From Roseovarius amoyensis (lineage in GTDB: Bacteria; Pseudomonadota; Alphaproteobacteria; Rhodobacterales; Rhodobacteraceae): a DNA stretch of 64,000 nt. Below the pieces are notes generated by a model, which worked only from the letters and a program-made list of their open reading frames with translations, searched no databases and was not told the DNA's origin. The stretch lies in contig NZ_QITQ01000013.1 in assembly GCF_003260265.1 (NCBI RefSeq), forward strand, positions 1 to 64,000. The letters run 5' to 3'. The first letter of the stretch is position 1, and each line of letters begins with the position of its first letter. A program made the position numbers and the translations under genes. Below, in pieces: positions 1-64,000 of this stretch.

Positions 1-145
1 AAGAAACTGACAATCCGACAGCGCCGCTTGCAACATCAAAAACAGGCGGCATAATCAATCACACAAACGTGCCAGAGCCTCCAATCCGCAAACCGCTCTG
101 ATGTCCCATTTTATATGACGACGGACACCCGGTTTTATACCAAAG

Positions 146-235
146 TGGCGGAGAGACAGGGATTCGAACCCTGGAGACGGTTTCCCGCCTACACACTTTC
201 CAGGCGTGCGCCTTCGACCACTCGGCCACCTCTCC
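146..235 (-). tRNA. tRNA-Ser (anticodon GGA)
   Basis: A class II tRNA read on the minus strand. It begins with acceptor strand GGAGAGG at 235, has an anticodon loop with GGA near 195, a long variable arm, a T-arm containing GGTTCGAATCC, and a genome-encoded CCA at 148-146. The GGA anticodon decodes UCC/UCU serine codons. It lies just downstream of alaX on the same strand but has its own promoter-like sequence. Confidence 0.96.
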
Positions 236-244
236 GGTGGCGCA

Positions 245-274
245 TGTTTAGCCGCGTGCATGCGGGCAGTTCAA
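245..274 (-). promoter_or_regulatory. Probable sigma-70 promoter of tRNA-Ser
   Basis: On the minus strand, TTGAAC (274-269) and TAAACA (250-245) are separated by 18 bases, placing a start near 238, only a few bases before the mature tRNA 5' end at 235. Seen by eye only. Confidence 0.45.
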
Positions 275-306
275 GGTCTTTCTTGACCTCGCGCGGCGCC
301 CCTCTG

Positions 307-1023
307 TCAGTCGTCCAGTCGCAGCGTCACGCGGCGGTTGCGGCGGCCCTTCTTTTCGATCTTGGCGATCCGCAGGTGTCCGATCTCGGCGGTGCGGGCG
401 ACATGGGTGCCGCCGCAGGGCTGCAGATCGACCTGTCGAGTGTCCTCGCCGATGCGGATCAGACGGATCCGCCCTGCCCCGCGCGGCGGCCTGACCGACA
501 GGGTTTTCACCAGCCCCGGATTGGCGTCCAGTTCTGCCTCGTCGATCCAGTCCTCGCTCACGGCCAGGTCGAGATCGACAAACGCATTCAGCCGCGTCTC
601 CAGCGCCTCCTTGTCGGCGGGTGGTTCCTCCATGTCGAAATCAAGCCGCCCGCGCCCGGCCCCGACCGATCCGCCGGTGACCGGCAGCGCCATCACCGCC
701 GACAGCAGGTGCAGCGCGGTGTGCATGCGCATATGCGCGTACCGGCGGTCCCAGTCGAGCTGTTGCATGACCTCCGCCCCCACCGGCGGCAGCGTCACGG
801 GTTCCGCCGGCACCAGGGCAATGGCGTCATCGGCCTTGACCGCAGTGGCGATTTCGACCTCGCCGCCGGCCCATGTCAGCCGCCCGCTGTCGCCCGGCTG
901 GCCGCCGCCGGTGGGATAGAACAGCGTGGCATCCAGAACGATGCCGCCCTCTGGCGTGTGACCGGACACGTGCGCGGGCGCCTGCCCCCTGTAAGGGTCG
1001 TCACGAAACAGCATCCGTGTCAT
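307..1023 (-). CDS. alaX: Alanyl-tRNA editing protein, AlaX family
   Basis: A 238-residue free-standing homologue of the editing domain of alanyl-tRNA synthetase. The family hydrolyses Ser- or Gly-tRNA(Ala) in the cytoplasm to prevent mistranslation. The zinc-site motifs are both present: HTALH at 101-105 and CGGTH at 203-207, with the conserved FYPTGGGQPGD segment near 35-45. The length suits an AlaX-M/L type without the synthetase catalytic core. The start overlaps the stop of the upstream mechanosensitive channel gene by ATGA, so it is probably the last gene of the trgA-trgB-cysK-mscS chain and translationally coupled. Confidence 0.9.
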   Translation of the reverse strand: MTRMLFRDDPYRGQAPAHVSGHTPEGGIVLDATLFYPTGGGQPGDSGRLTWAGGEVEIATAVKADDAIALVPAEPVTLPPVGAEVMQQLDWDRRYAHMRMHTALHLLSAVMALPVTGGSVGAGRGRLDFDMEEPPADKEALETRLNAFVDLDLAVSEDWIDEAELDANPGLVKTLSVRPPRGAGRIRLIRIGEDTRQVDLQPCGGTHVARTAEIGHLRIAKIEKKGRRNRRVTLRLDD

Positions 1024-3488
1024 CGCCCGTCGGCCCCGCCATCTGCATCCTGGTCACCGGTGTTCGGCCCGATATCGTCTGCCGTCAGGTGGGCGCTGCT
1101 GTCCTCGCTGTGCTGGCCGCCGCCCTGCCCCTTGTCTTCTGCGGCCTTCGGTTTCGCGGCCGCCTGGTTCAGCGTCTCGGGATTGCGCAGCCACACGTCG
1201 CGCTGGGCAAAGGGTATCTCGATCCCCTCTTCGACAAAGCGGCGGGCGATTTCGTGATTCATGTCCGACTTCACGCTCAGCACATAGTTGACGTCGCGCA
1301 GGATGGCCCGGATTTCGAAATCCAGCGAATCCGCCCCGAACCCCTGGAACACGACATATGGCGGCGTCGACAACAGCACCATGGGATGCGCCTCGGCGAT
1401 TTCCAGCAGGATCTTCTCGACCCTGTGGGTATCGGTGCCATAGGCCACGCCCACCGGCACGATCACTCGACCGATGGTGTTGCCGCGGGTATAATTAGTC
1501 ACCCGCCCGCTGATCAGGTCCGAGTTGGGCACGATCACGTCAGACCGGTCGAAGGTCTGGATCACCGTCGCGCGAACCGAAATCTTGCCGACAGTGCCGT
1601 GTATGCCGCCGACCTCGATCCAGTCGCCCTCGGAAATCGGCCGCTCAACCAGCAGGATGATACCCGAGACGAAGTTGGAAACGATGGTCTGCAGGCCGAA
1701 ACCGATACCAACCGACAGCGCACCGGCAACGATCGCAATCGACGACAAGTCCAGCCCGGCGCTGGTGATGGCGATGACCGCCGACAGGAAGATGCCGACA
1801 TACCCCAGCCCCGCGATAATGGCGTTCTGCCCGCCCGGGTCGATCCGGGTCTTGGGCAGCACGGTATTGCGCAGCGCCCCCTGCACCAGCCGGGTCACGG
1901 TATAGCCGGCGACAAAGACAACGGCGAAGGTCAGGAACACCATGGGCGAGATGCGCACGCCGCCCACCTCGAAACCGGCCAGAACCTGTGACCAGAGTTC
2001 ATTGAGATCGGCCGCCCGCGCGCCCCAGATCAGCGCCAGCCCCGGCAGCGCCAGCACCACCAGCAGGAACCCCAGCACCACCGGCACCAGCGATTCCGTC
2101 ACCGCATCGCGGTTGTCGCTGACCAGCACGTACAGCTCGATCACCAGACGTTGCAGAACCGCAAGAGTGGCGATGACCATCAGCGTCAGCGCCGAGGGGA
2201 ACAGCAGGTATTCCGCCAGTTTGACATAGCCTGCCGCCGCCAGCAGCGGCGCAACCACAGCCAGCACGATCAGCATTCTCGACAACAGCCGCGTGGTGCG
2301 CGTCCGGTGGTTCTTTTCACCCGACTGCTCGACATATGCGGCGACGTGACGGCTGAGCAGCTTGCCAAGCCGCCAGATCAGCAGGCTGGCCAGCAGCACC
2401 ACGGGAAACAAGATGACGTTAAAGGCAGCGTCGGACCAGGCGAACGTCTCGGCCATCTGCTGCAGCAGGTAATAGACCGCGATGACCAGCCCCAGCGACG
2501 CGCCGTAGAACCTGCCGAGCCGGCGCGCGGTCTCATCCAGCTGCAGTTGCGGGCGCTTTGTATCGCCGGCGGGGAAAATCCGCGTCGCCAGCCAGCGCGC
2601 GACCAGGAACACCGCCGCCAGTCTTGGTAGCTCCAGCAGCAGCGCCTCGCTGCGCAGCCCCACCATCCCCGAGGCGAACGCCGCCTCGATCAACGCATAA
2701 AGCCCCGCCAGCGGCAGCACCAGGCTGCCCAGCGAGATAAAGAACGCCACCATCCAGCGCCCTGCGCTGTCGCGCCCGTTCATCACCCGGGCACTCAACT
2801 CGCGGCTCCAGATCCGTCCGCGCACCAGCAGCACCCCGCCGATCAGCACCAGCACCACGAACAGAGGCAGGTTTGCCTGGAACTCCTCTGCCTGCCGGGG
2901 GTTCTGCCAGCCCGACACCGCCTCGCCCTGCAGCGTTTCGGCGCTGCGTGACAAGGCCCTTGCCGCATCAGGCCAGTTCACCGGGTTGAGCGGCGAAGGC
3001 CCCAGTTGCACCAGTTCGTCGGCCTGCCGGCCGCGAATGATCGTGTCGATCGCGCGGATCAGGCCGTCAGCCCGGTTATAGGCCAGTTCCGCCTGCTTTG
3101 CCGGCGCTTCCAGCTCTCTCAGCCGGGTATTGAGGTTTTCGCGCTCGGCCGCGATCTCGGGCGCTTCGGCACCGTCCTCGGGCTTGGGCCCCAGCGCCTC
3201 GAGCTGACGGCGAACGGTCTCGATGGTGCTGGCATTGGCCGACTGCGCGCGTTGGAACACCGCCCGCCATGTCACCAGTTCCGAGCGCAGGGATTCGAAC
3301 ACCGCCGTCGAGGCGCGTGATGCCTCTACCGCCTCTTCGGCGCGGGCGGCGGTCTTTTCCCACAGGCCGTATTCGATGACCTGCTGTGGGGTCTGCTGCG
3401 CCGTTGCGGGCAGCGGGGCAAATCCGCCCAGCCCGGCGCCGAACACCAGCGCCAGAGCCAGACATAGGGCGCGGAGCTGTCGCGTCAT
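1020..3488 (-). CDS. Large MscS-family mechanosensitive channel (DUF3772-type N-terminus)
   Basis: An 822-residue inner-membrane protein. An N-terminal signal-like segment (about 1-29, ending PATAQQ) precedes a periplasmic coiled-coil stretch (about 35-190), then many transmembrane helices and a C-terminal MscS core whose pore-helix region is rich in Gly/Ala (VAGALSVGIGFGLQTIVSN) and is followed by the beta domain (ISEGDWIEVGG). Such long MscS relatives release solutes on hypo-osmotic shock. I chose the ATG at 3488 because it gives the signal peptide and an ATGA overlap with the cysteine synthase stop; the open frame runs further upstream inside cysK. The C-terminal about 50 residues are low complexity. 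It is not one of the short MscS proteins. Confidence 0.87.
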   Translation of the reverse strand: MTRQLRALCLALALVFGAGLGGFAPLPATAQQTPQQVIEYGLWEKTAARAEEAVEASRASTAVFESLRSELVTWRAVFQRAQSANASTIETVRRQLEALGPKPEDGAEAPEIAAERENLNTRLRELEAPAKQAELAYNRADGLIRAIDTIIRGRQADELVQLGPSPLNPVNWPDAARALSRSAETLQGEAVSGWQNPRQAEEFQANLPLFVVLVLIGGVLLVRGRIWSRELSARVMNGRDSAGRWMVAFFISLGSLVLPLAGLYALIEAAFASGMVGLRSEALLLELPRLAAVFLVARWLATRIFPAGDTKRPQLQLDETARRLGRFYGASLGLVIAVYYLLQQMAETFAWSDAAFNVILFPVVLLASLLIWRLGKLLSRHVAAYVEQSGEKNHRTRTTRLLSRMLIVLAVVAPLLAAAGYVKLAEYLLFPSALTLMVIATLAVLQRLVIELYVLVSDNRDAVTESLVPVVLGFLLVVLALPGLALIWGARAADLNELWSQVLAGFEVGGVRISPMVFLTFAVVFVAGYTVTRLVQGALRNTVLPKTRIDPGGQNAIIAGLGYVGIFLSAVIAITSAGLDLSSIAIVAGALSVGIGFGLQTIVSNFVSGIILLVERPISEGDWIEVGGIHGTVGKISVRATVIQTFDRSDVIVPNSDLISGRVTNYTRGNTIGRVIVPVGVAYGTDTHRVEKILLEIAEAHPMVLLSTPPYVVFQGFGADSLDFEIRAILRDVNYVLSVKSDMNHEIARRFVEEGIEIPFAQRDVWLRNPETLNQAAAKPKAAEDKGQGGGQHSEDSSAHLTADDIGPNTGDQDADGGADGR

Positions 3489-4516
3489 TCGACAAACACC
3501 CCCGGGATGCTGCGCGGCGCGGAGGCCAGCCAACGCGGCGCCGGCAGGCCCTTTTCGCGCAGGAAATCGGGGTTGAACAGCTTGGACTGATAGCGCGTGC
3601 CATAGTCGCACAGTACGGTGACGATGGTGTGCCCCGGCCCCATCTCGCGCGCCATGCGGATCGCACCGGCGACGTTGATGCCCGACGAGCCGCCAAGGCA
3701 CAGCCCCTCATGTTCAATCAGGTCAAAGATGATCGGCAGCGCCTCGTCATCGGGGATCTGCCAGGCCATATCGGGCCTGAACCCTTCGAGATTGGCAGTG
3801 ATGCGCCCCTGCCCGATGCCCTCGGTGATCGAGCTGCCCTCGGCCGCGGCCTTTCCGTCGCGGAACAGGCTGAGCATCCCCGACCCCATCGGATCGGCCA
3901 GCGCCACCTTGACGCCGCGGGGCTGCAACGCCGCCGCCACGCCGGCGATCGTGCCGCCCGAACCGACGGCGCAAACGAAACCGTCCACGCGCCCAGCCGT
4001 CTGTTCCCATATCTCGGGGCCGGTGGTTTCGGCATGGGCCTGCCGGTTGGCGACATTGTCGAACTGGTTGGCCCAGACCGCGCCGGCGGGGTTTTCCTGC
4101 GCCAGTTGCTCGGCCAGGCGGCCCGAATAGCGGACATAGTTGTTGGGGTTCGAATAAGGCGCCGCCGGCACCTGCACCAGGTCGGCCCCCGCCAGGCGGA
4201 TCATGTCCTTTTTTTCCTGGCTCTGGGTTTCGGGAATCACGATGACGGTGCGAAAGCCCATCGAGGCCCCCACCAGCGCCAGCCCGATACCGGTGTTGCC
4301 GGCCGTTCCCTCGACAATGGTGCCACCCGGTTTCAGCGTGCCGCGCGCCACCGCGTCGCGGATGATGAACAGTGCGGCGCGATCCTTGACCGACTGGCCG
4401 GGGTTGAGAAACTCGCATTTGCCCAGGATTTCACAGCCGGTTTCCTCGCTGGCCCGGCGCAGCCGGATCAACGGGGTGTTTCCGATCGCATCGGCCAGAT
4501 CCTTTACCACACGCAT
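3485..4516 (-). CDS. cysK: Cysteine synthase family protein (O-acetylserine sulfhydrylase-like)
   Basis: A 343-residue PLP enzyme of fold type II, expected to make cysteine from O-acetylserine and sulfide. PLP lysine K44 lies in GQSVKDRAA, the substrate loop is TAGNTG at 71-76, and the phosphate-binding loop is GSGGT at 185-189. C-terminal SSGIN and YGTRYQSKLF segments are also typical. It lies 58 bases after trgB and overlaps the channel gene by ATGA. In Rhodobacter sphaeroides a cysK beside trgAB contributes to tellurite resistance (published work of the Kaplan group, recalled), which fits this order. The exact specificity (CysK, CysM or a paralogue) cannot be fixed from sequence alone. Confidence 0.9.
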   Translation of the reverse strand: MRVVKDLADAIGNTPLIRLRRASEETGCEILGKCEFLNPGQSVKDRAALFIIRDAVARGTLKPGGTIVEGTAGNTGIGLALVGASMGFRTVIVIPETQSQEKKDMIRLAGADLVQVPAAPYSNPNNYVRYSGRLAEQLAQENPAGAVWANQFDNVANRQAHAETTGPEIWEQTAGRVDGFVCAVGSGGTIAGVAAALQPRGVKVALADPMGSGMLSLFRDGKAAAEGSSITEGIGQGRITANLEGFRPDMAWQIPDDEALPIIFDLIEHEGLCLGGSSGINVAGAIRMAREMGPGHTIVTVLCDYGTRYQSKLFNPDFLREKGLPAPRWLASAPRSIPGVFVE

Positions 4517-4574
4517 CGCTTCCGATCCCCTTTCGCTACCGAGGCCCCAGCCATAAAACCCGCGCCCGGTGAAC

Positions 4575-5699
4575 TCAACCCGCGGCCCTGAGGCGCGCGC
4601 GCTCGCGCTGCAGCCACAGCAGCATCAGCACCAGCGGCCCGATATTGATCTCGCCCGTTCCAATCAGCGCCATCGCCTGATCAAAGTCCAGCACATGCGT
4701 GCGGATATCCTCGTTTTCGTCCGCCAGACCGCCCCGGCCCTGCCCCGCCTGCGCCAGGTCGGCCAGACCAAGATAGCAGTGAAAGAACTCGGTCGAGCAT
4801 CCGGGTGAGCAGTAATGGCTGGAGATGTGTTCAAGCGCGCGCAAGGTCAACCCCGCCTCTTCCTGCGCCTCGCGGCGGGCGGCATCCTCGGGTGTTTCGC
4901 CGGCATCGACATGCCCCGCCACCGGTTCCAGCACGAAAGGGCGTGGATCACCCCGCCCATAGGGGCCCATGCGGAACTGTTCAACCAGCAGCAGCCGGTC
5001 GCGCACCGGGTCATAGGGCAGCACTAGCGCGGCGTCGGTGGCGACGAATACCTCTCGCGTCAGCACCGGGCTCAGACCGCCGGCAAAGGTGGGGTGGCGC
5101 AGCTTGCACACCCGGGTCAGGTAAAAGCCGTCATGGGACGCGCGGCAGGATTTCGTTTCGACCTGCGCGCCGTCCATATCGCTGCGCACCTGCGCCGGCG
5201 CAGGTGCGGCGGCCGCTTTGGCGCGGGCCACGGCGCGCGACAGGATCATCGGCATGCGGGCGGTCAGGGCATAGGGGTCGGTCTTGTCGAAATGCTCCAT
5301 GATCTCGGTGGCGGCGGCACAGGCGATGGCGCCCCAGCGCGCAGCCCACCCTTTGGCCTGCCATCCCGACTGGGGTGGGTGCGCTGCCCCTTCGGCCATA
5401 AAGGCCAGCGCCGCCATGCGCCCGGCGGCGGTTTCCACATGGCGCGGCACAGGGGACTGCCCAAGGGCCGAGGCAAAGAAACTCAGCCGCTCGAACGCAT
5501 TCCCGGTGTCGTCCTCCAACAACAGCGCATCGGTCCGCGCGCCGGCCACCGGCACCAGCGGCGGAAAGCACAGATCATCCGCCGCGATGGCGGCATCGGG
5601 CACCGTTGCGGCGCTGCAATCATCCGCCGCGTCGCGCCCAAGGACCACCCGCATCAGCGGCGGCCACGCAAGCGGGCCGGTCAGGACGAGCGCGCGCAT
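4575..5699 (-). CDS. trgB: TrgB-like NUDIX hydrolase with N-terminal AIG2-like domain
   Basis: A 374-residue two-part protein. Residues about 1-160 resemble the gamma-glutamylcyclotransferase/AIG2 fold (start ALVLTGPLAWPPLMRVVLG), and residues about 200-374 are a NUDIX hydrolase of the ADP-ribose pyrophosphatase kind with a complete NUDIX box at 262-284 (G-x5-E-x7-REAQEEAG). TrgB of R. sphaeroides, part of a tellurite-resistance locus, has this context: trgA lies 4 bases upstream and cysK downstream. The substrate is unknown; ADP-ribose or another nucleoside diphosphate derivative is the family default. The N-terminal assignment is inference from pattern. Confidence 0.82.
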   Translation of the reverse strand: MRALVLTGPLAWPPLMRVVLGRDAADDCSAATVPDAAIAADDLCFPPLVPVAGARTDALLLEDDTGNAFERLSFFASALGQSPVPRHVETAAGRMAALAFMAEGAAHPPQSGWQAKGWAARWGAIACAAATEIMEHFDKTDPYALTARMPMILSRAVARAKAAAAPAPAQVRSDMDGAQVETKSCRASHDGFYLTRVCKLRHPTFAGGLSPVLTREVFVATDAALVLPYDPVRDRLLLVEQFRMGPYGRGDPRPFVLEPVAGHVDAGETPEDAARREAQEEAGLTLRALEHISSHYCSPGCSTEFFHCYLGLADLAQAGQGRGGLADENEDIRTHVLDFDQAMALIGTGEINIGPLVLMLLWLQRERARLRAAG

Positions 5700-5703
5700 G
5701 GTC

Positions 5704-6162
5704 TCAACTGGTCCGCCGCGTGACCACCTCGGCCAGCAGCCCCACGAAGGCTGAGCCGCCGACCAGCAGCCAGATCAGCGGCCAGTAATAGACGTTGTTG
5801 GCGTATTCGAACGCGATCTGAAACATGCCGGTGATCGCCTCGACCGGGCCCTTGTAGCGTAAGTCCATCGAGCGTCCGATCATCTCGTAAAACGACAGCA
5901 GCAGGAACGCCCAGAAAAGCAGCGCAAAAAGCCCCGTCAGCCCGGCGCTGATCCCCTGCATATACCCCCGTCCCAGCCGGGTTCCTATCACCCACCAGCC
6001 GACCAGCAGCGCCAGACCGGCCGTGAACAGGCTGAAATGGCCGAAATCCATATCAACCGGCCAGCGGGCTTTTACGATGATGGTGGCGTACCAGGCCAGA
6101 GCCGCCAGCCCGATGGCCGCGATCAGCTTTCCGGCGGTGGGCATGCGTTCGGTGCTTTTCAT
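5704..6162 (-). CDS. trgA: TrgA family membrane protein (tellurite-resistance-associated)
   Basis: A 152-residue integral membrane protein with about four hydrophobic helices (near 12-30, 42-60, 72-95 and 125-145) and a short charged tail ending VVTRRTS. It matches the TrgA family of Rhodobacterales, named for its role with TrgB in tellurite resistance; the molecular mechanism is not known. Its stop lies 4 bases before the trgB start, so the two are co-transcribed. The 109 bases upstream, between it and the photolyase stop, are the likely place for the operon promoter, but I see no clear -35/-10 pair. Confidence 0.83.
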   Translation of the reverse strand: MKSTERMPTAGKLIAAIGLAALAWYATIIVKARWPVDMDFGHFSLFTAGLALLVGWWVIGTRLGRGYMQGISAGLTGLFALLFWAFLLLSFYEMIGRSMDLRYKGPVEAITGMFQIAFEYANNVYYWPLIWLLVGGSAFVGLLAEVVTRRTS

Positions 6163-6271
6163 GGCGGTTATCCGGGCCCTTGGGCGGTTTCTGGTGTCAT
6201 CGCGCAGTTTCCGTCACGAAACGGCATGGCACAAGGGGTCTGATGGATTTTCCGCAGTGCCGGCCGCATGA

Positions 6272-7696
6272 CTATCTTGGGCGGGCGTCATATGCCGCCA
6301 GCGCCCGTGCGCGCCCCTCTGCCAGGCCGACCATCGGCGCCGCCGGATAGGGTGCGTCGGGCCGCAACCCCCAGGCCGCGGGGGCCGCGTCGAAAAAGCC
6401 CAGCGCGGTTTGCGGCGGGGCGGTCTGCCCCTCGGCAATCCAGCGGCGGCGATAGGCGCCGCTGGAGTCGAACTTTGTCGCCTGGGTTTCGGGGTTGAAG
6501 ATCCGGAAATAGGGCGACGCGTCGGGGCCGCAGCCGGCCACCCATTGCCAGCCCATGGCGTTGGCGGCCGGGTCCCAGTCGGTCAGGCATTGTGCGAACC
6601 AGTCCAGCCCTACTTTCCAGTGAACCAGCATGTGCTTGGTCAGGTAGGAAGCCGCGATCATGCGCGCCCGGTTGTGCATCTGGCCGGTCACGTACATCTG
6701 CCGCATGGCGGCATCGACCAGGGGCACGCCTGTGCGCCCCCGTTTCCAGCGCCGCACCGCCGCGCTGTCGGGGTCGGTCGACCAGGGGAATTCCTCCCAC
6801 CCCTCGCGCCAGTTGCGGAGGTCGAGGCCGGGGAAATGATAGAGCAGGTGCCAGGCGAATTCGCGCCACGCCAATTGCCGCAGCCAGCTTTCGGCGCCCT
6901 GCGCGCCCTCGTTCAGCGCGCGCAGGGCCGCGTGCCAGCACTGGCGGGGCGATACCTCGCCCAGGCCCAGGTTCTGCGACAGGCCGGAACAGCCATCCTC
7001 GGCCATGCGATCACGGGCTTCGCCATAGCCCGCGATGGCCTCGTCCATGAACCAGTCCAGCCGCGCCCGCGCAGCCGCCTCGCCGACCCGCTGGTGGGGC
7101 AGACAGACTGCGGCCCCCGGCCCCATCGCCGCGCCCAGCCGCCAGTCGGACAGACTATCGCTGTCAGGCCAGTTGTCAGGGGGCGGGATGCCGCCCGGTT
7201 CCGCCATGGGCGCGGGCACATCGCGCCCCCGGATCGCCCGCCAGAAGGGGGAATAGACGCGGTAACAGCCACCGGCGCCGGTTTTGACCGTCCGTGGCTC
7301 GTGCAGCAGGTGGCCGGGGTGGCTGTCGGCCGCGATCCCGTCCGCACGCAGCATCGTCTTGACCGCCGTGCCGGCGGCAATGGCGCCGGGGTCATAGCCG
7401 CGCGTCCAGTGAACCGCGTCTGCGCCCGTTTCCCTGACCAGCGCGGCAAGAACGTCTTCCACCGGGCCGGAGCGCAGGATCAGCCGGCTGCCCCGCGCCT
7501 GCAACTGCCGTGACAGGTCGGCCAGGGATAGCCCCAGCCGCCACTTCGGCCCCGCCCCCAGCGTATCGACCTGCGCATCGCGGATAAAGACGAGGATGAC
7601 CGGCCCGCCGCGCGCAATCGCGGCGCAAAGCGCGGGATGGTCCCCCAACCGAAGGTCGCGCCGGAACCAGACCAGCGTCGGGGGCGGTGCGGTCAT
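6272..7696 (-). CDS. phr: Deoxyribodipyrimidine photolyase (CPD class I type)
   Basis: A 474-residue cryptochrome/photolyase flavoprotein that repairs UV pyrimidine dimers with blue light. The N-terminal photolyase domain starts PTLVWFRRDLRLGDHPAL; the C-terminal FAD-binding half contains WREFAWHLLYHFP, the RTGVPLVDAAMRQ signature, YVTGQMHNRARM and the family-typical WDPAANAMGWQWVAGCGPDA. Length is normal (about 470). It sits upstream of trgA on the same strand, with a 109-base gap. The downstream gene order photolyase-trgA-trgB is, as I recall, common in the group. Confidence 0.93.
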   Translation of the reverse strand: MTAPPPTLVWFRRDLRLGDHPALCAAIARGGPVILVFIRDAQVDTLGAGPKWRLGLSLADLSRQLQARGSRLILRSGPVEDVLAALVRETGADAVHWTRGYDPGAIAAGTAVKTMLRADGIAADSHPGHLLHEPRTVKTGAGGCYRVYSPFWRAIRGRDVPAPMAEPGGIPPPDNWPDSDSLSDWRLGAAMGPGAAVCLPHQRVGEAAARARLDWFMDEAIAGYGEARDRMAEDGCSGLSQNLGLGEVSPRQCWHAALRALNEGAQGAESWLRQLAWREFAWHLLYHFPGLDLRNWREGWEEFPWSTDPDSAAVRRWKRGRTGVPLVDAAMRQMYVTGQMHNRARMIAASYLTKHMLVHWKVGLDWFAQCLTDWDPAANAMGWQWVAGCGPDASPYFRIFNPETQATKFDSSGAYRRRWIAEGQTAPPQTALGFFDAAPAAWGLRPDAPYPAAPMVGLAEGRARALAAYDARPR

Positions 7697-7723
7697 CGCC
7701 CGGTCACCAGCCGGCCTGGCAAA

Positions 7724-8950
7724 TCACAAGACCGCATCAAGCGCGTTCAGCAACTGGTCGATCTCGTCGCGCGTGGTGTAGTGGACAAAGCTCAGCCGCA
7801 GCACGCCCTTGTCGGGGTCGATCCCCATCGCTTTGAGCGGGCGTACACCGTAGAAATCGCCGCCCCCCGCCATGATGCCGTGCTCTGCCAGCCGCGCCGC
7901 CGCCTCTGCCCCCGGGCCTTGCAGTTCGACTGCGACGGTGGGCGCGCGCAGCGTCGCGTCACGCGGGCCGATCAGGCGCACATCGTTGCGTGCAGACAGG
8001 AAATCCAGCACCGGCTGCAAGAGGCTGATCTCATGCGCGCGAAACAGGTCATGCACGCCGCTTGTCCGCGTTGCGGCGTCCCCCGCTATGCGATGGTGTT
8101 CCGCAAGCGCATCGAAATAATCGGCAATCCCCGCACAGGCGGCCACCTGCGCATGGTCCGGCCCCGCCGGGGTGAATCGCTTGTAGAGCGTATCGGCGTT
8201 GAACCAGTGCGCCTGGTTGGGCAGCATCTGGCCCAGCTCGCGCCGGATGGTCATAATGCCCTGGTGCGGGCCATAGGTCTTGTAGGCGGAAAAGAGATAG
8301 ATATCCGGTCCCATCTGGCCGGGGTTGGGAAAGCCGTGCGGCGCATAGGACACCCCGTCGACACAGACAAAGGCACCAGCGGCATGGGCGGCGGCGGTGA
8401 TTCCGACCACCGGGTTGATCGCGCCGACGATGTTCGAGCAATGCGGGAAACACACCAGGCGCACACGCTCGTCCAGCAGGTTTTCCAGGTCCTCCAGCCG
8501 CAGCAGGCCGGTGTTGCGGTCGACGCGCCATTCGCGCACCTCGATGCCGCTGTCAGCCAGCCGCCGCCAGGGGCCTGAATTGGCCTCGTGGTCCTGGTCG
8601 GTGACGACAATGGCCTCGCCCGGGCTCATCCACTGGCGAAAGGCCTGCGCCAGCACATAGGTGTTCTGCGAGGTCGAGGGGCCAAAGCTCAGCTCATCGG
8701 TCGCCACCCCCAGCATCGCCGCCAGGCGCGTGCGGGCCTCGTCCATCTCTTCGCCGGCCAGGCGGCTGGCATCAAAGGGGCCATAGGGCTGCACCTTGCG
8801 CTGGCGGTAATACCGATCCAGCCGCGCGATCACCGGCGCGCAGGTATAGGACCCGCCGGCATTCTCAAAAAATGCCTGCCCCGCAAGCGATGGTTCGGAG
8901 AAGGCGGGAAACTGCCCCCGCACGAAATCGGTGTCCAGCGCCACGGTCAT
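7724..8950 (-). CDS. Cysteine desulfurase-like class V aminotransferase (VC1184-type)
   Basis: A 408-residue PLP protein of the aminotransferase class V superfamily. The N-terminus (FPAFSEPSLAGQAFFENAGGSY) and the PLP-lysine region YLFSAYKTYGPHQG match the cysteine desulfurase-like VC1184 subfamily, whose physiological substrate is unproven. VVTDQDHEANSGPW is the conserved His-containing loop. I chose ATG at 8950, which follows a GGGGG stretch at good spacing; a second ATG lies at 8962 and the open frame extends to 9238. The phr start follows after 27 bases. A leader with a strong hairpin precedes the gene, so regulation by attenuation is possible. It could be a kynureninase-like or isopenicillin epimerase-like enzyme rather than a sulfur donor. 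Confidence 0.82.
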   Translation of the reverse strand: MTVALDTDFVRGQFPAFSEPSLAGQAFFENAGGSYTCAPVIARLDRYYRQRKVQPYGPFDASRLAGEEMDEARTRLAAMLGVATDELSFGPSTSQNTYVLAQAFRQWMSPGEAIVVTDQDHEANSGPWRRLADSGIEVREWRVDRNTGLLRLEDLENLLDERVRLVCFPHCSNIVGAINPVVGITAAAHAAGAFVCVDGVSYAPHGFPNPGQMGPDIYLFSAYKTYGPHQGIMTIRRELGQMLPNQAHWFNADTLYKRFTPAGPDHAQVAACAGIADYFDALAEHHRIAGDAATRTSGVHDLFRAHEISLLQPVLDFLSARNDVRLIGPRDATLRAPTVAVELQGPGAEAAARLAEHGIMAGGGDFYGVRPLKAMGIDPDKGVLRLSFVHYTTRDEIDQLLNALDAVL

Positions 8951-8992
8951 GTCATCCCCCATACCCGGTTTCAGCGATACAGAAACAGCAAA

Positions 8993-9018
8993 GCCCCCGG
9001 GCTGCAACACCCGGGGGC
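8993..9018 (-). promoter_or_regulatory. Strong hairpin in the leader of the cysteine-desulfurase-like gene
   Basis: A perfect 9-base-pair stem (GCCCCCGGG at 8993-9001 with CCCGGGGGC at 9010-9018) and an 8-base loop. On the minus strand it is followed by a T-rich run (CTTTGCTGTTTCTG), like an intrinsic terminator, yet lies only 43 bases before the start codon at 8950. No minus-strand gene lies upstream that it could terminate, so an attenuator in the leader is the simplest reading. Confidence 0.5.
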
Positions 9019-9120
9019 CGGATTGCCCCTCTCTGCCGCAGTGACAGCCTCTTTGTCCGCGCATCAGCCCCCGGGGTGCCCACGCTGCCACGTTCCTGCA
9101 TCGTTCCGTGGCTTTACCCT

Positions 9121-9148
9121 TTGCAAACGCCTTTGCAGCCCCTATATT
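9121..9148 (+). promoter_or_regulatory. Probable promoter of ssrA
   Basis: TTGCAA (9121-9126) and TATATT (9143-9148) are separated by 16 bases and lie about 70 bases before the conserved tmRNA acceptor-arm sequence. The expected start is near 9155. Confidence 0.5.
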
Positions 9149-9154
9149 CGGCAT

Positions 9155-9480
9155 GTTCCTTCGGGGACTATGGACATAAACGCGCTCGTAATAAGCGGAT
9201 CGGACCCGGGGGCGGTACCCGGCGGCTCCACCAAACACCCGGTCGTTGGCGGGTCATGGGGCCGAAACAGGATCGACGAACGTCTAAAGGGGTTTGCTTT
9301 GTCTCGGTGAGGTACCACCGTTACCGGTCCGTTAAGCATAATTGCCAACGACAATCATGCTCCGGTCGCTGTTGCTGCGTAAGCAGTAACAAGACCGAAA
9401 TCTGAAGCCCTTGCCTCTAGCCAGGTAAGGCGGGGTTCGCAGGCACCCGGCAACAGAAGCCTGCACTTTCCCCTCACCTG
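9155..9480 (+). ncRNA. ssrA: tmRNA, circularly permuted two-piece form
   Basis: Transfer-messenger RNA rescues stalled ribosomes and tags the nascent chain. The gene is permuted as in other alphaproteobacteria. The 3' acceptor piece comes first, with T-arm CCGGG/CCCGG and the end CGGCTCCACCA at 9223-9233. A short spacer to be removed follows, then the coding piece starting GGGGCCG at 9258, which pairs with CGGCTCC, followed by the diagnostic GGATCGACG. The tag frame at 9344-9382 reads ANDNHAPVAVAA then TAA; with the charged alanine this gives a 13-residue degron ending AVAA. Outer ends are approximate. The gene lies beside sspB, which encodes the ClpXP adaptor for ssrA-tagged proteins. Confidence 0.93.
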
Positions 9481-9817
9481 CCTGCATCCGCGCACCAGTT
9501 GCCGTGCCAACGGCGTTGTCGATGGTGATTCTCGGCCTGCCGGCCTGTTTTCCCCCGCACCGGCCGATCGCGCTTGCCATTTCGCACCGTTTCGGAAAAA
9601 AGTCATGCAGCCGGCCTGTTGCCCGAAATGGCCGTTCTTGCGGCCTTGGCGGGCACGCTGGCGCGCCTGCCGCGCCTTCGGGTGGCGTGGGCGCCGGCGC
9701 CGATGACCCTCGCCGCAGCCGCCGGGGCATTTTTGATTTGACGCCGCACCGGCGGCGGTCTTTGTTAGGGACTAGACCAGCAGGCCGGCCACACCGCTGC
9801 CGGAACCGGGGGAATTC
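9481..9817. other. Gene-free stretch between ssrA and sspB
   Basis: About 337 bases with no convincing gene. A 37-codon hydrophobic frame at 9628-9741 lacks a ribosome binding site and is not called. The segment before sspB contains GAACCGGGGG about 7 bases upstream of its ATG. A terminator for ssrA is expected here, but the only candidate, a GGCC...GGCC repeat followed by TGTTTTC near 9534-9552, is weak. Confidence 0.5.
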
Positions 9818-10291
9818 ATGGATCGAGAGATCGACTACGGAAAACTGATGCACAACGCCATGCGCGGCCTCATATCCGAGGTTCTGTCGCAGGTCCGCGA
9901 TCACGGGCTGCCGGGGGCCCATCATTTCTTTATCACTTTCGACACCACCCACCCCGACGCCAGCCTCGCCGACTGGCTGAAAGACCGCTACCCGACCGAG
10001 ATGACGGTGGTCATGCAGCACTGGTTCGACGATCTGGAGGTCGGCGCAGACGGCTTTGGCATCACGCTGAATTTCGGCGACGCGCCCGAGCGGCTGTATA
10101 TCCCCTTTGACGCGATCAAGACCTTTGTCGATCCTTCGGTCGAATTCGGCCTGCGGTTCGAAAGCCATGACGAAGAAGACGAAGCCGGGATCGAAACCGA
10201 GGAAACCGCCGAACTCGCCGAAGATGTCGAGGAAGAGGCCGAAGAACCCCGCGACGCGGAAATCGTCAGCCTGGACAGTTTCCGCAAATAG
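9818..10291 (+). CDS. sspB: SspB-type ClpXP adaptor protein
   Basis: A 157-residue cytoplasmic protein of the SspB superfamily (alphaproteobacterial branch). The globular ssrA-tag-binding domain covers about 1-120 (IDYGKLMHNAMRGLISEVLS, HHFFITFDTTHP, MTVVMQHWFDDLEV). It is followed by an acidic flexible linker rich in Glu/Asp (about 122-148) and a short C-terminal tail SLDSFRK of the type that docks on the ClpX zinc domain. It tethers ssrA-tagged substrates to ClpXP. Finding it next to ssrA supports both calls. Confidence 0.92.
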   Translation: MDREIDYGKLMHNAMRGLISEVLSQVRDHGLPGAHHFFITFDTTHPDASLADWLKDRYPTEMTVVMQHWFDDLEVGADGFGITLNFGDAPERLYIPFDAIKTFVDPSVEFGLRFESHDEEDEAGIETEETAELAEDVEEEAEEPRDAEIVSLDSFRK

Positions 10292-10380
10292 GCCAAACCG
10301 GCCGTGTGGCCCGCGCGTCGCATTGAACTTTCCCGTTGAATGGCTATGACGGTGGCAAACCGATTTCAGGAGAGCCGCTG

Positions 10381-11772
10381 ATGAGCCAGACCCGCACCGA
10401 AACCGACAGCTTCGGCCCCCTCGAGGTGCCCGCAGACAAGTACTGGGGCGCCCAGACGCAGCGTTCGCTGATCAACTTTCCCATCGGCTGGGAACGCCAG
10501 CCCGTCGCCATCGTGCGCGCGCTGGGGGTGATCAAGCAGGCCTGCGCCGAGGCCAACAAGGAACTGGGCAAGCTGGACGAACGGCGTGCCGACGCGATCA
10601 CCGCCGCGGCGAGCGAGGTCGTGGCAGGCAAGTGGGACGACCACTTTCCGCTGGTGGTGTGGCAGACCGGGTCGGGCACCCAGTCGAACATGAACGCCAA
10701 CGAGGTGATCGCCAACCGCGCCATCGAGATGCTGGGTGGCGAACTGGGCAGCAAGGACCCGGTGCACCCCAACGATCACGTCAACATGGGCCAGTCATCG
10801 AACGACACCTTCCCCACCGCGATGCATATCGCCACCGCCACCAGCGCCCGTGACGTGCTGCTGCCGGGGCTGGAAAAACTGCACGCTGCGCTGGTCGAAA
10901 AGGTCGCCGCCTTCGAGGGCATCATCAAGATCGGCCGGACCCACACCCAGGACGCCACGCCGCTGACGCTGAGCCAGGAGTTTTCCGGCTACGCGCATCA
11001 GGTCGCGATGGGCATCGAGCGGGTCAAGGGCGCGCTGGGGCGTATTTACGAATTGGCCCAAGGCGGCACCGCGGTGGGCACCGGGCTGAACACCGTCAAC
11101 GGTTGGGATACGATGGTCGCGGCCAACATGGCGCGCATCACCAGCCTGCCCTTCGTTACCGCCCCCAACAAGTTCGAGGCGCTGGCCGCCCATGATGCCA
11201 TGGTCGAGATGTCCGGCGCGCTGAAAACCGTCGCCGCGTCGCTGTTCAAGATCGCCAACGACATCCGTTTCCTGGGCTCCGGCCCCCGCTGCGGGCTGGG
11301 CGAACTGATCCTGCCGGAAAACGAACCCGGCTCGTCGATCATGCCGGGCAAGGTGAACCCTACCCAGTGCGAGGCGCTGACGCAGGTCTGCGCCCATGTC
11401 ATGGGCAACGACGCCGCCGTGGGTTTCGCCGGCAGCCAGGGCCATTTCGAACTGAACGTCTACAAGCCGATGATGGCCTACAACGTGTTGCAATCCATGC
11501 AGCTGCTGGGCGATGCCGCGGGTGCCTTCACCGACAACCTTGTCACCGGGCTGGAGGCCAACAAGGAGCGGATCGAAAAGCTGATGCGCGAATCGCTGAT
11601 GCTGGTGACGGCGCTGGCGCCCGAGATCGGCTATGACAACGCCACCAAGGTCGCCAAGACCGCGCACAAGAACGGCACCACCCTGCGGCAAGAGGCGGTC
11701 GCGCTTGGCTTTGTCGACGAGGAAACATTTGACCGCGTCGTGCGGCCCGAAAACATGATCGGGCCGAAATGA
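10381..11772 (+). CDS. fumC: Class II fumarate hydratase
   Basis: A 463-residue, oxygen-stable, iron-independent fumarase that converts fumarate to malate in the TCA cycle. The superfamily signature [11 protein letters not shown] lies near residues 317-326, with [14 protein letters not shown] and [13 protein letters not shown] upstream, all characteristic of FumC rather than aspartase. The ATG at 10381 follows AGGAGAG at good spacing; an in-frame ATG at 10336 lacks this. The stop TGA overlaps the start of the next small gene (ATGA at 11769). Confidence 0.96.
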
Positions 11773-11948
11773 ACGACAGGCCGGTCAACCTCAACCGTGT
11801 CCGCAAGGAAAAGGCGCGCACCGAGCGGCGCGCCCATGCCGACGAAAACGCGGTAAAGTTCGGCCGGACCAAGGCACAAAAGGCGCGCGAGGCGGCGGAT
11901 GCCGCCCGCGCCGCCGCCCATCTGGACGGCTCGCGGCGCGAGCCATGA
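11769..11948 (+). CDS. Small basic/acidic protein, DUF4169 family
   Basis: A 59-residue protein of mostly charged, alanine-rich helix: begins [17 protein letters not shown] and continues with [20 protein letters not shown]. This pattern matches the DUF4169 family, found downstream of fumC in Rhodobacterales as I recall. Function is unknown; the Arg/Lys-rich helix could bind nucleic acid or protein. Its start overlaps the fumC stop and its stop overlaps the next gene, both by ATGA, so the three are translationally coupled. Confidence 0.75.
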
Positions 11949-12169
11949 CCACCCGCCCGGTCAAGCATTCGCTGACACTGCACGGCCACCGCACATCGGT
12001 ATCGCTGGAACCCGCCTTTTGGGATGCCTTTCGCGAAATCGCCGCCGAGCGGGGCCAGCCGCTCAACGCGCTGGCCGCCGAGATCGACGAGGCGCGGGGG
12101 ATGGACACAGGGCTTGCCTCGGCGATCCGTGTCTTTGTACTGGACCACTATCGCGCTCGCGCGCGCTGA
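11945..12169 (+). CDS. Ribbon-helix-helix domain protein
   Basis: A 74-residue protein resembling the RHH_4 family: a beta strand (HSLTLHGHRTSVSLEPAFW) followed by two helices (DAFREIAAERGQPLNALAAEIDEAR and a C-terminal LASAIRVFVLDHYRAR). RHH proteins bind DNA as dimers and often act as repressors or antitoxins; this small stand-alone subfamily is of unknown target. It is translationally coupled to the DUF4169 gene by ATGA, which suggests a functional pair. Confidence 0.8.
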   Translation: MTTRPVKHSLTLHGHRTSVSLEPAFWDAFREIAAERGQPLNALAAEIDEARGMDTGLASAIRVFVLDHYRARAR

Positions 12170-12182
12170 TCCCCGGCAACGG

Positions 12183-13490
12183 CTAGAGCCGGGCGAACTG
12201 CGCCTCTTGCCGGGCCGACCAGCGCACCGTCAGCACATACCCGTCTTCGCCCTGTTCCTCGGCCTCGACCAAGCCGTGATCGTATAGCCACGCCCGCCGC
12301 CGCCCATCGTCAAAGCCCAGCTTCACCTCGGCAAGACGGGTCGCGCCCGCAACGCCGTCGCGGATGGCGGCGGCCAGTGCCTCGATCCCCTCGCCGGTGG
12401 CGGCCGACAGCAGGCAGATAGTGGCGCCCTCCGCCCCGCGCGCGGCGCGGTTTTCCACCGCCTGCCGCGCCTCTGGCCCCAGCAGGTCGACCTTGTTCCA
12501 CACCTCGATGCGCGGCACTGTCTGCGCCACGCCCAGGCTTTCGAGGATCGCCTCGACATCCGCCGCCTGTTCCTCTGTCTCGGGGTGCGAGATGTCACGC
12601 ACATGCACGATCAGGTCGGCGGCTGTCACCTCTTCCAGCGTGGCGCGGAAGGCGGCGACCAGTTCTGTCGGCAGGTCGGTGATGAACCCCACCGTGTCGG
12701 ACAGGATCACCTCTGTTCCCTGTTGGCCCGGCAGTTCGATCCGCCGCATCGTCGGGTCGAGCGTGGCGAATAGCATGTCCTTTGCCACCACCTCGGCCCC
12801 GGTCAGCCGGTTGAAGAGCGTCGACTTGCCGGCATTGGTATAGCCCACCAGCGCGACGATCGGGAACGGCACCTTGGCCCGCGCCGCCCGGTGCAGCGCG
12901 CGGGTCTTGACCACCTTGTCCAGCTGCCGGCGCAGGCGCACAAGCTGTTCGTCGATGGCGCGGCGGTCGGCCTCGATCTGGGTTTCGCCGGGGCCACCGA
13001 CAAAGCCCAGCCCGCCACGCTGGCGTTCCAGGTGGGTCCAGGCCCGCACCAGCCGCGTGCGCTGATACGAAAGCGCCGCCATCTCTACCTGCAGCACGCC
13101 TTCGCGTGTCGCCGCCCGGTCGCTGAAGATTTCCAGGATCAGGCCGGTGCGGTCCAGCACCTTTAGCCCGAGCGCCTTTTCGAGGTTGCGTTGCTGAACC
13201 GGGCTGACAGCGCCGTCGATCAGCAGAAGGTCGATTTCATCGGCCTCGACGCGGGCGTGCATCTCTTCCAGCTTGCCCTTGCCGAAAAGCGTGCCGGGAT
13301 GCGGGCGGGCAAGGCGCACCACATCGGCGCCGACGACCTCCAGCCCCGGCAAGGCGTGGGCCAGCGCCACCGCCTCGTCCAGGGCCAGCGCGGGGTCGCG
13401 GGCCGGGGTTCCGTTCTTGTCGGGTCTGCCGCGCGCGACATCCGGGTGCACCACCAGCGCGCGGGTGGTTTCCGGGCTATCGGCGTTCAC
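12183..13490 (-). CDS. hflX: Ribosome-associated GTPase HflX
   Basis: A 435-residue P-loop GTPase that binds the 50S subunit and splits or rescues stalled ribosomes. The N-terminal HflX domain ends in the signature GGPGETQIE at 165-173; the G domain has G1 GYTNAGKS at 216-223, followed by ATLDPT, DTVGF and NKVD. The start is a GTG at 13490, 12 bases after the hfq stop; no ATG fits better. Adjacency to hfq is conserved across proteobacteria. Confidence 0.95.
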   Translation of the reverse strand: MNADSPETTRALVVHPDVARGRPDKNGTPARDPALALDEAVALAHALPGLEVVGADVVRLARPHPGTLFGKGKLEEMHARVEADEIDLLLIDGAVSPVQQRNLEKALGLKVLDRTGLILEIFSDRAATREGVLQVEMAALSYQRTRLVRAWTHLERQRGGLGFVGGPGETQIEADRRAIDEQLVRLRRQLDKVVKTRALHRAARAKVPFPIVALVGYTNAGKSTLFNRLTGAEVVAKDMLFATLDPTMRRIELPGQQGTEVILSDTVGFITDLPTELVAAFRATLEEVTAADLIVHVRDISHPETEEQAADVEAILESLGVAQTVPRIEVWNKVDLLGPEARQAVENRAARGAEGATICLLSAATGEGIEALAAAIRDGVAGATRLAEVKLGFDDGRRRAWLYDHGLVEAEEQGEDGYVLTVRWSARQEAQFARL

Positions 13491-13502
13491 ACGGCCCCCG
13501 CG

Positions 13503-13745
13503 TCAGGTCGCCGCTTCATCCGCATCGTAAAGCGATACGGGCTGCGACGGCATGATGGTTGAAACCGCGTGCTTGTAGACCAGCTGGGACTGCCCGTCGC
13601 GACGCAGAAGAATGCAGAAATTGTCGAACCATGTGATCACGCCTTGCAGCTTGACCCCGTTGACCAGAAAGATCGTGACCGGGATCTTGGTCTTGCGGAC
13701 CTGGTTGAGGAATGCATCCTGCAGGTTCTGTCTGTCTGTCGCCAT
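13503..13745 (-). CDS. hfq: RNA-binding protein Hfq
   Basis: An 80-residue Sm-like protein that forms hexamers and pairs small RNAs with mRNAs. Sm1 is [20 protein letters not shown] and Sm2 contains the diagnostic YKHA at 57-60. The tail is short, as usual in alphaproteobacteria. It lies between trkH (156 bases upstream) and hflX (12 bases downstream), the typical order. Confidence 0.97.
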
Positions 13746-13901
13746 CGTTCAAAAGCCTTTGTTCTTGCTGGCGCCGCGGGCCGGCGCACCCCTTTCGTTG
13801 TGTCAAGTATGGAGTGGCGCGGGCAGAGTTTCCAGCCCCAAAAATCCTAGCCGATTACAGGCTGCCGCCAGACGGTGGCGCGGCGGCAGGTAACGGATGC
13901 C

Positions 13902-15425
13902 TCAATCGCGCCACAGGGCCGGGTTCAGCAGCGCGATGATTGCCAGCGTCTCGAGCCGGCCAAGCACCATCGCGGCGCAAAACAGCAGCTTGGCCGGAAC
14001 CCCGATCTCCAGCATGTTGATGGGGGTCTGCACCGCTGCCTGGGTCAGCGGCCCCGTCGTCGACAGCGCGGCGATGGCAAGGACCGTCGCCGATTCGATG
14101 TTTTGGCCGAACGAGGCGAACAGCACGGTCACCACCGCCAGCGACACCGCGAACAGCATGAAGAATATCCAGGCGACAAGCGCCCCCTCGCGGCGGATGC
14201 GACGGCCCGCCCGCCCTGCCCGGCCGACCGAAGAGGGATGCAGCAGGCGCTCCATCTCGCGCCGCCCGCCGAGATAGAGCGCATAGACCCTGAGCAGCTT
14301 GACCCCGCCGGCGGTGGTGGCGACGCCGCCACCGGTGACAGCCAGCCCCATCAGCACCAGCCCGGGCGTGCCCAGCCCCGACCAGTCGCGCGCGGCACCC
14401 CAGGCCGCGCTTTCGAACCCGGCAGTGGTCAGGAACGACAGCACCGTAAAGACCGTGCCCCACAGCGCCGCCGCTGCCTGGCCGACATTCTGCATCTCGT
14501 CGATATCGAAGGCGCCGATCCAGTGGCGCAGGAACAGGATCAACGCCACCCCCGCCACCATCCCCAGGCCAAAGCGCAGTTCAGGATCGTTTCGCAGCCC
14601 GGTCTGGGCAGCGGTCACCGTGTCGGACGAAAATGTCAGCCGCGACAGTGCAAAGACCAGGAACAGAAAGATCAGGCCCTCGCCCACCAGCCCGGCATTG
14701 GCATTCTGCAACCCGCCCACCGGGGAAATCCCGCTGGTCGCCAGCGTCGACATGGCATGGATGACGGCCACAAACGGGCGTTCCCCGCCGATCATCAGCA
14801 GCACCCACAACACACCTGTCAGCCCGGCATAGATCGGCACCAGCTGGGCGCTGGCGCGGCTGATGCGCCGGGCGGAACCGGCCCGGCGGAACTGGTCCAG
14901 ACGCTGCGCGCTCTGCCCCGGTTCGGCCTTTGCCGTAACCTCGAAACCGCCCAGGTTGAGCGGTGCCAGAACCGCCATCGCCGACACCCATATGATCAGC
15001 CCGCCCAGCCAGCCCACGATCGCGCGCCACAGGTGCAGGCTGTCGGTCAGACGCCCCGGATCGGTAAACAGCGTCGCCCCGGTGGTGGTCAGCGCCGACA
15101 CCATCTCGACATAGGCGTTCAGAAAGATCGTTGTCTCCAGCCCCTCGTAGAACGGCAGGGCCAGGAACAGGGGCAGCACGGTATAGCCCAGAAACAGGCC
15201 GGCCAGATTGCGCCCCCCCGATTCCACGCCGCGGCTGCCGTTGATGGCCAACCCCATCACCGTGATCACCACCAGCCCCAGCACCGAGGAATAAAAAAAC
15301 GCGCGCGCAACGCTGTGGTCGTCATGGGCCAGCGCGTGCAGGGCCGGCACCAGCATTGCCAGCGAAAACAGCCCCGTAAGCAGAAGGCTGAGCGGCATGC
15401 TCAGGATGCGTGGGGCCATGATCAT
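13902..15425 (-). CDS. trkH: TrkH family potassium uptake membrane subunit
   Basis: A 507-residue inner-membrane protein with about ten transmembrane helices and repeated pore loops containing the filter-type segments TTTGATLF, MSTLATSGISPVGG, TTAGFES and STTGPLT. It moves K+ (with H+ or Na+) under control of TrkA. trkA ends 6 bases upstream of this start, so the pair is one operon. Alternative ATG two codons in. Confidence 0.94.
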   Translation of the reverse strand: MIMAPRILSMPLSLLLTGLFSLAMLVPALHALAHDDHSVARAFFYSSVLGLVVITVMGLAINGSRGVESGGRNLAGLFLGYTVLPLFLALPFYEGLETTIFLNAYVEMVSALTTTGATLFTDPGRLTDSLHLWRAIVGWLGGLIIWVSAMAVLAPLNLGGFEVTAKAEPGQSAQRLDQFRRAGSARRISRASAQLVPIYAGLTGVLWVLLMIGGERPFVAVIHAMSTLATSGISPVGGLQNANAGLVGEGLIFLFLVFALSRLTFSSDTVTAAQTGLRNDPELRFGLGMVAGVALILFLRHWIGAFDIDEMQNVGQAAAALWGTVFTVLSFLTTAGFESAAWGAARDWSGLGTPGLVLMGLAVTGGGVATTAGGVKLLRVYALYLGGRREMERLLHPSSVGRAGRAGRRIRREGALVAWIFFMLFAVSLAVVTVLFASFGQNIESATVLAIAALSTTGPLTQAAVQTPINMLEIGVPAKLLFCAAMVLGRLETLAIIALLNPALWRD

Positions 15426-15431
15426 GCCACC

Positions 15432-16808
15432 TCAGAAAAAGTCTATCGAGACCTGCAGCAACTGCTCGACCCGGGCCACGTCCGCGGCCAGCGCAAAGAT
15501 CACCACCACGTCGCCCGCCTCGATCTTCAACGAGCCGGCGGGCTTGATGATCTTGCTGCCCCTGCGGATGCTGGCAACCAGGACGCCCTCGGGAAAATCT
15601 ATGTCGCGCAGCGCGCTGCCTGCGATGGTCGAGGTCGACAGCACCTCGGCCTCGATCACCTCGGCCTCGGCGTCGCCCAGCGAATAGACCGAATGCACCC
15701 GCCCGTGCCGGATGTGGCGCAGAATGGAACTGACGGTCATGGCGCGCGGGTTGATATAGGCGTCGATGCCCAGCGGGTCCATCAGCGGCAAAAGCGTCGG
15801 ATCGTTGATCAGCGCGATGGCAAAGGGGCAGCCCTCGGCCTTGGCGCGCACCGCAGCCAGCATGTTGGTCTTGTCGTCGTCGGTCACGGTCAGGATCGCG
15901 TCGGCGCGGTCGATGCCGGCCTCGGCCAGCAGCGTCTCGTCCAGCCCGTCACCGTTCAGCACGATGGTGCGTTCCAGCGCCTCGGCGGCGATTTCGGCAC
16001 GCTTGCGGTCGCGCTCGATCACCTTGGCGCGAACGTGGCGACCGCGCGTTTCCAGCGCCTGCGCCACGGCCAGCCCGATATTGCCGCCGCCGACGATGAC
16101 CAGGCGTTCCTGCTTGTGGGTGGACTTTCCGAACACCTCCAGCGTGCGGGGGATGTCCTCGACCGGGGCAAAGAGATAGGCCTCGTCCCCGGCGAACAGC
16201 TGATCGCCCGCGTCGGGCGCGAAAAGCCGCCCCTCGCGCCGGATGCCGATCACGATCACCCGCAGGGTCGAAAACAGGTCGGTCAACTGCCTGAGCGGCG
16301 TGTTCAGCACCGGGCAGTCATCCTCCAGCCGCAGGCCCATCAGCTGTGCGTCGCCGTCCATGAATGTCTCGGTATCGAACGCCGCCGGCGCCGCCAGACG
16401 CTGCATCGCGGCCTCGGCGACCTCGCGTTCGGGGCTGATCACCACGTCGATGGGCATGTGATCGCGCCGGTAGAGGTCGGAATAGATCGCGTCGAGGTAG
16501 GATTGGCTGCGCAGGCGCGCGACCTTGCGCTGGATCGAAAACACCGAATGCGCCACCTGGCAGGTCACCATGTTGACCTCGTCCGAATAGGTGGCGGCGA
16601 TGATCATGTCGGCGTCGCGCGCGCCCGCCCGGTCCAGCACGTCGGGGTAACTGGCAAAGCCCGCAATGCCCTGCACATCCAGCGTCTCGGCCGCACGCCG
16701 CACCAGATCGGCGTTGCTGTCGACCACGGTGACATCGTTCTTCTCGCCGCTCAGATGGCGGGCAATCTGCCAACCGACCTGGCCGGCGCCGCAGATGATG
16801 ACCTTCAT
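15432..16808 (-). CDS. trkA: Trk potassium uptake regulatory protein TrkA
   Basis: A 458-residue peripheral membrane protein with two tandem RCK units, each a Rossmann NAD-binding half plus a TrkA-C half. N-terminal MKVIICGAGQVGWQIA and the second VIVGGGNIGLAVAQ (near 230) are the two dinucleotide motifs. It gates TrkH in response to nucleotides. I chose the ATG at 16808, which gives the exact family length; the frame is open to 16868. A TTGACC hexamer at 16866-16871 (minus) may be a -35, but its -10 partner is poor. Confidence 0.95.
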   Translation of the reverse strand: MKVIICGAGQVGWQIARHLSGEKNDVTVVDSNADLVRRAAETLDVQGIAGFASYPDVLDRAGARDADMIIAATYSDEVNMVTCQVAHSVFSIQRKVARLRSQSYLDAIYSDLYRRDHMPIDVVISPEREVAEAAMQRLAAPAAFDTETFMDGDAQLMGLRLEDDCPVLNTPLRQLTDLFSTLRVIVIGIRREGRLFAPDAGDQLFAGDEAYLFAPVEDIPRTLEVFGKSTHKQERLVIVGGGNIGLAVAQALETRGRHVRAKVIERDRKRAEIAAEALERTIVLNGDGLDETLLAEAGIDRADAILTVTDDDKTNMLAAVRAKAEGCPFAIALINDPTLLPLMDPLGIDAYINPRAMTVSSILRHIRHGRVHSVYSLGDAEAEVIEAEVLSTSTIAGSALRDIDFPEGVLVASIRRGSKIIKPAGSLKIEAGDVVVIFALAADVARVEQLLQVSIDFF

Positions 16809-16873
16809 GGGTCTCGCCTCACAGCCTGTCCGGGACCGCTGCATGACAGAAGGGGCCGGACCGGTCAATTGAA

Positions 16874-16902
16874 TTGTCGCCCTCGGCGTGTGGGGCTATC
16901 AT
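16874..16902 (+). promoter_or_regulatory. Probable promoter of the lipoprotein gene, leaderless
   Basis: TTGTCG (16874-16879) and TATCAT (16897-16902) with a 17-base spacer. The predicted start, about 7 bases after the -10, coincides with the ATG at 16910, so the mRNA may have no 5' leader. Confidence 0.4.
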
Positions 16903-16909
16903 TGCCGCC

Positions 16910-17380
16910 ATGTGTTTCCATCGAGCAATCCTGCCGCTTTGCGCGGCGCTGGCGCTGACCGGGTGCCTGTCGATGCCGATCTATTACCGCGAGGGCGCCC
17001 AGGTGGCCCGGATCGAGCGCGACGACCTCGAATGCCGGATCGAGGCGCAGAATCGCGTGCCCCCACGTATGCGCAGCGACTACATCCCCCCGGTCTATGA
17101 CGAACGTCTGGCCTGCAACGCGGCCGGGACCTGCACCATGGTCCGCTTCATGGTTTCGCCCGGCCACTGGGAACGATACGACGCCAACGAGGGGCTACGC
17201 ACCGAGGCCGTGCAGCAATGCATGGCCGACAAGGGCTACGCCCGCATCAGCCTGCCGATCTGCACGGGCGATGTGGCGCGACAGGCCGACCGCACCCCAA
17301 CCAGTGTTCAGCCCGCTATCACGCCCGACGCCTGCATCCTGAAACTGGGCTCGGGCCGCTATCAGATCGTCACCCCCTGA
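16910..17380 (+). CDS. Small outer-envelope lipoprotein, unknown function
   Basis: A 156-residue protein with a lipoprotein signal peptide: basic start MCFHRA, hydrophobic core, lipobox LTGC with acylated C19. The mature part has several cysteines (near 38, 59, 65, 101, 116 and 135), probably disulfides in the periplasm, and no domain I recognise. It stands between trkA (divergent) and the cyclase gene (85 bases downstream, same strand). No Shine-Dalgarno is visible, consistent with a leaderless start. Function unknown. Confidence 0.8.
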   Translation: MCFHRAILPLCAALALTGCLSMPIYYREGAQVARIERDDLECRIEAQNRVPPRMRSDYIPPVYDERLACNAAGTCTMVRFMVSPGHWERYDANEGLRTEAVQQCMADKGYARISLPICTGDVARQADRTPTSVQPAITPDACILKLGSGRYQIVTP

Positions 17381-17465
17381 CCCCGCGACACCGGATCCAG
17401 GGTTGATCGACAGGGCGGGCATGGGGTCTACTCGTCCTCGAAACAGGTGGCGGAGGAGCGAACAG

Positions 17466-18380
17466 ATGACAGGATTTCGAACCGCACTCATCCTGTGTCT
17501 ATGCCTCGCGGGGCCTGCCAGCGCGCAGGACGCCCCGTCGCGCTTTGGCGTGCAGGACCGCATCGGCGCATCGGTAATGATGACCGAATCGAACGCCATC
17601 CAGGCGGCCAACATCATCCAGCGCGGCCGGGTCGTCAGCCTCGGGCGCGACTATCGCTCCGACATGCCCCAGACGCCAGGGCAGGATCTGCGGCTGACGC
17701 AGATCCGGGTGCGCCACGGCGATACCGCCCGGATCGACAGCCAGATCGACGGGCTGACGGCGCATTCGGGTACCCGGCTGGTCGGGCTGGGGCATATCGG
17801 CGCGGCAGACGGCGATGGCGGGCCGATACGGTTCTACAACGGACTGACGGCCGAGGATGACATCCCTGGCGAGTTGGGGGTCGAGCGCGTCGCGCCCTTC
17901 TTTACCCGTGGCATCCTGATCGACATTGTCAGCCTGCGCGGCGGCCCGATGGCGGCGGGTGACGAGATCACCGTTGCCGATATCGAAACCGCGCTCGACT
18001 GGTTCGGCATCGACCCGCCCGGCAATGGCGACGCGGTGATCCTGCATACCGGTTGGGGGCAGCACTGGATCGCCGACAACGACACTTATCTGTCGGGCAG
18101 CCCCGGCTTGGGGCACGAGGCGGCGCAATGGCTGGTCGAGCAGGACGTGGCCCTGATCGGCATCGACAGCTGGAACGTCGAGGCCCTGACACCAGACGCC
18201 CCCGCCGGCGCGCAGCCGGTTCATGTGAGACTGATCACCGATTCCGGCGTCTTCGTGCACGAAAACCTGGAAACCGAGCGCCTGATCGACGCCGAGATCG
18301 CCGAATTCGCCTATATCTTTGCGCCGGTGCCGATTGTCGGCGCAACCGGTTCCATCGGTGCGCCGCTGGCAGTGTACTGA
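17466..18380 (+). CDS. Secreted cyclase-family protein with altered metal motif
   Basis: A 304-residue protein with a signal peptide (1-20, cut after ASA). It resembles the kynurenine formamidase/cyclase superfamily (PF04199 type): VILHTGWGQHW, PGLGHEAAQWLVEQDVALIGIDSWNVE and VHVRLITDSGVFVHENL correspond to the conserved C-terminal part. The usual metal-binding HxGTHxDxPxH appears here as HSGTRLVGLGHIG at 100-112, with Arg for the second His and Gly for Asp. The enzyme may therefore use a different metal site or be inactive. It is periplasmic by prediction, in contrast to cytoplasmic KynB. Substrate unknown. It converges on ntrX with a 20-base gap. Confidence 0.75.
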   Translation: MTGFRTALILCLCLAGPASAQDAPSRFGVQDRIGASVMMTESNAIQAANIIQRGRVVSLGRDYRSDMPQTPGQDLRLTQIRVRHGDTARIDSQIDGLTAHSGTRLVGLGHIGAADGDGGPIRFYNGLTAEDDIPGELGVERVAPFFTRGILIDIVSLRGGPMAAGDEITVADIETALDWFGIDPPGNGDAVILHTGWGQHWIADNDTYLSGSPGLGHEAAQWLVEQDVALIGIDSWNVEALTPDAPAGAQPVHVRLITDSGVFVHENLETERLIDAEIAEFAYIFAPVPIVGATGSIGAPLAVY

Positions 18381-18400
18381 GCGGCGCGCCCTGCCCCGGT

Positions 18401-19798
18401 TCAGCCCGTGCTTTCCGCGTCGGCCTGGCGCGACCCCTTCTGTCCGGTCACGACCCCCAGCGATTTCAGCTTGCGGTGCAGCGCGCTGCGCTCCATCCCG
18501 ACGAATTCGGCGGTGCGGCTGATATTGCCGCCGAAACGGTTGATCTGGGTGACGAGGTATTCGCGTTCGAACGCCTCGCGCGCCTCGCGCAGGGGCAGTG
18601 TCGCCACCGTGCCCGACAGCACCACGCGCCCATCCTCGGCCGGCGCCCCGGTTTCGCCCGGCAGTTCGCGCGCCTCGATCTCGCCGGTGGAGTCGCCCAG
18701 GATCAGCACCCGTTCGATGACGTTTCTCAACTGGCGCACATTCCCCGGCCAGTTCATCGTTTGCAGCAACGCCGCCGCCTCTTCGCTCAGCGGGCGCAGG
18801 GGCAGGCCCTGTTCGCGGTTGAGCTGCTCGATGAAATGTTCCGCCAGCGTGGGGATGTCCTCGCGCCGTTCCTCCAGGCCCGGCACGGCGATCGGCACCA
18901 CGTTCAGGCGGTGAAACAGTTCGCGCCGGAAATTCCCGGCCCCGATCTCGGCCTCAAGGTCGCGGTTGGTGGACGAAATCACCCGCAGATCGACCTGCAC
19001 CTTGTCGGCTCCGCCCACCCGCAGAAAGGTCTGATCCACCAGCACCCGCAAGATTTTCGACTGCGTGCCCGGCGGCATATCCGCCACCTCGTCGAAATAG
19101 ATCACCCCGCCATTGGCCTCTTCCAGCAGGCCCGGCTCGACACCGCGTTCTTCGCTTTCGCGGCCGAACAGCACCTCTTCCATGCGGTCCGGCTCTATCG
19201 AGGCGCAGGCGACCGACACGAACGGCCCGTCGGCCCGGTTCGAACGGGCGTGGATGTACCGCGCCGCCAGTTCCTTGCCACAGCCCGACGCGCCGGTCAG
19301 CATCACCCGGCCGTTGGACTTGGTCACCTTGTCGAGCTGCCCCACCAGCATGCGAAAGGCGGGGCTTTCGCCCAGCATCTCGGCCGGCTCGGCGCCGCGC
19401 CGCTTGAGCGCGATGTTTTCGCGCCGCAGGCGGCTGGTTTCCATCGCCCGGCGGATGACCACCAGCAACTGGTCGATGTTGAAGGGCTTTTCGATAAAGT
19501 CATAGGCGCCCTGCTTGATCGCCGCGACGGCGATCTCGATGTTGCCATGCCCCGAGATGATGACGACCGGTACATCCGGGTAGTCGCGCTTGACGATCTT
19601 GAGGATGTCGATGCCATCCATGGTGCTGTCTTTCAGCCAGATATCGAGGATCAGCATCCCCGGTGGCTCGGCCGCGATGGCGGCCATGCATTCCTCCGAA
19701 CTGCCCGCAAGGCGGGTGGTAAAGCCCTCGTCCTCCAGGATGTCCGAGATCAGTTCCCGGATGTCCCGTTCGTCGTCGACGATCAGAATATCGCTCAT
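18401..19798 (-). CDS. ntrX: Response regulator NtrX
   Basis: A 465-residue response regulator of the NtrC superfamily. The receiver domain has phospho-acceptor D52 (MLILDIWLKD), the AAA+ domain has Walker A GASGCGKE at 169-176, and a Fis-type helix-turn-helix closes the protein (GGNISRTAEFVGMERSALHRKLKSLG). The GAFTGA sigma-54 contact loop is missing (FGRESEERGVEPGLLEEA in its place), as in other alphaproteobacterial NtrX proteins. It pairs with NtrY, 7 bases upstream, and regulates nitrogen, envelope or redox responses in relatives. Confidence 0.94.
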   Translation of the reverse strand: MSDILIVDDERDIRELISDILEDEGFTTRLAGSSEECMAAIAAEPPGMLILDIWLKDSTMDGIDILKIVKRDYPDVPVVIISGHGNIEIAVAAIKQGAYDFIEKPFNIDQLLVVIRRAMETSRLRRENIALKRRGAEPAEMLGESPAFRMLVGQLDKVTKSNGRVMLTGASGCGKELAARYIHARSNRADGPFVSVACASIEPDRMEEVLFGRESEERGVEPGLLEEANGGVIYFDEVADMPPGTQSKILRVLVDQTFLRVGGADKVQVDLRVISSTNRDLEAEIGAGNFRRELFHRLNVVPIAVPGLEERREDIPTLAEHFIEQLNREQGLPLRPLSEEAAALLQTMNWPGNVRQLRNVIERVLILGDSTGEIEARELPGETGAPAEDGRVVLSGTVATLPLREAREAFEREYLVTQINRFGGNISRTAEFVGMERSALHRKLKSLGVVTGQKGSRQADAESTG

Positions 19799-19805
19799 CT
19801 TAACC

Positions 19806-22073
19806 TCATACCGCCTGTTTATCCCTGTTTTCCGCCGCCGCCAGCGGCAGACGGATCACCGCCTGCGCACCGCGATGGTCACCCGCCGGCGTGCCGGGCG
19901 CAAAGGGCGGCGCGTCTTCCAACGCCAGTGTGCCGCCATGTTCCTCGATGATCTTCTTGACGATGGGCAGTCCCAGACCGGTGCCCTTTTCGCGCGTCGT
20001 CACGTATGGTTCGAACAGGCGCGAACGGTCCTCGGGCAATCCGATGCCGTTGTCGGCGATGGTGATCACCGCCTTGTCACCCTCGATCCGGCTGGCCACC
20101 CTCACACAGGGTTTCAGCCCCTCTGGTGCGCCTTTTTCCTGCAGACTTTCAATGGCTTCGCCTGCATTCTTCAACAAGTTCGTCAACGCCTGACTGATCA
20201 TGGTCGCGTCGATATCGGCCAGGATTTCGGGCGCGCCATAGTCGGTCTCGAACCGCACATCGGGCTGGCCCGCCTCTTGCAGGGTCACCGCCTCGCGCAG
20301 CAGCGTGGCCAGGTCCTGCTGGCTTGTCTGCGGCTCGGGCATGCGGGCGAACTTGGAAAATTCGTCGACGATACGGCGCAGGTCATCGGTCTGGCGCACG
20401 ATGACGCCGGTCAGCTGCTCCAGGTCGGCGGCCTGGGTTTCGTCCAGCACGCGGCCGAACTTGCGCGCGATGCGCTGCGCCGACAGCTTGATCGGGGTCA
20501 GCGGGTTCTTGATCTCATGCGCGATCCGGCGGGCCACGTCGCCCCAGGCGGCCATTCGCTGGGCCGACACCAGATCTGTGACGTCGTCAAAGGCAACGAC
20601 ATAGCCCTCGCGCCGGCCATCCTCGTTCATCCGGGTCGACATCCGCACCAGCAGATGTTCCATCCGGTCGCCGCGGCCGACCTTGATTTCCTCCTGCACG
20701 AAACCGCCGGAGCTGCCCCTGAGCCGCTCGAACAGCGGCCCGAACTCGGGCACCGCCAGGCTGAGCGACACCAGTTGCCGGTCGCCATGCCAGTCAAGCA
20801 GCCGCTCGGCGGCGCGGTTGACGAATGCGACCCGCCCGCCCGCATCGAGCCCCACAACCCCCGATGACACCGACCCCAGTACCGAATCGAACAGCCGCCG
20901 GCGCCGTTCGATCTGTTCGGTATTAGCCAGAAGGTGATCACGCTGGCGTTTAAGTTGCTTGGTCATCTGGTTGAAATAGCTGGACAACATGGCGATTTCA
21001 TCGTCGCCACCTTCCTCGTGCACCCGCACGTCCAGGTCGCCTTCACCCACCCGCTGGGCGGCGCTGGTCAGCCGGCCCACGGGCCGCGACAGGCGTTCGG
21101 CAAACCACATTCCCAGCCAAACCGCCGCCAGGATCAGGATCACCGCGAAGCCGACATAGACCAGCCCGAATTCGAACAGCAGCCTGCCCCGCTCGCTTTC
21201 GCGCTGGTTATAGAATCGCGCCGTTTCCTGGGTTTCATCGAGCAGGTTCAGAATGGCGCCGTCGACCTCGCGGCTGACATAGAGAAAGCGATCGGGAATT
21301 TCCGCCAGCGGCAGCAGCGCGCGGAACTCGTTATTGTCCCAGTCGCGGATCACCAGCACGCCATCGGCGAGGGCCTGTTCGATCTGGGCGCGGCTGGGTT
21401 GCTCGTAGTCGAACAGGTAGGACCGTTCGCCGCGGGCACGGATGTCGCCAGTGCCGTCGATGACATAGGCCTCGCGCAGGCCACGCTGGATTTCGCGCTG
21501 GCCACGCGACAGGATCTGCCGGATCTGGCCGTCATCCAGAAAGACCGCCGCGCGCTTGGTCGCGTCGATCAGCGAGGCCAGCGCACGCGCATCCGTCACC
21601 AGGTCGCGGCGGTGTTCCTCTTCATAGGCCTGGGCGGCGCCGACCGAGTTGTCGACCACCCGCCCGACCCGGTCGGAAAACCACGCCTCGAGCCCCATGT
21701 TGACCGAGAGCGTGGCAAAGACCGCGACCGCGATGGTGGGCAACAGCGCCATACCGGCGAACACGCCCGTCAGGCGCAGGTGCAGGCGCGAGCCCGCTGA
21801 ATGCCGCCGCCGCGCCGCGATCATCCGCATCAGTTGCTGCACCACCAGCGCGGCAACGATGATCACATAGACCAGATCGCTGAGCAGCACGATGCGCAGC
21901 ACGTCCGATGACGACCCCTCGTCGAGGGGGCCCATGACGAGGTAGGTGAGCAATGCCAGGACCGGCCCCAGCACCACTAGGCCCAGGGTCGCCAGCGTCC
22001 GCACCCGGCGTTGCCGGCGCAACCGGCTCACGGTTTCCCATGAAAACTGCCGTGTCCCTGTAGCCACGGACAC
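19806..22073 (-). CDS. ntrY: Sensor histidine kinase NtrY
   Basis: A 755-residue membrane sensor kinase. Three or four N-terminal transmembrane helices surround an extracytoplasmic sensing region, followed by HAMP (near 320-375, RLSRPVGRLTSAAQRVGEGDLDVRV), PAS (near 390-490), HisKA with [19 protein letters not shown], and HATPase_c with NLLKNAGEAIE, DNGIGLPE and GTGLGLPIV. It phosphorylates NtrX. The frame opens with GTG at 22073; a second GTG at 22067 has better spacing to an upstream GGGGG run, so the start is uncertain by two codons. It lies 93 bases after ntrC. Confidence 0.94.
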   Translation of the reverse strand: MSVATGTRQFSWETVSRLRRQRRVRTLATLGLVVLGPVLALLTYLVMGPLDEGSSSDVLRIVLLSDLVYVIIVAALVVQQLMRMIAARRRHSAGSRLHLRLTGVFAGMALLPTIAVAVFATLSVNMGLEAWFSDRVGRVVDNSVGAAQAYEEEHRRDLVTDARALASLIDATKRAAVFLDDGQIRQILSRGQREIQRGLREAYVIDGTGDIRARGERSYLFDYEQPSRAQIEQALADGVLVIRDWDNNEFRALLPLAEIPDRFLYVSREVDGAILNLLDETQETARFYNQRESERGRLLFEFGLVYVGFAVILILAAVWLGMWFAERLSRPVGRLTSAAQRVGEGDLDVRVHEEGGDDEIAMLSSYFNQMTKQLKRQRDHLLANTEQIERRRRLFDSVLGSVSSGVVGLDAGGRVAFVNRAAERLLDWHGDRQLVSLSLAVPEFGPLFERLRGSSGGFVQEEIKVGRGDRMEHLLVRMSTRMNEDGRREGYVVAFDDVTDLVSAQRMAAWGDVARRIAHEIKNPLTPIKLSAQRIARKFGRVLDETQAADLEQLTGVIVRQTDDLRRIVDEFSKFARMPEPQTSQQDLATLLREAVTLQEAGQPDVRFETDYGAPEILADIDATMISQALTNLLKNAGEAIESLQEKGAPEGLKPCVRVASRIEGDKAVITIADNGIGLPEDRSRLFEPYVTTREKGTGLGLPIVKKIIEEHGGTLALEDAPPFAPGTPAGDHRGAQAVIRLPLAAAENRDKQAV

Positions 22074-22166
22074 CCCCCATCAAATTGTATGCCGTGTGCG
22101 GTTGCCCGCTATATCTGCCCCTGCGCAGCGTATTGGCCCCATTCGGCCACAGGGTCTGTTGCAGTT

Positions 22167-23540
22167 TTACATCAACTTGCGGCGGCGTGTCACGCGAATA
22201 TCCAGATCGGTGATCTTCTTGCGCAGGGTATTGCGGTTGATGCCCAGCAGGGCGGCGCATTTCGCCTGGTTTCCGCCGGTCGCATCCAACGCGATCTCGA
22301 TCAGCGGCTGTTCGATTTCCCGCAGGATTCGGGCATGCAGACCCGGCGGCGGCAGGGTGTTGCCGTGCAGATCGAAATAGCGCCGCAGATGCCCCGCGAC
22401 AGAGGCCGACAGGCTTTCACCGCCATTCGCCACGGCCAGCGGCGCGGCCCCCGGCTGACCGGATAGCGCCGCCTCGACCTCGGCGCGGGTGATTTCGTCC
22501 CCCCGCGCGGTCAGCCCGGCGCGGGCCACGAAATTCTGCAGCTGGCGCACGTTGCCGGGCCAGCCATAGGCGCGCATCAGCTCGATCGCCCCCTCGGACA
22601 GCGTTGTGGGCCGCTGGCCAGCGCGCTCTGCCTCGGCCAGGAAATGCGTCGCCAGCAGGGGGATGTCATCGATGCGGGCGCGCAGCGGCGGAACCTCGAC
22701 CACCCCGCCCGACAGGCGATAATAGAGGTCGGGACGCAAACCCGCCTCATCCGCCGAGCCAACCTGCGCGCCCTGGCTGGTGGCCATGAAGCGCGGCGCG
22801 TGTTCGCCCGGCGCGTCGATCATCCACACCGCACGCGCCTGGAATTCGGGGGCGAAATCGCCGATCCCGTCAAAGACGATGCTGCCCCCGCGCGCCCGCG
22901 TCAGCAGCCGGGCCGGACCGTCCGCGTCGATCAGGTCCGCCGGCGCCACGACGACAAACGGCAAGGTGCGCCGATCCGACAGATCGTGAATGGCGCGCGC
23001 AATCAGCGATTTACCGGTGCCCGATTCGCCGCTGATCAGAACCGGCAGATCGCTGCTCAGCAATCTCGCCACCACCCGGAAAAGTGTCTGCATCGCCGGG
23101 GTGCGCCCGATCAGCGGCAGCTCCTCTGGTGGCATGTCGTCGGTGGCGGCGGCAGCATCGGGCGTCGACCTGCGTTCGCGGGCCTCCAGCGCGCGGGCGG
23201 TGCGCTTCATCAGTTCGGGCAGGTCGAACGGCTTTGGCAGATAGTCGAAGGCGGCGGCCTCTTCGGCGCGGATCGCGGTCATGATCGTGTTCTGGGCCGA
23301 AATCACGATCACCGGCAGGCCGGGCCGGTCGGCGGCGATCCGGGGCAGCATTTCCAGCCCGTTGCCGTCAGGCATCCGCACATCGGTGATCACCGCGTCG
23401 CCGCGACCCTCGGCCACCCAGCGCATCAGGGTGGTCAGCGAACTGGTGGCGTGCACCCGACAGCCGGCCCGCGTCAGCGCCTGGGTCAGCACGGTGCGGA
23501 TGGTGCGGTCGTCATCTGCGACCAGAACGGTTCCGTCCAT
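22167..23540 (-). CDS. ntrC: Nitrogen regulation protein NtrC lacking the GAFTGA loop
   Basis: A 457-residue response regulator: receiver domain with D53 ([10 protein letters not shown]), AAA+ domain with Walker A GESGTGKS at 171-178, and C-terminal Fis domain ([22 protein letters not shown]). The part between Walker A and Walker B is shortened and has no GAFTGA. NtrC of Rhodobacter capsulatus is the known case of such a protein and works with the sigma-70 polymerase; I infer the same here. The start overlaps the ntrB stop by one base. Confidence 0.95.
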
Positions 23541-24613
23541 CAGCCCTCCTCCGTCTTTGCGGCCAGCGGCAGCGAGACGCGGAACACCGTCCGCCCCGGC
23601 ACCGACGAGACCGCGATCCAGCCATCATGATCCGAAACGATCCGGGCGGCCAGCGCCAGCCCCAGCCCGGTGCCGTTCTCGCGCCCGGAAACGAAGGGGT
23701 CGAAAACGTCCTCTGCGATGTCGGGCGGCAGGCCCGGACCATCGTCGATGACCTCAACCTGCAGCGGCAGCGACCTGCCCGGCCCCTCGCCGCCGCGCCG
23801 CCTGAGCGAGGGTTCGTAATAGCTGTGCAGGATGACGGTGCCGCCGCCCTCGCCCGCCGCCTCGGCGGCGTTGCGGATCAGGTTGGAAAACACCTGCAGC
23901 AACTGGTCCGCATCCCCGCAGGCGGGCGGCAGCGAGGGGTCGTAATTCTCAATGATGCGCATATGCGCCGCCACCCCCACTGCGGCCGAGCGCCGCGCGC
24001 GATCCAGCACGTCGTGGATGTTGATCGCCTCCATGCGCGGCTCGGTCATGTTGCCGAACTGCTCGACCTGTTCCAGCAGGGCCACGATGCGCCGGCTTTC
24101 GCTGACGATCAGGTCGGTCAGTTCGCGATCCCCGCCCGACAGCGACATCGACAGCAGTTGCGCCGCCCCGGTAATGCCGGCGAGCGGGTTCTTGATCTCG
24201 TGCGCCAGCATATCGGCCATGCCGATGGCGGAGCGCGCGGCGGCCCTGACCGACTGGCCCTGGCTGACGCGACCGGCCAGTTCGCGCGGGGAAATCAGCA
24301 GGATCATGTGACCGGCCTCACCCGTCAGCGGCGCGATCTGCAGATTGCACAAAAGCGGCGCGCGCTCACCCGTGCCGACATCGACATCGTTGACGAAAAG
24401 CGGCGCACCATCGCGGCGCGCGCGCGCCAGCGCGTCGTCCAGCGGTGCATCGACCGCCAGCCTGTCCCATATCGGCTGCCCTTTCAGCGTGCGGGCAGAG
24501 GCCATCATGAACCCTTCGGCAGCGGGGTTGATGCGCACGATGTGATCATCGGCATCCAGCACCAGCGTCGGCACCGGCAGCGAGGTCCAAACCGCGTCTT
24601 CGTCCTTGTTCAC
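23540..24613 (-). CDS. ntrB: Nitrogen regulation sensor kinase NtrB
   Basis: A 357-residue soluble kinase/phosphatase: N-terminal PAS domain ([22 protein letters not shown]), HisKA with [20 protein letters not shown], and HATPase_c with [17 protein letters not shown] and GTGLGLALA. It controls NtrC phosphorylation under PII signalling. I chose the GTG at 24613, which overlaps the dusB stop (GTGA) and gives the family length; the open frame continues upstream inside dusB only as an artefact. Confidence 0.94.
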
Positions 24614-25605
24614 GCTGCCACCCTTTCGCTTTGGCCAAACACCTCGGGCAACAGCCGCAGCACCTGCGCCGGTGACGGGGCCGTCAACACCTGGCGGCGC
24701 AACCCCGCATCGGCACCGGCGGTATCCATGTACCATCCCAGGTGCTTTCGCGCGACGCGCCCGCCCAGGTCAGAGCCGTAAAAGCCCAGCATCGCCTCGT
24801 AATGATCGGCCACCATGTCGGCCAGTTCCGCGCCTTGGGGCACCCTTGGCGCCGGGGCACCGAACAGCACATGCGCCACCTCGGCCAGCAGCCAGGGCCG
24901 GCCCCGCGCCGCGCGCCCGATCATCACCCCGTCCGCGCCCGACTGCGCCCGCGCCCTGGCCGCGCTGACCGGCCCGGCGATGTCGCCATTGACGATCAGG
25001 GGGATGCGCACCGCCTCGCGCACGCTTGCAATCGCCGTCCAGTCGGCCTGTCCGGTATAGAACTGACAGCGCGTGCGGCCATGAACGGTGATCATCGCCA
25101 CGCCTGCCGCCTCGGCCCGCTGCGCGATCAGGTGCGCGTTGTGGCTGTCGTCGTCCCAGCCCAGCCGGGTTTTCAGCGTCACCGGCACCGAGACCGCGCC
25201 CACCACCGCCTCTATCAGGCGCAGCGCATGGTCGGGGTCGCGCATCAGCGCCGAGCCGCTTGCGCCCGCTCCGGTCGCCGATGTCACCTTGCGCGCCGGA
25301 CAGCCCATGTTGATGTCGATGATACGCGCGCCCATGTCCTGGGCCATGCGGGCGGCCTCGGCCATCCAGTAGGCTTCGCAACCGGCGATCTGCACCGCCG
25401 TACCGGCCGCGCCCGGCGCCAGTTCGGCCTTTTCGCGCGCACCAGGGCGGGCCTGAACCATCTCCTGGCTGGCAATCATCTCGCTCACGACCAGCCCGGC
25501 GCCAAAACGGGCCACCAAGCGGCGGAACGGCAGATCGGTGATGCCCGCCATCGGGGCCAGAAAAACGGCCGGGGCAAGCGCGGTATCGGCTAGCGTGACG
25601 GTCAA
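24610..25605 (-). CDS. dusB: tRNA-dihydrouridine synthase DusB (NifR3)
   Basis: A 331-residue FMN enzyme that reduces uridine in the tRNA D-loop. It has [15 protein letters not shown] near the N-terminus, the catalytic-cysteine segment [21 protein letters not shown] and VHGRTR. I chose the TTG at 25605: AAGGA lies 8 bases upstream, it gives the usual family N-terminus, and a promoter predicted at 25632-25660 would start transcription near 25625, after the alternative ATG at 25644. It is first gene of the dusB-ntrBC-ntrYX operon, the arrangement called nifR3-ntrB-ntrC in R. capsulatus. Confidence 0.92.
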
Positions 25606-25631
25606 ATGCCCAATCCTTGTGCAATCTTTTC

Positions 25632-25660
25632 TATCTATGCCCATGACAGGCAAAGAGCAA
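25632..25660 (-). promoter_or_regulatory. Probable promoter of the dusB-ntr operon
   Basis: On the minus strand TTGCTC (25660-25655) and TAGATA (25637-25632) have a 17-base spacer; the expected start near 25625 leaves a 20-base leader with AAGGA before the TTG codon. Confidence 0.5.
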
Positions 25661-25688
25661 CGGCCCGGCAGGGGGCATGGCAGGCATA

Positions 25689-25717
25689 TTGCAACCGCCG
25701 GCCCGGCCAAGCTATCA
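25689..25717 (+). promoter_or_regulatory. Probable promoter of ispDF, leaderless
   Basis: TTGCAA (25689-25694) and CTATCA (25712-25717) with a 17-base spacer; the predicted start falls on the A of the ATG at 25724. Confidence 0.35.
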
Positions 25718-25723
25718 GGGCGC

Positions 25724-26854
25724 ATGAACATCGCCGCCATCATCGTCGCCGCCGGGCGCGGCAGCCGCGCCGGGCGCGAAACCCCCAAGCAGTGGCAATC
25801 GCTGGGCGGGCGCCGGGTGATCGACAGGACGCTGGCCGCCTTTGCCGCCGTGGGCGCGGTGGGCCGCGTGGTGGTGGTCGTTCACCCCGACGATAGGAAC
25901 CGGATCACGCCCGAGACGGGCATCGAGGTGGTCGCGGGCGGCGCCACGCGCGCCGCATCGGTGCGCAACGGGCTGGAACACCTGGGCGGCTCGGGTATTA
26001 CCCATGTCCTGATCCACGACGCCGCGCGCTGCTGTATCCACCCGGGGCTGATCGAGCGGGTGATCGCCGCGCTTCAGGCGGGCGCCCCCGCCGCCGCGCC
26101 GGCGCTGCCGGTTACCGATGCGCTCTGGCGGGGCGAGGATGGGTGCGTCACCGGCACCGCCGACCGCGACGGGCTCTTTGCCGCGCAGACGCCGCAGGGC
26201 TTTGCCTTCGACGCCATTCTTGCCGCCCACCGCAGCCATGGCGGCACGGCCGCCGACGATGTCGCCGTTGCCCGCGCCGCCGGTCTTGAAGTCGCCATCG
26301 TCGAGGGCGATACCGATAACATCAAGATCACCCACCCGGGCGATTTCGCCCGCGCCGAAAGGATCCTTTCCGTGACGGACATACGCATCGGCACCGGTTT
26401 CGACGTTCACCGTTTCGGCCCCGGCGATACGGTCACGCTGTGCGGCGTCGCTATCGCGCATGATCGCGGGTTGCAGGGGCATTCCGACGCCGATGTCGGG
26501 CTGCACGCGCTCACCGACGCGATCTATGGCGCGCTGGCCGAGGGCGATATCGGCCGCCACTTCCCCCCCTCCGACTCGCAGTGGAAAGGTGCCGACAGCG
26601 CGCTGTTCCTGCGCCACGCCGCCGGGCTGGCGCGCAAAAGGGGCTATCGCATCGGCAATATCGACATCACGCTGATCTGCGAGCGGCCAAAGATCGGCCC
26701 CCATGCCGACACCATGCGCACCCGCGTGGCCGAAATTGCCGGAACCGAGCTGAGCCGTGTCTCGGTCAAGGCCACCACGACCGAGCGCCTTGGCTTTACC
26801 GGCCGCGAAGAAGGCATCGCCGCGCAGGCGGCGGTGTCGCTGATCACGGCATGA
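25724..26854 (+). CDS. ispDF: Bifunctional IspD/IspF of the MEP isoprenoid pathway
   Basis: A 376-residue fusion. The N-terminal cytidylyltransferase IspD (about 1-222, [26 protein letters not shown]) makes CDP-methylerythritol; the C-terminal cyclase IspF (about 223-376) starts [11 protein letters not shown], the metal-site motif DVH, and has [19 protein letters not shown]. The two activities are steps 3 and 5 of the pathway; the fusion is typical of alphaproteobacteria. The ATG at 25724 fits the conserved [11 protein letters not shown] start. The stop is 10 bases before pgpA. Confidence 0.97.
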
Positions 26855-26864
26855 GGACCGCACC

Positions 26865-27362
26865 ATGAGGCTGAGCCATCTGATCGCCACTGTCGCCCAT
26901 GTCGGCCACCTGCGCCCCGCCCCCGGCACATGGGGGTCGCTGGTGGCGCTGCCGATGGCCTGGGCGCTGCACGCGATTGCCGGGCCGTGGCTGCTGATCG
27001 TCGCCATTGTCGCCACGTTCTTCAAGGGCTGGTGGGCGACCGCGCGCGAAACCGCGGGCAAGGACGATCACGACCCATCAGAGATCGTGATTGACGAGGT
27101 GGTCGGCCAGTGGATCGCCTTTCTGCCCGTCTCGATCGGCGCGGCGCATGTGGGTGCGCCGCTGACCGCGCTGTGGCCCGGCTGGGTGACGGCGTTCCTG
27201 CTGTTTCGTCTCTTTGACATCCTCAAGCCCGGCTGGGTCGGCCGGGCCGACCGACGCGGTGACGCGCTGGGGGTGATGCTGGATGACGTGATCGCCGGCA
27301 TCTTCGCGGCGCTGGGTGTCGTGGTTCTGGCGGCGATTTCACACGGGATCATGGCGCTATGA
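26865..27362 (+). CDS. pgpA: Phosphatidylglycerophosphatase A
   Basis: A 165-residue inner-membrane phosphatase that converts phosphatidylglycerophosphate to phosphatidylglycerol. PgpA motifs are clear: [15 protein letters not shown], then [21 protein letters not shown] with its acidic metal-binding residues, [17 protein letters not shown] and [15 protein letters not shown]. About four membrane segments. Its stop overlaps the next gene by ATGA. Confidence 0.95.
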
Positions 27363-27829
27363 CCGCCGCGGACCTGCTGCAACGGGCCCGCGCGGCGGGC
27401 GTGACCATCGTCACTGCCGAAAGCTGCACCGGCGGCATGGTGGCGGCGGCGCTGACCGATGTGGCCGGGTCATCCGACGTGTTCGAGCGCGGATATGTCA
27501 CCTATTCCAACGACGCCAAGATGGAATGCCTCGACGTCTCGCCCCGTACCCTGCGCGAATTCGGCGCCGTGTCGGAAGAGGTGGCAAAAGAGATGGCCGA
27601 GGGCGCGCTGGCCAACTCCTATGCCGGGCTGGCGGTATCCGTGACGGGCATCGCCGGGCCAGGTGGGTCGGAAACAAAGCCCGAGGGGCGGGTTTGCTTT
27701 GGCCTCGCCATGACCGGCCGCCCCACCCGCACCGAGACACAGGAATTCGGCGCGCAAGGGCGCGACACGGTGCGCGCGCTGTCGCGCGATCATGCCTTGG
27801 GGCTGTTAGGTGCGGCGCTCAGCGGCTGA
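27359..27829 (+). CDS. pncC: CinA-like nicotinamide-nucleotide amidase (PncC)
   Basis: A 156-residue stand-alone CinA C-terminal domain, which deamidates NMN to nicotinate mononucleotide for NAD recycling. Conserved [35 protein letters not shown] and [18 protein letters not shown] are present. Length matches E. coli PncC/YgaD-type proteins, which lack the N-terminal MoCF domain. Translationally coupled to pgpA. Confidence 0.92.
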
Positions 27830-27830
27830 G

Positions 27831-27876
27831 GCGCGCACGCCCCTGCTGCTGCTGCTTCTTGGTTGAAAATACCCAA
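27831..27876 (+). repeat. 3'-flank repeat element, copy A
   Basis: Directly after the pncC stop: a GCGCGCAC start, a CTGCTGCTGCTGCTTCTT pyrimidine-rich stretch and GGTTGAAAATACCCAA. The last 16 bases and most of the rest recur at 41494-41532 after tRNA-Tyr. Both copies follow plus-strand genes, suggesting a termination or processing signal. Confidence 0.6.
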
Positions 27877-27932
27877 GGCACACACGGCGCATCCTGCCCC
27901 GCCGTCGGGCATGGGCCGGTTCCTGCGCCGGC

Positions 27933-28385
27933 TCAGCCTTGCCCGTACAGCTCTTTCGCGCGGGTCTCGAAGGCGCGAACCACCCGCTTCATCGCCTCGT
28001 GAAAAAAGAGCTCCGCCGCCGACTGCAGCAACCGGCTGCGCAGCGCGAAATCAACATCGAAATGCACGATGCAGCCGGTCTCAGACTCCTCGAAACGCCA
28101 ATTCGATTTCATGTATTCGAACGGTCCGTCCAGATACTCGGTCTCGATCTTGCGCGCCTCGTCCCACAGCGTCACACGGCTGCCGAATCGTTCGCGGAAA
28201 ACCTTGAAGCTGATCACCAGATCGGCCTCCATCACCCGCGCGCCGTCGTCGCGCGGGGTGATCTTGCGCACCCGCGCGGCGGCGGTCCAGGGCAGGAATT
28301 TGGGATAGGATTCCACATCCGCCACCAGGTCGTACATCTGCTGTGCCGTCCAGGACAGGTGGCGGGATTCGGAATGCGACGGCAT
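27933..28385 (-). CDS. RatA/COQ10-like START-domain protein
   Basis: A 150-residue single START/polyketide-cyclase domain: MPSHSESRHLSWTAQQMYDLVADVESYPKFLPW is the family start, with WDEARKIETEYLDGPFEYM and WRFEESETGCIVHFDVDFAL. Bacterial relatives are annotated either as RatA (toxin affecting the 50S subunit) or as coenzyme Q-binding COQ10; in alphaproteobacteria the COQ10 role, helping ubiquinone use in respiration, is the more likely. It stands alone, converging with pncC and divergent from hpt. Confidence 0.88.
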   Translation of the reverse strand: MPSHSESRHLSWTAQQMYDLVADVESYPKFLPWTAAARVRKITPRDDGARVMEADLVISFKVFRERFGSRVTLWDEARKIETEYLDGPFEYMKSNWRFEESETGCIVHFDVDFALRSRLLQSAAELFFHEAMKRVVRAFETRAKELYGQG

Positions 28386-28487
28386 CGGCGGCCCCGTTGA
28401 TTTGGATTGCGCGGCATTTCCGCGTGACAGTGGGCCGGGTTTTCGTAGACTGGCCCCCGAAAATCAAGCGGATACCCCGGCACACCG

Positions 28488-29030
28488 ATGACCGACGCCC
28501 CTTATGCGATCGACCGGCTGATCTCGGCCAAGGAAATCGCCGCCCGGATCGAGGCCCTGGCGGACGAGATCGAAACCGAGTTTGCCGGCACCGAAAAGCT
28601 GGTGGTGGTGGGGCTCTTGCGCGGCTCGTTCGTGTTCATCGCCGACCTGGTGCGCGAGCTGAATCTCAGTGTCGAGGTCGATTTCATCGAAACCTCGTCC
28701 TACGGCAACAGCACCCGGTCGAGCCGCGAAGTGCGCATCCTCAAGGACCTGCGCGGCGACATCGAGGGGCGCGACCTGCTGGTGGTCGAGGACATTGTTG
28801 ATACCGGCCACACCCTGGCGCATGTGCTGACGCTGCTGCGCAGCCGCAAGCCGCGCAAGCTGCGCACGATCGCGCTGCTGGACAAGCCGTCGCGCCGCCA
28901 AACACCGGTGCGGGCCGACTGGATCGGGTTCGAGATCCCCGATGAATTCGTCGTCGGCTATGGCATTGATTACGCCCAACGCAACCGCAACCTGCCCTAT
29001 ATCGGCAAGATCCGGTTTTTGCAGCCATGA
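28488..29030 (+). CDS. hpt: Hypoxanthine phosphoribosyltransferase
   Basis: A 180-residue purine-salvage enzyme making IMP/GMP from hypoxanthine/guanine and PRPP. The PRPP motif [14 protein letters not shown] and the flexible loop region [10 protein letters not shown] are clear, and [24 protein letters not shown] is the usual C-terminal base-binding part. The stop overlaps the next small gene by ATGA. Confidence 0.95.
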
Positions 29031-29209
29031 ACCCGCGCTGGCTGTTTCGCATGGCGCGGTGGGCCCACCGGCCGCCCGGCATGCGGCGGGTGCTGCTGGT
29101 GCTGGGGATCGTGGCGGTCTGCCTGGTGATCCTGGGGATAGAGCGGTTCATCGGCTGGCCCGACTGGATGACGGTCACACCCGCGGTCCGGCGCGGCTGG
29201 GGCCTGTAG
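29027..29209 (+). CDS. Small single-span membrane protein, unknown
   Basis: A 60-residue protein with an Arg-rich N-terminus (about 1-20, inside-positive), one hydrophobic helix (about 20-42, [20 protein letters not shown]) and a short tail. The ATGA overlap with hpt suggests it is translated. Homologues of this size next to hpt or pyrE exist in Rhodobacterales as far as I recall, but no function is known. Confidence 0.65.
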
Positions 29210-29282
29210 GTGCTTGCAGTTCACCGCACCGCCGGGTTAGGCCATTGCCGCACCACCGCCCCAAACACGAGGCCTGCCGCCG

Positions 29283-29957
29283 ATGATCCCGTCGACTTAT
29301 CCGCCCAAATCCGAAATCGCCCGCCTGACCGCGCGGATGCTGCTGGAAATCGGCGCGGTGCATTTCAATGCGCGCGAGCCCTTTACCCTGGCCAGCGGCC
29401 TGCCCTCGCCCACCTATATCGACTGCCGCAAGCTGATCTCGTATCCGCGCATCCGGTCCACGCTGATGGATTTTCTGGCCGTCACCGTCCTGCGCGAGGC
29501 CGGGTTCGAGGCATTCGACAACATCGCCGGGGGCGAAACCGCCGGCATCCCCTTTGCCGCGCTGGTGGCCGAGCGGCTGGCGCTGCCGATGACCTATGTC
29601 AGAAAAAAACCCAAGGGCTATGGCCGCAACGCGCGAATCGAGGGCGAGATGACCCCCGGCCAGCGCGTGCTGCTAGTCGAGGACCTGACCACCGATGGCG
29701 GCTCCAAGCTCAGCTTTGTTGACGCCATCCGCGAAACCGGGGCGACCTGCGGCCATACGGCGGTGATCTTCTACTACGGCATCTTTCCCGAGACCGTTAA
29801 GACACTGGGCGATCACGGGGTTGCCCTGCACCACCTGTGCACCTGGGCCGACGTGCTGGCCGAGGCGCGCGAGCAGGAGGCGTTCGATACCGAGACGCTG
29901 AACGGGGTGGCAGAGTTCCTGAACGATCCGCGCAGCTGGCAGGCGGCGCGGGGCTGA
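29283..29957 (+). CDS. pyrE: Orotate phosphoribosyltransferase
   Basis: A 224-residue enzyme of pyrimidine synthesis joining orotate to PRPP. PRPP motif [14 protein letters not shown], catalytic loop [17 protein letters not shown] and the N-terminal [15 protein letters not shown] are characteristic. It is somewhat longer than the E. coli enzyme, as in other alphaproteobacteria. It lies 73 bases after the small membrane gene. Confidence 0.96.
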
Positions 29958-29999
29958 CAGCGGTGTTGCTGGGCTGCATCACCGCCCGGCAGCGCCCAA

Positions 30000-30073
30000 C
30001 CACAGGATATAGTGGCACATCACTGCGCCATTTCTAAATCCTGTGGAATCTGTTATCCACAGACGATCCACAG
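30000..30073. promoter_or_regulatory. DnaA-box and CCACAG repeat cluster before dnaB
   Basis: One perfect DnaA box TTATCCACA (30053-30061), a 7/9 match CGATCCACA (30064-30072) and a weaker inverse match (30042-30050). The core CCACAG occurs three times on the plus strand (30000, 30057, 30068) and once inverted (CTGTGG, 30041). This creates two alternative inverted repeats: CCACAGGAT (30000-30008) with ATCCTGTGG (30038-30046), and CTGTGGA (30041-30047) with TCCACAG (30056-30062). It lies upstream of the probable dnaB promoter. Confidence 0.6.
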
Positions 30074-30084
30074 AAACATACAAG

Positions 30085-30113
30085 TTGCGTGGCCGCGCCC
30101 GGTCTCGATATGA
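30085..30113 (+). promoter_or_regulatory. Possible dnaB promoter
   Basis: TTGCGT (30085-30090) and ATATGA/GATATG (around 30107-30113) with 16-17 bases between, 28 bases before the dnaB ATG, which is preceded by GGGGAACGGG. The -10 is a poor match, so confidence is low. Confidence 0.3.
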
Positions 30114-30140
30114 CAGGCGCATCTGCAAAAGGGGAACGGG

Positions 30141-31634
30141 ATGACGAATGTTACCAGCTTCAACGCCACCGGCGCTGAGGCCAAGGGCGAAGTATCGCTG
30201 CCGCACTCCATCGAGGCTGAACAGCAGCTTCTGGGCGCCATCCTGACCAACAACGACATCTATGACCGGGTGTCGAACCTGATCGGGCCGCAGCATTTCT
30301 ATGAACCGGTGCATGCCCGCATCTTCGAGGTCGCCGCGACGCGCATCGCCAAGGGCAACCTATCCTCGCCGGTGACGCTCAAGACCTTTTTCGAGGATGA
30401 CGAGGGGCTCAAGGAACTGGGCGGGCCGGCCTATCTGGTGCGCCTTGCCGGCTCGGCCATCAGCGCCTTTGCCGCGCGTGACTATGCGCAGATGATCTAT
30501 GACATGGCGATCCGCCGCGAACTGATCGAACTCGGCCACGAAATCGCCGACCGCGCCGCCCGCGCCGAAGTTTCGGTCGAACCGCGCGACCAGATCGTGG
30601 CGGCCGAGCAAAGCCTTTATTCCCTTGCCGAACAGGGCCAGTCTGAACGCGGATTTCAAAGCTTTCTCAGTGCCGTAAAGGACGCAGTTGATGTTGCAAA
30701 CGCCGCCTATCGCCGCGACGGCGGGCTGGCGGGGCTGTCGACCGGACTGGTCGATATGGACCGCAAGCTGGGCGGGCTGCACCGCTCTGACCTGCTGATC
30801 CTTGCCGGGCGGCCGTCGATGGGCAAGACGTCGCTGGCGACCAACATCGCCTTCAACATCGCCAAGGCCTATCGCCGCGGTCCCCTGCCCGAGGGTGGCG
30901 AAGGCGCGATCGACGGCGGCGTGGTGGGCTTTTTCAGCCTCGAGATGAGCGCCGAACAGCTGGCCGCGCGGGTTCTGTCCGAGGCGGCCGAGATCCCGTC
31001 GGAACAGATCCGCCGCGGTGACATGACCGAGGCCGAATTCCGCCGCTTCGTCGAGGCCGCCAAGACGCTGGAGGCCTGCCCGCTCTACATCGACGACACC
31101 CCCGCCCTGCCGATCAGCCAGCTTTCGGCGCGGGCACGGCGGCTGAAACGCACCCACGGGCTGGATGTGCTGATCGTCGACTACCTGCAGCTTGTCCGCC
31201 CCGCCACCGCGCGCGACAGCCGCGTGAACGAGGTGTCGGAAATCACCCAGGGGCTAAAGGCCATCGCCAAGGAGTTGGATATCCCGGTGATCGCCCTGTC
31301 GCAGCTTTCGCGCCAGGTCGAATCGCGCGAGGACAAGCGCCCGCAACTGTCGGACCTGCGCGAATCGGGGTCGATCGAACAGGACGCCGATGTGGTGATG
31401 TTCGTCTTCCGCGAAGAATACTATGCCGAGCGCGAAAAGCCGTCCGAGGACAAGATCGACGAGATGGTCAAGTGGCAGGAACGGATGGAACGCCTGCACG
31501 GCCGCGCCGAGATCGTCATCGGCAAACAGCGCCACGGCCCCATCGGCACCATCGAGCTGAGCTTCGAGGGCCAGTTCACCCGCTTCGGCAACCTCGTCAA
31601 GCCGTGGCAGCAGCAAGGCGGCGAAGGGTACTGA
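30141..31634 (+). CDS. dnaB: Replicative DNA helicase DnaB
   Basis: A 497-residue hexameric helicase that unwinds DNA ahead of the replisome. The N-terminal DnaB domain (about 20-125) starts SIEAEQQLLGAILTNNDIYD; the RecA-like domain has Walker A AGRPSMGKTSLATN, SLEMSAEQLAAR, Walker B VLIVDYLQLV and the arginine-finger region ELDIPVIALSQLSRQVESR. No intein is present. The next gene starts 1 base after the stop. Confidence 0.97.
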   Translation: MTNVTSFNATGAEAKGEVSLPHSIEAEQQLLGAILTNNDIYDRVSNLIGPQHFYEPVHARIFEVAATRIAKGNLSSPVTLKTFFEDDEGLKELGGPAYLVRLAGSAISAFAARDYAQMIYDMAIRRELIELGHEIADRAARAEVSVEPRDQIVAAEQSLYSLAEQGQSERGFQSFLSAVKDAVDVANAAYRRDGGLAGLSTGLVDMDRKLGGLHRSDLLILAGRPSMGKTSLATNIAFNIAKAYRRGPLPEGGEGAIDGGVVGFFSLEMSAEQLAARVLSEAAEIPSEQIRRGDMTEAEFRRFVEAAKTLEACPLYIDDTPALPISQLSARARRLKRTHGLDVLIVDYLQLVRPATARDSRVNEVSEITQGLKAIAKELDIPVIALSQLSRQVESREDKRPQLSDLRESGSIEQDADVVMFVFREEYYAEREKPSEDKIDEMVKWQERMERLHGRAEIVIGKQRHGPIGTIELSFEGQFTRFGNLVKPWQQQGGEGY

Positions 31635-31635
31635 G

Positions 31636-32079
31636 ATGGATATCGACAACTTCATGGCCGCCTACAAGCGGGTTTGGAAGGCGCAGGATTCCGAAGGATT
31701 CGCCGCGCTCTTTACCCCGGACGGGCAGTACTGGAACACGCCCTTTCAGGTGCAGGACAGTTTCGACGCGCGCAAGACATACTGGGACCGGATCAAGCTG
31801 CAGGACCGGATTTCGCTGCGCTACGAGGTTCTGTCGCGCAACGACAATGGCGGCATCGCGCATTGGAACGTCACCTATCAGGTCGCGTCCGAAGAGCTGT
31901 TCCAGATCTGGGCCAAATCCGCCGGCACCGGCCTGCCCGACCGCAAGCCGGGCGACCCGCTGCCGTGGATGGAGCTGGACGGCATGCTGAGCGCCCAGTT
32001 CGACCGCGGCGGGCCGGATGGTGGGCTGGCACGCGAGGTGCGCATCTGGTGGCATTCTCTGCCCCGCCCTCAGGGCTGA
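31636..32079 (+). CDS. NTF2/SnoaL-like protein, unknown function
   Basis: A 147-residue protein with an N-terminal helix (MDIDNFMAAYKRVWKAQDSEGFAALFTPDGQYWNTPF) and later strands (GGIAHWNVTYQVA, REVRIWWHS) typical of the NTF2-like/SnoaL fold, whose members are small-molecule binding or isomerase proteins. No catalytic residues can be assigned. It follows dnaB with one base between, so it is co-transcribed. Confidence 0.7.
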   Translation: MDIDNFMAAYKRVWKAQDSEGFAALFTPDGQYWNTPFQVQDSFDARKTYWDRIKLQDRISLRYEVLSRNDNGGIAHWNVTYQVASEELFQIWAKSAGTGLPDRKPGDPLPWMELDGMLSAQFDRGGPDGGLAREVRIWWHSLPRPQG

Positions 32080-32127
32080 CCCGCCTTTCCGCTTGACCCG
32101 CGCCACGAGACTGTCAAAACCCCGCAC

Positions 32128-33165
32128 ATGGCTACTCCTATCCTGAATATCGGCCTCGACGACATCCGCGCCAACTGGCGCGCCCTTGCCGCCATGTCTG
32201 ACGGCGAGACCGGCGCCGTGGTCAAGGCTGACGCCTATGGGCTGGGCGCCGGCAAGGTTGCCCGCGCCCTTGCCCGCGAAGGTGCGCGCAAGTTCTTTGT
32301 CGCCATCGCCGAAGAGGGCGCCGCCCTGCGGCAGGAACTGGGGCCCGGCCCCGCGATCCATGTCTTTTCCGGTCACATGCCCGGCGACGCCGACATGATC
32401 CGCGACACCGAACTGGTGCCGATGATCAATTCCATCGACCAGCTTATCCGCCATGTCGAGGCCCTGCCGGGCGCGCCCTTTGGCATCCAGCTTGACACCG
32501 GCATGAACCGGCTGGGGATGGAGCCCGCCGAATGGGGCGCCGTGGCCGAGGTGGCGCTGGAACAGCGCCCCGTGCTGGTAATGAGCCATCTCGCCTGCGC
32601 CGATGAACCCGACCACCCGATGAACGCGAAGCAACTGCGCGCCTTTCGCGAGATGACGGATGGCCTGGGCATTCCCCGCTCGCTGGCCAATACGGGCGGC
32701 GTGCTGCTGGGGGCCGACTATCATTTCGAGGTTTCCCGCCCCGGTATCGGCCTCTATGGCGGGCTGCCATTCGTAGATGCGCGCCCGGTCGTGTCGCTCG
32801 ACCTGCCGGTGATCCAGTGCCGCACGCTCGCCCCCAGCGAAACGGTGGGATACGGCTGCGATTTCGCCGCCGTGCGCGAGACCCGCATCGCCACCGTCGC
32901 CGCCGGCTATGCCGACGGCATCCTGCGGGCGATGGGGCCGAAGACGCGTCTCTATGCCGACGACCTCGCCTGCCCGATCGCCGGGCGCATCTCGATGGAC
33001 CTGATCTGCGTCGACATCACCGGGCTGGACGACGACCCGACATCGTTGGAGCTGCTTGGCCGGCACCAGTCGGTCGATACCCTGGCCGACAATGCCGGCA
33101 CCATCGGTTATGAAATCCTCACCTCGCTTGGGTCGCGCTATCGCAGACGCTATCGCGGCCAATGA
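32128..33165 (+). CDS. alr: Alanine racemase
   Basis: A 345-residue PLP enzyme giving D-alanine for peptidoglycan. The PLP lysine is K33 in [10 protein letters not shown], and the second catalytic region around [15 protein letters not shown] is present. VGYGCDF and AAGYADG are further conserved blocks. The stop overlaps mlaE by ATGA. Confidence 0.95.
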
Positions 33166-33947
33166 GGTGGGTTGCAGCCTTTCTCGCCGCTATCGGGCGC
33201 ACGGTGCTGCAAACACTGGCCATGATCGGGCGGTTGACGCTCTATGCGCTGGACACGATCAGCCACATGGTGCGACCGCCCTTTTACCTTAAAGAACTGC
33301 TGCAAAGCCTTATGAACGTTGGCTATTTCAGCCTGCCAGTGGTGGGATTGACGGCAATCTTTACCGGCGGCGCACTGGCATTGCAGATCTATGCGGGCGG
33401 CGCGCGCTTCAACGCCGAGGCGGTGGTGCCCCAGATCGTGGCCATCGGCATGGTGCGTGAACTGGGGCCGGTGCTCGTGGGGCTGATGGTGGCGGCGCGC
33501 GTGACGTCGTCCATCGCCGCCGAGATCGCCACCATGAAGGTGACGGAACAGATCGATGCGCTGGTGACCCTGTCGACCCACCCGATGAAATACCTTACCG
33601 TGCCGCGTGTTCTGGCGGGGCTGCTGATGGTGCCGCTGCTGGTGGGCATCGGCGATATCATCGGGGTAATGGGCGGTTACATGGTTGCCACGCGCACGCT
33701 GGGCTTCAACCCCGGCACCTATCTGAAAAACACCGTCGATTTCATCGAAACCCTCGACGTGGTGTCGAGCCTGGTCAAGGGGGCGGCGTTCGGGTTCATC
33801 GCCACGCTGCTGGGCTGCTATTTCGGCATGCACACGGGCCGCGGCGCACAGGGCGTCGGCCGCGCCACCAAGTCGGCGGTCGAGGCGGCGGCGATCCTGA
33901 TCCTTGCCACCAACTTCGTTCTCACCAGCCTGTTTTTCTCGATATGA
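33162..33947 (+). CDS. mlaE: MlaE-type ABC transporter permease
   Basis: A 261-residue permease of the MlaE/TTG1C family, with about five membrane helices and the conserved [22 protein letters not shown] followed by GAEIATMKV-like sequence. It would act with MlaF in moving phospholipids between membranes for outer-membrane asymmetry. Overlaps alr and mlaF by ATGA at both ends. No MlaD (MCE-domain) gene follows in this window. Confidence 0.9.
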
Positions 33948-34690
33948 TCGAGCTCAGGGACGTTCATAAGGCGTTTGGCAGCAACAAGGTGCTGCGGGGG
34001 ATCAACCTGTCGGTGGCGCGCGGCACCTCGCTGGTGATCATCGGCGGCTCGGGCACCGGCAAGTCGGTGGCGCTGAAATGCATCCTTGGCCTCATTCGCC
34101 CCGACAGCGGGCTGATCACGCTTGACGATATGGACGTAACCAAGGGCGACCGCGATGCGTTCCTGGCGCGGTTCGGGATGCTGTTTCAGGGCGGCGCGCT
34201 GTTTGATTCGCTGCCGGTATGGCAGAACGTGGCGTTTCGCCTGATGCGTGGCTCGCTCAAGCGGCCAAAGGCCGAGGCGCGCGAGATCGCCATCGAGAAA
34301 CTGCGCCGCGTCGGGCTGAAGCCCGAACAGGCCGATCTGTTCCCCGCCGAGCTGTCTGGCGGCATGCAAAAGCGCGTCGGCCTTGCCCGCGCCATCGCCG
34401 CCGAGCCCGAGATCATATTCTTTGATGAGCCCACATCGGGCCTCGACCCGATCATGTCGGGGGTGATCAACGACCTGATCCGCGAAATCGTGACCGAGAT
34501 GGGCGCCACCGCCATGACCATCACCCACGACATGACCAGCGTGCGCGCCATCGCCGACAACGTGGCGATGCTGCATGACGGGGTGATCAAGTGGACCGGG
34601 CCGGTATCGCAACTGGACAATTCGGGCGATCCCTATCTCGACCAGTTCATCCACGGCCGTGCCGAAGGGCCGATCGAGGCGGTGCGGTGA
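33944..34690 (+). CDS. mlaF: MlaF-type ABC transporter ATP-binding protein
   Basis: A 248-residue ATPase with Walker A GGSGTGKS, the signature ELSGGMQKRVGLARA and Walker B IIFFDEPTSGLDP; the LSGGMQKR form is typical of the MCE/Mla ATPases. It pairs with the MlaE permease upstream. The stop TGA overlaps the GTG of the A+T-rich gene that follows. Confidence 0.92.
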   Translation: MIELRDVHKAFGSNKVLRGINLSVARGTSLVIIGGSGTGKSVALKCILGLIRPDSGLITLDDMDVTKGDRDAFLARFGMLFQGGALFDSLPVWQNVAFRLMRGSLKRPKAEAREIAIEKLRRVGLKPEQADLFPAELSGGMQKRVGLARAIAAEPEIIFFDEPTSGLDPIMSGVINDLIREIVTEMGATAMTITHDMTSVRAIADNVAMLHDGVIKWTGPVSQLDNSGDPYLDQFIHGRAEGPIEAVR

Positions 34691-35322
34691 GAACAATTGT
34701 GCTAACACCTGAAGCTTTGGCGCCTTTGGGTGAAGCAAACAACGCATCTACGTTCCTAAGTGTCTCCAGAGATGTCTTTGAGAAAAACCGAAAACCTGAC
34801 TACCCTTACATAGTTGACTTGGGTGTGGAAGCCGGTCCTTTGTTGCTGCTGTTAGGGCACAGTGCAGAATTGGTTTTTAAGTCATTTCTGAGAAGTATTG
34901 GCGTTGAGAATAACAGACTAAAGACATTCAAAGGTTTCAGTTACAAGATCGATGAAGACGGTCGTGTTAAGCGAACGAGCAAATCCGAATTCAAACGGCA
35001 CGATCTTGTTTTTCTATTTCGAACGGTTCGGCAGATTTGCGCATCTCATGATCTTGCAGATGGAATAAACTCTGCGCTGAAGCACCATGTTTTTCACCGC
35101 GAGAAGCATGAGATTTTCATGGAAACTCCCGATAAACCAACATTCAATAATTTTTGTCAGCAGCTAAGGCTACTGAATGCGAGCTTCGACAAGCCGTTTC
35201 GTGCGCGCTACTTTCAATCTGGTATGTTTACCATACCAAATTGTGAAGTCGTCCTAGTGGCGCTGGAATCTCTCGAAAAGCGCTTGCGACGTGAGTTCTT
35301 TAGTAACTTTCGAACCGATTGA
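34687..35322 (+). CDS. A+T-rich protein of unknown function, possible HEPN-like fold
   Basis: A 211-residue protein with base composition (about 40% G+C by eye) and codons (AGA, TTA, CTA, ATA) unlike its neighbours at well over 60%, so probably acquired. The GTG at 34687 overlaps the mlaF stop (GTGA). Residues about 50-70 (LLLLLGHSAELVFKSFLRSI) and 103-118 (RHDLVFLFRTVRQICASH) resemble the helical AEL.LK..L...G / HDL pattern of HEPN-type proteins, and RQICASH fits the R-x5-H nuclease motif form. That assignment is inference from pattern only. HEPN proteins include toxins and defence nucleases; alternatives are an unrelated helical protein or a decayed gene. Confidence 0.65.
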   Translation: MRTIVLTPEALAPLGEANNASTFLSVSRDVFEKNRKPDYPYIVDLGVEAGPLLLLLGHSAELVFKSFLRSIGVENNRLKTFKGFSYKIDEDGRVKRTSKSEFKRHDLVFLFRTVRQICASHDLADGINSALKHHVFHREKHEIFMETPDKPTFNNFCQQLRLLNASFDKPFRARYFQSGMFTIPNCEVVLVALESLEKRLRREFFSNFRTD

Positions 35323-35491
35323 ATTTTACCTGTTACAAATTGGAGACCAACGCTCTTGGAGTCATTGATGCGGCATTCCTAAAGCCCAACACTCCCTGAA
35401 GACTTCCAAGCAAAATCCATCGAATTGGCGACTTGGCACCCAGCCCACAAGCTGCAAAGCTGCCCCACATCTCGTACCCGATGGATTGTCC
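35323..35491. other. Non-coding tail of the A+T-rich insert
   Basis: About 170 bases between the A+T-rich gene and the PqiA-like gene, with intermediate composition and no frame I trust. Normal G+C content resumes near the start codon at 35492. No terminal inverted or direct repeat is visible. Confidence 0.4.
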
Positions 35492-35929
35492 ATGCTCAAA
35501 TACGCCAACCTCTGCCTCCTGATCCTCTTTCCCGTCGCCTGGTTCGCGCCGATGCTGCGGGCGGGGGTGCTGCCGCTTTTCGGGTTGTCGGAAATCTCGG
35601 TCATCTCGGGGCTGGCGTCGCTTTGGGGAACGGATGTGTTTCTGGCGCTTGTCGTCACCTTCTTTGCCCTGTTCGCCCCCTACGTCAAAACGCTGGGGCT
35701 GGCGCTGTTGCATTTCGGGCTGCTCGATATCCGGGTGCTGCCGGCGCTGACCATCCTGGGAAAGCTGGCGATGGCCGACATATTCCTTGTCGCGCTCTAC
35801 ATCACCGTGTCCAAGGGCATCGGCGTGGGCCGAATTGAAACCGCCTGGGGGCTGTACCTTTTCACCTTCTGCATCCTCGCTTCCTTGGCGATCTCGATCC
35901 TTTCCGCCCGAGCAACGCGCCGGGGCTGA
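35492..35929 (+). CDS. PqiA-like (paraquat-inducible protein A) membrane protein
   Basis: A 145-residue inner-membrane protein with four hydrophobic helices. It has the PqiA-domain pattern MLRAGVLPLFGLSEISVISGLASLWGTD, ALFAPYVKTLGLALLHF and LGKLAMADIFLVALYI. It is half the length of E. coli PqiA, which has two such domains and also lacks here the zinc-ribbon cysteines. PqiA proteins work with MCE-domain proteins in lipid transport, so the position after mlaEF is suggestive. An in-frame TTG at 35486 is an alternative start; no good ribosome binding site is visible for either. Confidence 0.78.
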   Translation: MLKYANLCLLILFPVAWFAPMLRAGVLPLFGLSEISVISGLASLWGTDVFLALVVTFFALFAPYVKTLGLALLHFGLLDIRVLPALTILGKLAMADIFLVALYITVSKGIGVGRIETAWGLYLFTFCILASLAISILSARATRRG

Positions 35930-35972
35930 CCTGACGGCTTGCCAGCGGTCGCGCCAGAGGGCAGGAAGGGAC

Positions 35973-37337
35973 ATGGCAAAATCCCCCGCCTTCACCTGCA
36001 CCGCCTGCGGCGCGGTATACACCAAGTGGTCGGGCCGCTGCGAAGGCTGCGGCGCGTGGAACACCATTGTCGAAGAGGCGCCGCTGTCCTCGGGCCCGGG
36101 CAAGCAATCGCTGGGTAACAAGCGCGGCGCGGCGCTGACGCTGACCGATCTGTCGGCGAAAGAACCGCCGCCGCCGCGCACCGCCTCGGGCATGGCGGAA
36201 TTCGACCGCGTGCTGGGCGGCGGGCTGGTGCCGGCCTCGGCCACGCTGGTGGGCGGCGACCCCGGCATCGGCAAATCCACCTTGCTGTTGCAGGCCGCCG
36301 CGCGGCTGGCCGAAGCGGGGCTGAAAACCCTCTACATCTCAGGCGAAGAGGCCACCGCGCAGATCCGCATGCGCGCGGCGCGGCTGGGGCTGGCCGAGGC
36401 GCCGGTCAGGCTGGCCTCTGCCACCAGCCTGCGCGACATCCTCACCACGCTCGAGGCAGAGCGTCCGGGCCTCGTGATCATCGATTCGATCCAGACCATG
36501 TGGGCCGACACCGTCGACAGCGCGCCGGGCTCGGTGGCGCAGGTGCGCGCCGCGGCGCACGAGCTGACCAGCTTTGCCAAGCGGCGCGGCGCGGCGGTGA
36601 TCCTGGTCGGCCACGTCACCAAGGAGGGCCAGATCGCGGGCCCCCGCGTGGTGGAACACATGGTCGACACGGTGCTCTATTTCGAGGGCGAGCGCGGCCA
36701 CCAGTTCCGCATCCTGCGCTCGGTCAAGAACCGGTTCGGCCCCGCCGACGAGATAGGCGTGTTCGAGATGACGGGTCGCGGGCTGGCCGAGGTCGCCAAC
36801 CCGTCGCAGTTGTTCCTGGCCGGGCGCGGCGCGCCGGCGGCGGGATCGGTCGTCTTTGCCGGGATCGAGGGTACGCGCCCGGTGCTGGTGGAATTTCAGG
36901 CGCTGGTCGCGCCCACGTCGCTGGCGCAGCCCCGCCGCGCCGTGGTCGGCTGGGACAATGCCCGCCTGGCAATGGTGCTGGCCGTGCTCGAGGCGCGCTG
37001 CGCCATCCCGTTTGCCGGGCTCGATGTCTATCTCAACGTCGCCGGGGGGCTGCGCATCGCCGATCCGGCCGCCGACCTGGCCGCCGCGGCCGCGCTGCTG
37101 AGCGCGCGAGAAGACATCGCGCTGCCGCCCGAGGCCGTTGTTTTCGGGGAAATCAGCCTGTCGGGCGCCTTGCGACCGGTACCGCAGAGCGAAAACAGGT
37201 TGAAAGAGGCGCAAAAACTTGGTTTCACCACGGCAATCGTACCGTCCGGCGGCAAAGCCGGCGGCGGCAAGGACATGAAGCTGCGCGACTACGGCGATCT
37301 TGCCGCGCTCGTGGGCGAGATGTTCGGCGCCGGATAG
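35973..37337 (+). CDS. radA: DNA repair protein RadA (Sms)
   Basis: A 454-residue RecA-like helicase that promotes branch migration in recombination. An N-terminal four-cysteine zinc finger (CTACGAVYTKWSGRCEGCGAW) precedes Walker A GGDPGIGKST, the RadA-specific KNRFG motif and a C-terminal Lon-like domain. I chose ATG 35973, preceded by AGGAAGG, which puts the zinc finger at the N-terminus. Confidence 0.96.
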   Translation: MAKSPAFTCTACGAVYTKWSGRCEGCGAWNTIVEEAPLSSGPGKQSLGNKRGAALTLTDLSAKEPPPPRTASGMAEFDRVLGGGLVPASATLVGGDPGIGKSTLLLQAAARLAEAGLKTLYISGEEATAQIRMRAARLGLAEAPVRLASATSLRDILTTLEAERPGLVIIDSIQTMWADTVDSAPGSVAQVRAAAHELTSFAKRRGAAVILVGHVTKEGQIAGPRVVEHMVDTVLYFEGERGHQFRILRSVKNRFGPADEIGVFEMTGRGLAEVANPSQLFLAGRGAPAAGSVVFAGIEGTRPVLVEFQALVAPTSLAQPRRAVVGWDNARLAMVLAVLEARCAIPFAGLDVYLNVAGGLRIADPAADLAAAAALLSAREDIALPPEAVVFGEISLSGALRPVPQSENRLKEAQKLGFTTAIVPSGGKAGGGKDMKLRDYGDLAALVGEMFGAG

Positions 37338-37364
37338 GACCGGCAAGCGAAAGAGGCGGATTGC

Positions 37365-37922
37365 ATGGAAGGCTTCACCATCATAGACGGCGGCGTCGCG
37401 CTGGTGATCGTGCTCTCGGCACTGCTCGCCTATTCGCGCGGGCTGGTGCGCGAGGCGCTGGCCATCGCCGGCTGGATCGTCGCGGGCGTTCTGGCCTTTG
37501 TCTTTGCGCCGCAGGTCGAACCGCTGGTGACGGAACTGCCGGTGGTGGGCGATTTCATCGCCGACAGTTGCGAATTGTCCATGATTACCGCCTTTACCGC
37601 CATCTTCGCGGTGGCGCTGATCGCCGCCTCGCTGATCACGCCGATGTTTTCGTCGCTGGTGCAGCGTTCGGCGCTGGGCAGCATCGACCAGGGGTTGGGT
37701 TTTCTCTTTGGCGTCGGGCGCGGCATCCTGCTGGTCGCCATCGCCTATTTCGTCTACGAGACCATCGTCACCGGCCAGAACATCCAGATGATCGACGACA
37801 GTCGCTCGGCCCGGGTCTTTGCCCGGCTGACCGAACAGGTCGAAGATCAGGACCCGGAGGCCGCGCTTGGCTGGATCACCCGCCAATACGAACAACTCGT
37901 CGGCGTCTGCGATCAGCGCTGA
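37365..37922 (+). CDS. cvpA: CvpA family membrane protein
   Basis: A 185-residue membrane protein with four helices and the CvpA pattern DGGVALVIVLSALLAYSRGLVREALAIAGWIVA near the start and LGSIDQGLGFLFGVGRG later. Named for colicin V production; the true role is unclear (envelope stress or purF-linked). It precedes purF, as in many proteobacteria. Confidence 0.92.
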   Translation: MEGFTIIDGGVALVIVLSALLAYSRGLVREALAIAGWIVAGVLAFVFAPQVEPLVTELPVVGDFIADSCELSMITAFTAIFAVALIAASLITPMFSSLVQRSALGSIDQGLGFLFGVGRGILLVAIAYFVYETIVTGQNIQMIDDSRSARVFARLTEQVEDQDPEAALGWITRQYEQLVGVCDQR

Positions 37923-38044
37923 TGACCCGACGCAGGAATATCATGGCGCAGCGCGTGCGAATTTAATCGTTATAGTTTCGTGACACCGAAGTTCTGACGC
38001 CCTATGAAGGGCGCAATCGGCAACCGTGAGAGTCGGAGCTGCCC

Positions 38045-39538
38045 TTGCCAAAGCAAATGCCCCCCAGCCACCCGTTCGATTTCAATGCCCTGCGCGCGCA
38101 CGGCACCGATGATGACAAGCTGCACGAAGAGTGCGGCGTTTTCGGCGTCATCGGCGTGGACGAAGCGGCCAATTTCGTCGCCCTCGGCCTGCACGCCCTG
38201 CAACACCGCGGGCAAGAGGCTGGCGGAATCGTCTCGTACGCGCCCGAACAGGGTTTCAACTCGGCCCGCCGTTTCGGCTATGTGCGCGACAACTTTACCC
38301 GCGCCAGCCTGATGGAAACGCTGCCGGGTTCGATCTCGATCGGCCATGTCCGCTATTCCACCCACGGCGCCAAGGCGCCGGTGCTGCGTGATGTGCAACC
38401 CTTCTTTGGCGAATTTTCTCTGGGCGGCGCGGCCATAGCCCACAACGGCAACATCACCAATGCCGAGGCGCTGCGCCGCGAGTTGATCGAGCGCGGCTCG
38501 ATCTTCCAGTCGAATTCCGACAGCGAATGCATCATCCACCTGATGGCGCGCTCGTTCCAGCGCACCATCCCCGACCGGATGGAAGACGCGCTGCGCCGGG
38601 TCGAGGGTGCGTTCTCGATCGTGGCAATGACGCGAACCAAGCTGATCGGCGTGCGCGACCCGCTGGGCGTGCGACCGCTGGTTCTGGGACGGGTCGGCGA
38701 CGGCTGGGTGCTGAGCTCGGAAACCTGCGCGCTTGACATCATCGGCGCCGAACTGGTGCGCGAGGTCGAACCGGGCGAGGCGGTGATCATCAGCGGTCAG
38801 AGCATCGAAAGCCATCGCCCCTTCCGCCCTACTCACCCGCGCTTCTGCATTTTCGAGCATGTCTATTTCTCGCGCCCCGACAGCATCATCGGCGGCCGCT
38901 CTGTCTATGAAACCCGCCGCCAGATCGGCGTTGAACTGGCGCGCGAGGCGCCGGTCGATGCCGATCTCGTCTGCCCCGTGCCCGACAGCGGCACCCCGGC
39001 CGCGATCGGATTTTCGCAGGAATCGGGCATTCCCTACGCGATGGGGATCATACGCAACCAGTACATGGGCCGTACCTTCATCGAACCGACCGAGCAGATC
39101 CGCAACATGGGTGTGCGGCTCAAGCTCAACGTCAACCGCGCGCTGATCAAGGACAAGCGGGTGATCCTGGTCGATGACAGCGTCGTGCGCGGTACCACCT
39201 CGCGCAAGATCAAGGAAATGATCCTTGATGCCGGCGCGGCCGAGGTGCATTTCCGCATTGCCTCGCCGCCCACCGCGTGGCCCTGTTTTTATGGCGTCGA
39301 CACCCCCAACCGCGACAAGCTGCTGGCCGCCACCATGTCCGAGGACGAGATGTGCGAATATCTCGCCGTCGACAGCCTCAGGTTCATCTCTCTCGACGGA
39401 CTCTACCGCGCCGTGGGCGAGGCAAAAGGCCGAGACAAAAGCTGCCCGCAGTATTGCGACGCCTGTTTCTCGGGCGACTACCCGGTTGCGCCGTCGGACA
39501 TGATCGAAAAGGGATTCGAGCTGAAAGCGGCCGAATAA
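38045..39538 (+). CDS. purF: Amidophosphoribosyltransferase
   Basis: A 497-residue enzyme for the first step of purine synthesis. N-terminal Ntn-hydrolase domain with Cys30 in EECGVFGVIG, freed by propeptide removal; C-terminal PRPP motif VILVDDSVVRGTT. Cysteines in RFCIFEHVYFSRPD, PCFYGVD and CPQYCDACFSGDYPV match the [4Fe-4S] type known from Bacillus, not the E. coli type. The TTG at 38045 has GGAG 7 bases upstream; the in-frame ATG at 38057 is too far from it. The leader has a 6-base-pair hairpin at 37998-38013 (CGCCCT/AGGGCG) of unknown role. Confidence 0.95.
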   Translation: MPKQMPPSHPFDFNALRAHGTDDDKLHEECGVFGVIGVDEAANFVALGLHALQHRGQEAGGIVSYAPEQGFNSARRFGYVRDNFTRASLMETLPGSISIGHVRYSTHGAKAPVLRDVQPFFGEFSLGGAAIAHNGNITNAEALRRELIERGSIFQSNSDSECIIHLMARSFQRTIPDRMEDALRRVEGAFSIVAMTRTKLIGVRDPLGVRPLVLGRVGDGWVLSSETCALDIIGAELVREVEPGEAVIISGQSIESHRPFRPTHPRFCIFEHVYFSRPDSIIGGRSVYETRRQIGVELAREAPVDADLVCPVPDSGTPAAIGFSQESGIPYAMGIIRNQYMGRTFIEPTEQIRNMGVRLKLNVNRALIKDKRVILVDDSVVRGTTSRKIKEMILDAGAAEVHFRIASPPTAWPCFYGVDTPNRDKLLAATMSEDEMCEYLAVDSLRFISLDGLYRAVGEAKGRDKSCPQYCDACFSGDYPVAPSDMIEKGFELKAAE

Positions 39539-39674
39539 CGCCCCCCTACGGCGGCTTTCCGCCCAGGGCGCCGGTGCGACCGGGCCACCCCCTTTTCATG
39601 TCCGTCATTGCCGGATAGGGGCCGCAGCCGGCGCGCGATTTGCGCGCCCGCTGCTGTCCCGAAGGGATCCCGTC

Positions 39675-39950
39675 ATGGCGCAGACCGCCGATACAACCGC
39701 ACTTTCATCCGAAACCGCCGATCAGGCCACCCAACAGGACGTGCTGCCCAGCGATCAGCCGGTGCTGCTGGGCACCTTTCTGGCCGTTGCCGGAAACCGC
39801 GCGCTGATGCGCAGCGGCACCGGCGAGATCGTCACTCTCGGCGTCGGCGACCGGATCGAACCCTACCAGGTCGCCGCCATCGGCGAGGGCGAAATCATGC
39901 TCGTCGTCTACAACCAGGTCCACCGGCTGACCATTCCCGGCCGGCCTTGA
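39675..39950 (+). CDS. Small hypothetical protein
   Basis: A 91-residue protein: a polar, Thr/Gln/Asp-rich N-terminus (about 1-28) and a compact beta-rich part (VLLGTFLAVAGNRALMRSGTGEIVTLGVGDRIEPYQVAAIGEGEIMLV). The second part resembles the GspC/PilP-type HR domain seen in pilus-assembly PilP and related proteins, but no signal or membrane segment is present. Function not known. Follows purF by 136 bases. Confidence 0.6.
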   Translation: MAQTADTTALSSETADQATQQDVLPSDQPVLLGTFLAVAGNRALMRSGTGEIVTLGVGDRIEPYQVAAIGEGEIMLVVYNQVHRLTIPGRP

Positions 39951-39984
39951 CCAGCCCCGCGACACCGCCCATCCTGCCCCGGCC

Positions 39985-40413
39985 ATGACAGACACGCCGC
40001 CCGTCCGATACCGTCCGCATCACCTGCTCTGCTCGCTGGGGTTCCAGGGCAAAGGCTATTCGTCCGCCTTTGTCACCAATATGGCGGCTATCGTCGATGA
40101 CAGGCTGCGCGCGCCGGGCGGTAATGACGTGGTGATCGAAATCACCGGCGAGACCGATGACATCTGCGCCCCCTGCCCCCGCCGCCGCGGCACGCTGTGC
40201 GAGGTGCAACCCCATATCGCCGCGCTCGACGCCCGCCATGCCCGCGCGCTGGGGCTGTTCGCGGGCGCACGCCTGACCTGGGGCGAGGCCAAGCGCCGCA
40301 TCCAAAAGCGCGTGCCGCCTGGGGGGCTGCAACACCTGTGCGCAGGATGCCAGTGGCTGGAACTGGGCGTGTGCGAACGCGCGGTGGCGGCGCTGCACGA
40401 CACGCAACCGTAA
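39985..40413 (+). CDS. DUF1284 family cysteine-rich protein
   Basis: A 142-residue protein starting RYRPHHLLCSLGFQGKGYS, the DUF1284 signature, with further cysteines in CAPCPRRRGTLC and LCAGCQWLELGVC arranged like an iron-sulfur ligand set. The family is annotated as putative iron-sulfur proteins of unknown function. It converges on rlmB with a 23-base gap. Confidence 0.8.
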   Translation: MTDTPPVRYRPHHLLCSLGFQGKGYSSAFVTNMAAIVDDRLRAPGGNDVVIEITGETDDICAPCPRRRGTLCEVQPHIAALDARHARALGLFAGARLTWGEAKRRIQKRVPPGGLQHLCAGCQWLELGVCERAVAALHDTQP

Positions 40414-40436
40414 TCATCCGGCTAAGACCGCGCGCC

Positions 40437-41225
40437 TCAGCCCTCCGCACGAGCGGCATATAGCGCCACCGCCGCCGCATTCGAGACGTTGAGCGATCCG
40501 AACGCGCCCGCAGCAGGGATCTTTACCAGCATGTCGGCGCATTCGCGGGTCTTGGGGCGCAGGCCCGGCCCCTCGGCCCCCAGCACCAGCGCCACGGGCC
40601 CATCGCGCCGGTCGACAAGCGCGGTCTCGACGTCCAGTTCAGCCTCGCCCGCCAGTCCCAGCACCAGGTACCCCATCGCCTGCAACTCGTCGATGGCGCG
40701 CGCCAGGTTGATCACCCGCAGATAGGGCTGACGTTCCAGCGCGCCGCTGGCCGCCTTGGCGAGGGCCCCGGTTTCGGGCGCCGAATGGTGCCGCGTCGCC
40801 ACCACCGCCTGCGCGCCGAACACCTCGGACGAGCGCAGGATCGCACCGACATTATGCGGGTCGCTCACCCGGTCCAGCAGCACCACGCGCGGCGGGCGCC
40901 CCGGCCGGGGCGTGCAGCATTCCGACAGATTGCCCCAATCCAGCGGCCGCGCCTCCAGCGCCGCGCCCTGGTGCACCGATTGCGGGTCGAGCGGGGCGGT
41001 AAAGCGGCGCGCATCGACGATCTCGGGGGTCATTCCGGCCGCGTCTATCGCCTCGGCCAGCCGCTCGGCCGCGTTGCGCGTTACAATCAACCGCAGCCTG
41101 TCCCGCGCCGGGTTGAGCAGCGCATCGCGCACCGCGTGCAGCCCGAAAAGCCACACGGTTTCGGCGGCAGCGGCCTTTTTCGCCTGCTCCTTTTCGATTG
41201 CCCAACGCGGTTTCTTCGCAGCCAT
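40437..41225 (-). CDS. rlmB: 23S rRNA (guanosine-2'-O)-methyltransferase RlmB
   Basis: A 262-residue SpoU-class (SPOUT) methyltransferase with an N-terminal substrate-binding domain (WLFGLHAVRDALLNPARDRLRLIVT) and the knotted domain: LLDRVSDPHNVGAILRSSEVFG, VLGAEGPGLRPKTRECADMLVKIP and GSLNVSNAAAVALY. RlmB modifies G2251; a tRNA TrmH-type target cannot be fully excluded. Divergent from tRNA-Tyr. Confidence 0.9.
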   Translation of the reverse strand: MAAKKPRWAIEKEQAKKAAAAETVWLFGLHAVRDALLNPARDRLRLIVTRNAAERLAEAIDAAGMTPEIVDARRFTAPLDPQSVHQGAALEARPLDWGNLSECCTPRPGRPPRVVLLDRVSDPHNVGAILRSSEVFGAQAVVATRHHSAPETGALAKAASGALERQPYLRVINLARAIDELQAMGYLVLGLAGEAELDVETALVDRRDGPVALVLGAEGPGLRPKTRECADMLVKIPAAGAFGSLNVSNAAAVALYAARAEG

Positions 41226-41293
41226 TCCTGCCCCCTTCGATAACGAGCCGCGACAATGCGCGCGACCGCCCCGACCCGCAAGCCATTTTCCGG

Positions 41294-41322
41294 TTGACGC
41301 CTATTGGCCGCGCTTCTAAATA
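41294..41322 (+). promoter_or_regulatory. Probable strong promoter of tRNA-Tyr
   Basis: TTGACG (41294-41299) and TAAATA (41317-41322) with a 17-base spacer, near consensus, 41 bases before the tRNA. Confidence 0.65.
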
Positions 41323-41362
41323 CCCCGTCACGTCCGGGGCCGCACGCGACCCGGGTCGGTGT

Positions 41363-41446
41363 GGGCGACAGGCCGCAAGGTGTGGCAGGGGACTGTAACT
41401 CCCTCGCGGAGACGCACGCCAGGTTCGATTCCTGGGTCGCCCACCA
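41363..41446 (+). tRNA. tRNA-Tyr (anticodon GTA)
   Basis: A class II tRNA: acceptor GGGCGAC pairs with GTCGCCC, anticodon loop CTGTAAC (GTA) in a stem GGGGA/TCCCT, long variable arm, T-arm GGTTCGATTCC, and encoded CCA at 41444-41446. Confidence 0.95.
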
Positions 41447-41493
41447 TTTCCCCGACATTTACCCGGTCAAAAGATGGAACCGCCGTGCGCCCG

Positions 41494-41532
41494 GCGCGCG
41501 TGCCCTGCTTCTTTCTGGTTGAAAATACCCAA
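41494..41532 (+). repeat. 3'-flank repeat element, copy B
   Basis: About 50 bases after tRNA-Tyr: GCGCGCGTGCCCTGCTTCTT followed by TCT and GGTTGAAAATACCCAA. It matches copy A at 27831-27876 apart from small length differences in the pyrimidine-rich stretch. Confidence 0.6.
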
Positions 41533-41607
41533 TAGATATCTGGCCCCCAAAGGCAGCGCGCCGGCATTTCCGCGCCCGGCCAGCCAAAGCCATCCCGCAG
41601 CAAAAGA

Positions 41608-41874
41608 TCAGCGGAAATTGGTCAGGTAGATGATCAGCGCCACCACCGCCACCGGCACGATGTAGACGCCCCAGATCAGCTTGCGCCTGAGCGATCCCTC
41701 ATAGTCGCGCAGCCCCTCTTCGGTATAGGTGTCCAGTTCTCCGGGGCGGCCTTCTTCCTCCCACCACTCCTGCAGCTTGCGCCGGCGCACCGAGCGGGAA
41801 TAGATCGACAGCGACACGTAGATCACCGTCAGAACCACGAATCCGATCACCAGTAGCCGCGCCAGTGCTGCCAT
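41608..41874 (-). CDS. Small two-helix membrane protein, unknown
   Basis: An 88-residue protein with two transmembrane helices (about 5-25 and 67-86) joined by a charged cytoplasmic loop (RSVRRRKLQEWWEEEGRPGELDTYTEEGLRDYE). Homologues of this pattern are common hypothetical proteins in Rhodobacterales, as I recall. The ends of the helices and the acidic loop are clear; the function is not. It lies 34 bases after the M20 peptidase gene on the same strand. Confidence 0.75.
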   Translation of the reverse strand: MAALARLLVIGFVVLTVIYVSLSIYSRSVRRRKLQEWWEEEGRPGELDTYTEEGLRDYEGSLRRKLIWGVYIVPVAVVALIIYLTNFR

Positions 41875-41908
41875 CGCTTTTCCCTTCCCCTCGCGCCCCG
41901 TCGCCCGG

Positions 41909-43069
41909 TCAGAGCGGCATGCGCCCCTCGGCCACTTCGACCCACCAGCTGCACCCCACCGGGATCACCGCGTCGTTGAAGTCGTATTCCGGGTGGTGCA
42001 CCATAGCCGTGTCGCCGTTGCCCATCAGGATATAGGCGCCGGGGCGTTCTTGCAGCATAAATGCGAAATCCTCGCCCCCCATCACCAGCGGTGCCTCGTC
42101 ACACTGGCCGCTGACGGCGCGCGCCGCATCGGCGGCAAAACCCGTTTCCGTGGCGTGGTTGTCCATCACCGGATAGTTGCGTTCATAGTCCATCGTTATG
42201 CGCCCGCCAAAGGCCGCGCCGATGCCGTCGCAGATGGCCTGCATCCGCGTCTCGGCCAGGTCGCGCAGACCGGCGCTCATGGTGCGCACGGTGCCCGTCA
42301 GCCGCACCGAGGACGGGATCACGTTGAAGGTCTGGGATGTGCTTTCCATCCCCGTGATCGACACCACCAGCTGTTCGGTGGGGTCGGCGTTGCGGCTGAC
42401 CACGGTCTGCAAGGCCCCGATCAGCTGCGCTGCGATCACGCAGGGGTCGATTGTGTCATGGGGCTTGGCGGCATGGCCGCCCTTGCCCTCGATCACGATC
42501 CCGATCTTGTCGGTGGCGGCAAAGAACGGCCCCGGCCGGATGGCGAACTGGCCGGCGGGAATGCCCGGCCAGTTGTGCATGCCGTAGACCTCCTGAATGC
42601 CGAAGCGGGTCATCAGCCCGTCGTCGCACATCACCTTTGCGCCGCCGCCGCCCTCTTCGGCGGGCTGAAAGATCACCACCACGGTGCCGTTGAAATTGCG
42701 CGTCTCGGCCAGGTATTTCGCCGCCCCCAGCAACATCGCGGTGTGGCCGTCATGGCCGCAGGCATGCATCAAACCGGGGTTCTTCGAGGCATAGGGCGCC
42801 CCGGTCCGTTCCTCGATCGGCAGCGCGTCCATGTCCGCGCGCAACCCCACAACACGCCCCGATCCCGTCTCGCGCCCGCGGACGACGCCGACGACGCCGG
42901 TGCGCCCGATGCCGGTCACCACCTCGTCGCAGCCGAATTCGCGCAGCTTGTCGTCCACCAGCGCGGCGGTGCGGTGGGTTTCAAACAGAAGCTCGGGATG
43001 TGCATGGATGTCGCGCCGCCATTCGGCGATCTTGTCATGCATCTCGGCAAAGCGGTTCTTCACGGGCAT
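41909..43069 (-). CDS. M20 family amidohydrolase (hippurate hydrolase-like)
   Basis: A 386-residue zinc amidohydrolase of the M20D group (IAA-amino-acid/hippurate hydrolases). N-terminal WRRDIHAHPELLFETHRTA, the metal motif ACGHDGHTAM and the general base region PAEEGGGGAKVM are clear. The ATG at 43069 has AGGAGGT 5 bases upstream. The gene overlaps the end of the ABC ATPase gene by 35 bases, so it belongs to the penicillin acylase-ATPase operon and may remove acyl groups from imported peptides or amides. Confidence 0.92.
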   Translation of the reverse strand: MPVKNRFAEMHDKIAEWRRDIHAHPELLFETHRTAALVDDKLREFGCDEVVTGIGRTGVVGVVRGRETGSGRVVGLRADMDALPIEERTGAPYASKNPGLMHACGHDGHTAMLLGAAKYLAETRNFNGTVVVIFQPAEEGGGGAKVMCDDGLMTRFGIQEVYGMHNWPGIPAGQFAIRPGPFFAATDKIGIVIEGKGGHAAKPHDTIDPCVIAAQLIGALQTVVSRNADPTEQLVVSITGMESTSQTFNVIPSSVRLTGTVRTMSAGLRDLAETRMQAICDGIGAAFGGRITMDYERNYPVMDNHATETGFAADAARAVSGQCDEAPLVMGGEDFAFMLQERPGAYILMGNGDTAMVHHPEYDFNDAVIPVGCSWWVEVAEGRMPL

Positions 43070-44858
43070 TGCCCACCTCCTGTTCCACATATCCGCAATC
43101 GGAAACGAGCACCCGGTGCCCCGGCCCGGCCTCTCGATAGACCGAAGGTCCCGACTCGTGCCCTCTGGGGTGTATAGGTGTCGCAACGGCGCTGGATTGC
43201 AACGCCTCGAATCCGCCCCTGCGGGCCGGGTCGGGCACCGGCACTGCCCGCATCAGCGCCCTGGTATAGGCGTGGCGCGGGTTTTCCAGCACCGCCGCAC
43301 AGGGACCCATTTCGACGATCCGACCGCGATACATCACCGCCACGTCATGGCTGATCCGGGCCACCGCGCCGATGTCGTGGCTGATGAAGAGGCACGAAAT
43401 CCCCAGATCGGCCTGCAACTGCGCCAGCAGGTCCAGCACCTGCGCCCGCACCCCGGCATCGAGCGCGCTGACCGCCTCGTCAGCGACAAGCAGCTTTGGC
43501 GACAGCGTCAGCGCACGGGCGATCGCCACCCGCTGGCGTTGCCCGCCCGACAGCGCGTGCGGATAGCGGGTCATCAGTGCGCGCGGCAGGCCGACGCGAT
43601 CGAACAGCTGCGCCGCCATATCGGCCCGCTCGGCGGGATTGCCAATGCCAAAATTCAAAAGCGGTTCAATAACCTGTTTGCCACAGCTCATCCTCGGATC
43701 AAGGCTGTCGGACGGGTCCTGAAAGATCATCTGAACGCCCCGGCGGGCCTGCCGCAGCGCCCGCGCGTCAAGCCTCGTCAGGTCGCGCCCCGCCAGCAGA
43801 ACCTGCCCGGCGTCGGGTTCAACCAGCCGCAGGATCGACCGCCCGACCGTGGTCTTGCCGCTGCCCGTCTCGCCCACCAGCGCCAGCGTCCGCCCGTGTC
43901 CGATGTCAAACGATAGGTCCTGAACCGCGTGCAGCCGCCCCTTTTCGCGCCGACCTGCCATGCCGCCCCGCATCGCATAGCGGGTAACAAGGCCGCGCAC
44001 CGACAAGAGCGGTGCCTCGCCCCCTGCGCCGGGCCGGGCCGGCACCGGGCCGGTCCGCGACACCGCGGCCAGCAGTGCCCTTGTATGGGGGTGGGCAGGC
44101 GCGGAAAAGATGCGTGCAACAGGCCCCTCTTCGACCTTGCGCCCCTCGTGCATCACCACCACCCGGTCGGCGATCTGCGCCACCACAGCCATGTCATGGG
44201 TGATGAAGATCACCGCCGTTCCGGTCTCGCGCCGCAGCCGGTCGATCAGCGTCAGGATCTCGGCCTGCACCGTGACATCAAGCGCGGTGGTCGGCTCGTC
44301 CGCGATCAGCAGGCGGGGCCGGCAGGCCAGCGCCATCGCGATCATCACCCGCTGACGCTGCCCTCCCGACAGCTCGTGCGGGTATTGCCGCAACCGGCGC
44401 TCGGGATCGGGCAGGCGCACCTGGTGCAGCAGATCCGCCGCCCGCGCCCGCGCGGCGCGGCGCGACAGCCCTTCGTGCCGGCGCAATCCCTCGGCCAGTT
44501 GCCGGCCGATGGTGATGACGGGGTTCAGTGCGGTCGCCGGCTCCTGAAAGATCATGCCGATCTCGCGCCCCCGGATGGTGCGCATGGCCTTCTGATCCAG
44601 CCGGGTGAGGTCAGTCATGCCCCCTGCCCGCTCGAACAGCACCTTGCCGCCGGTGATGCGGCCGCCGTCGAATTCCACCAGCCGCATCATCGCCAGCGCT
44701 GCGGCGGACTTGCCCGAGCCGCTTTCGCCGACAAGGCACAGCACCTCGCCCGGGGCGAGCGTCAGCGACAGGTCCTCCACCGCCCTGACAGGCCCCTCGG
44801 CGGCCTCATAGGCCACCTGCAGCCCCTCGATACGGACAACGGCGCGGTCGTCTGGCAT
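43035..44858 (-). CDS. Double ATP-binding subunit of a peptide/nickel-type ABC transporter
   Basis: A 607-residue protein of two tandem ATPase domains, as in GsiA/YejF and DppD-DppF fusions. Walker A motifs GESGSGKS (near 44) and GETGSGKT (near 331), two LSGGQRQRV signatures, and Walker B segments [12 protein letters not shown] and [12 protein letters not shown]. The second Walker B has Ala for the usual Pro/Thr pair but keeps Asp-Glu. Oligopeptide-type C-terminal zinc-like segment is weak. ATG 44858 has AGGAG 5 bases upstream. No permease or binding-protein gene is next to it. Confidence 0.92.
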
Positions 44859-44935
44859 GGCCTCTCCTGCCGGGGGTGCATTCGCGGGCAGGCTAACGGC
44901 AGCACAGACCACGGTCAAACCGGCCCGCGCCCTCT

Positions 44936-47416
44936 CTATTGCGAAACGCGCGGCTCCAGCACCGTCACGCCGACCGCCGCCGCACGGGCAAGTTCGGGGT
45001 CAAGCGACATCGGGATATATTCCCCCCGCCGCCACAGTTGTGACAGGTCGTCGTAATGGCGGCTGAGGAAATGGCCCGACTGGCCGGTCGAGACGATGAA
45101 GACGCTGCTGTCAGGGTCGGCGAAATCATAGACCCCGCGATACCCCGCACCGTGCACGTTCAGGAACGGTTGCGGATCGGCGCCCGAGGTACGCCCGCGC
45201 ATCAGCGTGTTGTCCCCGCCCGAGGTCGATTGCCGGATATTGACGAAATAACGCAGGATCGGCACCGAGCCCAGCACCGGATGGTCATGCGTGGCCTGGT
45301 GCGCGTCGCCCCAGCGCAGGCTTTCCAGCGCGGCGCCATAGCGTTCACCGACCCAGACCAGCGCATCATCCAGCGCCAGGCGCGCGATGTCGGTGCAGGT
45401 CTCGCGGTCGCTCGACTGGCGGATGTCGCACCATTCGGCGGCACCGTCGATGTCACGATAGACCCGTTCCAGGAACACCGGGTCGGGATGGCTGAACTCT
45501 TCTGCCAGCGGACCCAGATCGTCTTGGATCAGCCTTACCGTCAGCGCCCGCATCCAGGCCGCGTAAAGCAGCGGCTCGGGCAGGTGTTCGTTCATCTCGC
45601 CGTTCCAGGCCGACAGCAGTTCCAGCGCACGCTGGCGCTGGCGCTCGGGCGTGCCGGCAGGTGCGGCCTCGCCTGTGAACCACAGGTCCTTGCCGATCAG
45701 CGGCAGCAGCGCCCGCGCGGTAAAGCTGACGGTGTCGAGCTGCGCCTCGATGAAACTGTCACGCGTATGCACCCGGCGCGCCTGCATCAGCCGCTGCCAG
45801 CGGTGCACCCGCTGGGTGTCGCCCCAGGTAAAGCTGACATGCGCGGGAAACGGGCGGTCGACGATCTTGTTGTTGGTATTGCCCAGCAACCCGCCGCGGG
45901 GCGCTACGAATTCGGGGTTGGCGGCATAGGACGTCATCGCCGGCCAGCGATTTTGGGCAAGCCAGCCACGGCTGGGCATCCGGCCCTGGGTTTCGTGCTC
46001 GGCATCGCGGCGCGGCATGGCGCCGAGCATCTTCATGGCAATGGTTTCGCTGTCCGCCAGCACCAGGTTCTGCGAGGGGGCGACAAAGAAACGCCCCGCC
46101 TCCAGCGCCTCGGCCACCGATTGTGCCCGCATCAATGCCATGGCAGCGGTCATGGTGGTGTCATGCGCCGACAACGCCGTCCACGCGACCGAGGCAACAT
46201 GCCCCGGCGGCGTCACACGCGCCAGGTCGAACCGGCTGCCGGGCAGGACGGGGCCGTTTTCCGTCCAGCGCAGGGTCAGGGTGACGGGGTCCTGATCCTT
46301 GATGCGGATGATGGTGTTCTCGGTACGGAACGGCTTGTAGCCATCAGGCGTCAGGTATTCCGCCGGGTTTTCCGGGTTCAACCGCTCGATATAGACATCT
46401 TGGTCGTCCATATAGGACGACGTCACCCCCCAGCCCAGGTTGGCGTTGCGCCCGCTGATCACCAGCGGGATGCCCGGAATGGTGCCGCCGATGACACCGC
46501 CATCGGGCAGTTCCATCCGCGCCAGATACCAGAACGACGGCGCGGTAAAGCTCAGATGCGGGTCGTTGGCCAACAGCGTGCCGCCGCTGGCCGAACGCGA
46601 CGGCGCTGCCGCCCAGGCGTTCGAGGCGCCGGCGAGTTCCCGCTCGGCGAAGGGCCAGAACGGTGGCCGATCCGTATCAGCGCTTGCCAGCCGGGGCGAC
46701 AACGCGTCGAGTTCGGGAAAGAGCGACGCGTAATCGGGCAGTGCGGCGATGCCGGTGCCCGGCGCCAGCGGCATGATGTCGGCCAGTCGCGCCGGGTCGT
46801 CCTGCGCCAGCGACGCGCGGGCATAAAGCACCTCTTCCTTCAGGTGGCCCGACATCTGCACCGCCATGAGTTTCAGCAGCGCGACTGAATCGGCCGGCTG
46901 CCAGGGCGCGATGGCGACATCGAACATGAACATCTCGGGCGCGCCGCGGCCCAGGGCATCCTCGTTGATCTCGGCCAGCCGGGCATTGACGCCGGCGGCA
47001 TAGGCCCGCAGCGCCGCCTGGGTGCGCGCGTCCTGCACGCTGACCGAACTGCGCGCCTGCGCGTAAAAACCGAACCGGCGCATGATCTTGTCGGTTTCCA
47101 GCGTCTGGGTACCGAACACCTCTGACAGGCGGCCCTGCACGGTGCGCCGCATCGTTACCATCTGCCACAGCCGGTCCTGCGCATGGGCGTAGCCAAGGCC
47201 GAAAAAGCTGTCCAGGTCTGTGCCGCCAAAGATATGCGGCACATTGGCGTGGTCGCGCACGATTTCGACCGGGGCAGAGATGCCCTCGACCGTCAGCCGC
47301 TTGTCATAGTCGGGCAGCGAGCGCGACAGCAGGAAATAGATGGACGCCATCGCAAGCGTGGCCAGCACCACCATCGCGGCCGCGATCCGGAAGAGCCATT
47401 TCAGCACCGGTCCCAT
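44936..47416 (-). CDS. Penicillin acylase family protein
   Basis: An 826-residue Ntn-hydrolase precursor. An N-terminal hydrophobic segment (about 8-30, uncleaved anchor or signal) leads it to the periplasm. The catalytic serine after self-cleavage is about S265 (LAGASNAWAA), splitting it into alpha and beta chains. ANDPHLSFTAPSFWY, IPGIPLVISGRN and GLLGNTNNK are further family blocks. Members cleave amide bonds of beta-lactams or of acyl-homoserine lactones; the natural substrate here is unknown. The ATG at 47416 is chosen for the anchor; the frame runs to 47482. Confidence 0.9.
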   Translation of the reverse strand: MGPVLKWLFRIAAAMVVLATLAMASIYFLLSRSLPDYDKRLTVEGISAPVEIVRDHANVPHIFGGTDLDSFFGLGYAHAQDRLWQMVTMRRTVQGRLSEVFGTQTLETDKIMRRFGFYAQARSSVSVQDARTQAALRAYAAGVNARLAEINEDALGRGAPEMFMFDVAIAPWQPADSVALLKLMAVQMSGHLKEEVLYARASLAQDDPARLADIMPLAPGTGIAALPDYASLFPELDALSPRLASADTDRPPFWPFAERELAGASNAWAAAPSRSASGGTLLANDPHLSFTAPSFWYLARMELPDGGVIGGTIPGIPLVISGRNANLGWGVTSSYMDDQDVYIERLNPENPAEYLTPDGYKPFRTENTIIRIKDQDPVTLTLRWTENGPVLPGSRFDLARVTPPGHVASVAWTALSAHDTTMTAAMALMRAQSVAEALEAGRFFVAPSQNLVLADSETIAMKMLGAMPRRDAEHETQGRMPSRGWLAQNRWPAMTSYAANPEFVAPRGGLLGNTNNKIVDRPFPAHVSFTWGDTQRVHRWQRLMQARRVHTRDSFIEAQLDTVSFTARALLPLIGKDLWFTGEAAPAGTPERQRQRALELLSAWNGEMNEHLPEPLLYAAWMRALTVRLIQDDLGPLAEEFSHPDPVFLERVYRDIDGAAEWCDIRQSSDRETCTDIARLALDDALVWVGERYGAALESLRWGDAHQATHDHPVLGSVPILRYFVNIRQSTSGGDNTLMRGRTSGADPQPFLNVHGAGYRGVYDFADPDSSVFIVSTGQSGHFLSRHYDDLSQLWRRGEYIPMSLDPELARAAAVGVTVLEPRVSQ

Positions 47417-47510
47417 TCTCGCGCGCGTCCCGTTTCCCCTTGCATCCGGCGTCGGAATAGTCAGGAATCCGGCTCGATACAATGGCCGCGACGAGGGAGG
47501 GTACGTAACA

Positions 47511-48383
47511 ATGGCGAAACTGGCATTTCTTGGCCTGGGCGTAATGGGCTTTCCGATGGCCGGGCACCTGCAGGCCGCGGGCCATGACGTCTGTGTCTAC
47601 AACCGCACCGCGGCCAAGGCCCAAGCCTGGGTCGACCAGCATGGCGGGCGCAGCGCCCCCACCCCGCGCGAGGCCGCCGAGGGCGCCGATTTCGTGATGA
47701 CCTGCGTCGGCAATGACGACGACCTGCGGGGTGTCTGCCTTGGCGATGATGGCGCATTCGCCGGGATGAAACCGGGGGCGATCCTGGTCGATCACACCAC
47801 CGTTTCGGCCAAGGTCACGCAGGAACTGGCCGCCATCGCGCGCGAGGCGGGGCTGGGTTTCGTCGACGCCCCCATTTCCGGCGGGCAGGCCGGGGCCGAG
47901 AACGGCCAGCTTTCGGTCATGTGTGGTGGCACGCAGGCCGACTATGCCGCCGCCGAGCCGGTGATGAACACCTATGCCAAGCTCTGCCGCCGCATCGGCG
48001 ACAGCGGCGCGGGCCAGATGACCAAGATGTGCAACCAGATCGCCATCGCCGGACTGGTGCAGGCCCTGTCCGAAGCGCTGCATTTCGCCGAAAAAGCAGG
48101 GCTAGACGGGCGCGCGGTGGTCGAAGTGATCAGCCAGGGTGCCGCCGGGTCGTGGCAGATGGCCAACCGGTACGAGACCATGCTCGACGATCATTTCGAG
48201 CACGGCTTTGCAGTCGACTGGATGCGCAAGGATCTGGGTATCTGCCTGGACACCGCCAATGAGAACGGCGCCTCGCTGCCGGTGACCGCGCTGGTGGACC
48301 AGTATTACAAGGACGTCCAAAAGATGGGCGGCGGGCGCTGGGACACGTCAAGCCTGTTCAAGCGGCTCAGAAAGCTGGGCTGA
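47511..48383 (+). CDS. 3-hydroxyisobutyrate dehydrogenase-like NAD(P) oxidoreductase
   Basis: A 290-residue beta-hydroxyacid dehydrogenase. Dinucleotide site FLGLGVMGFPMAGHL at the start, substrate region FVDAPISGGQAGAENGQLSVMCGG, catalytic lysine context GQMTKMCNQIAIAGLVQALSEAL and C-terminal MRKDLGICLDTA. Substrate may be 3-hydroxyisobutyrate, tartronate semialdehyde or another short hydroxyacid. GGGAGGG lies 10 bases before the ATG at 47511. Confidence 0.93.
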   Translation: MAKLAFLGLGVMGFPMAGHLQAAGHDVCVYNRTAAKAQAWVDQHGGRSAPTPREAAEGADFVMTCVGNDDDLRGVCLGDDGAFAGMKPGAILVDHTTVSAKVTQELAAIAREAGLGFVDAPISGGQAGAENGQLSVMCGGTQADYAAAEPVMNTYAKLCRRIGDSGAGQMTKMCNQIAIAGLVQALSEALHFAEKAGLDGRAVVEVISQGAAGSWQMANRYETMLDDHFEHGFAVDWMRKDLGICLDTANENGASLPVTALVDQYYKDVQKMGGGRWDTSSLFKRLRKLG

Positions 48384-48478
48384 AGGCGACGCCGGGCGGG
48401 CGCGCCCAACCCGGGCAACACCAGACAGCGCGCCGCCGCCCCCAAGCCGGGGCATTTGCTCGGTGCCGGCTGAACGAG

Positions 48479-48499
48479 GCCCCGGACCAGGTTCGGGGC
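48479..48499. repeat. Near-perfect palindrome between convergent genes
   Basis: GCCCCGGACC and GGTTCGGGGC around one central base, with a single G-T wobble pair. Related CCCCGGA...TCCGGGG palindromes are scattered between genes in alphaproteobacteria. It lies 96 bases after the dehydrogenase stop and 12 bases before the esterase stop, a suitable bidirectional terminator position, though no T-run follows. Confidence 0.5.
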
Positions 48500-48510
48500 G
48501 CGGCGGGTGG

Positions 48511-49176
48511 TCAGAACCCCATCTTGTCACGCATGAAGGCCAGCGCCACCGACAGCCCATCAGGGTCAATGCCGTGGCCGGTGCCCTGCATCACATGGGC
48601 ATAGACATCCGTCCACCCGGCCGCCTGCAGCGCCTCGGCGGCCTCGGGCATCGACGAGGGCGGCACCAGGTCGTCGGCGTCGCCATGTACCAACAGCACC
48701 GGCGGGCGGCTGACCACCTCGTCGCGCAACAACTCTGGCGACAGAAGGCGCCCGGAAAACGCCACCACGCCCGCAACCGCATCCTCGCGCCGGGGCGCGA
48801 CGTGCAGGGCCAGCATGGTGCCCTGGCTGAATCCGAACAGAACCACCTGTTCGGGCAGCAGATCCTCGTCCACCATCAGCGCGTCGAGAAAGGCGTTGAT
48901 GTCGTCCACCGCCGCCATCATCCCGCGCTCGGCCTCTTCCTGCGACGAGCCGTCGATCCAGGGGATCGGAAACCACTGCAGCCCGCCGGGCATCATCGGG
49001 ATCGATTCGGGCGCATCAGGTGCGACGAACAGCGTATCGGGCAGATGGTCGGCCAGCACGTCCGCCAGCCCCAGCAGGTCGGCGCCATTCGCCCCGTAAC
49101 CGTGCAAAAACACCACTGCCGACCTTGTCGTGCCCGATTTCGGCCCCTTGCGGCCGGCATTCAGAACCCGCGTCAT
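48511..49176 (-). CDS. Alpha/beta hydrolase, phospholipase/carboxylesterase family
   Basis: A 221-residue serine hydrolase. Oxyanion region VVFLHGYGANGADLL, nucleophile GFSQGTMLALH, acid GDADDLVPP and histidine GTGHGID form a full triad. Members are carboxylesterases or acyl-protein thioesterases. The ATG at 49176 overlaps the stop of the glycosylase gene by ATGA; the open frame further upstream lies inside that gene. Confidence 0.92.
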   Translation of the reverse strand: MTRVLNAGRKGPKSGTTRSAVVFLHGYGANGADLLGLADVLADHLPDTLFVAPDAPESIPMMPGGLQWFPIPWIDGSSQEEAERGMMAAVDDINAFLDALMVDEDLLPEQVVLFGFSQGTMLALHVAPRREDAVAGVVAFSGRLLSPELLRDEVVSRPPVLLVHGDADDLVPPSSMPEAAEALQAAGWTDVYAHVMQGTGHGIDPDGLSVALAFMRDKMGF

Positions 49177-49802
49177 CTGATCCCTTCCCTTTGTTTGGCG
49201 ACCCGGTAGTAGGCCCACAGCAGCCGCGCCGCAACCGATCTCCACGGCGCCCAGGGCTCTGCCATCTGGCGCAGATCGCGTGGGCGCGGCCGCTCGGACA
49301 GATCGTAGAGCAGGCGCGCGGCCTCCTGCAACGCCAGGTCGCCGGGGGCAAAGACATCCGCCCGCCCGAGGCTGAACATCGCATAGATTTCCGCCGTCCA
49401 CACGCCGATGCCCGGCAACTCGGTCAGCCGGGCCACGACATCCGCATCAGGAAGGGCGCGCAACACATTGAAATCCAGATCGCTTTCCGCAAGAGCGCGG
49501 ATATAGCGGATCTTCTGCCGGCTCAGTCCCGCGGCGCGCAGATCGGCCTCGTCCGCGCGGCGGATCGGGTCCGGCGCATCCAGTCCCGCCGCCTGCATCC
49601 GGTTCCAGATCGCATCTGCCGCGCTGGTGCTGAGCTGCTGGCTGACGATGGCGCTGAGCAGTGCCGCAAACCCATCAGCGCGCCGGCGCAGCGGCACCGG
49701 GCCGCAAAGGTCGCGGGCATGGGCCATGCGCGGGCAGATCGCCGCCAGGTGCGCCATGCCTTCCTCGATATCCGCCTCGGTTTCGATGATGCGCCCGGTC
49801 AC
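49173..49802 (-). CDS. DNA-3-methyladenine glycosylase II-like
   Basis: A 209-residue base-excision glycosylase of the HhH-GPD superfamily, AlkA-like: SAIVSQQLSTSAADAIWNRM, helix-hairpin-helix LPGIGVWTAEIYAMF, and catalytic Asp in VFAPGDLALQ. It removes alkylated purines. I prefer the GTG at 49802, which begins at the conserved part; an ATG at 49916 would add 38 residues of poor quality. Confidence 0.9.
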   Translation of the reverse strand: MTGRIIETEADIEEGMAHLAAICPRMAHARDLCGPVPLRRRADGFAALLSAIVSQQLSTSAADAIWNRMQAAGLDAPDPIRRADEADLRAAGLSRQKIRYIRALAESDLDFNVLRALPDADVVARLTELPGIGVWTAEIYAMFSLGRADVFAPGDLALQEAARLLYDLSERPRPRDLRQMAEPWAPWRSVAARLLWAYYRVAKQREGIR

Positions 49803-49976
49803 GGCGATGCCCCCGGTCCGGGCGTAGGCATCGGTCGCTGGAAAGAAAGATCGGTTTGGCGGGTCATCAGGGCGACTATAGGCAACCCGTCGGCGCGGGC
49901 CAATCGGCGATTTCATACGCCTGCGCCGGGCAGTACCGCCCTTTCCCGGCGGGCCGGATCAGGGCATACATAGGGC

Positions 49977-50828
49977 ATGGGTGACTCGATCTCTCTTCCC
50001 GGTGGTGACTGGCCGGTGCTGGAACCCGGATGGGTGTGGCTTTGCGGCGCCGGGCCGGGCGATCCGGGACTGTTGACGCTGCACGCGCTCAACGCGCTCG
50101 GTCAGGCCGACAAGGTGATCTATGATGCGCTGGTGGACGAGGCGATCCTTGGCTGGGCGCCGCAGGCAGAGCTGATCTATGCCGGCAAGCGCGGCGGCAA
50201 GGCCTCGGCCAGCCAGCGCGACATATCGCTGAAACTGGTCGAACTGGCGCAGGCCGGACACAAGGTGCTGCGTCTCAAGGGCGGCGATCCCTTTGTATTT
50301 GGCCGTGGCGGTGAAGAGGCGCAGACGCTGGTGCAGCATGGCGTGCCGATCCGCGTCGTGCCCGGCATCACCGCCGGCATCGGCGGGCTGGCCTATGCCG
50401 GCATTCCCGCCACCCATCGCGACGTCAACCAGGCGATCACCTTTGTCACCGGGCATGACCAGTCGGGCAGGACACCGGCGACGCTGGACTGGCAGGCCAT
50501 CGCGCGGGGCAGCCAGGTAATCGTGATCTACATGGGTATGCGACACGCCGCCGGCATCGCCGAGGCGCTGATGAATGCGGGCCGGGCGGCGGATGAACCC
50601 TGCGCAGTGATCACCTCCGCCACCACGCCCCGCCAGCAGGTGCTGGAAACCACGCTGGCCGCAATGGCCGCCGACATCGCCGCGGCAGGGCTGGAGCCGC
50701 CAGCGATCCTGTGCGTCGGGCGGGCGGTGCTGATGCGCCAGGCGCTCGACTGGCTGGGGATGGTCGCGGGCGTGGCCCCGCGCAACCCCGACCCGCTGGG
50801 CCGGGGCCGCCCCGCCGAGGCATCATGA
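49977..50828 (+). CDS. cobA: Uroporphyrinogen-III C-methyltransferase
   Basis: A 283-residue SAM enzyme making precorrin-2 for B12 and siroheme. Motifs: GAGPGDPGLLTLHALNAL, GKRGG, LKGGDPFVFGRGGEE, PGITAGIGGLAYAGIPATHR and VIYMGM. It is a single-domain SUMT, not CysG. ATG 49977 follows a short AGGGC. pgi follows 82 bases later on the same strand. Confidence 0.95.
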   Translation: MGDSISLPGGDWPVLEPGWVWLCGAGPGDPGLLTLHALNALGQADKVIYDALVDEAILGWAPQAELIYAGKRGGKASASQRDISLKLVELAQAGHKVLRLKGGDPFVFGRGGEEAQTLVQHGVPIRVVPGITAGIGGLAYAGIPATHRDVNQAITFVTGHDQSGRTPATLDWQAIARGSQVIVIYMGMRHAAGIAEALMNAGRAADEPCAVITSATTPRQQVLETTLAAMAADIAAAGLEPPAILCVGRAVLMRQALDWLGMVAGVAPRNPDPLGRGRPAEAS

Positions 50829-50910
50829 CCAGCGCTGCACACGCTTTTGTTCATGCGAAACATGTAGTTACACCGAATGATTTGAGTATGATTCAGACGA
50901 GGCACAGATC

Positions 50911-52509
50911 ATGTGGGAGGCACTGAAAGCCGAGCGCGGCGCGCACATCGCCGATCTGCTGCGGGACGCAGGCCGCGCCGCCGATTTCTCGGTGCGCATG
51001 GACGGGATACTGTTCGACTATTCCAAGACCTCCATGACGGCGCAGGCACGCGCGGGCCTGCTGGCGCTTTTCGAGACGCGCGGCGTGGCCGAGCGGCGCG
51101 AGGCCATGTTCACCGGCGAGCCGATCAACGAAACCGAGGGCCGCGCGGTGCTGCATGTTGCGCTGCGCAACCTGTCGGGCGGGCCGATCGTGTCGGGCGG
51201 GCGCGACGTGATGCCCAAGGTTCGCCAGACGCTGGAACGGATGGAACAATTCGCCGACAAGGTGCGCTCGGGTGATTTCCGCTGCGCCGGGGGCGCGGTG
51301 CGCGACGTGGTGAATATCGGCATCGGCGGATCGCACCTGGGCCCGGAAATGGCGGTGCGCGCGCTGGCGCCCTGGCATGACGGGCCGCGTTGTCATTTCG
51401 TCTCGAACATCGACGGGGCGGATATTTCCGACACGCTCAAGGGGCTCGACCCGGCCACCACGCTGGTGATCGTCGCCTCGAAATCCTTTACCACGCAGGA
51501 AACCATGACCAACGCGCAGACGGCGCGCGACTGGATGGCGGCAGTGGTCGACGATCCGGCGGCGCAGTTCGTGGCGCTGTCCAGCGCCGTGGACAGGACG
51601 GCCGAATTCGGCATCGCCCCCTCGCGCGTCTTCGGGTTCGAGGATTGGGTCGGCGGGCGCTATTCGATCTGGGGGCCGATCGGGCTGTCGCTGATGATCG
51701 CCGTGGGGCCCGGGGCATTCCGCGACTTCCTGGCGGGGGGCGAGGCGATGGATACCCATTTCCGCACCGCGCCGGCGCAGCAGAACATGCCGGTGATGCT
51801 GGCGCTGACGGGACTGTGGCACAGCCATGTGTGCGGCTATCCCACCCGCGCGGTACTGCCCTACGACCAGCGGCTGGCGCGGCTGCCGGCCTATCTGCAG
51901 CAGCTGGAAATGGAATCGAACGGCAAGGGCGTCAGCATGGGCGGGCAGCCGCTTGACGGGCCGTCGGGGCCGGTGGTCTGGGGCGAACCCGGCACCAACG
52001 GCCAGCACGCGTTTTACCAGCTTCTGCACCAGGGCACGCAGGTGGTGCCGTGCGAATTCATGGTCGCCGCGCGGGGCAATGATCCGCATCTGGATCATCA
52101 CCACCGGCTGCTGGTGGCCAACTGCCTGGCCCAGTCCAAGGCGCTGATGCGCGGGCGCAGCCGCGACGAGGCACGCGCGCTGGCCGAGGCGCAGGGTTTT
52201 TCCGCCGCGGAATTGGACCGACAGGCGGCGCACCGGACATTTCCGGGCAACCGCCCCTCGACCACGCTGATCCATGACCGGCTGACGCCGGGGCGGCTGG
52301 GCCAGATCATCGCGCTTTACGAACACCGCGTATTCGTCGAGGGGGTGATGCTGGGCATCAACTCGTTCGACCAATGGGGGGTGGAGCTGGGCAAGGAACT
52401 GGCGGGCGAGATCGCGCCGGTTCTGGATGGCAAGGCCGGCACCGAGGACATCCGCGACAGCTCGACCCGGCAGCTCATCGACTTTGTCAAAGGCGCAGAC
52501 GGGGGCTGA
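50911..52509 (+). CDS. pgi: Glucose-6-phosphate isomerase
   Basis: A 532-residue enzyme interconverting glucose-6-phosphate and fructose-6-phosphate. [35 protein letters not shown] and the second signature GVELGKELA are present. The 60 bases upstream are A+T-rich compared with the surroundings and hold a short inverted repeat TGTAGTTACA (50863-50872) and a -10-like TATGAT (50887-50892). It converges on the MFS gene with 6 bases between. Confidence 0.96.
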
Positions 52510-52515
52510 GGCGGA

Positions 52516-53736
52516 TCAGTTCTCTCGCGGGCGCAGTACCAGCCAGATCAGCGAGCCGCCCGCCAGCGTCAGGAACGGGATCATCGCCAGGTTGACCGCC
52601 GCCCAGCCCGCCTGCGGTGTCCCGCCCGAGCAGTTCATCAGCCCGCCCGAGGCGAGCGAGGCCATCGTCACCCCGCCAAAGACGATCAGGTCGTTGAGGC
52701 CCTGCATACGCCCGCGCTCATGCGGCTCATGCGCGCCGGCCAGCATCGTCGTCGCGCCGATAAAGCCGAAGTTCCACCCAAGCCCCAGTAGAATGAGGGC
52801 GATAAAGAAGTTCTCCAGTTCGACCCCCTGCAGGGCCACCACCCCGGCCCCGGCAAGGATAACCAGCCCGGTGCCGACGATCTTTTCGACCCCGAACCGC
52901 ACGATCAGGTGGCCGGTAAAGAAGGATGGCACGTACATCGCCAGCACGTGACCGGTGACGATATCGGCGGCATTGCCGGCCTCGAACCCGCAGCCGACCA
53001 CGGCCAGCGGGGTCGAGGTCATCACCAGGTTCATCAGCGCATAGGAAACGGTGGCGCAGATCACCGCCACGGCGATGCGCGGGGTGGTCAGCAACTGCCA
53101 GCGGCTGCGCCCCACCGGGGCGTCTTCGGCCGGGATCGGGGGTTTGGGGATGTCGAGAAAGAAAAACAGCAGCGCACCACCGGCGTTCAGCACGATCACC
53201 GCCAGATAGGTGCCCAGGAACGGCACCACCATGGATTCGGCCGTCACCTTGACCAGCTGCGGCCCGATCACGGCGCTGGCCAACCCCCCCGCCATGACAT
53301 AGGAAATCGCCTTGGCGCAGAATTCATCGCTGGCGGTATCGGCGCCGGCAAAGCGGTAAAATCCCTGCGCCGACATGTAGGTGCCGGTAAACAGGCTGCC
53401 CAGCAGGTAGACCGGAAAGGACGCCGTCCACAGACCATAGGCGCAGATGGCCGCCCCCATCGCCCCGGCCCCCGCACCGATCAGAAAGCCCGCGCGCCGG
53501 CCCCACTGCTGCATCGTCCAGCTGAGCGGCGTCGCCGACAGCATCGAACCCAGAACGATCAGCGAGATCGGCAGCGTGGCAAAACAGATATTGGACGCCA
53601 GCGATTGCCCCGCCAGCCCCCCGACGACAAAGATCATCGGCATCTGCGATCCCAGGATCGCCTGAGCCAGCACCAGCACAGCAACATTGCGCCGGGCGCG
53701 GCGGTCGTCCTCAGGGGGAATAATTGTTTCAGTCAT
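52516..53736 (-). CDS. MFS family transporter
   Basis: A 406-residue membrane protein with about twelve transmembrane helices and MFS-type loops (WGRRAGFLIGAGAGAMGAAI between helices 2 and 3; GFIGATTMLAGAHEPHERGRMQGLND). The N-terminus is charged and cytoplasmic. Substrate unknown. It lies 51 bases after pgl on the same strand; the proximity to sugar-phosphate genes may be coincidental. Confidence 0.9.
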   Translation of the reverse strand: MTETIIPPEDDRRARRNVAVLVLAQAILGSQMPMIFVVGGLAGQSLASNICFATLPISLIVLGSMLSATPLSWTMQQWGRRAGFLIGAGAGAMGAAICAYGLWTASFPVYLLGSLFTGTYMSAQGFYRFAGADTASDEFCAKAISYVMAGGLASAVIGPQLVKVTAESMVVPFLGTYLAVIVLNAGGALLFFFLDIPKPPIPAEDAPVGRSRWQLLTTPRIAVAVICATVSYALMNLVMTSTPLAVVGCGFEAGNAADIVTGHVLAMYVPSFFTGHLIVRFGVEKIVGTGLVILAGAGVVALQGVELENFFIALILLGLGWNFGFIGATTMLAGAHEPHERGRMQGLNDLIVFGGVTMASLASGGLMNCSGGTPQAGWAAVNLAMIPFLTLAGGSLIWLVLRPREN

Positions 53737-53787
53737 CCCGCCCTGCTAGCCCCGTTGCCCGGGGGGTGCAAGAGTGTCGCAGCATGC

Positions 53788-54465
53788 TCAGGGTGCCCAG
53801 TGCATGACGGCCTCATCCAGCACCGCCGCCACGGGCGCCTGGATCGGCTGCGACGCGCGGGCACGATCGAGCGCGGCCTTCTTGGCCGCGCCGGTGATGA
53901 CGATATGCAAGGCCAGCGAGGCGCGCAGAACCCGGGCAGAAAGGCTGACCCGCGGCTCAGGCACATCCTTGGCGCGTATCGCCACCAATACCGGCGCATG
54001 CGGGTCGAGCGCGGCCTCTAGCGCGTCCGCCCCGGGAAAGAGCGAGGCGGTATGCATGTCCTCGCCCATGCCCAGCAGGCACACGTCGATGGGCAACAGC
54101 GGCACGATGCCGGCCTCGAGATCGGCCAGCACCTCTTCGGGTTCATGGCCCGGCGCGTAAAGCGGCAGCAGCCGCGCCCGCGCCGCGCGCCCCGTCAGCA
54201 GGCGCTTGCGCACCAGCCGGGCGTTCGAGCGCACATGCACCTCGGGCAGCCAGCGTTCGTCGCTCAGGCAGACATCCACCCTGCCCCAGTCGAGATCGGC
54301 ATCGCAAAGGCAGTCGAAAACCGGCCCCGGCGTGCTGCCCCCGGGGACCACGAACAGCACCCGTTCCTTGTGTTCCAGCGCCGCGTTCAACTCGCCCGCC
54401 AGACGGTTGGCCAGATGCACCGCCATCAAATCGGCATCGGGATAGTCGATCCATTCCATGCTCAT
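53788..54465 (-). CDS. pgl: 6-phosphogluconolactonase
   Basis: A 225-residue lactonase of the glucosamine-6-phosphate isomerase/6PGL superfamily, hydrolysing 6-phosphogluconolactone. N-terminal VVPGGSTPGPVFDCLC, LSDERWLP, SNARLVRKRLL and LLGMGEDMHTASLFPG are family motifs; the last usually reads GxDGHTA, with Met here for Gly. The start overlaps the zwf stop by ATGA. Confidence 0.95.
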   Translation of the reverse strand: MSMEWIDYPDADLMAVHLANRLAGELNAALEHKERVLFVVPGGSTPGPVFDCLCDADLDWGRVDVCLSDERWLPEVHVRSNARLVRKRLLTGRAARARLLPLYAPGHEPEEVLADLEAGIVPLLPIDVCLLGMGEDMHTASLFPGADALEAALDPHAPVLVAIRAKDVPEPRVSLSARVLRASLALHIVITGAAKKAALDRARASQPIQAPVAAVLDEAVMHWAP

Positions 54466-55922
54466 GCCTTTATCTCGCGCCAGCGCCGACCATCGCGCAG
54501 CATCAGCGTCAGCGCCTCCTGCGGGCCGGAACTGCCCGTTTCATAGGTCAGCGGCGGCTCGCCGCGCTCTTCCCATCCGCGAATCGCGGCGTCGGTCCAG
54601 GCCCAGGCCGCCTCGACCTCGTCGCCGCGCATGAAGAGCGTCTGGTTGCCGCGGATCACGTCCATGATCAGTCGCTCGTAGGCGTCGGGGAAATCGGCAT
54701 CTTGGGGGCCCAGGGCCTCGGCAAAGGTCATGTCGAGCGGCACATCGATCAGCCGCATGCCGCCGGGGCCCGGCTCCTTGATGGTCACGCCCAGCTCTAT
54801 CCCCTCGTTGGGCTGCAACTTGATGGTCAGGATATTGCGGTGCCGCCCGGCATCGTCGCCAAAGATCGAATGCGGCGCATCCTTGAACACCACCGCGATT
54901 TCGCTGGCGCGTTCGCGCAGCCGCTTGCCGGTGCGCAGGTAGAACGGCGTGCCGGCCCAGCGCCAGTTGCTGATCCGCGCCTTGAGCGCGACAAAGCTTT
55001 CGGTGGTGCTGTCGGGGTTTTCCACCTCTTCGTGATAACCGGGCCGTCCCTCGGCGGCGCGGTACTGGCCGCGCACCACGTCGCCAGCGCCCAGCGGGTC
55101 GAGCGCGCGGATCACCTTGAGCTTTTCGTCGCGCACCGCGTCGGGGTCGAATTTCGCCGGCGGTTCCATCGCGATCAGGCACAGAAGCTGCATCAGGTGG
55201 TTCTGCATCATGTCGCGCATCGCCCCGGCGCGGTCGTAGTAATCGCCGCGCCCGCCCACGCCGTGCTCTTCGGCTACGGTAATCTGGATGTGGTCGACAT
55301 ACTGGCTGTTCCAAAGCGGTTCGAACAGCATGTTGCCGAACCGGATCGCCATCAGGTTCTGAACCGTTTCCTTGCCCAGGTAATGGTCGATGCGATATAT
55401 CTGGCACTCATTGAAATAGCCCGCCAGCACGCGGTTGAGATCTCGCGCGCTGGCCAGGTCACGGCCAAAGGGTTTTTCCACCACGATCCGCGCCGACGCA
55501 TCGGCCAGCCCGTAAAGGTGCAGCCGCTCGGCCAGCGGCCCGAAGAACCGCGGCGCCACCGAAAAATAATAGGCTCGGATGCGTTCATTTCTTGTGCCGG
55601 CGCTCAGGCGGTCCCATCCGGCCTCTCCCAGCGCGTCGATGGTGACGTAGTCGAGCATTTTCAGAAATTCCGCCTGGCTGGCGGTGTCGGGGCGGCGCCC
55701 CTCGGCCATCTCGGCGCTGGCGATTGCCTCGGCCACGAAGGCGCGGTACCCGTCCGCGTCCATCTCGCGGCGTGCAGCGCCGGTGATCTGCACATCCGCC
55801 TCGATCTGGCCGGCACAGAAACGGCGATAGAGCGCCGGCAAGATCTTTCGCCGCGCCAGATCGCCAGTACCGCCAAAGATCACCAGGTCGAAAGGGTCGA
55901 CCGGTATGACACGCGAAACCAT
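54462..55922 (-). CDS. zwf: Glucose-6-phosphate 1-dehydrogenase
   Basis: A 486-residue NAD(P) enzyme oxidising glucose-6-phosphate to the lactone, entry step of the Entner-Doudoroff and pentose-phosphate routes. Rossmann FGGTGDLARRK at the start, VVEKPFGRDL, and the active-site signature RIDHYLGKE are present. First gene of zwf-pgl(-MFS), divergent from the radical SAM gene. Confidence 0.97.
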   Translation of the reverse strand: MVSRVIPVDPFDLVIFGGTGDLARRKILPALYRRFCAGQIEADVQITGAARREMDADGYRAFVAEAIASAEMAEGRRPDTASQAEFLKMLDYVTIDALGEAGWDRLSAGTRNERIRAYYFSVAPRFFGPLAERLHLYGLADASARIVVEKPFGRDLASARDLNRVLAGYFNECQIYRIDHYLGKETVQNLMAIRFGNMLFEPLWNSQYVDHIQITVAEEHGVGGRGDYYDRAGAMRDMMQNHLMQLLCLIAMEPPAKFDPDAVRDEKLKVIRALDPLGAGDVVRGQYRAAEGRPGYHEEVENPDSTTESFVALKARISNWRWAGTPFYLRTGKRLRERASEIAVVFKDAPHSIFGDDAGRHRNILTIKLQPNEGIELGVTIKEPGPGGMRLIDVPLDMTFAEALGPQDADFPDAYERLIMDVIRGNQTLFMRGDEVEAAWAWTDAAIRGWEERGEPPLTYETGSSGPQEALTLMLRDGRRWREIKA

Positions 55923-56068
55923 CGCTTTCCTCCCGCCCGCTCCTATACCACGGCAACCTCACGCCAGACCATGCCCGGATCACAACCCTGTCATGCGGCC
56001 AGCGAATGGATTTTCCCGAGCATTGCGACAGGTTAGACCTGAAACGCGAACTAAATTGATATGGTGCC

Positions 56069-57022
56069 ATGAAAGACGTATTGCAGCCCCCTGCCCCCGA
56101 GCCCAGGTTCCGCGATCCGCTGGTCACCGCCGACGGGCAGGCGCGTGCGCGCGTGGCGCTGACCCGGCCCGAAACCCTGTGGTTCAACACCGGGACGCTG
56201 TGCAACATCACCTGCGCCAACTGCTATATCGAAAGCTCGCCCGAAAATGACCGGCTGGTCTATATCACCGAGGCCGAGATGAACGATTACCTCGACCAGG
56301 CGCAAACGCGCGGCTGGCCGCTGCGCGAGGTGGGCTTTACCGGCGGCGAGCCGTTCATGAACCCCCAGATGCCGGCGATGGCACGCAGCGCGCTGGAACG
56401 CGGCCTTGAGGCGCTGATTCTCACCAACGCCATGCGCCCGATGATGCGCCCCAGGGTCAGAGACGCGCTGGCACAGCTCGGGGCCGAGTTCGGCGACCGA
56501 ATGGTGCTGCGGGTGTCTCTCGATCACTGGTCGGAGGCGCACCACGACAGCGAACGCGGCAAGGGCAGCTTTGCCATCACGCTGGAGGGGATGCGCTGGC
56601 TGCGCGATGCGGGCATCCGCACCACCGTCGCCGGCCGCACCCTGTGGGGCGAGAGCGAGGCAGAGGCGCGCGCGGGCTATGCGAAGCTGTATGCCGAGCA
56701 CGGCTTTGCCATCGACGCGAACGACCCCTCGCAAACGGTGCTCTTTCCCGAGATGGACGAGGCCGCCGACGTGCCGGAGATCACCAGCAGTTGCTGGGGC
56801 ATCCTGGGCAAGTCGCCCGATGACGTGATGTGCGCCTCGTCGCGGATGGTGGTCAAGCGGCGCGGGGCAGACCGGCCAGCAGTGGTGGCCTGCACGCTGC
56901 TGCCTTATGAGCCCGAATTCGAGCTCGGGACCACCCTGGCCGAGGCCGAGGGTGAGGTGGCGCTCAACCATCCCCATTGCGCGCGGTTCTGCGTGCTGGG
57001 CGGGGCCAGCTGCGGGGGTTGA
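56069..57022 (+). CDS. Radical SAM protein of unknown substrate
   Basis: A 317-residue radical SAM enzyme: CX3CX2C cluster motif CNITCANC with C45, C49 and C52, SAM-binding GGEP near 92, and a C-terminal set of further cysteines (SSCWG, MCASS, ACTLL, HCARFCVLGGASCGG) that could ligate a second cluster as in SPASM/twitch proteins. Pathway unknown. Stands alone, divergent from zwf and convergent with yidD; no peptide substrate gene is seen next to it. Confidence 0.85.
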   Translation: MKDVLQPPAPEPRFRDPLVTADGQARARVALTRPETLWFNTGTLCNITCANCYIESSPENDRLVYITEAEMNDYLDQAQTRGWPLREVGFTGGEPFMNPQMPAMARSALERGLEALILTNAMRPMMRPRVRDALAQLGAEFGDRMVLRVSLDHWSEAHHDSERGKGSFAITLEGMRWLRDAGIRTTVAGRTLWGESEAEARAGYAKLYAEHGFAIDANDPSQTVLFPEMDEAADVPEITSSCWGILGKSPDDVMCASSRMVVKRRGADRPAVVACTLLPYEPEFELGTTLAEAEGEVALNHPHCARFCVLGGASCGG

Positions 57023-57071
57023 GCGAATCCCACCTCCGCTTCACGACCTGTTCGGCAACAAACCAGAAATA

Positions 57072-57323
57072 TCAGGTCTTGTTACCTGTCTCCTCGTCGT
57101 CATTCCCAGGCACCGGGTCATAGCCGCACCCGCCCCAGGGGTTGCAGCGGGCAATGCGGCACAGCGCCATCCAGCCGCCGCGCAGCGCGCCGTGGCGTTC
57201 CAACGCGTCCAACGCATATTGGCTGCAGGTGGGCTGATACCGGCAGTTCCACCCCACCCAGGGTGAAAAGATCAGCCGATAGGCCCGCACCGGCAGGGCG
57301 ACGATATGGGCAAGCGGGCTCAT
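57072..57323 (-). CDS. yidD: Membrane protein insertion efficiency factor YidD
   Basis: An 83-residue protein with the YidD signature: [43 protein letters not shown] and a following acidic tail. It assists YidC-dependent membrane insertion. Overlaps rnpA by ATGA at its start. Confidence 0.95.
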
Positions 57324-57718
57324 GTTTTTTTGTGCAGACGCTCCAGCGCGCGCAGCAGGTCGTCCGTGAGTGCGGCGAAATCCCGCTCGGCGGTCACGCC
57401 GGGGCGGCCGATCAGCGCATAGTCCCAGCCGGGCCGTCCGTGCTCGGAAAGCACCAGGCGGGCCACCTCGCGCAGGCGCCGCTTGGCGCGGTTGCGCGCC
57501 ACCGCGTTGCCGACCTTCTTGGAACAGGTGAACCCCACCCGGATCGTCGCAGAACCGTCATCGCGCGAGCGCCCCTGCACCAGCATGCCGGGCATCGCCT
57601 GCCGCCGGGCGCGGTTGAGCGCCAGAAAATCGGCCCGTTTGCGCAAATGCTCCAGACATGAGGAAACCGCCGGGGGCGATTTCCCCGCCTGTTTCGCGAG
57701 GGCCTCCGGCGGTGTCAT
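57320..57718 (-). CDS. rnpA: Ribonuclease P protein component
   Basis: A 132-residue basic protein helping RNase P RNA cleave tRNA 5' leaders. [40 protein letters not shown] is the RNR motif region. The ATG at 57718 lies 38 bases after the rpmH stop; the frame continues upstream but overlaps rpmH, so is rejected. Confidence 0.95.
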
Positions 57719-57756
57719 TCGATCGTTCCCGCGTGTCCGGTTTCCCGGAACGGAAA

Positions 57757-57891
57757 TCAGGCGCTCAGAACCTTGCGGCCGCGTGCGCGACGGGCGTTGA
57801 GAATCTTGCGCCCTGCCTTGGTTGCCATGCGCGCGCGGAACCCGTGCCGGTGCTTGCGAACCAGGTTCGAAGGTTGAAAGGTACGTTTCAT
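57757..57891 (-). CDS. rpmH: Ribosomal protein L34
   Basis: A 44-residue, strongly basic protein, [20 protein letters not shown] at the start and [17 protein letters not shown] at the end: a full-length L34 of the 50S subunit. First gene of rpmH-rnpA-yidD. Confidence 0.98.
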
Positions 57892-58208
57892 CGCTCAAGC
57901 TCTCCGGTCTTGCGGCCCGGCGCGCGAGTGATTGGGAATCGCACGCCCCGGCCGATAATGTCTCGAAGCCCGGTCTATAGATGCCGCGCGGGGGCAAGTC
58001 AAACGTCAAACCCGTGTTACGGCCCCGATCCGCGATGAATGCATCACGCGCTGGACGGTATCAGGCGCAAATGTTTCAAAACCGGACAGTTGCCCGCGCC
58101 TTAGGGCCGAAACCATGGCAGTTTCATCACCCCTCATCACCCCCACGTGAAACCCCTAGCCCGGCACGCCCTGATCGCGCATTTAGGATGGGCGACAAAG
58201 TATATGAC
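57892..58208. other. Divergent regulatory region, rpmH and TVP38 gene
   Basis: About 317 bases without a gene. It holds the rpmH promoter at 57974-58002 and a leader of about 75 bases for that operon. Rightward, no clear promoter for the TVP38 gene is visible. Confidence 0.5.
57974..58002 (-). promoter_or_regulatory. Near-consensus sigma-70 promoter of rpmH-rnpA-yidD
   Basis: On the minus strand TTGACT (58002-57997), 17-base spacer, TATAGA (57979-57974); expected start near 57967, 76 bases before the rpmH ATG. Confidence 0.7.
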
Positions 58209-58958
58209 ATGAATCCGGATCAAGACATGAACCACGCGAACGCAACACCCAGGGCACGGTATGCCCGCCACCTGCCGCTGGCGGTGATCGCCTGCGTGGC
58301 CATCGCAGGCGCGATTTTGCTGGGCGACATGGTCAGCTTTGACACCCTACGCACACACCGCGAGGCGCTGATGGCGTTTCGAGATGGCCATCTGGGCGTG
58401 CTCACGCTGGCCTTTGTCGTGGTCTATTTCGGTATCGTCGCCTTTTCACTGCCCGGCGGCGCCGTGGCCTCTGTCACCGGCGGGTTCCTGTTCGGGCTGA
58501 TGCTGGGCACGCTGCTTAACCTCGCGGGGGCGTCGCTGGGCGCAATTGCCATCTTTGCCGCCGCCCGCATGGGGCTGGGGCGAATGCTGGCCACGCGGAT
58601 CGAGGCGTCGGACGGCACGCTCAAGCGCATCAAGGATGGTCTGCTCGAACACGAGGTCAGCGTTCTGCTGCTGATGCGCCTCATCCCTATCGTGCCGTTC
58701 TTCGTGGCCAATCTGCTGCCCGCGCTGGTTGGGGTGCGGTTCTTCAACTACGCATGGACCACGGTTCTGGGCATCGTTCCCGGCACGCTGGTCTATGCAT
58801 GGGTTGGCGTCGGCCTGGGCGAGGTGTTCGATCGGGGTGAAGACCCCGATCTTTCCTTGCTGTGGGAGCCACAGATCATCGCCCCGATCCTGGGGCTTTG
58901 CGTGCTGGCCGCGTTGCCGATTCTGGTACGCAAGCTGCGCGCCAAAAAGGTCGCCTGA
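58209..58958 (+). CDS. TVP38/TMEM64 (VTT domain) membrane protein
   Basis: A 249-residue inner-membrane protein of the DedA-like VTT superfamily. The N-terminal helix is about 20-40; the conserved core is SLPGGAVASVTGGFLFGLMLG and LLLMRLIPIVPFFVANLLPALVGVRFFNYAWTTVLG, the re-entrant-loop signature. Proteins of this type move lipids or act in membrane homeostasis. Start uncertain: ATGs at 58188, 58209 and 58227 are in frame, none with a clear ribosome binding site. The next gene starts 2 bases after the stop; fusions of TVP38 with such an oxidoreductase exist, as I recall. Confidence 0.87.
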   Translation: MNPDQDMNHANATPRARYARHLPLAVIACVAIAGAILLGDMVSFDTLRTHREALMAFRDGHLGVLTLAFVVVYFGIVAFSLPGGAVASVTGGFLFGLMLGTLLNLAGASLGAIAIFAAARMGLGRMLATRIEASDGTLKRIKDGLLEHEVSVLLLMRLIPIVPFFVANLLPALVGVRFFNYAWTTVLGIVPGTLVYAWVGVGLGEVFDRGEDPDLSLLWEPQIIAPILGLCVLAALPILVRKLRAKKVA

Positions 58959-58960
58959 AC

Positions 58961-60379
58961 ATGGAAAGACTGAAAACCGACCTGCTGGTCATCGGCGCCG
59001 GCTCCGGCGGGCTGTCGGTTGCGGCGGGCGCGGTGCAGATGGGCGCACGGGTAGTGCTGCTTGAGGGCGGCAGGATGGGGGGCGATTGCCTCAATTACGG
59101 CTGCGTGCCCTCCAAGGCGCTGCTGGCGGCGGCGCATGCTGCCCACGCCCACACCCACGCCGCCCGTTTCGGCCTGACCGCCACAGCGCCAAAGGTGGAT
59201 TTCGCGGCCGTCAAGGACCACGTCGCCGGCGTGGTGGCCCAGATCGCGCCCCATGACAGCGAAGAACGTTTTGCAGGGCTGGGCGTGCGGGTGATCCGCG
59301 AATATGGCCGCTTCGTCTCAAACACCGAGGTCGAGGCCGGCCAATATCGCATCACCGCCCGGCGTATCGTCATCGCCACCGGCTCGTCACCACTGATCCC
59401 GCCGATACCGGGGCTGGACACGGTACCCTTCCTGACCAACGAAACCCTGTTCGACCTGCGCGAGCGCCCCGAACACCTGCTGATCATCGGCGGCGGGCCC
59501 ATCGGCATCGAGATGGCGCAGGCCCACAGGCGGCTGGGCTGCCGGGTGACGGTGATCGAGGGCGCGCGCGCCCTCGGCCAGGATGACCCGGAGATGGCCG
59601 CCGTGGTGCTGAAACGTCTGCGCAATGAGGGTGTCGAGATTGTCGAAGAGGCCCCGGCGGCGCAGGTCAGCGGCACCCCCGGCGCCATCAAGATCGATAC
59701 CAAGGACGGGCGCAGCTTTGCTGGCACGCATCTGCTGGTCGCGGTGGGGCGGCGGGCCAATACCGACAAGCTGAACCTCGACGCCGCCGAGATAGAAACC
59801 ACGAAAACCGGCATCCGGGTCGATGCCGGAATGCGCACCACCAACCGGCGGGTCTATGCCATCGGCGATGTCGCCGGGGGCGCGCAGTTCACCCACCTGG
59901 CCGGCTATCAGGCCGGGGTGATCCTGCGCCCGATGCTGTTCGGCCTGCCGGCAAAGACCAGCGGCGATCACATCCCCCGCGTTACCTATACCGACCCCGA
60001 ACTGGCGCAGGTCGGCCTGACCGAACAGCAGGCGCGCGCCCGGTACGGCGACCGGCTGGAGGTGGTGCGCGTCGACCTCTCCGCCATCGACCGCGCCGTG
60101 GCCACGCATGAAACCGACGGATTCATCAAGGTGATGGTGGTGCGCGGCCGCCCGGTCGGGGCCTCGATCGTGGGTGCAGGCGCGGGCGAACAGATCGCGC
60201 TTTGGGCGCTGGCGATCGCGGCTGGACTGAAAATGCGTCACGTCGCCGGGATGGTCGCGCCCTACCCCACGGTCGGAGAAATTGGCAAACGTGCAGCAGG
60301 GGCCTATTTCTCGCCACGTCTGTTTGATAATCCTAGAGTCAGAAAAATCGTGGGGCTGGTGCAACGCTGGCTTCCGTAA
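58961..60379 (+). CDS. Class I pyridine nucleotide-disulfide oxidoreductase (TVP38-linked)
   Basis: A 472-residue flavoprotein related to dihydrolipoamide dehydrogenase and mercuric reductase. FAD motif GAGSGGLSVAAG, redox-active CX4C pair C43 and C48 in GGDCLNYGCVPSK, NAD(P) motif GGGPIGIEMAQAHRRLG, FAD-contact YAIGDVAGG. The C-terminal dimer loop reads YPTVGEIGKR where dihydrolipoamide dehydrogenase has HPTxxE, so the His of the catalytic His-Glu dyad is replaced by Tyr; there is no mercury-binding CC at the end. The electron acceptor is unknown. Located between the TVP38 gene and a kinase gene (11-base gap). Confidence 0.9.
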   Translation: MERLKTDLLVIGAGSGGLSVAAGAVQMGARVVLLEGGRMGGDCLNYGCVPSKALLAAAHAAHAHTHAARFGLTATAPKVDFAAVKDHVAGVVAQIAPHDSEERFAGLGVRVIREYGRFVSNTEVEAGQYRITARRIVIATGSSPLIPPIPGLDTVPFLTNETLFDLRERPEHLLIIGGGPIGIEMAQAHRRLGCRVTVIEGARALGQDDPEMAAVVLKRLRNEGVEIVEEAPAAQVSGTPGAIKIDTKDGRSFAGTHLLVAVGRRANTDKLNLDAAEIETTKTGIRVDAGMRTTNRRVYAIGDVAGGAQFTHLAGYQAGVILRPMLFGLPAKTSGDHIPRVTYTDPELAQVGLTEQQARARYGDRLEVVRVDLSAIDRAVATHETDGFIKVMVVRGRPVGASIVGAGAGEQIALWALAIAAGLKMRHVAGMVAPYPTVGEIGKRAAGAYFSPRLFDNPRVRKIVGLVQRWLP

Positions 60380-60390
60380 GTGGGCGGCGA

Positions 60391-61776
60391 ATGCGGTTTC
60401 TGAAATCTTTATCGGGACGGTTTCTGGTTCTGACGGCGGTTTTCGTGATGCTGGCCGAGGTGCTGATCTTTGTCCCCTCGGTCGCGCGTTTTCGCGAAGA
60501 CTTCCTGATGTCGCGCCTCGAACGCGCGCAGATCGCGGCACTGGCGCTGCTGGCGAACGAGGATATCAGCGCCGAGCTGCAAGAGGAACTGCTGCTCAAT
60601 GCCGGGGTCTTCAACATCGTGCTGCGGCGCGATGCGGCGCGCCAGCTGGTGCTGTCCTCGCCCCTGCCCCAGCCGGTCAGCGCCACCTTCGATCTGCGCA
60701 ATGCCTCGGCGCTGGTGCTGATCCGCGACGCGCTGGCGCGCCTGACCGACCCCGAACCGCAGGTGATCCGCGTGATCGGCGTGCCCTCGCGCATGGCCGG
60801 GCTGCTGATCGAGATCACGCTGGAAACCGAACCGCTGCGCATGGCGATGCTGGATTACGGGTTTCGCATCCTGATGCTGTCGCTGGTGATTTCGGTAATC
60901 ACCGCAGGGCTGCTGTATCTCGCGGTGCGCGCCCTGCTGGTGCGCCCGATCAGCCGCGTGGTCGGGCACATGCAATCCTATGCCGCCGCCCCCGAGGATG
61001 CGCGCCGGGTGATCGTGCCCTCGGCCGGCGTGACCGAACTGCGCGAGGCCGAAGAGGCGCTGAAATCGCTGCAGACCCAGTTGACCGGGGCGCTGAAACA
61101 ACGCGAAAGGCTGGCCCAGCTTGGCGGCGCGGTGGCCAGGGTCAGCCATGATCTGCGCAACATCCTGACCACGGCGCAGCTTTTCACCGACCGGATCGAG
61201 ACCAGCGACGACCCCAAGGTCCAACGCATGGCGCCCAAGCTGGTGGGTTCGATCAGCCGCGCGGTGCATCTGTGCGAAAGCACGCTGGCCTTCGGCCGGG
61301 CCGAGGAACCGGCTGCAAGGCTGGAACGCTTTGCTCTCGCCCCGTTGGTCGAAGAGGTGATCGAGAGCGAACGCATGGCAATCGAGGCCGAAGCCGATAT
61401 CCAATTCGCCAGCGACATCCCCGATGGCCAGAACGTCCGCGCCGACCGCGAACAGCTATACCGGGTGCTGACCAACCTCTTGCGCAACGCCCGCCAGGCC
61501 ATCGCCGACGCCGGCAAGAGCGGCGCCATCGACGTCAGCGCGCGGGAATCGAACGGTACCTGCATCATCACCGTCGCCGACACCGGCCCCGGCCTGCCGC
61601 CCAAGGCGCGCGAGAACCTCTTTCGCCCGTTCCAGGGCGCGGCCAGCCGCGGCGGCAGCGGGTTGGGCCTGTCGATCGCCCAAGAACTGGTGCGCGGCCA
61701 CGGCGGCGACCTGACGCTGGAGCGCAGCAACGCCACCGGCACCGTGTTCTCGATCTGTCTGCCCGCCGGAGAGTGA
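60391..61776 (+). CDS. Orphan membrane sensor histidine kinase
   Basis: A 461-residue sensor kinase. Two transmembrane helices (about 10-30 and 158-180) enclose a periplasmic sensor of about 125 residues; a HAMP linker, HisKA with H253 (VSHDLRNIL), and HATPase_c with NLLRNARQA, DTGPGLPP and GGSGLGLSIA follow. No response regulator gene is next to it. It is the third gene of the TVP38-oxidoreductase cluster, so it may sense envelope or redox state. Confidence 0.92.
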   Translation: MRFLKSLSGRFLVLTAVFVMLAEVLIFVPSVARFREDFLMSRLERAQIAALALLANEDISAELQEELLLNAGVFNIVLRRDAARQLVLSSPLPQPVSATFDLRNASALVLIRDALARLTDPEPQVIRVIGVPSRMAGLLIEITLETEPLRMAMLDYGFRILMLSLVISVITAGLLYLAVRALLVRPISRVVGHMQSYAAAPEDARRVIVPSAGVTELREAEEALKSLQTQLTGALKQRERLAQLGGAVARVSHDLRNILTTAQLFTDRIETSDDPKVQRMAPKLVGSISRAVHLCESTLAFGRAEEPAARLERFALAPLVEEVIESERMAIEAEADIQFASDIPDGQNVRADREQLYRVLTNLLRNARQAIADAGKSGAIDVSARESNGTCIITVADTGPGLPPKARENLFRPFQGAASRGGSGLGLSIAQELVRGHGGDLTLERSNATGTVFSICLPAGE

Positions 61777-61795
61777 CAAATTAACGAAACCCCTC

Positions 61796-61824
61796 TTGCA
61801 TCGCCCGACATCCGAGTCTAGATG
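61796..61824 (+). promoter_or_regulatory. Probable promoter of tRNA-Arg
   Basis: TTGCAT (61796-61801) and TAGATG (61819-61824) with a 17-base spacer, 11 bases before the tRNA. Confidence 0.5.
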
Positions 61825-61835
61825 ATCGGCCTCAC

Positions 61836-61912
61836 GGACCGATAGCTCAGCTGGATAGAGTACCTGACTACGAATCAGGGGGTCGGGGGTTCGAATCCTC
61901 CTCGGTCCGCCA
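61836..61912 (+). tRNA. tRNA-Arg (anticodon ACG)
   Basis: A 77-base tRNA with GGACCGA acceptor strand, D-arm AGCTCAGCTGGATAGAGT, anticodon loop CTACGAA (ACG, read as ICG after deamination), T-arm GGTTCGAATCC and encoded CCA. Confidence 0.97.
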
Positions 61913-62199
61913 CCACCCAACGGGGCGGAATAAAGTTCATCCAGTAGAATCAGGCAGTACAGGCGTTGCGGCGCTATCCGCTGGTCCTGCCCCTTTATCC
62001 CGCCGCACATCTTGCCACACATTCATGGGTGTTTTCGGGCTATGGAATGCCGTGCGAAACCGGGCGGAGGATGACCCCACCCATCGGAAAACCCACGAGA
62101 AGACATAGGCTCTTCGCATGGCCCCTGCCACATTCTTGAATGACACCTCTCGCACCGGATCATGCCATATTGGCCCGGTGACCGATTCAGGAGGGCAAC
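61913..62199. other. Gene-poor stretch after tRNA-Arg
   Basis: About 287 bases with no frame I trust on either strand; a minus-strand frame through the tRNA is an artefact. The last bases hold the ribosome binding site (AGGAGGGC) of the CoA-transferase gene. No copy of the tRNA 3' end, as an attachment site would show, is seen within the window. Confidence 0.4.
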
Positions 62200-63345
62200 A
62201 TGGCGGATTTGTCGGGGCTGTTCGTAGTCTCCATAGAACAGGCGGTGGCGGCTCCCTATCTCTCGTCCCGGCTGGCCGAAGCCGGTGCGCGCGTGATCAA
62301 GGTCGAGCGTCCCGAGGGGGACTTTGCGCGCGGTTACGATCAACTCGTACACGGCGAAAGTGCCTATTTCGTCTGGCTCAATCGGGGAAAGGAAAGCGTT
62401 CGCCTCGACCTGCGCACCCCCGAGGACAAGGCGCTGTTGTCCAGGCTGATCGCCCGTGCCGATGTGTTCATTCAAAACCTCGCGCCCGGCGCCATCGACC
62501 GGCTGGGGTTCGCGCCGGATCGGCTCAGGGCAGAAAACCCGCGGCTGATCACGGTTTCGATCAGCGGCTATGGCGAAGACGGGCCAATGGCGGATCGCAA
62601 GGCCTATGACCTGCTTGTGCAGGCGGAAAGCGGCCTGTCCGCGATTACCGGAAACGAAGCCGGTCCGGCGCGGGTCGGTGTGTCCGTCTGTGACATTGCT
62701 TGCGGCATGACCGCCTATCAGTCGGTGCTGGAGGCGCTTGTCGCGCGCAGCACGACCGGACGTGGCCGACATCTTTCCGTCAGCCTGTTTCACGCGCTCG
62801 CCGACTGGATGAACGTGCCCTACCTGCAATACGCCTATGGCGGCAAGATACCGGAACGCGCCGGGCTGTCGCATCCCACCATCGCGCCCTATGGCGTCTT
62901 TTCCTGTGCCGACGGCGGCGAAATCCTGCTGGCCATCCAGAACGAACGCGAATGGGCGCGGCTTTGCGCTGACGTTCTGGGCGATGCGGGCCTTGCCACG
63001 GATCCGCGGTTTTCCTCGAACGCCCGGCGGGTCGAAAACCGACAGGCGCTTGACACGCTGGTCTCTGCGGCTCTGGCCCGGCACGACCGGTCCGAGGTGG
63101 CGCGCCTGCTTACCGAGGCGGCAATCGCCTTTGGCCAGGTGTCGACGATGGCCGATCTGGCGGCGCATCCGCAAAACCGGTTTGTCGAGGTCGAAACCCC
63201 GACCGGCCCGGTGCGGCTGCTCGCGCCCGGCACGCGGATCGACGGGACAACCCGCACCTTCGGCCCGGTCCCTGCCCTGGGCGAACACACCGATGCCGTC
63301 CGGAGGGAGTTTTCCCAGACCGAAGAAGAAACACCCAAAGATTAA
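62200..63345 (+). CDS. Family III CoA-transferase (CaiB/BaiF)
   Basis: A 381-residue enzyme that moves CoA between acyl groups, forming the acyl-CoA for the following dehydrogenase. N-terminal GARVIKVERPEGDFARGYD, catalytic-Asp region KAYDLLVQAESGLSAITG, and GVSVCDIACGMTAYQSVLEAL are family blocks. A specific acid cannot be named (carnitine, bile acid, itaconate and many others are used by relatives). AGGAGGGCAAC precedes the ATG. Confidence 0.92.
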   Translation: MADLSGLFVVSIEQAVAAPYLSSRLAEAGARVIKVERPEGDFARGYDQLVHGESAYFVWLNRGKESVRLDLRTPEDKALLSRLIARADVFIQNLAPGAIDRLGFAPDRLRAENPRLITVSISGYGEDGPMADRKAYDLLVQAESGLSAITGNEAGPARVGVSVCDIACGMTAYQSVLEALVARSTTGRGRHLSVSLFHALADWMNVPYLQYAYGGKIPERAGLSHPTIAPYGVFSCADGGEILLAIQNEREWARLCADVLGDAGLATDPRFSSNARRVENRQALDTLVSAALARHDRSEVARLLTEAAIAFGQVSTMADLAAHPQNRFVEVETPTGPVRLLAPGTRIDGTTRTFGPVPALGEHTDAVRREFSQTEEETPKD

Positions 63346-63369
63346 CCCTTACACAAGAGAGACATATCC

Positions 63370-64000
63370 GTGACCCTGCCCACAAGTGCCTCGACCGACC
63401 ACGACGACCTGCGCCAGGCCCTGCGCGCGCTCTGCGCCGGTTTCGGGCCCGAATATCACCGAACCCAGGCACAGAACGGCACCTATCCTGTCGAGTTCAT
63501 CGATGCGCTGACCCATGACGGGTGGCTCGCGGCGATGATCCCCGAAAGCTATGGCGGGGCAGGACTTGGGCTGGCAGAAGCGTCGATCGTCATGGAAGAG
63601 ATCAACCGCAGCGGCGGGAACGCGGGCCATTGTCATGGCCAGATGTACAACATGGGCACGCTGCTGCGCCACGGCTCGGACGCGCAAAAGGAACGGTATC
63701 TGCCGGGCATCGCGTCGGGCGAATTGCGGCTTCAATCCATGGCGGTGACGGAACCCACGACCGGGACCGATACCACCAAAATCAAGACGACGGCGCGCCG
63801 GAATGGCGACCGCTATGTCGTCAACGGGCAAAAGGTCTGGATCAGCCGGCTGGAACATTCCGACCTGATGATCCTGCTCGCCCGGACGACGCCTCTCGAC
63901 CAGGTCAAGAAGAAGTCGCGCGGAATGAGCATCTTCATCGTCGATCTGGCCGATGCCTTGGGTCACGGGATGACGATCCAGCCGATCCGCAACATGGTCG
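63370..64000 (+). CDS. Acyl-CoA dehydrogenase (cut by window end)
   Basis: The first 210 codons of an acyl-CoA dehydrogenase. N-terminal domain FIDALTHDGWLAAMIPESYGGAGLGLAEASIVMEEI, then LQSMAVTEPTTGTDTTKIKTTA (FAD/substrate loop) and VVNGQKVWISRLEHSDLMILLART. Start GTG at 63370, 24 bases after the CoA-transferase stop, so one operon: activation of an acid as CoA ester, then alpha-beta dehydrogenation. The C-terminal catalytic Glu region lies outside. Confidence 0.9.
   Translation, partial: MTLPTSASTDHDDLRQALRALCAGFGPEYHRTQAQNGTYPVEFIDALTHDGWLAAMIPESYGGAGLGLAEASIVMEEINRSGGNAGHCHGQMYNMGTLLRHGSDAQKERYLPGIASGELRLQSMAVTEPTTGTDTTKIKTTARRNGDRYVVNGQKVWISRLEHSDLMILLARTTPLDQVKKKSRGMSIFIVDLADALGHGMTIQPIRNMV

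Follow-up and report, generated by a model that had tools for sequence, protein, structure and literature searches.

What process joins a membrane protein, a flavoprotein disulfide reductase and a sensor kinase that are encoded side by side in Roseovarius amoyensis? The window (the whole 64,000-nucleotide stretch of DNA analyzed) carries the three genes on its plus strand at 58209-61776, in the order TVP38/VTT protein, reductase and kinase, with gaps of 2 and 11 bases. The initial annotation took these for one operon, and the gene coordinates agree. It went on to suggest a membrane redox system with a new substrate and its own sensor, and these parts of the claim fare differently.

The kinase is an orthologue of CenK

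The third gene (60391..61776, plus strand) encodes a two-helix membrane sensor histidine kinase of 461 amino acids, with Pfam matches to HisKA (31.9 bits) and HATPase_c (85.9 bits); HAMP is not among its Pfam matches at E 0.001. It is 44% identical to S. meliloti CenK over 453 residues. That assignment was made through the S. meliloti trio. In strain Ak57 (CP090106.1, locus L387) rpmH is followed by genes for TVP38, an NAD(P)/FAD oxidoreductase and a kinase of 507 codons, which include I282 (ATC), M435 (ATG), G459 (GGC) and I488 (ATA). The length and all four of the wild-type codons checked are those given for SMc01716, i.e. CenK, in the published data used here (PMC9561847). Judged by these sequence matches, the window kinase is an orthologue of CenK, which is known to guard the alphaproteobacterial cell envelope. 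It is thus orthologous to the kinases of the known CenK-CenR pairs of R. sphaeroides (RSP_1056/RSP_0847), S. meliloti (SMc01716/SMc03820) and Caulobacter (CCNA_00564/CCNA_03859). Table 1 of PMC12445080 lists mcpT, SMc01718 TVP38, merA1 and SMc01716 as a single putative operon.

The predicted phospho-acceptor His253 (codon 61147..61149, plus strand) is a histidine in all 109 aligned CenK sequences (109 of 118 listed kinases, matches over 430 residues or fewer being left out). Met194 follows the second membrane helix of the window protein (P0003), and R. sphaeroides CenK has been truncated at M195, likewise behind the second helix (PMC9275681). The predicted periplasmic sensor domain (residues 31-158; 60481..60864, plus strand) was modeled by AlphaFold2 with a mean pLDDT of 93. 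Foldseek gave no match to this model under E 0.1. VIA-align returned Z values of up to 4.3 for Cache-type and related sensor domains, scores that common arrangements also reach. The literature describes the signal of CenK as not known (PMC9275681, Figure 7 legend; PMC11389396).

The operon is old and its members co-occur

The initial annotation had proposed a neighborhood survey, with rare co-occurrence of the trio as the outcome that would count against a common role. The reverse was found. Among the 80 named loci that match best, out of 537 relatives found, 79 have all three genes in the same order and with short gaps, so the arrangement is not due to chance; the operon is real and old. These 80 loci are Rhodobacterales-type by title, except for L084 (an alphaproteobacterial MAG) and L120 (a MAG titled Cytophagaceae). 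The single exception among them, L133, is without the kinase; at L123 only the start of the kinase is present, at a contig end, and at L137 the TVP38 match is split into two pieces. Across the class, with the gene calls in our scripts made by a simple ORF picker rather than taken from annotation, the trio is found in 53 of 97 loci, and with an insert in two more. The 97 comprise 96 loci from the 116 kinase-bearing class genomes plus G059 from the set of relatives; 20 of the 116 genomes, including that of R. amoyensis itself, lie outside them.

The trio adjoins an ancient argB-engB-yidC-rnpA-rpmH block that is kept along with it, so inheritance may account for much of the conservation. An ancestor could simply have had cenK behind the TVP38 and reductase genes near rpmH, the processes being unrelated. 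The kept block favors this explanation, as does the occurrence of cenK without either partner in 27 of the 97 class loci by the rule of our script (26 if L070, where all three genes are present with an insert, is excluded). Ten of these partnerless cenK loci are not near rnpA, and eight of the ten have a reductase elsewhere in the genome. Against it stand the spacing preserved in the close relatives and the co-occurrence of the genes: 101 of the 116 kinase-bearing genomes also have the reductase, compared with 31 of 125 others, a comparison that ignores kinship. Together with the upstream sequences described below, this makes inheritance alone a somewhat unlikely account.

The reductase resembles MerA and lacks its mercury ligands

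The second gene (58961..60379, plus strand) encodes an FAD/NAD(P)-dependent disulfide reductase of 472 amino acids (Pyr_redox_2, 209.2 bits; Pyr_redox_dim, 89.9 bits) of the type named MerA1 in S. meliloti. Its redox-active CX4C motif (C43/C48; 59087..59104, plus strand) has both cysteines in all 146 aligned reductases, a set that includes the window protein and leaves out matches over 380 residues or fewer. In dihydrolipoamide dehydrogenase and glutathione reductase the histidine of a His-Glu dyad stands in a motif of the HPxxxxE type. Here the corresponding residues are Y435-P436 and E440, within APYPTVGE, and Tyr435 (60263..60265, plus strand) occupies the position of the catalytic histidine of glutathione reductase in 146/146 sequences. 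The initial annotation had both features right, yet the tyrosine does not imply a new substrate, as was deduced there, since true MerA also carries it: Tyr435 aligns with tyrosine in both Tn501 MerA (1zk7) and the Lysinibacillus-type MerA 5x1y. The reading of Tyr435 as a mark of substrate novelty was therefore rejected.

The vicinal cysteine pair at the C-terminus of MerA binds Hg(II). As the initial annotation had proposed, the mercury ligands are missing; no such pair occurs in the 146 reductases, two of which have a single cysteine there. Their absence argues against mercury as substrate. The N-terminal metal-binding domain is also absent, and the NCBIfam MerA model TIGR02053 scores 357.1 bits, under its cut-off of 454.45. 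The window protein thus shares with MerA the fold, the CX4C motif and tyrosine in place of histidine, but differs in lacking the C-terminal pair and in having Pro180 where 5x1y has tyrosine. Very probably it is a MerA look-alike and not a mercury reductase. Glu200 after the second strand presumably indicates use of NADH.

MerA1 of S. meliloti and S. medicae is 54% identical over 446 residues and has the same CX4C, APYPT motif and gene order. It is published as a mercuric reductase; the sequence is without the Hg ligands found at the C-terminus of MerA. PMC7840509 and PMC11227200 both handle merA1 as a basic mercury reductase. If that annotation held, the operon would be a detoxification unit for mercury or another soft metal, sensed by the kinase. 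The MerA-like fold and MerA-type tyrosine are consistent with this, as are the reported induction of merA1 by Hg in cultures of the sensitive E. medicae strain and, within nodules, in the tolerant strain (PMC7840509), and the position of a fused relative next to ArsS at L080. The absent ligands and metal-binding domain and the low MerA score speak against it, merA1 was not significantly Hg-induced in the results used from PMC11227200, and the kinase is CenK. We consider such a function very unlikely.

TVP38 is a frequent partner of the reductase

The first gene (58209..58958, plus strand) encodes a TVP38/TMEM64-type membrane protein of 249 amino acids, of the SMc01718 type, with hydrophobic segments and a VTT domain (VTT_dom, 68.1 bits against a cut-off of 33.9). 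In 19 of the 27 stretches away from cenK, TVP38 and the reductase lie no more than 3 kb apart, in both gene orders and once fused. The pairing is not strict. For eight of the 27 separate reductases there is no TVP38 within that distance, and in four genomes (G042, G195, G204 and G220) TVP38 stays next to cenK while the reductase is alone. The search for TVP38-oxidoreductase fusions suggested by the initial annotation was successful, yielding a protein of 710 amino acids at L080. The idea of a membrane-associated reductase unit is likewise supported. The fused gene adjoins ArsS.

Fusions of COG0398 DedA proteins with pyridine nucleotide-disulfide oxidoreductases have already been reported (PMC10127716). 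They join the same two partners, with L080 a fused example among our loci, whereas in the window the genes are separate, cenK follows and a CenR-type box precedes. We assign TVP38 to COG0398 by its TVP38/TMEM64 name rather than by a COG search. Lipid scramblase or flippase activity has been proposed for COG0398 proteins, and both Caulobacter and Dinoroseobacter shibae are reported to require their COG0398 TVP38 proteins as essential (PMC10127716).

Might TVP38 and the reductase together generate what CenK reads, be it the state of the lipids or a thiol in the cytosol (for instance Cys295 of CenK itself), and so make a membrane redox sensor? The common operon is consistent with this. So is Cys295, in the second helix of HisKA, which is present in 95 of the 109 CenK sequences and forms the sole cysteine column over 30%. 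However, 9 of 76 reductase-linked kinases are without it, and the link between Cys295 and presence of the reductase is weak (p 0.02-0.04, ignoring kinship). For this reason we rejected a switch at Cys295 that is coupled to the reductase. The periplasmic domain of window CenK contains no cysteine. TVP38 has no conserved cysteine pair in 80 close and 68 class sequences; its single cysteine, Cys231, is found in 54 of the 80 and about 4% of the 68. There is thus no visible thiol relay, and a relay through TVP38 was also rejected. Moreover, some genomes have CenK without the pair. That the pair feeds CenK is unlikely.

The partner regulator is CenR, encoded elsewhere

The kinase was said to lack a neighboring regulator, and indeed the genome has 26 receiver matches (24 over the cut-off), of which this contig holds only those at 19454 and 23202. 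On these grounds we rejected a response regulator dedicated to the kinase and encoded close by. A search of the rest of the genome, as the initial annotation had advised, found cenR at G000:C11:247496-248179. The gene encodes 228 amino acids and is the only orthologue in this genome at E 1e-50. As in the known CenK-CenR pairs it is separate from the kinase, with phospho-site positions (D11-D13, D51 and D56) that match the description of RSP_0847. Of the 116 kinase-bearing class genomes 111 have CenR, as do 16 of the 125 others. Phosphotransfer to CenR has been demonstrated for R. sphaeroides CenK (PMC9275681).

The kinase is therefore not a sensor peculiar to this operon, since its regulator is encoded at a separate locus and governs a broad set of envelope genes (PMC9275681). 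The initial annotation also held that a regulator tying the kinase to an unrelated process would count against its view. A regulator exists, but that its process is unrelated is not clear, because the CenR regulon includes dsbC, msrA, mlaC and the genes of cytochrome c maturation (PMC9275681), and a CenR-type box precedes the TVP38 and reductase genes.

CenR-type boxes precede the TVP38-reductase unit

A putative CenR-type box, TCAC-N6-GTGA, lies at 58137..58150 (no strand assigned), 58 bases 5' of the TVP38 start codon, and scores 12.7 with a matrix built from 31 CenR sites (PMC9275681, Table 1). A strict scan for TGA-N8-TGA gave 0 in 81 upstreams, below shuffled sequences (4.4). Many published sites start with TCA, and after viewing eight upstreams we adopted the published-site matrix and the pattern T[GC]A[AC]N6GTGA. 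The pattern occurs in 80 of 81 Rhodobacterales-type upstreams (window included; those under 240 bases dropped) compared with 5 of 467 controls, a count that is not blind given how the pattern was chosen. In 77 of 80 such loci the box reads better on the rpmH-facing strand.

The class loci, the separated units and the permuted matrices played no part in choosing the pattern. Scores of at least 9 were obtained for 33 of 49 class trios, compared with 13% of 316 controls, and 26 of 37 families have a box in at least one member. The 49 leave out L197, L198, L210 and L275 of the 53 trios, which have little upstream DNA; upstreams under 300 bases were dropped. None of 60 column-permuted matrices reached the observed medians (for the 80 close upstreams, permuted medians were computed on 40). 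The box is present in trios not adjoining rnpA (L263 and L265), and before TVP38/reductase units apart from cenK it is enriched (13 of 27 compared with 15% of 59 controls; upstreams under 280 bases dropped). By contrast there is no excess before solitary cenK (2 of 26, L070 being left out of the 27, compared with 11% of 151 controls). In S. meliloti TCACGCCGGCGTGA stands 112 bases upstream of TVP38. A site of the published CenR type thus stands upstream of the operon. A class-wide CenR-type box before the TVP38-reductase unit, and not before solitary cenK, is new here.

The lack of excess before solitary cenK fits an inherited neighborhood, but the boxes that accompany TVP38 and the reductase even where these have moved off cenK do not. 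Several observations weigh against control by CenR, among them the better reading on the rpmH-facing strand. Separated units have the box in 14 of 23 cases in CenK-bearing genomes and 3 of 10 in genomes that lack the kinase (Fisher p 0.14, rank test 0.03). Before cenR itself only 14 of 30 upstreams score at least 8, and that of this genome scores 7.5. In the R. sphaeroides data drawn on here, ChIP-seq finds no CenR upstream of cenK, the cenK transcript is unchanged in CenR mutants, and RSP_1057/1058 fall outside the 31-unit CenR regulon (PMC9275681).

A proposed arm of the envelope response

Our preferred reading, to which we give a probability of about 0.65, is that the TVP38-MerA1 unit serves as one arm of the envelope response run by CenKR. 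With its periplasmic domain CenK would read some state of the envelope, and it would phosphorylate CenR. Phospho-CenR would bind at the upstream box and control, besides envelope genes, the TVP38-MerA1 unit; it is the boxes that suggest this control, and hence the arm. The TVP38-type protein and the cytosolic flavoprotein probably act jointly at the inner membrane, the former perhaps moving lipid and the latter spending NADH on an oxidized substrate, presumably other than mercury. Such an arm would probably keep inner-membrane lipids and thiols in order. The CenK-CenR accounts consulted make no mention of TVP38 and merA1 as operon partners, the CenR-type box before the operon is put forward here, and a limited literature search found no paper joining CenK with TVP38, TMEM64, merA1 or mercuric reductase.

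More tentatively, the unit may be a class-wide, CenR-controlled redox and lipid system that itself sets the envelope state that CenK reads, closing a feedback loop. If true, this loop would be the first candidate for the CenK signal, and the name mercuric reductase would be removed from the MerA1 family. CenKR is either essential for the growth of the alphaproteobacterial envelope or central to it, and the operon partners and boxes provide a concrete lead to what CenK senses or controls. Genes annotated as merA1 and discussed as mercury defense are suggested to belong to envelope homeostasis, and the bacterial COG0398 TVP38 proteins would gain a regulatory home.

Identity of the kinase and its regulator

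The trio comprises three plus-strand genes, encoding a VTT-domain membrane protein of 249 aa (58209-58958), a pyridine nucleotide-disulfide oxidoreductase of 472 aa (58961-60379) and a histidine kinase of 461 aa (60391-61776), with intergenic gaps of 2 and 11 bases as the initial annotation had correctly described. rpmH lies upstream in divergent orientation, and a tRNA-Arg gene (61836-61912) lies on the 3' side.

The S. meliloti kinase SMc01716 has been named CenK; it has 507 codons, and revertant mutations are listed with their wild-type codons (PMC9561847). The kinase gene of S. meliloti Ak57 also has 507 codons and carries the four published wild-type CenK codons ATC282, ATG435, GGC459 and ATA488. 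It follows genes for TVP38 and an NAD(P)/FAD oxidoreductase in the same order as in the window, and in Table 1 of PMC12445080 a single putative operon is made up of mcpT, SMc01718 (TVP38/TMEM64), merA1 and SMc01716. The window's kinase is 44% identical to the Ak57 product over 453 residues. It is CenK. Its sensor domain gives a confident structure model with weak resemblance to known folds. Only one cysteine column exceeds 30% in aligned CenK sequences: Cys295 (61273-61275), on HisKA helix 2, in 95/109. A 3.7 Mb S. meliloti record labeled pSymB (CP090106.1, L387) carries rpmH, yidC, cenK and a CenR orthologue, and is therefore probably a mislabeled chromosome.

In R. sphaeroides CenK is RSP_1056, described in PMC9275681 as having no regulator gene nearby and as phosphorylating CenR (RSP_0847). 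A partner regulator elsewhere in the Roseovarius genome had been proposed as a check, and one was found: among the receiver proteins there is one unpaired OmpR-type CenR orthologue of 228 aa, whose D11-D13, D51 and D56 agree with the published description of RSP_0847. At a threshold of E = 1e-50 or better, CenR orthologues are present in 127 of 241 class genomes, comprising 111/116 with the kinase versus 16/125 others, raw counts that ignore kinship. A 104 kb Cereibacter azotoformans plasmid carries a CenR homologue 82.9% identical to that of the window species (NZ_CP089971.1:19008-19691). PMC3441632 assigns RSP_1057 and RSP_1058, both classed 'Detoxification', to the RpoHII and RpoHI regulons, and RSP_0847 to both; from these data and synteny RSP_1057 and RSP_1058 are the putative reductase and TVP38 genes.

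Conservation of the trio

Kinase and reductase are each present in 34 of 35 same-genus genomes, the reductase being partial only in G002 and G015, and they adjoin on one contig in all 34 at the places listed. The sole miss, with neither gene found, is G033 (72% complete). The neighborhood survey bears out conservation of the trio. The window's order recurs in 79 of the 80 best-matching named loci, by title nearly all Rhodobacterales, the exception being L133, where the kinase is missing. Across the class the kinase occurs in 116/241 genomes and 89/191 genera. Ninety-seven kinase loci (96 of the 116 genomes, plus G059) were sorted by script into 53 full trios, 9 TVP38-kinase, 8 reductase-kinase and 27 kinase alone; L068 (counted as reductase-kinase) and L070 (counted as kinase alone) have all three genes with an insert. 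Summed over these arrangements, rnpA is near the kinase in 74/97, so part of the conservation is that of an inherited block. A DUF547-like protein, called by similarity with a Pfam check on the L067 member only, lies 5' of TVP38 in 10/97 (L067, L069, L194, L196, L203, L205, L216, L221, L238 and L272).

The TVP38-reductase pair away from cenK

Inherited order argues less well for a working unit than re-formed order and fusion. The reductase lies apart from cenK in 27 stretches; 19 of these have TVP38 no more than 3 kb from it, and the other 8 do not. Some such pairs run TVP38 then reductase (e.g. L362-L364, L366) and others the reverse (L365, L367-L370, L374, L077-L079). The search for fusions, suggested earlier, yielded one of 710 aa (L080), and COG0398 DedA proteins fused to the same reductase type are already known according to PMC10127716, which also reports COG0398 proteins to be essential in Caulobacter and D. 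shibae. Four genomes (G042, G195, G204 and G220) count against the pair as a unit: TVP38 is still beside cenK (L073, L250, L255 and L228) and the reductase stands alone (L072, L376, L377 and L375).

In L080:7752-10831 the gene directly after the fusion encodes a DUF3641-containing radical SAM protein, which we take to be of the ArsS type. This is perhaps an arsenosugar setting for a relative of the pair.

A CenR-type box upstream of the unit

The 31 CenR sites listed in PMC9275681 were made into a matrix, with which 250-300 bases before the unit were scanned. In close loci the median best score was 12.4 (81 upstreams) versus 6.4 (467 control upstreams), and the pattern T[GC]A[AC]N6GTGA occurred in 80/81 versus 5/467. 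None of 60 column-permuted matrices matched the observed medians. Across the class 33/49 trios scored at least 9 (p = 8e-14), the share among 316 controls being 13%; when each family is represented by its lowest-scoring locus, the count was 23/37.

The better-scoring strand of the box faces rpmH in 77/80 close loci and is either strand in class loci. The box is present in two trios away from rnpA (L263, with rnpA at 8.5 kb, and L265). That of S. meliloti precedes TVP38 by 112 bases, with rpmH some 2.4 kb off. The box is therefore more than an rpmH feature. Units apart from cenK have it in 13/27 versus 15% of 59 controls (p = 0.002). With six more stretches added, the separated units divide by genome into 14/23 having it where CenK is present versus 3/10 where CenK is absent (p = 0.14 by Fisher's test and 0.03 by a rank test). 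Solitary cenK upstreams have it in 2/26, no excess over the 11% of 151 controls. Of the cenR upstreams 14/30 score at least 8, that of the window's genome scoring 7.5. Counting against CenR binding at the box, ChIP-seq in R. sphaeroides (PMC9275681) placed no CenR upstream of cenK.

The reductase and mercury

C43, C48, Y435, P436 and E440 are invariant in 146 aligned reductases including the window's, and Glu200, a sign of NADH use, is present in 135. The tyrosine had been read as pointing to a new substrate, a suggestion that does not hold: Tyr435 aligns with the tyrosine of MerA 5x1y and 1zk7, and so marks kinship with MerA. The C-terminal vicinal cysteine pair is absent from all 146, two having a single tail cysteine, and the window's protein scores below the cut-off of the MerA model. 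The E. medicae merA1 primers in PMC7840509 translate to AVAN and TYVAPYP, both found in the S. meliloti reductase, so the gene that mercury studies call merA1 belongs to this family. In that paper merA1 is induced by Hg in the sensitive strain in culture and in the tolerant strain in nodules; in PMC11227200 its response was not significant. We predict that a mercury function is unlikely.

An unnamed radical SAM family is represented at 56069-57022 (+), the best NCBIfam match being Rv1681-type (81 bits, cut-off 380). It lies <5 kb from the reductase in 8/70 class genomes having it (the window's own, G000, as well as G042, G121, G178, G181, G195, G248 and G275, places compared by eye), and in 0/80 named loci within the flanks fetched. 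The two may be functionally linked. Another recurrent neighbor, of the reductase or of CenK, is a small and probably secreted protein (L068:10742-11239, L072, L079, L279 and L369); the L068 member has no Pfam match.

Proposed working of the system

The most likely mechanism is control of a TVP38-MerA1 lipid and reductase unit by CenK-CenR. CenK would read an envelope state. In PMC9275681 CenR~P drives tolQRAB, mlaC, surA, dsbC, msrA and cytochrome c maturation genes, and the boxes would place TVP38-MerA1 among the genes so driven. The unit may move membrane lipid, and at the membrane's inner face would spend NADH reducing an oxidized compound. Disruption of RSP_1056 by a transposon raised fatty-acid content 2.7-fold, a second mutation not being excluded by the authors (PMC5442454).

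The trio is real, conserved and mostly explained: it is an operon of CenK and a partner pair that was already known. The new elements, both of them predictions, are the link of CenK to the TVP38-reductase pair and the class-wide box.
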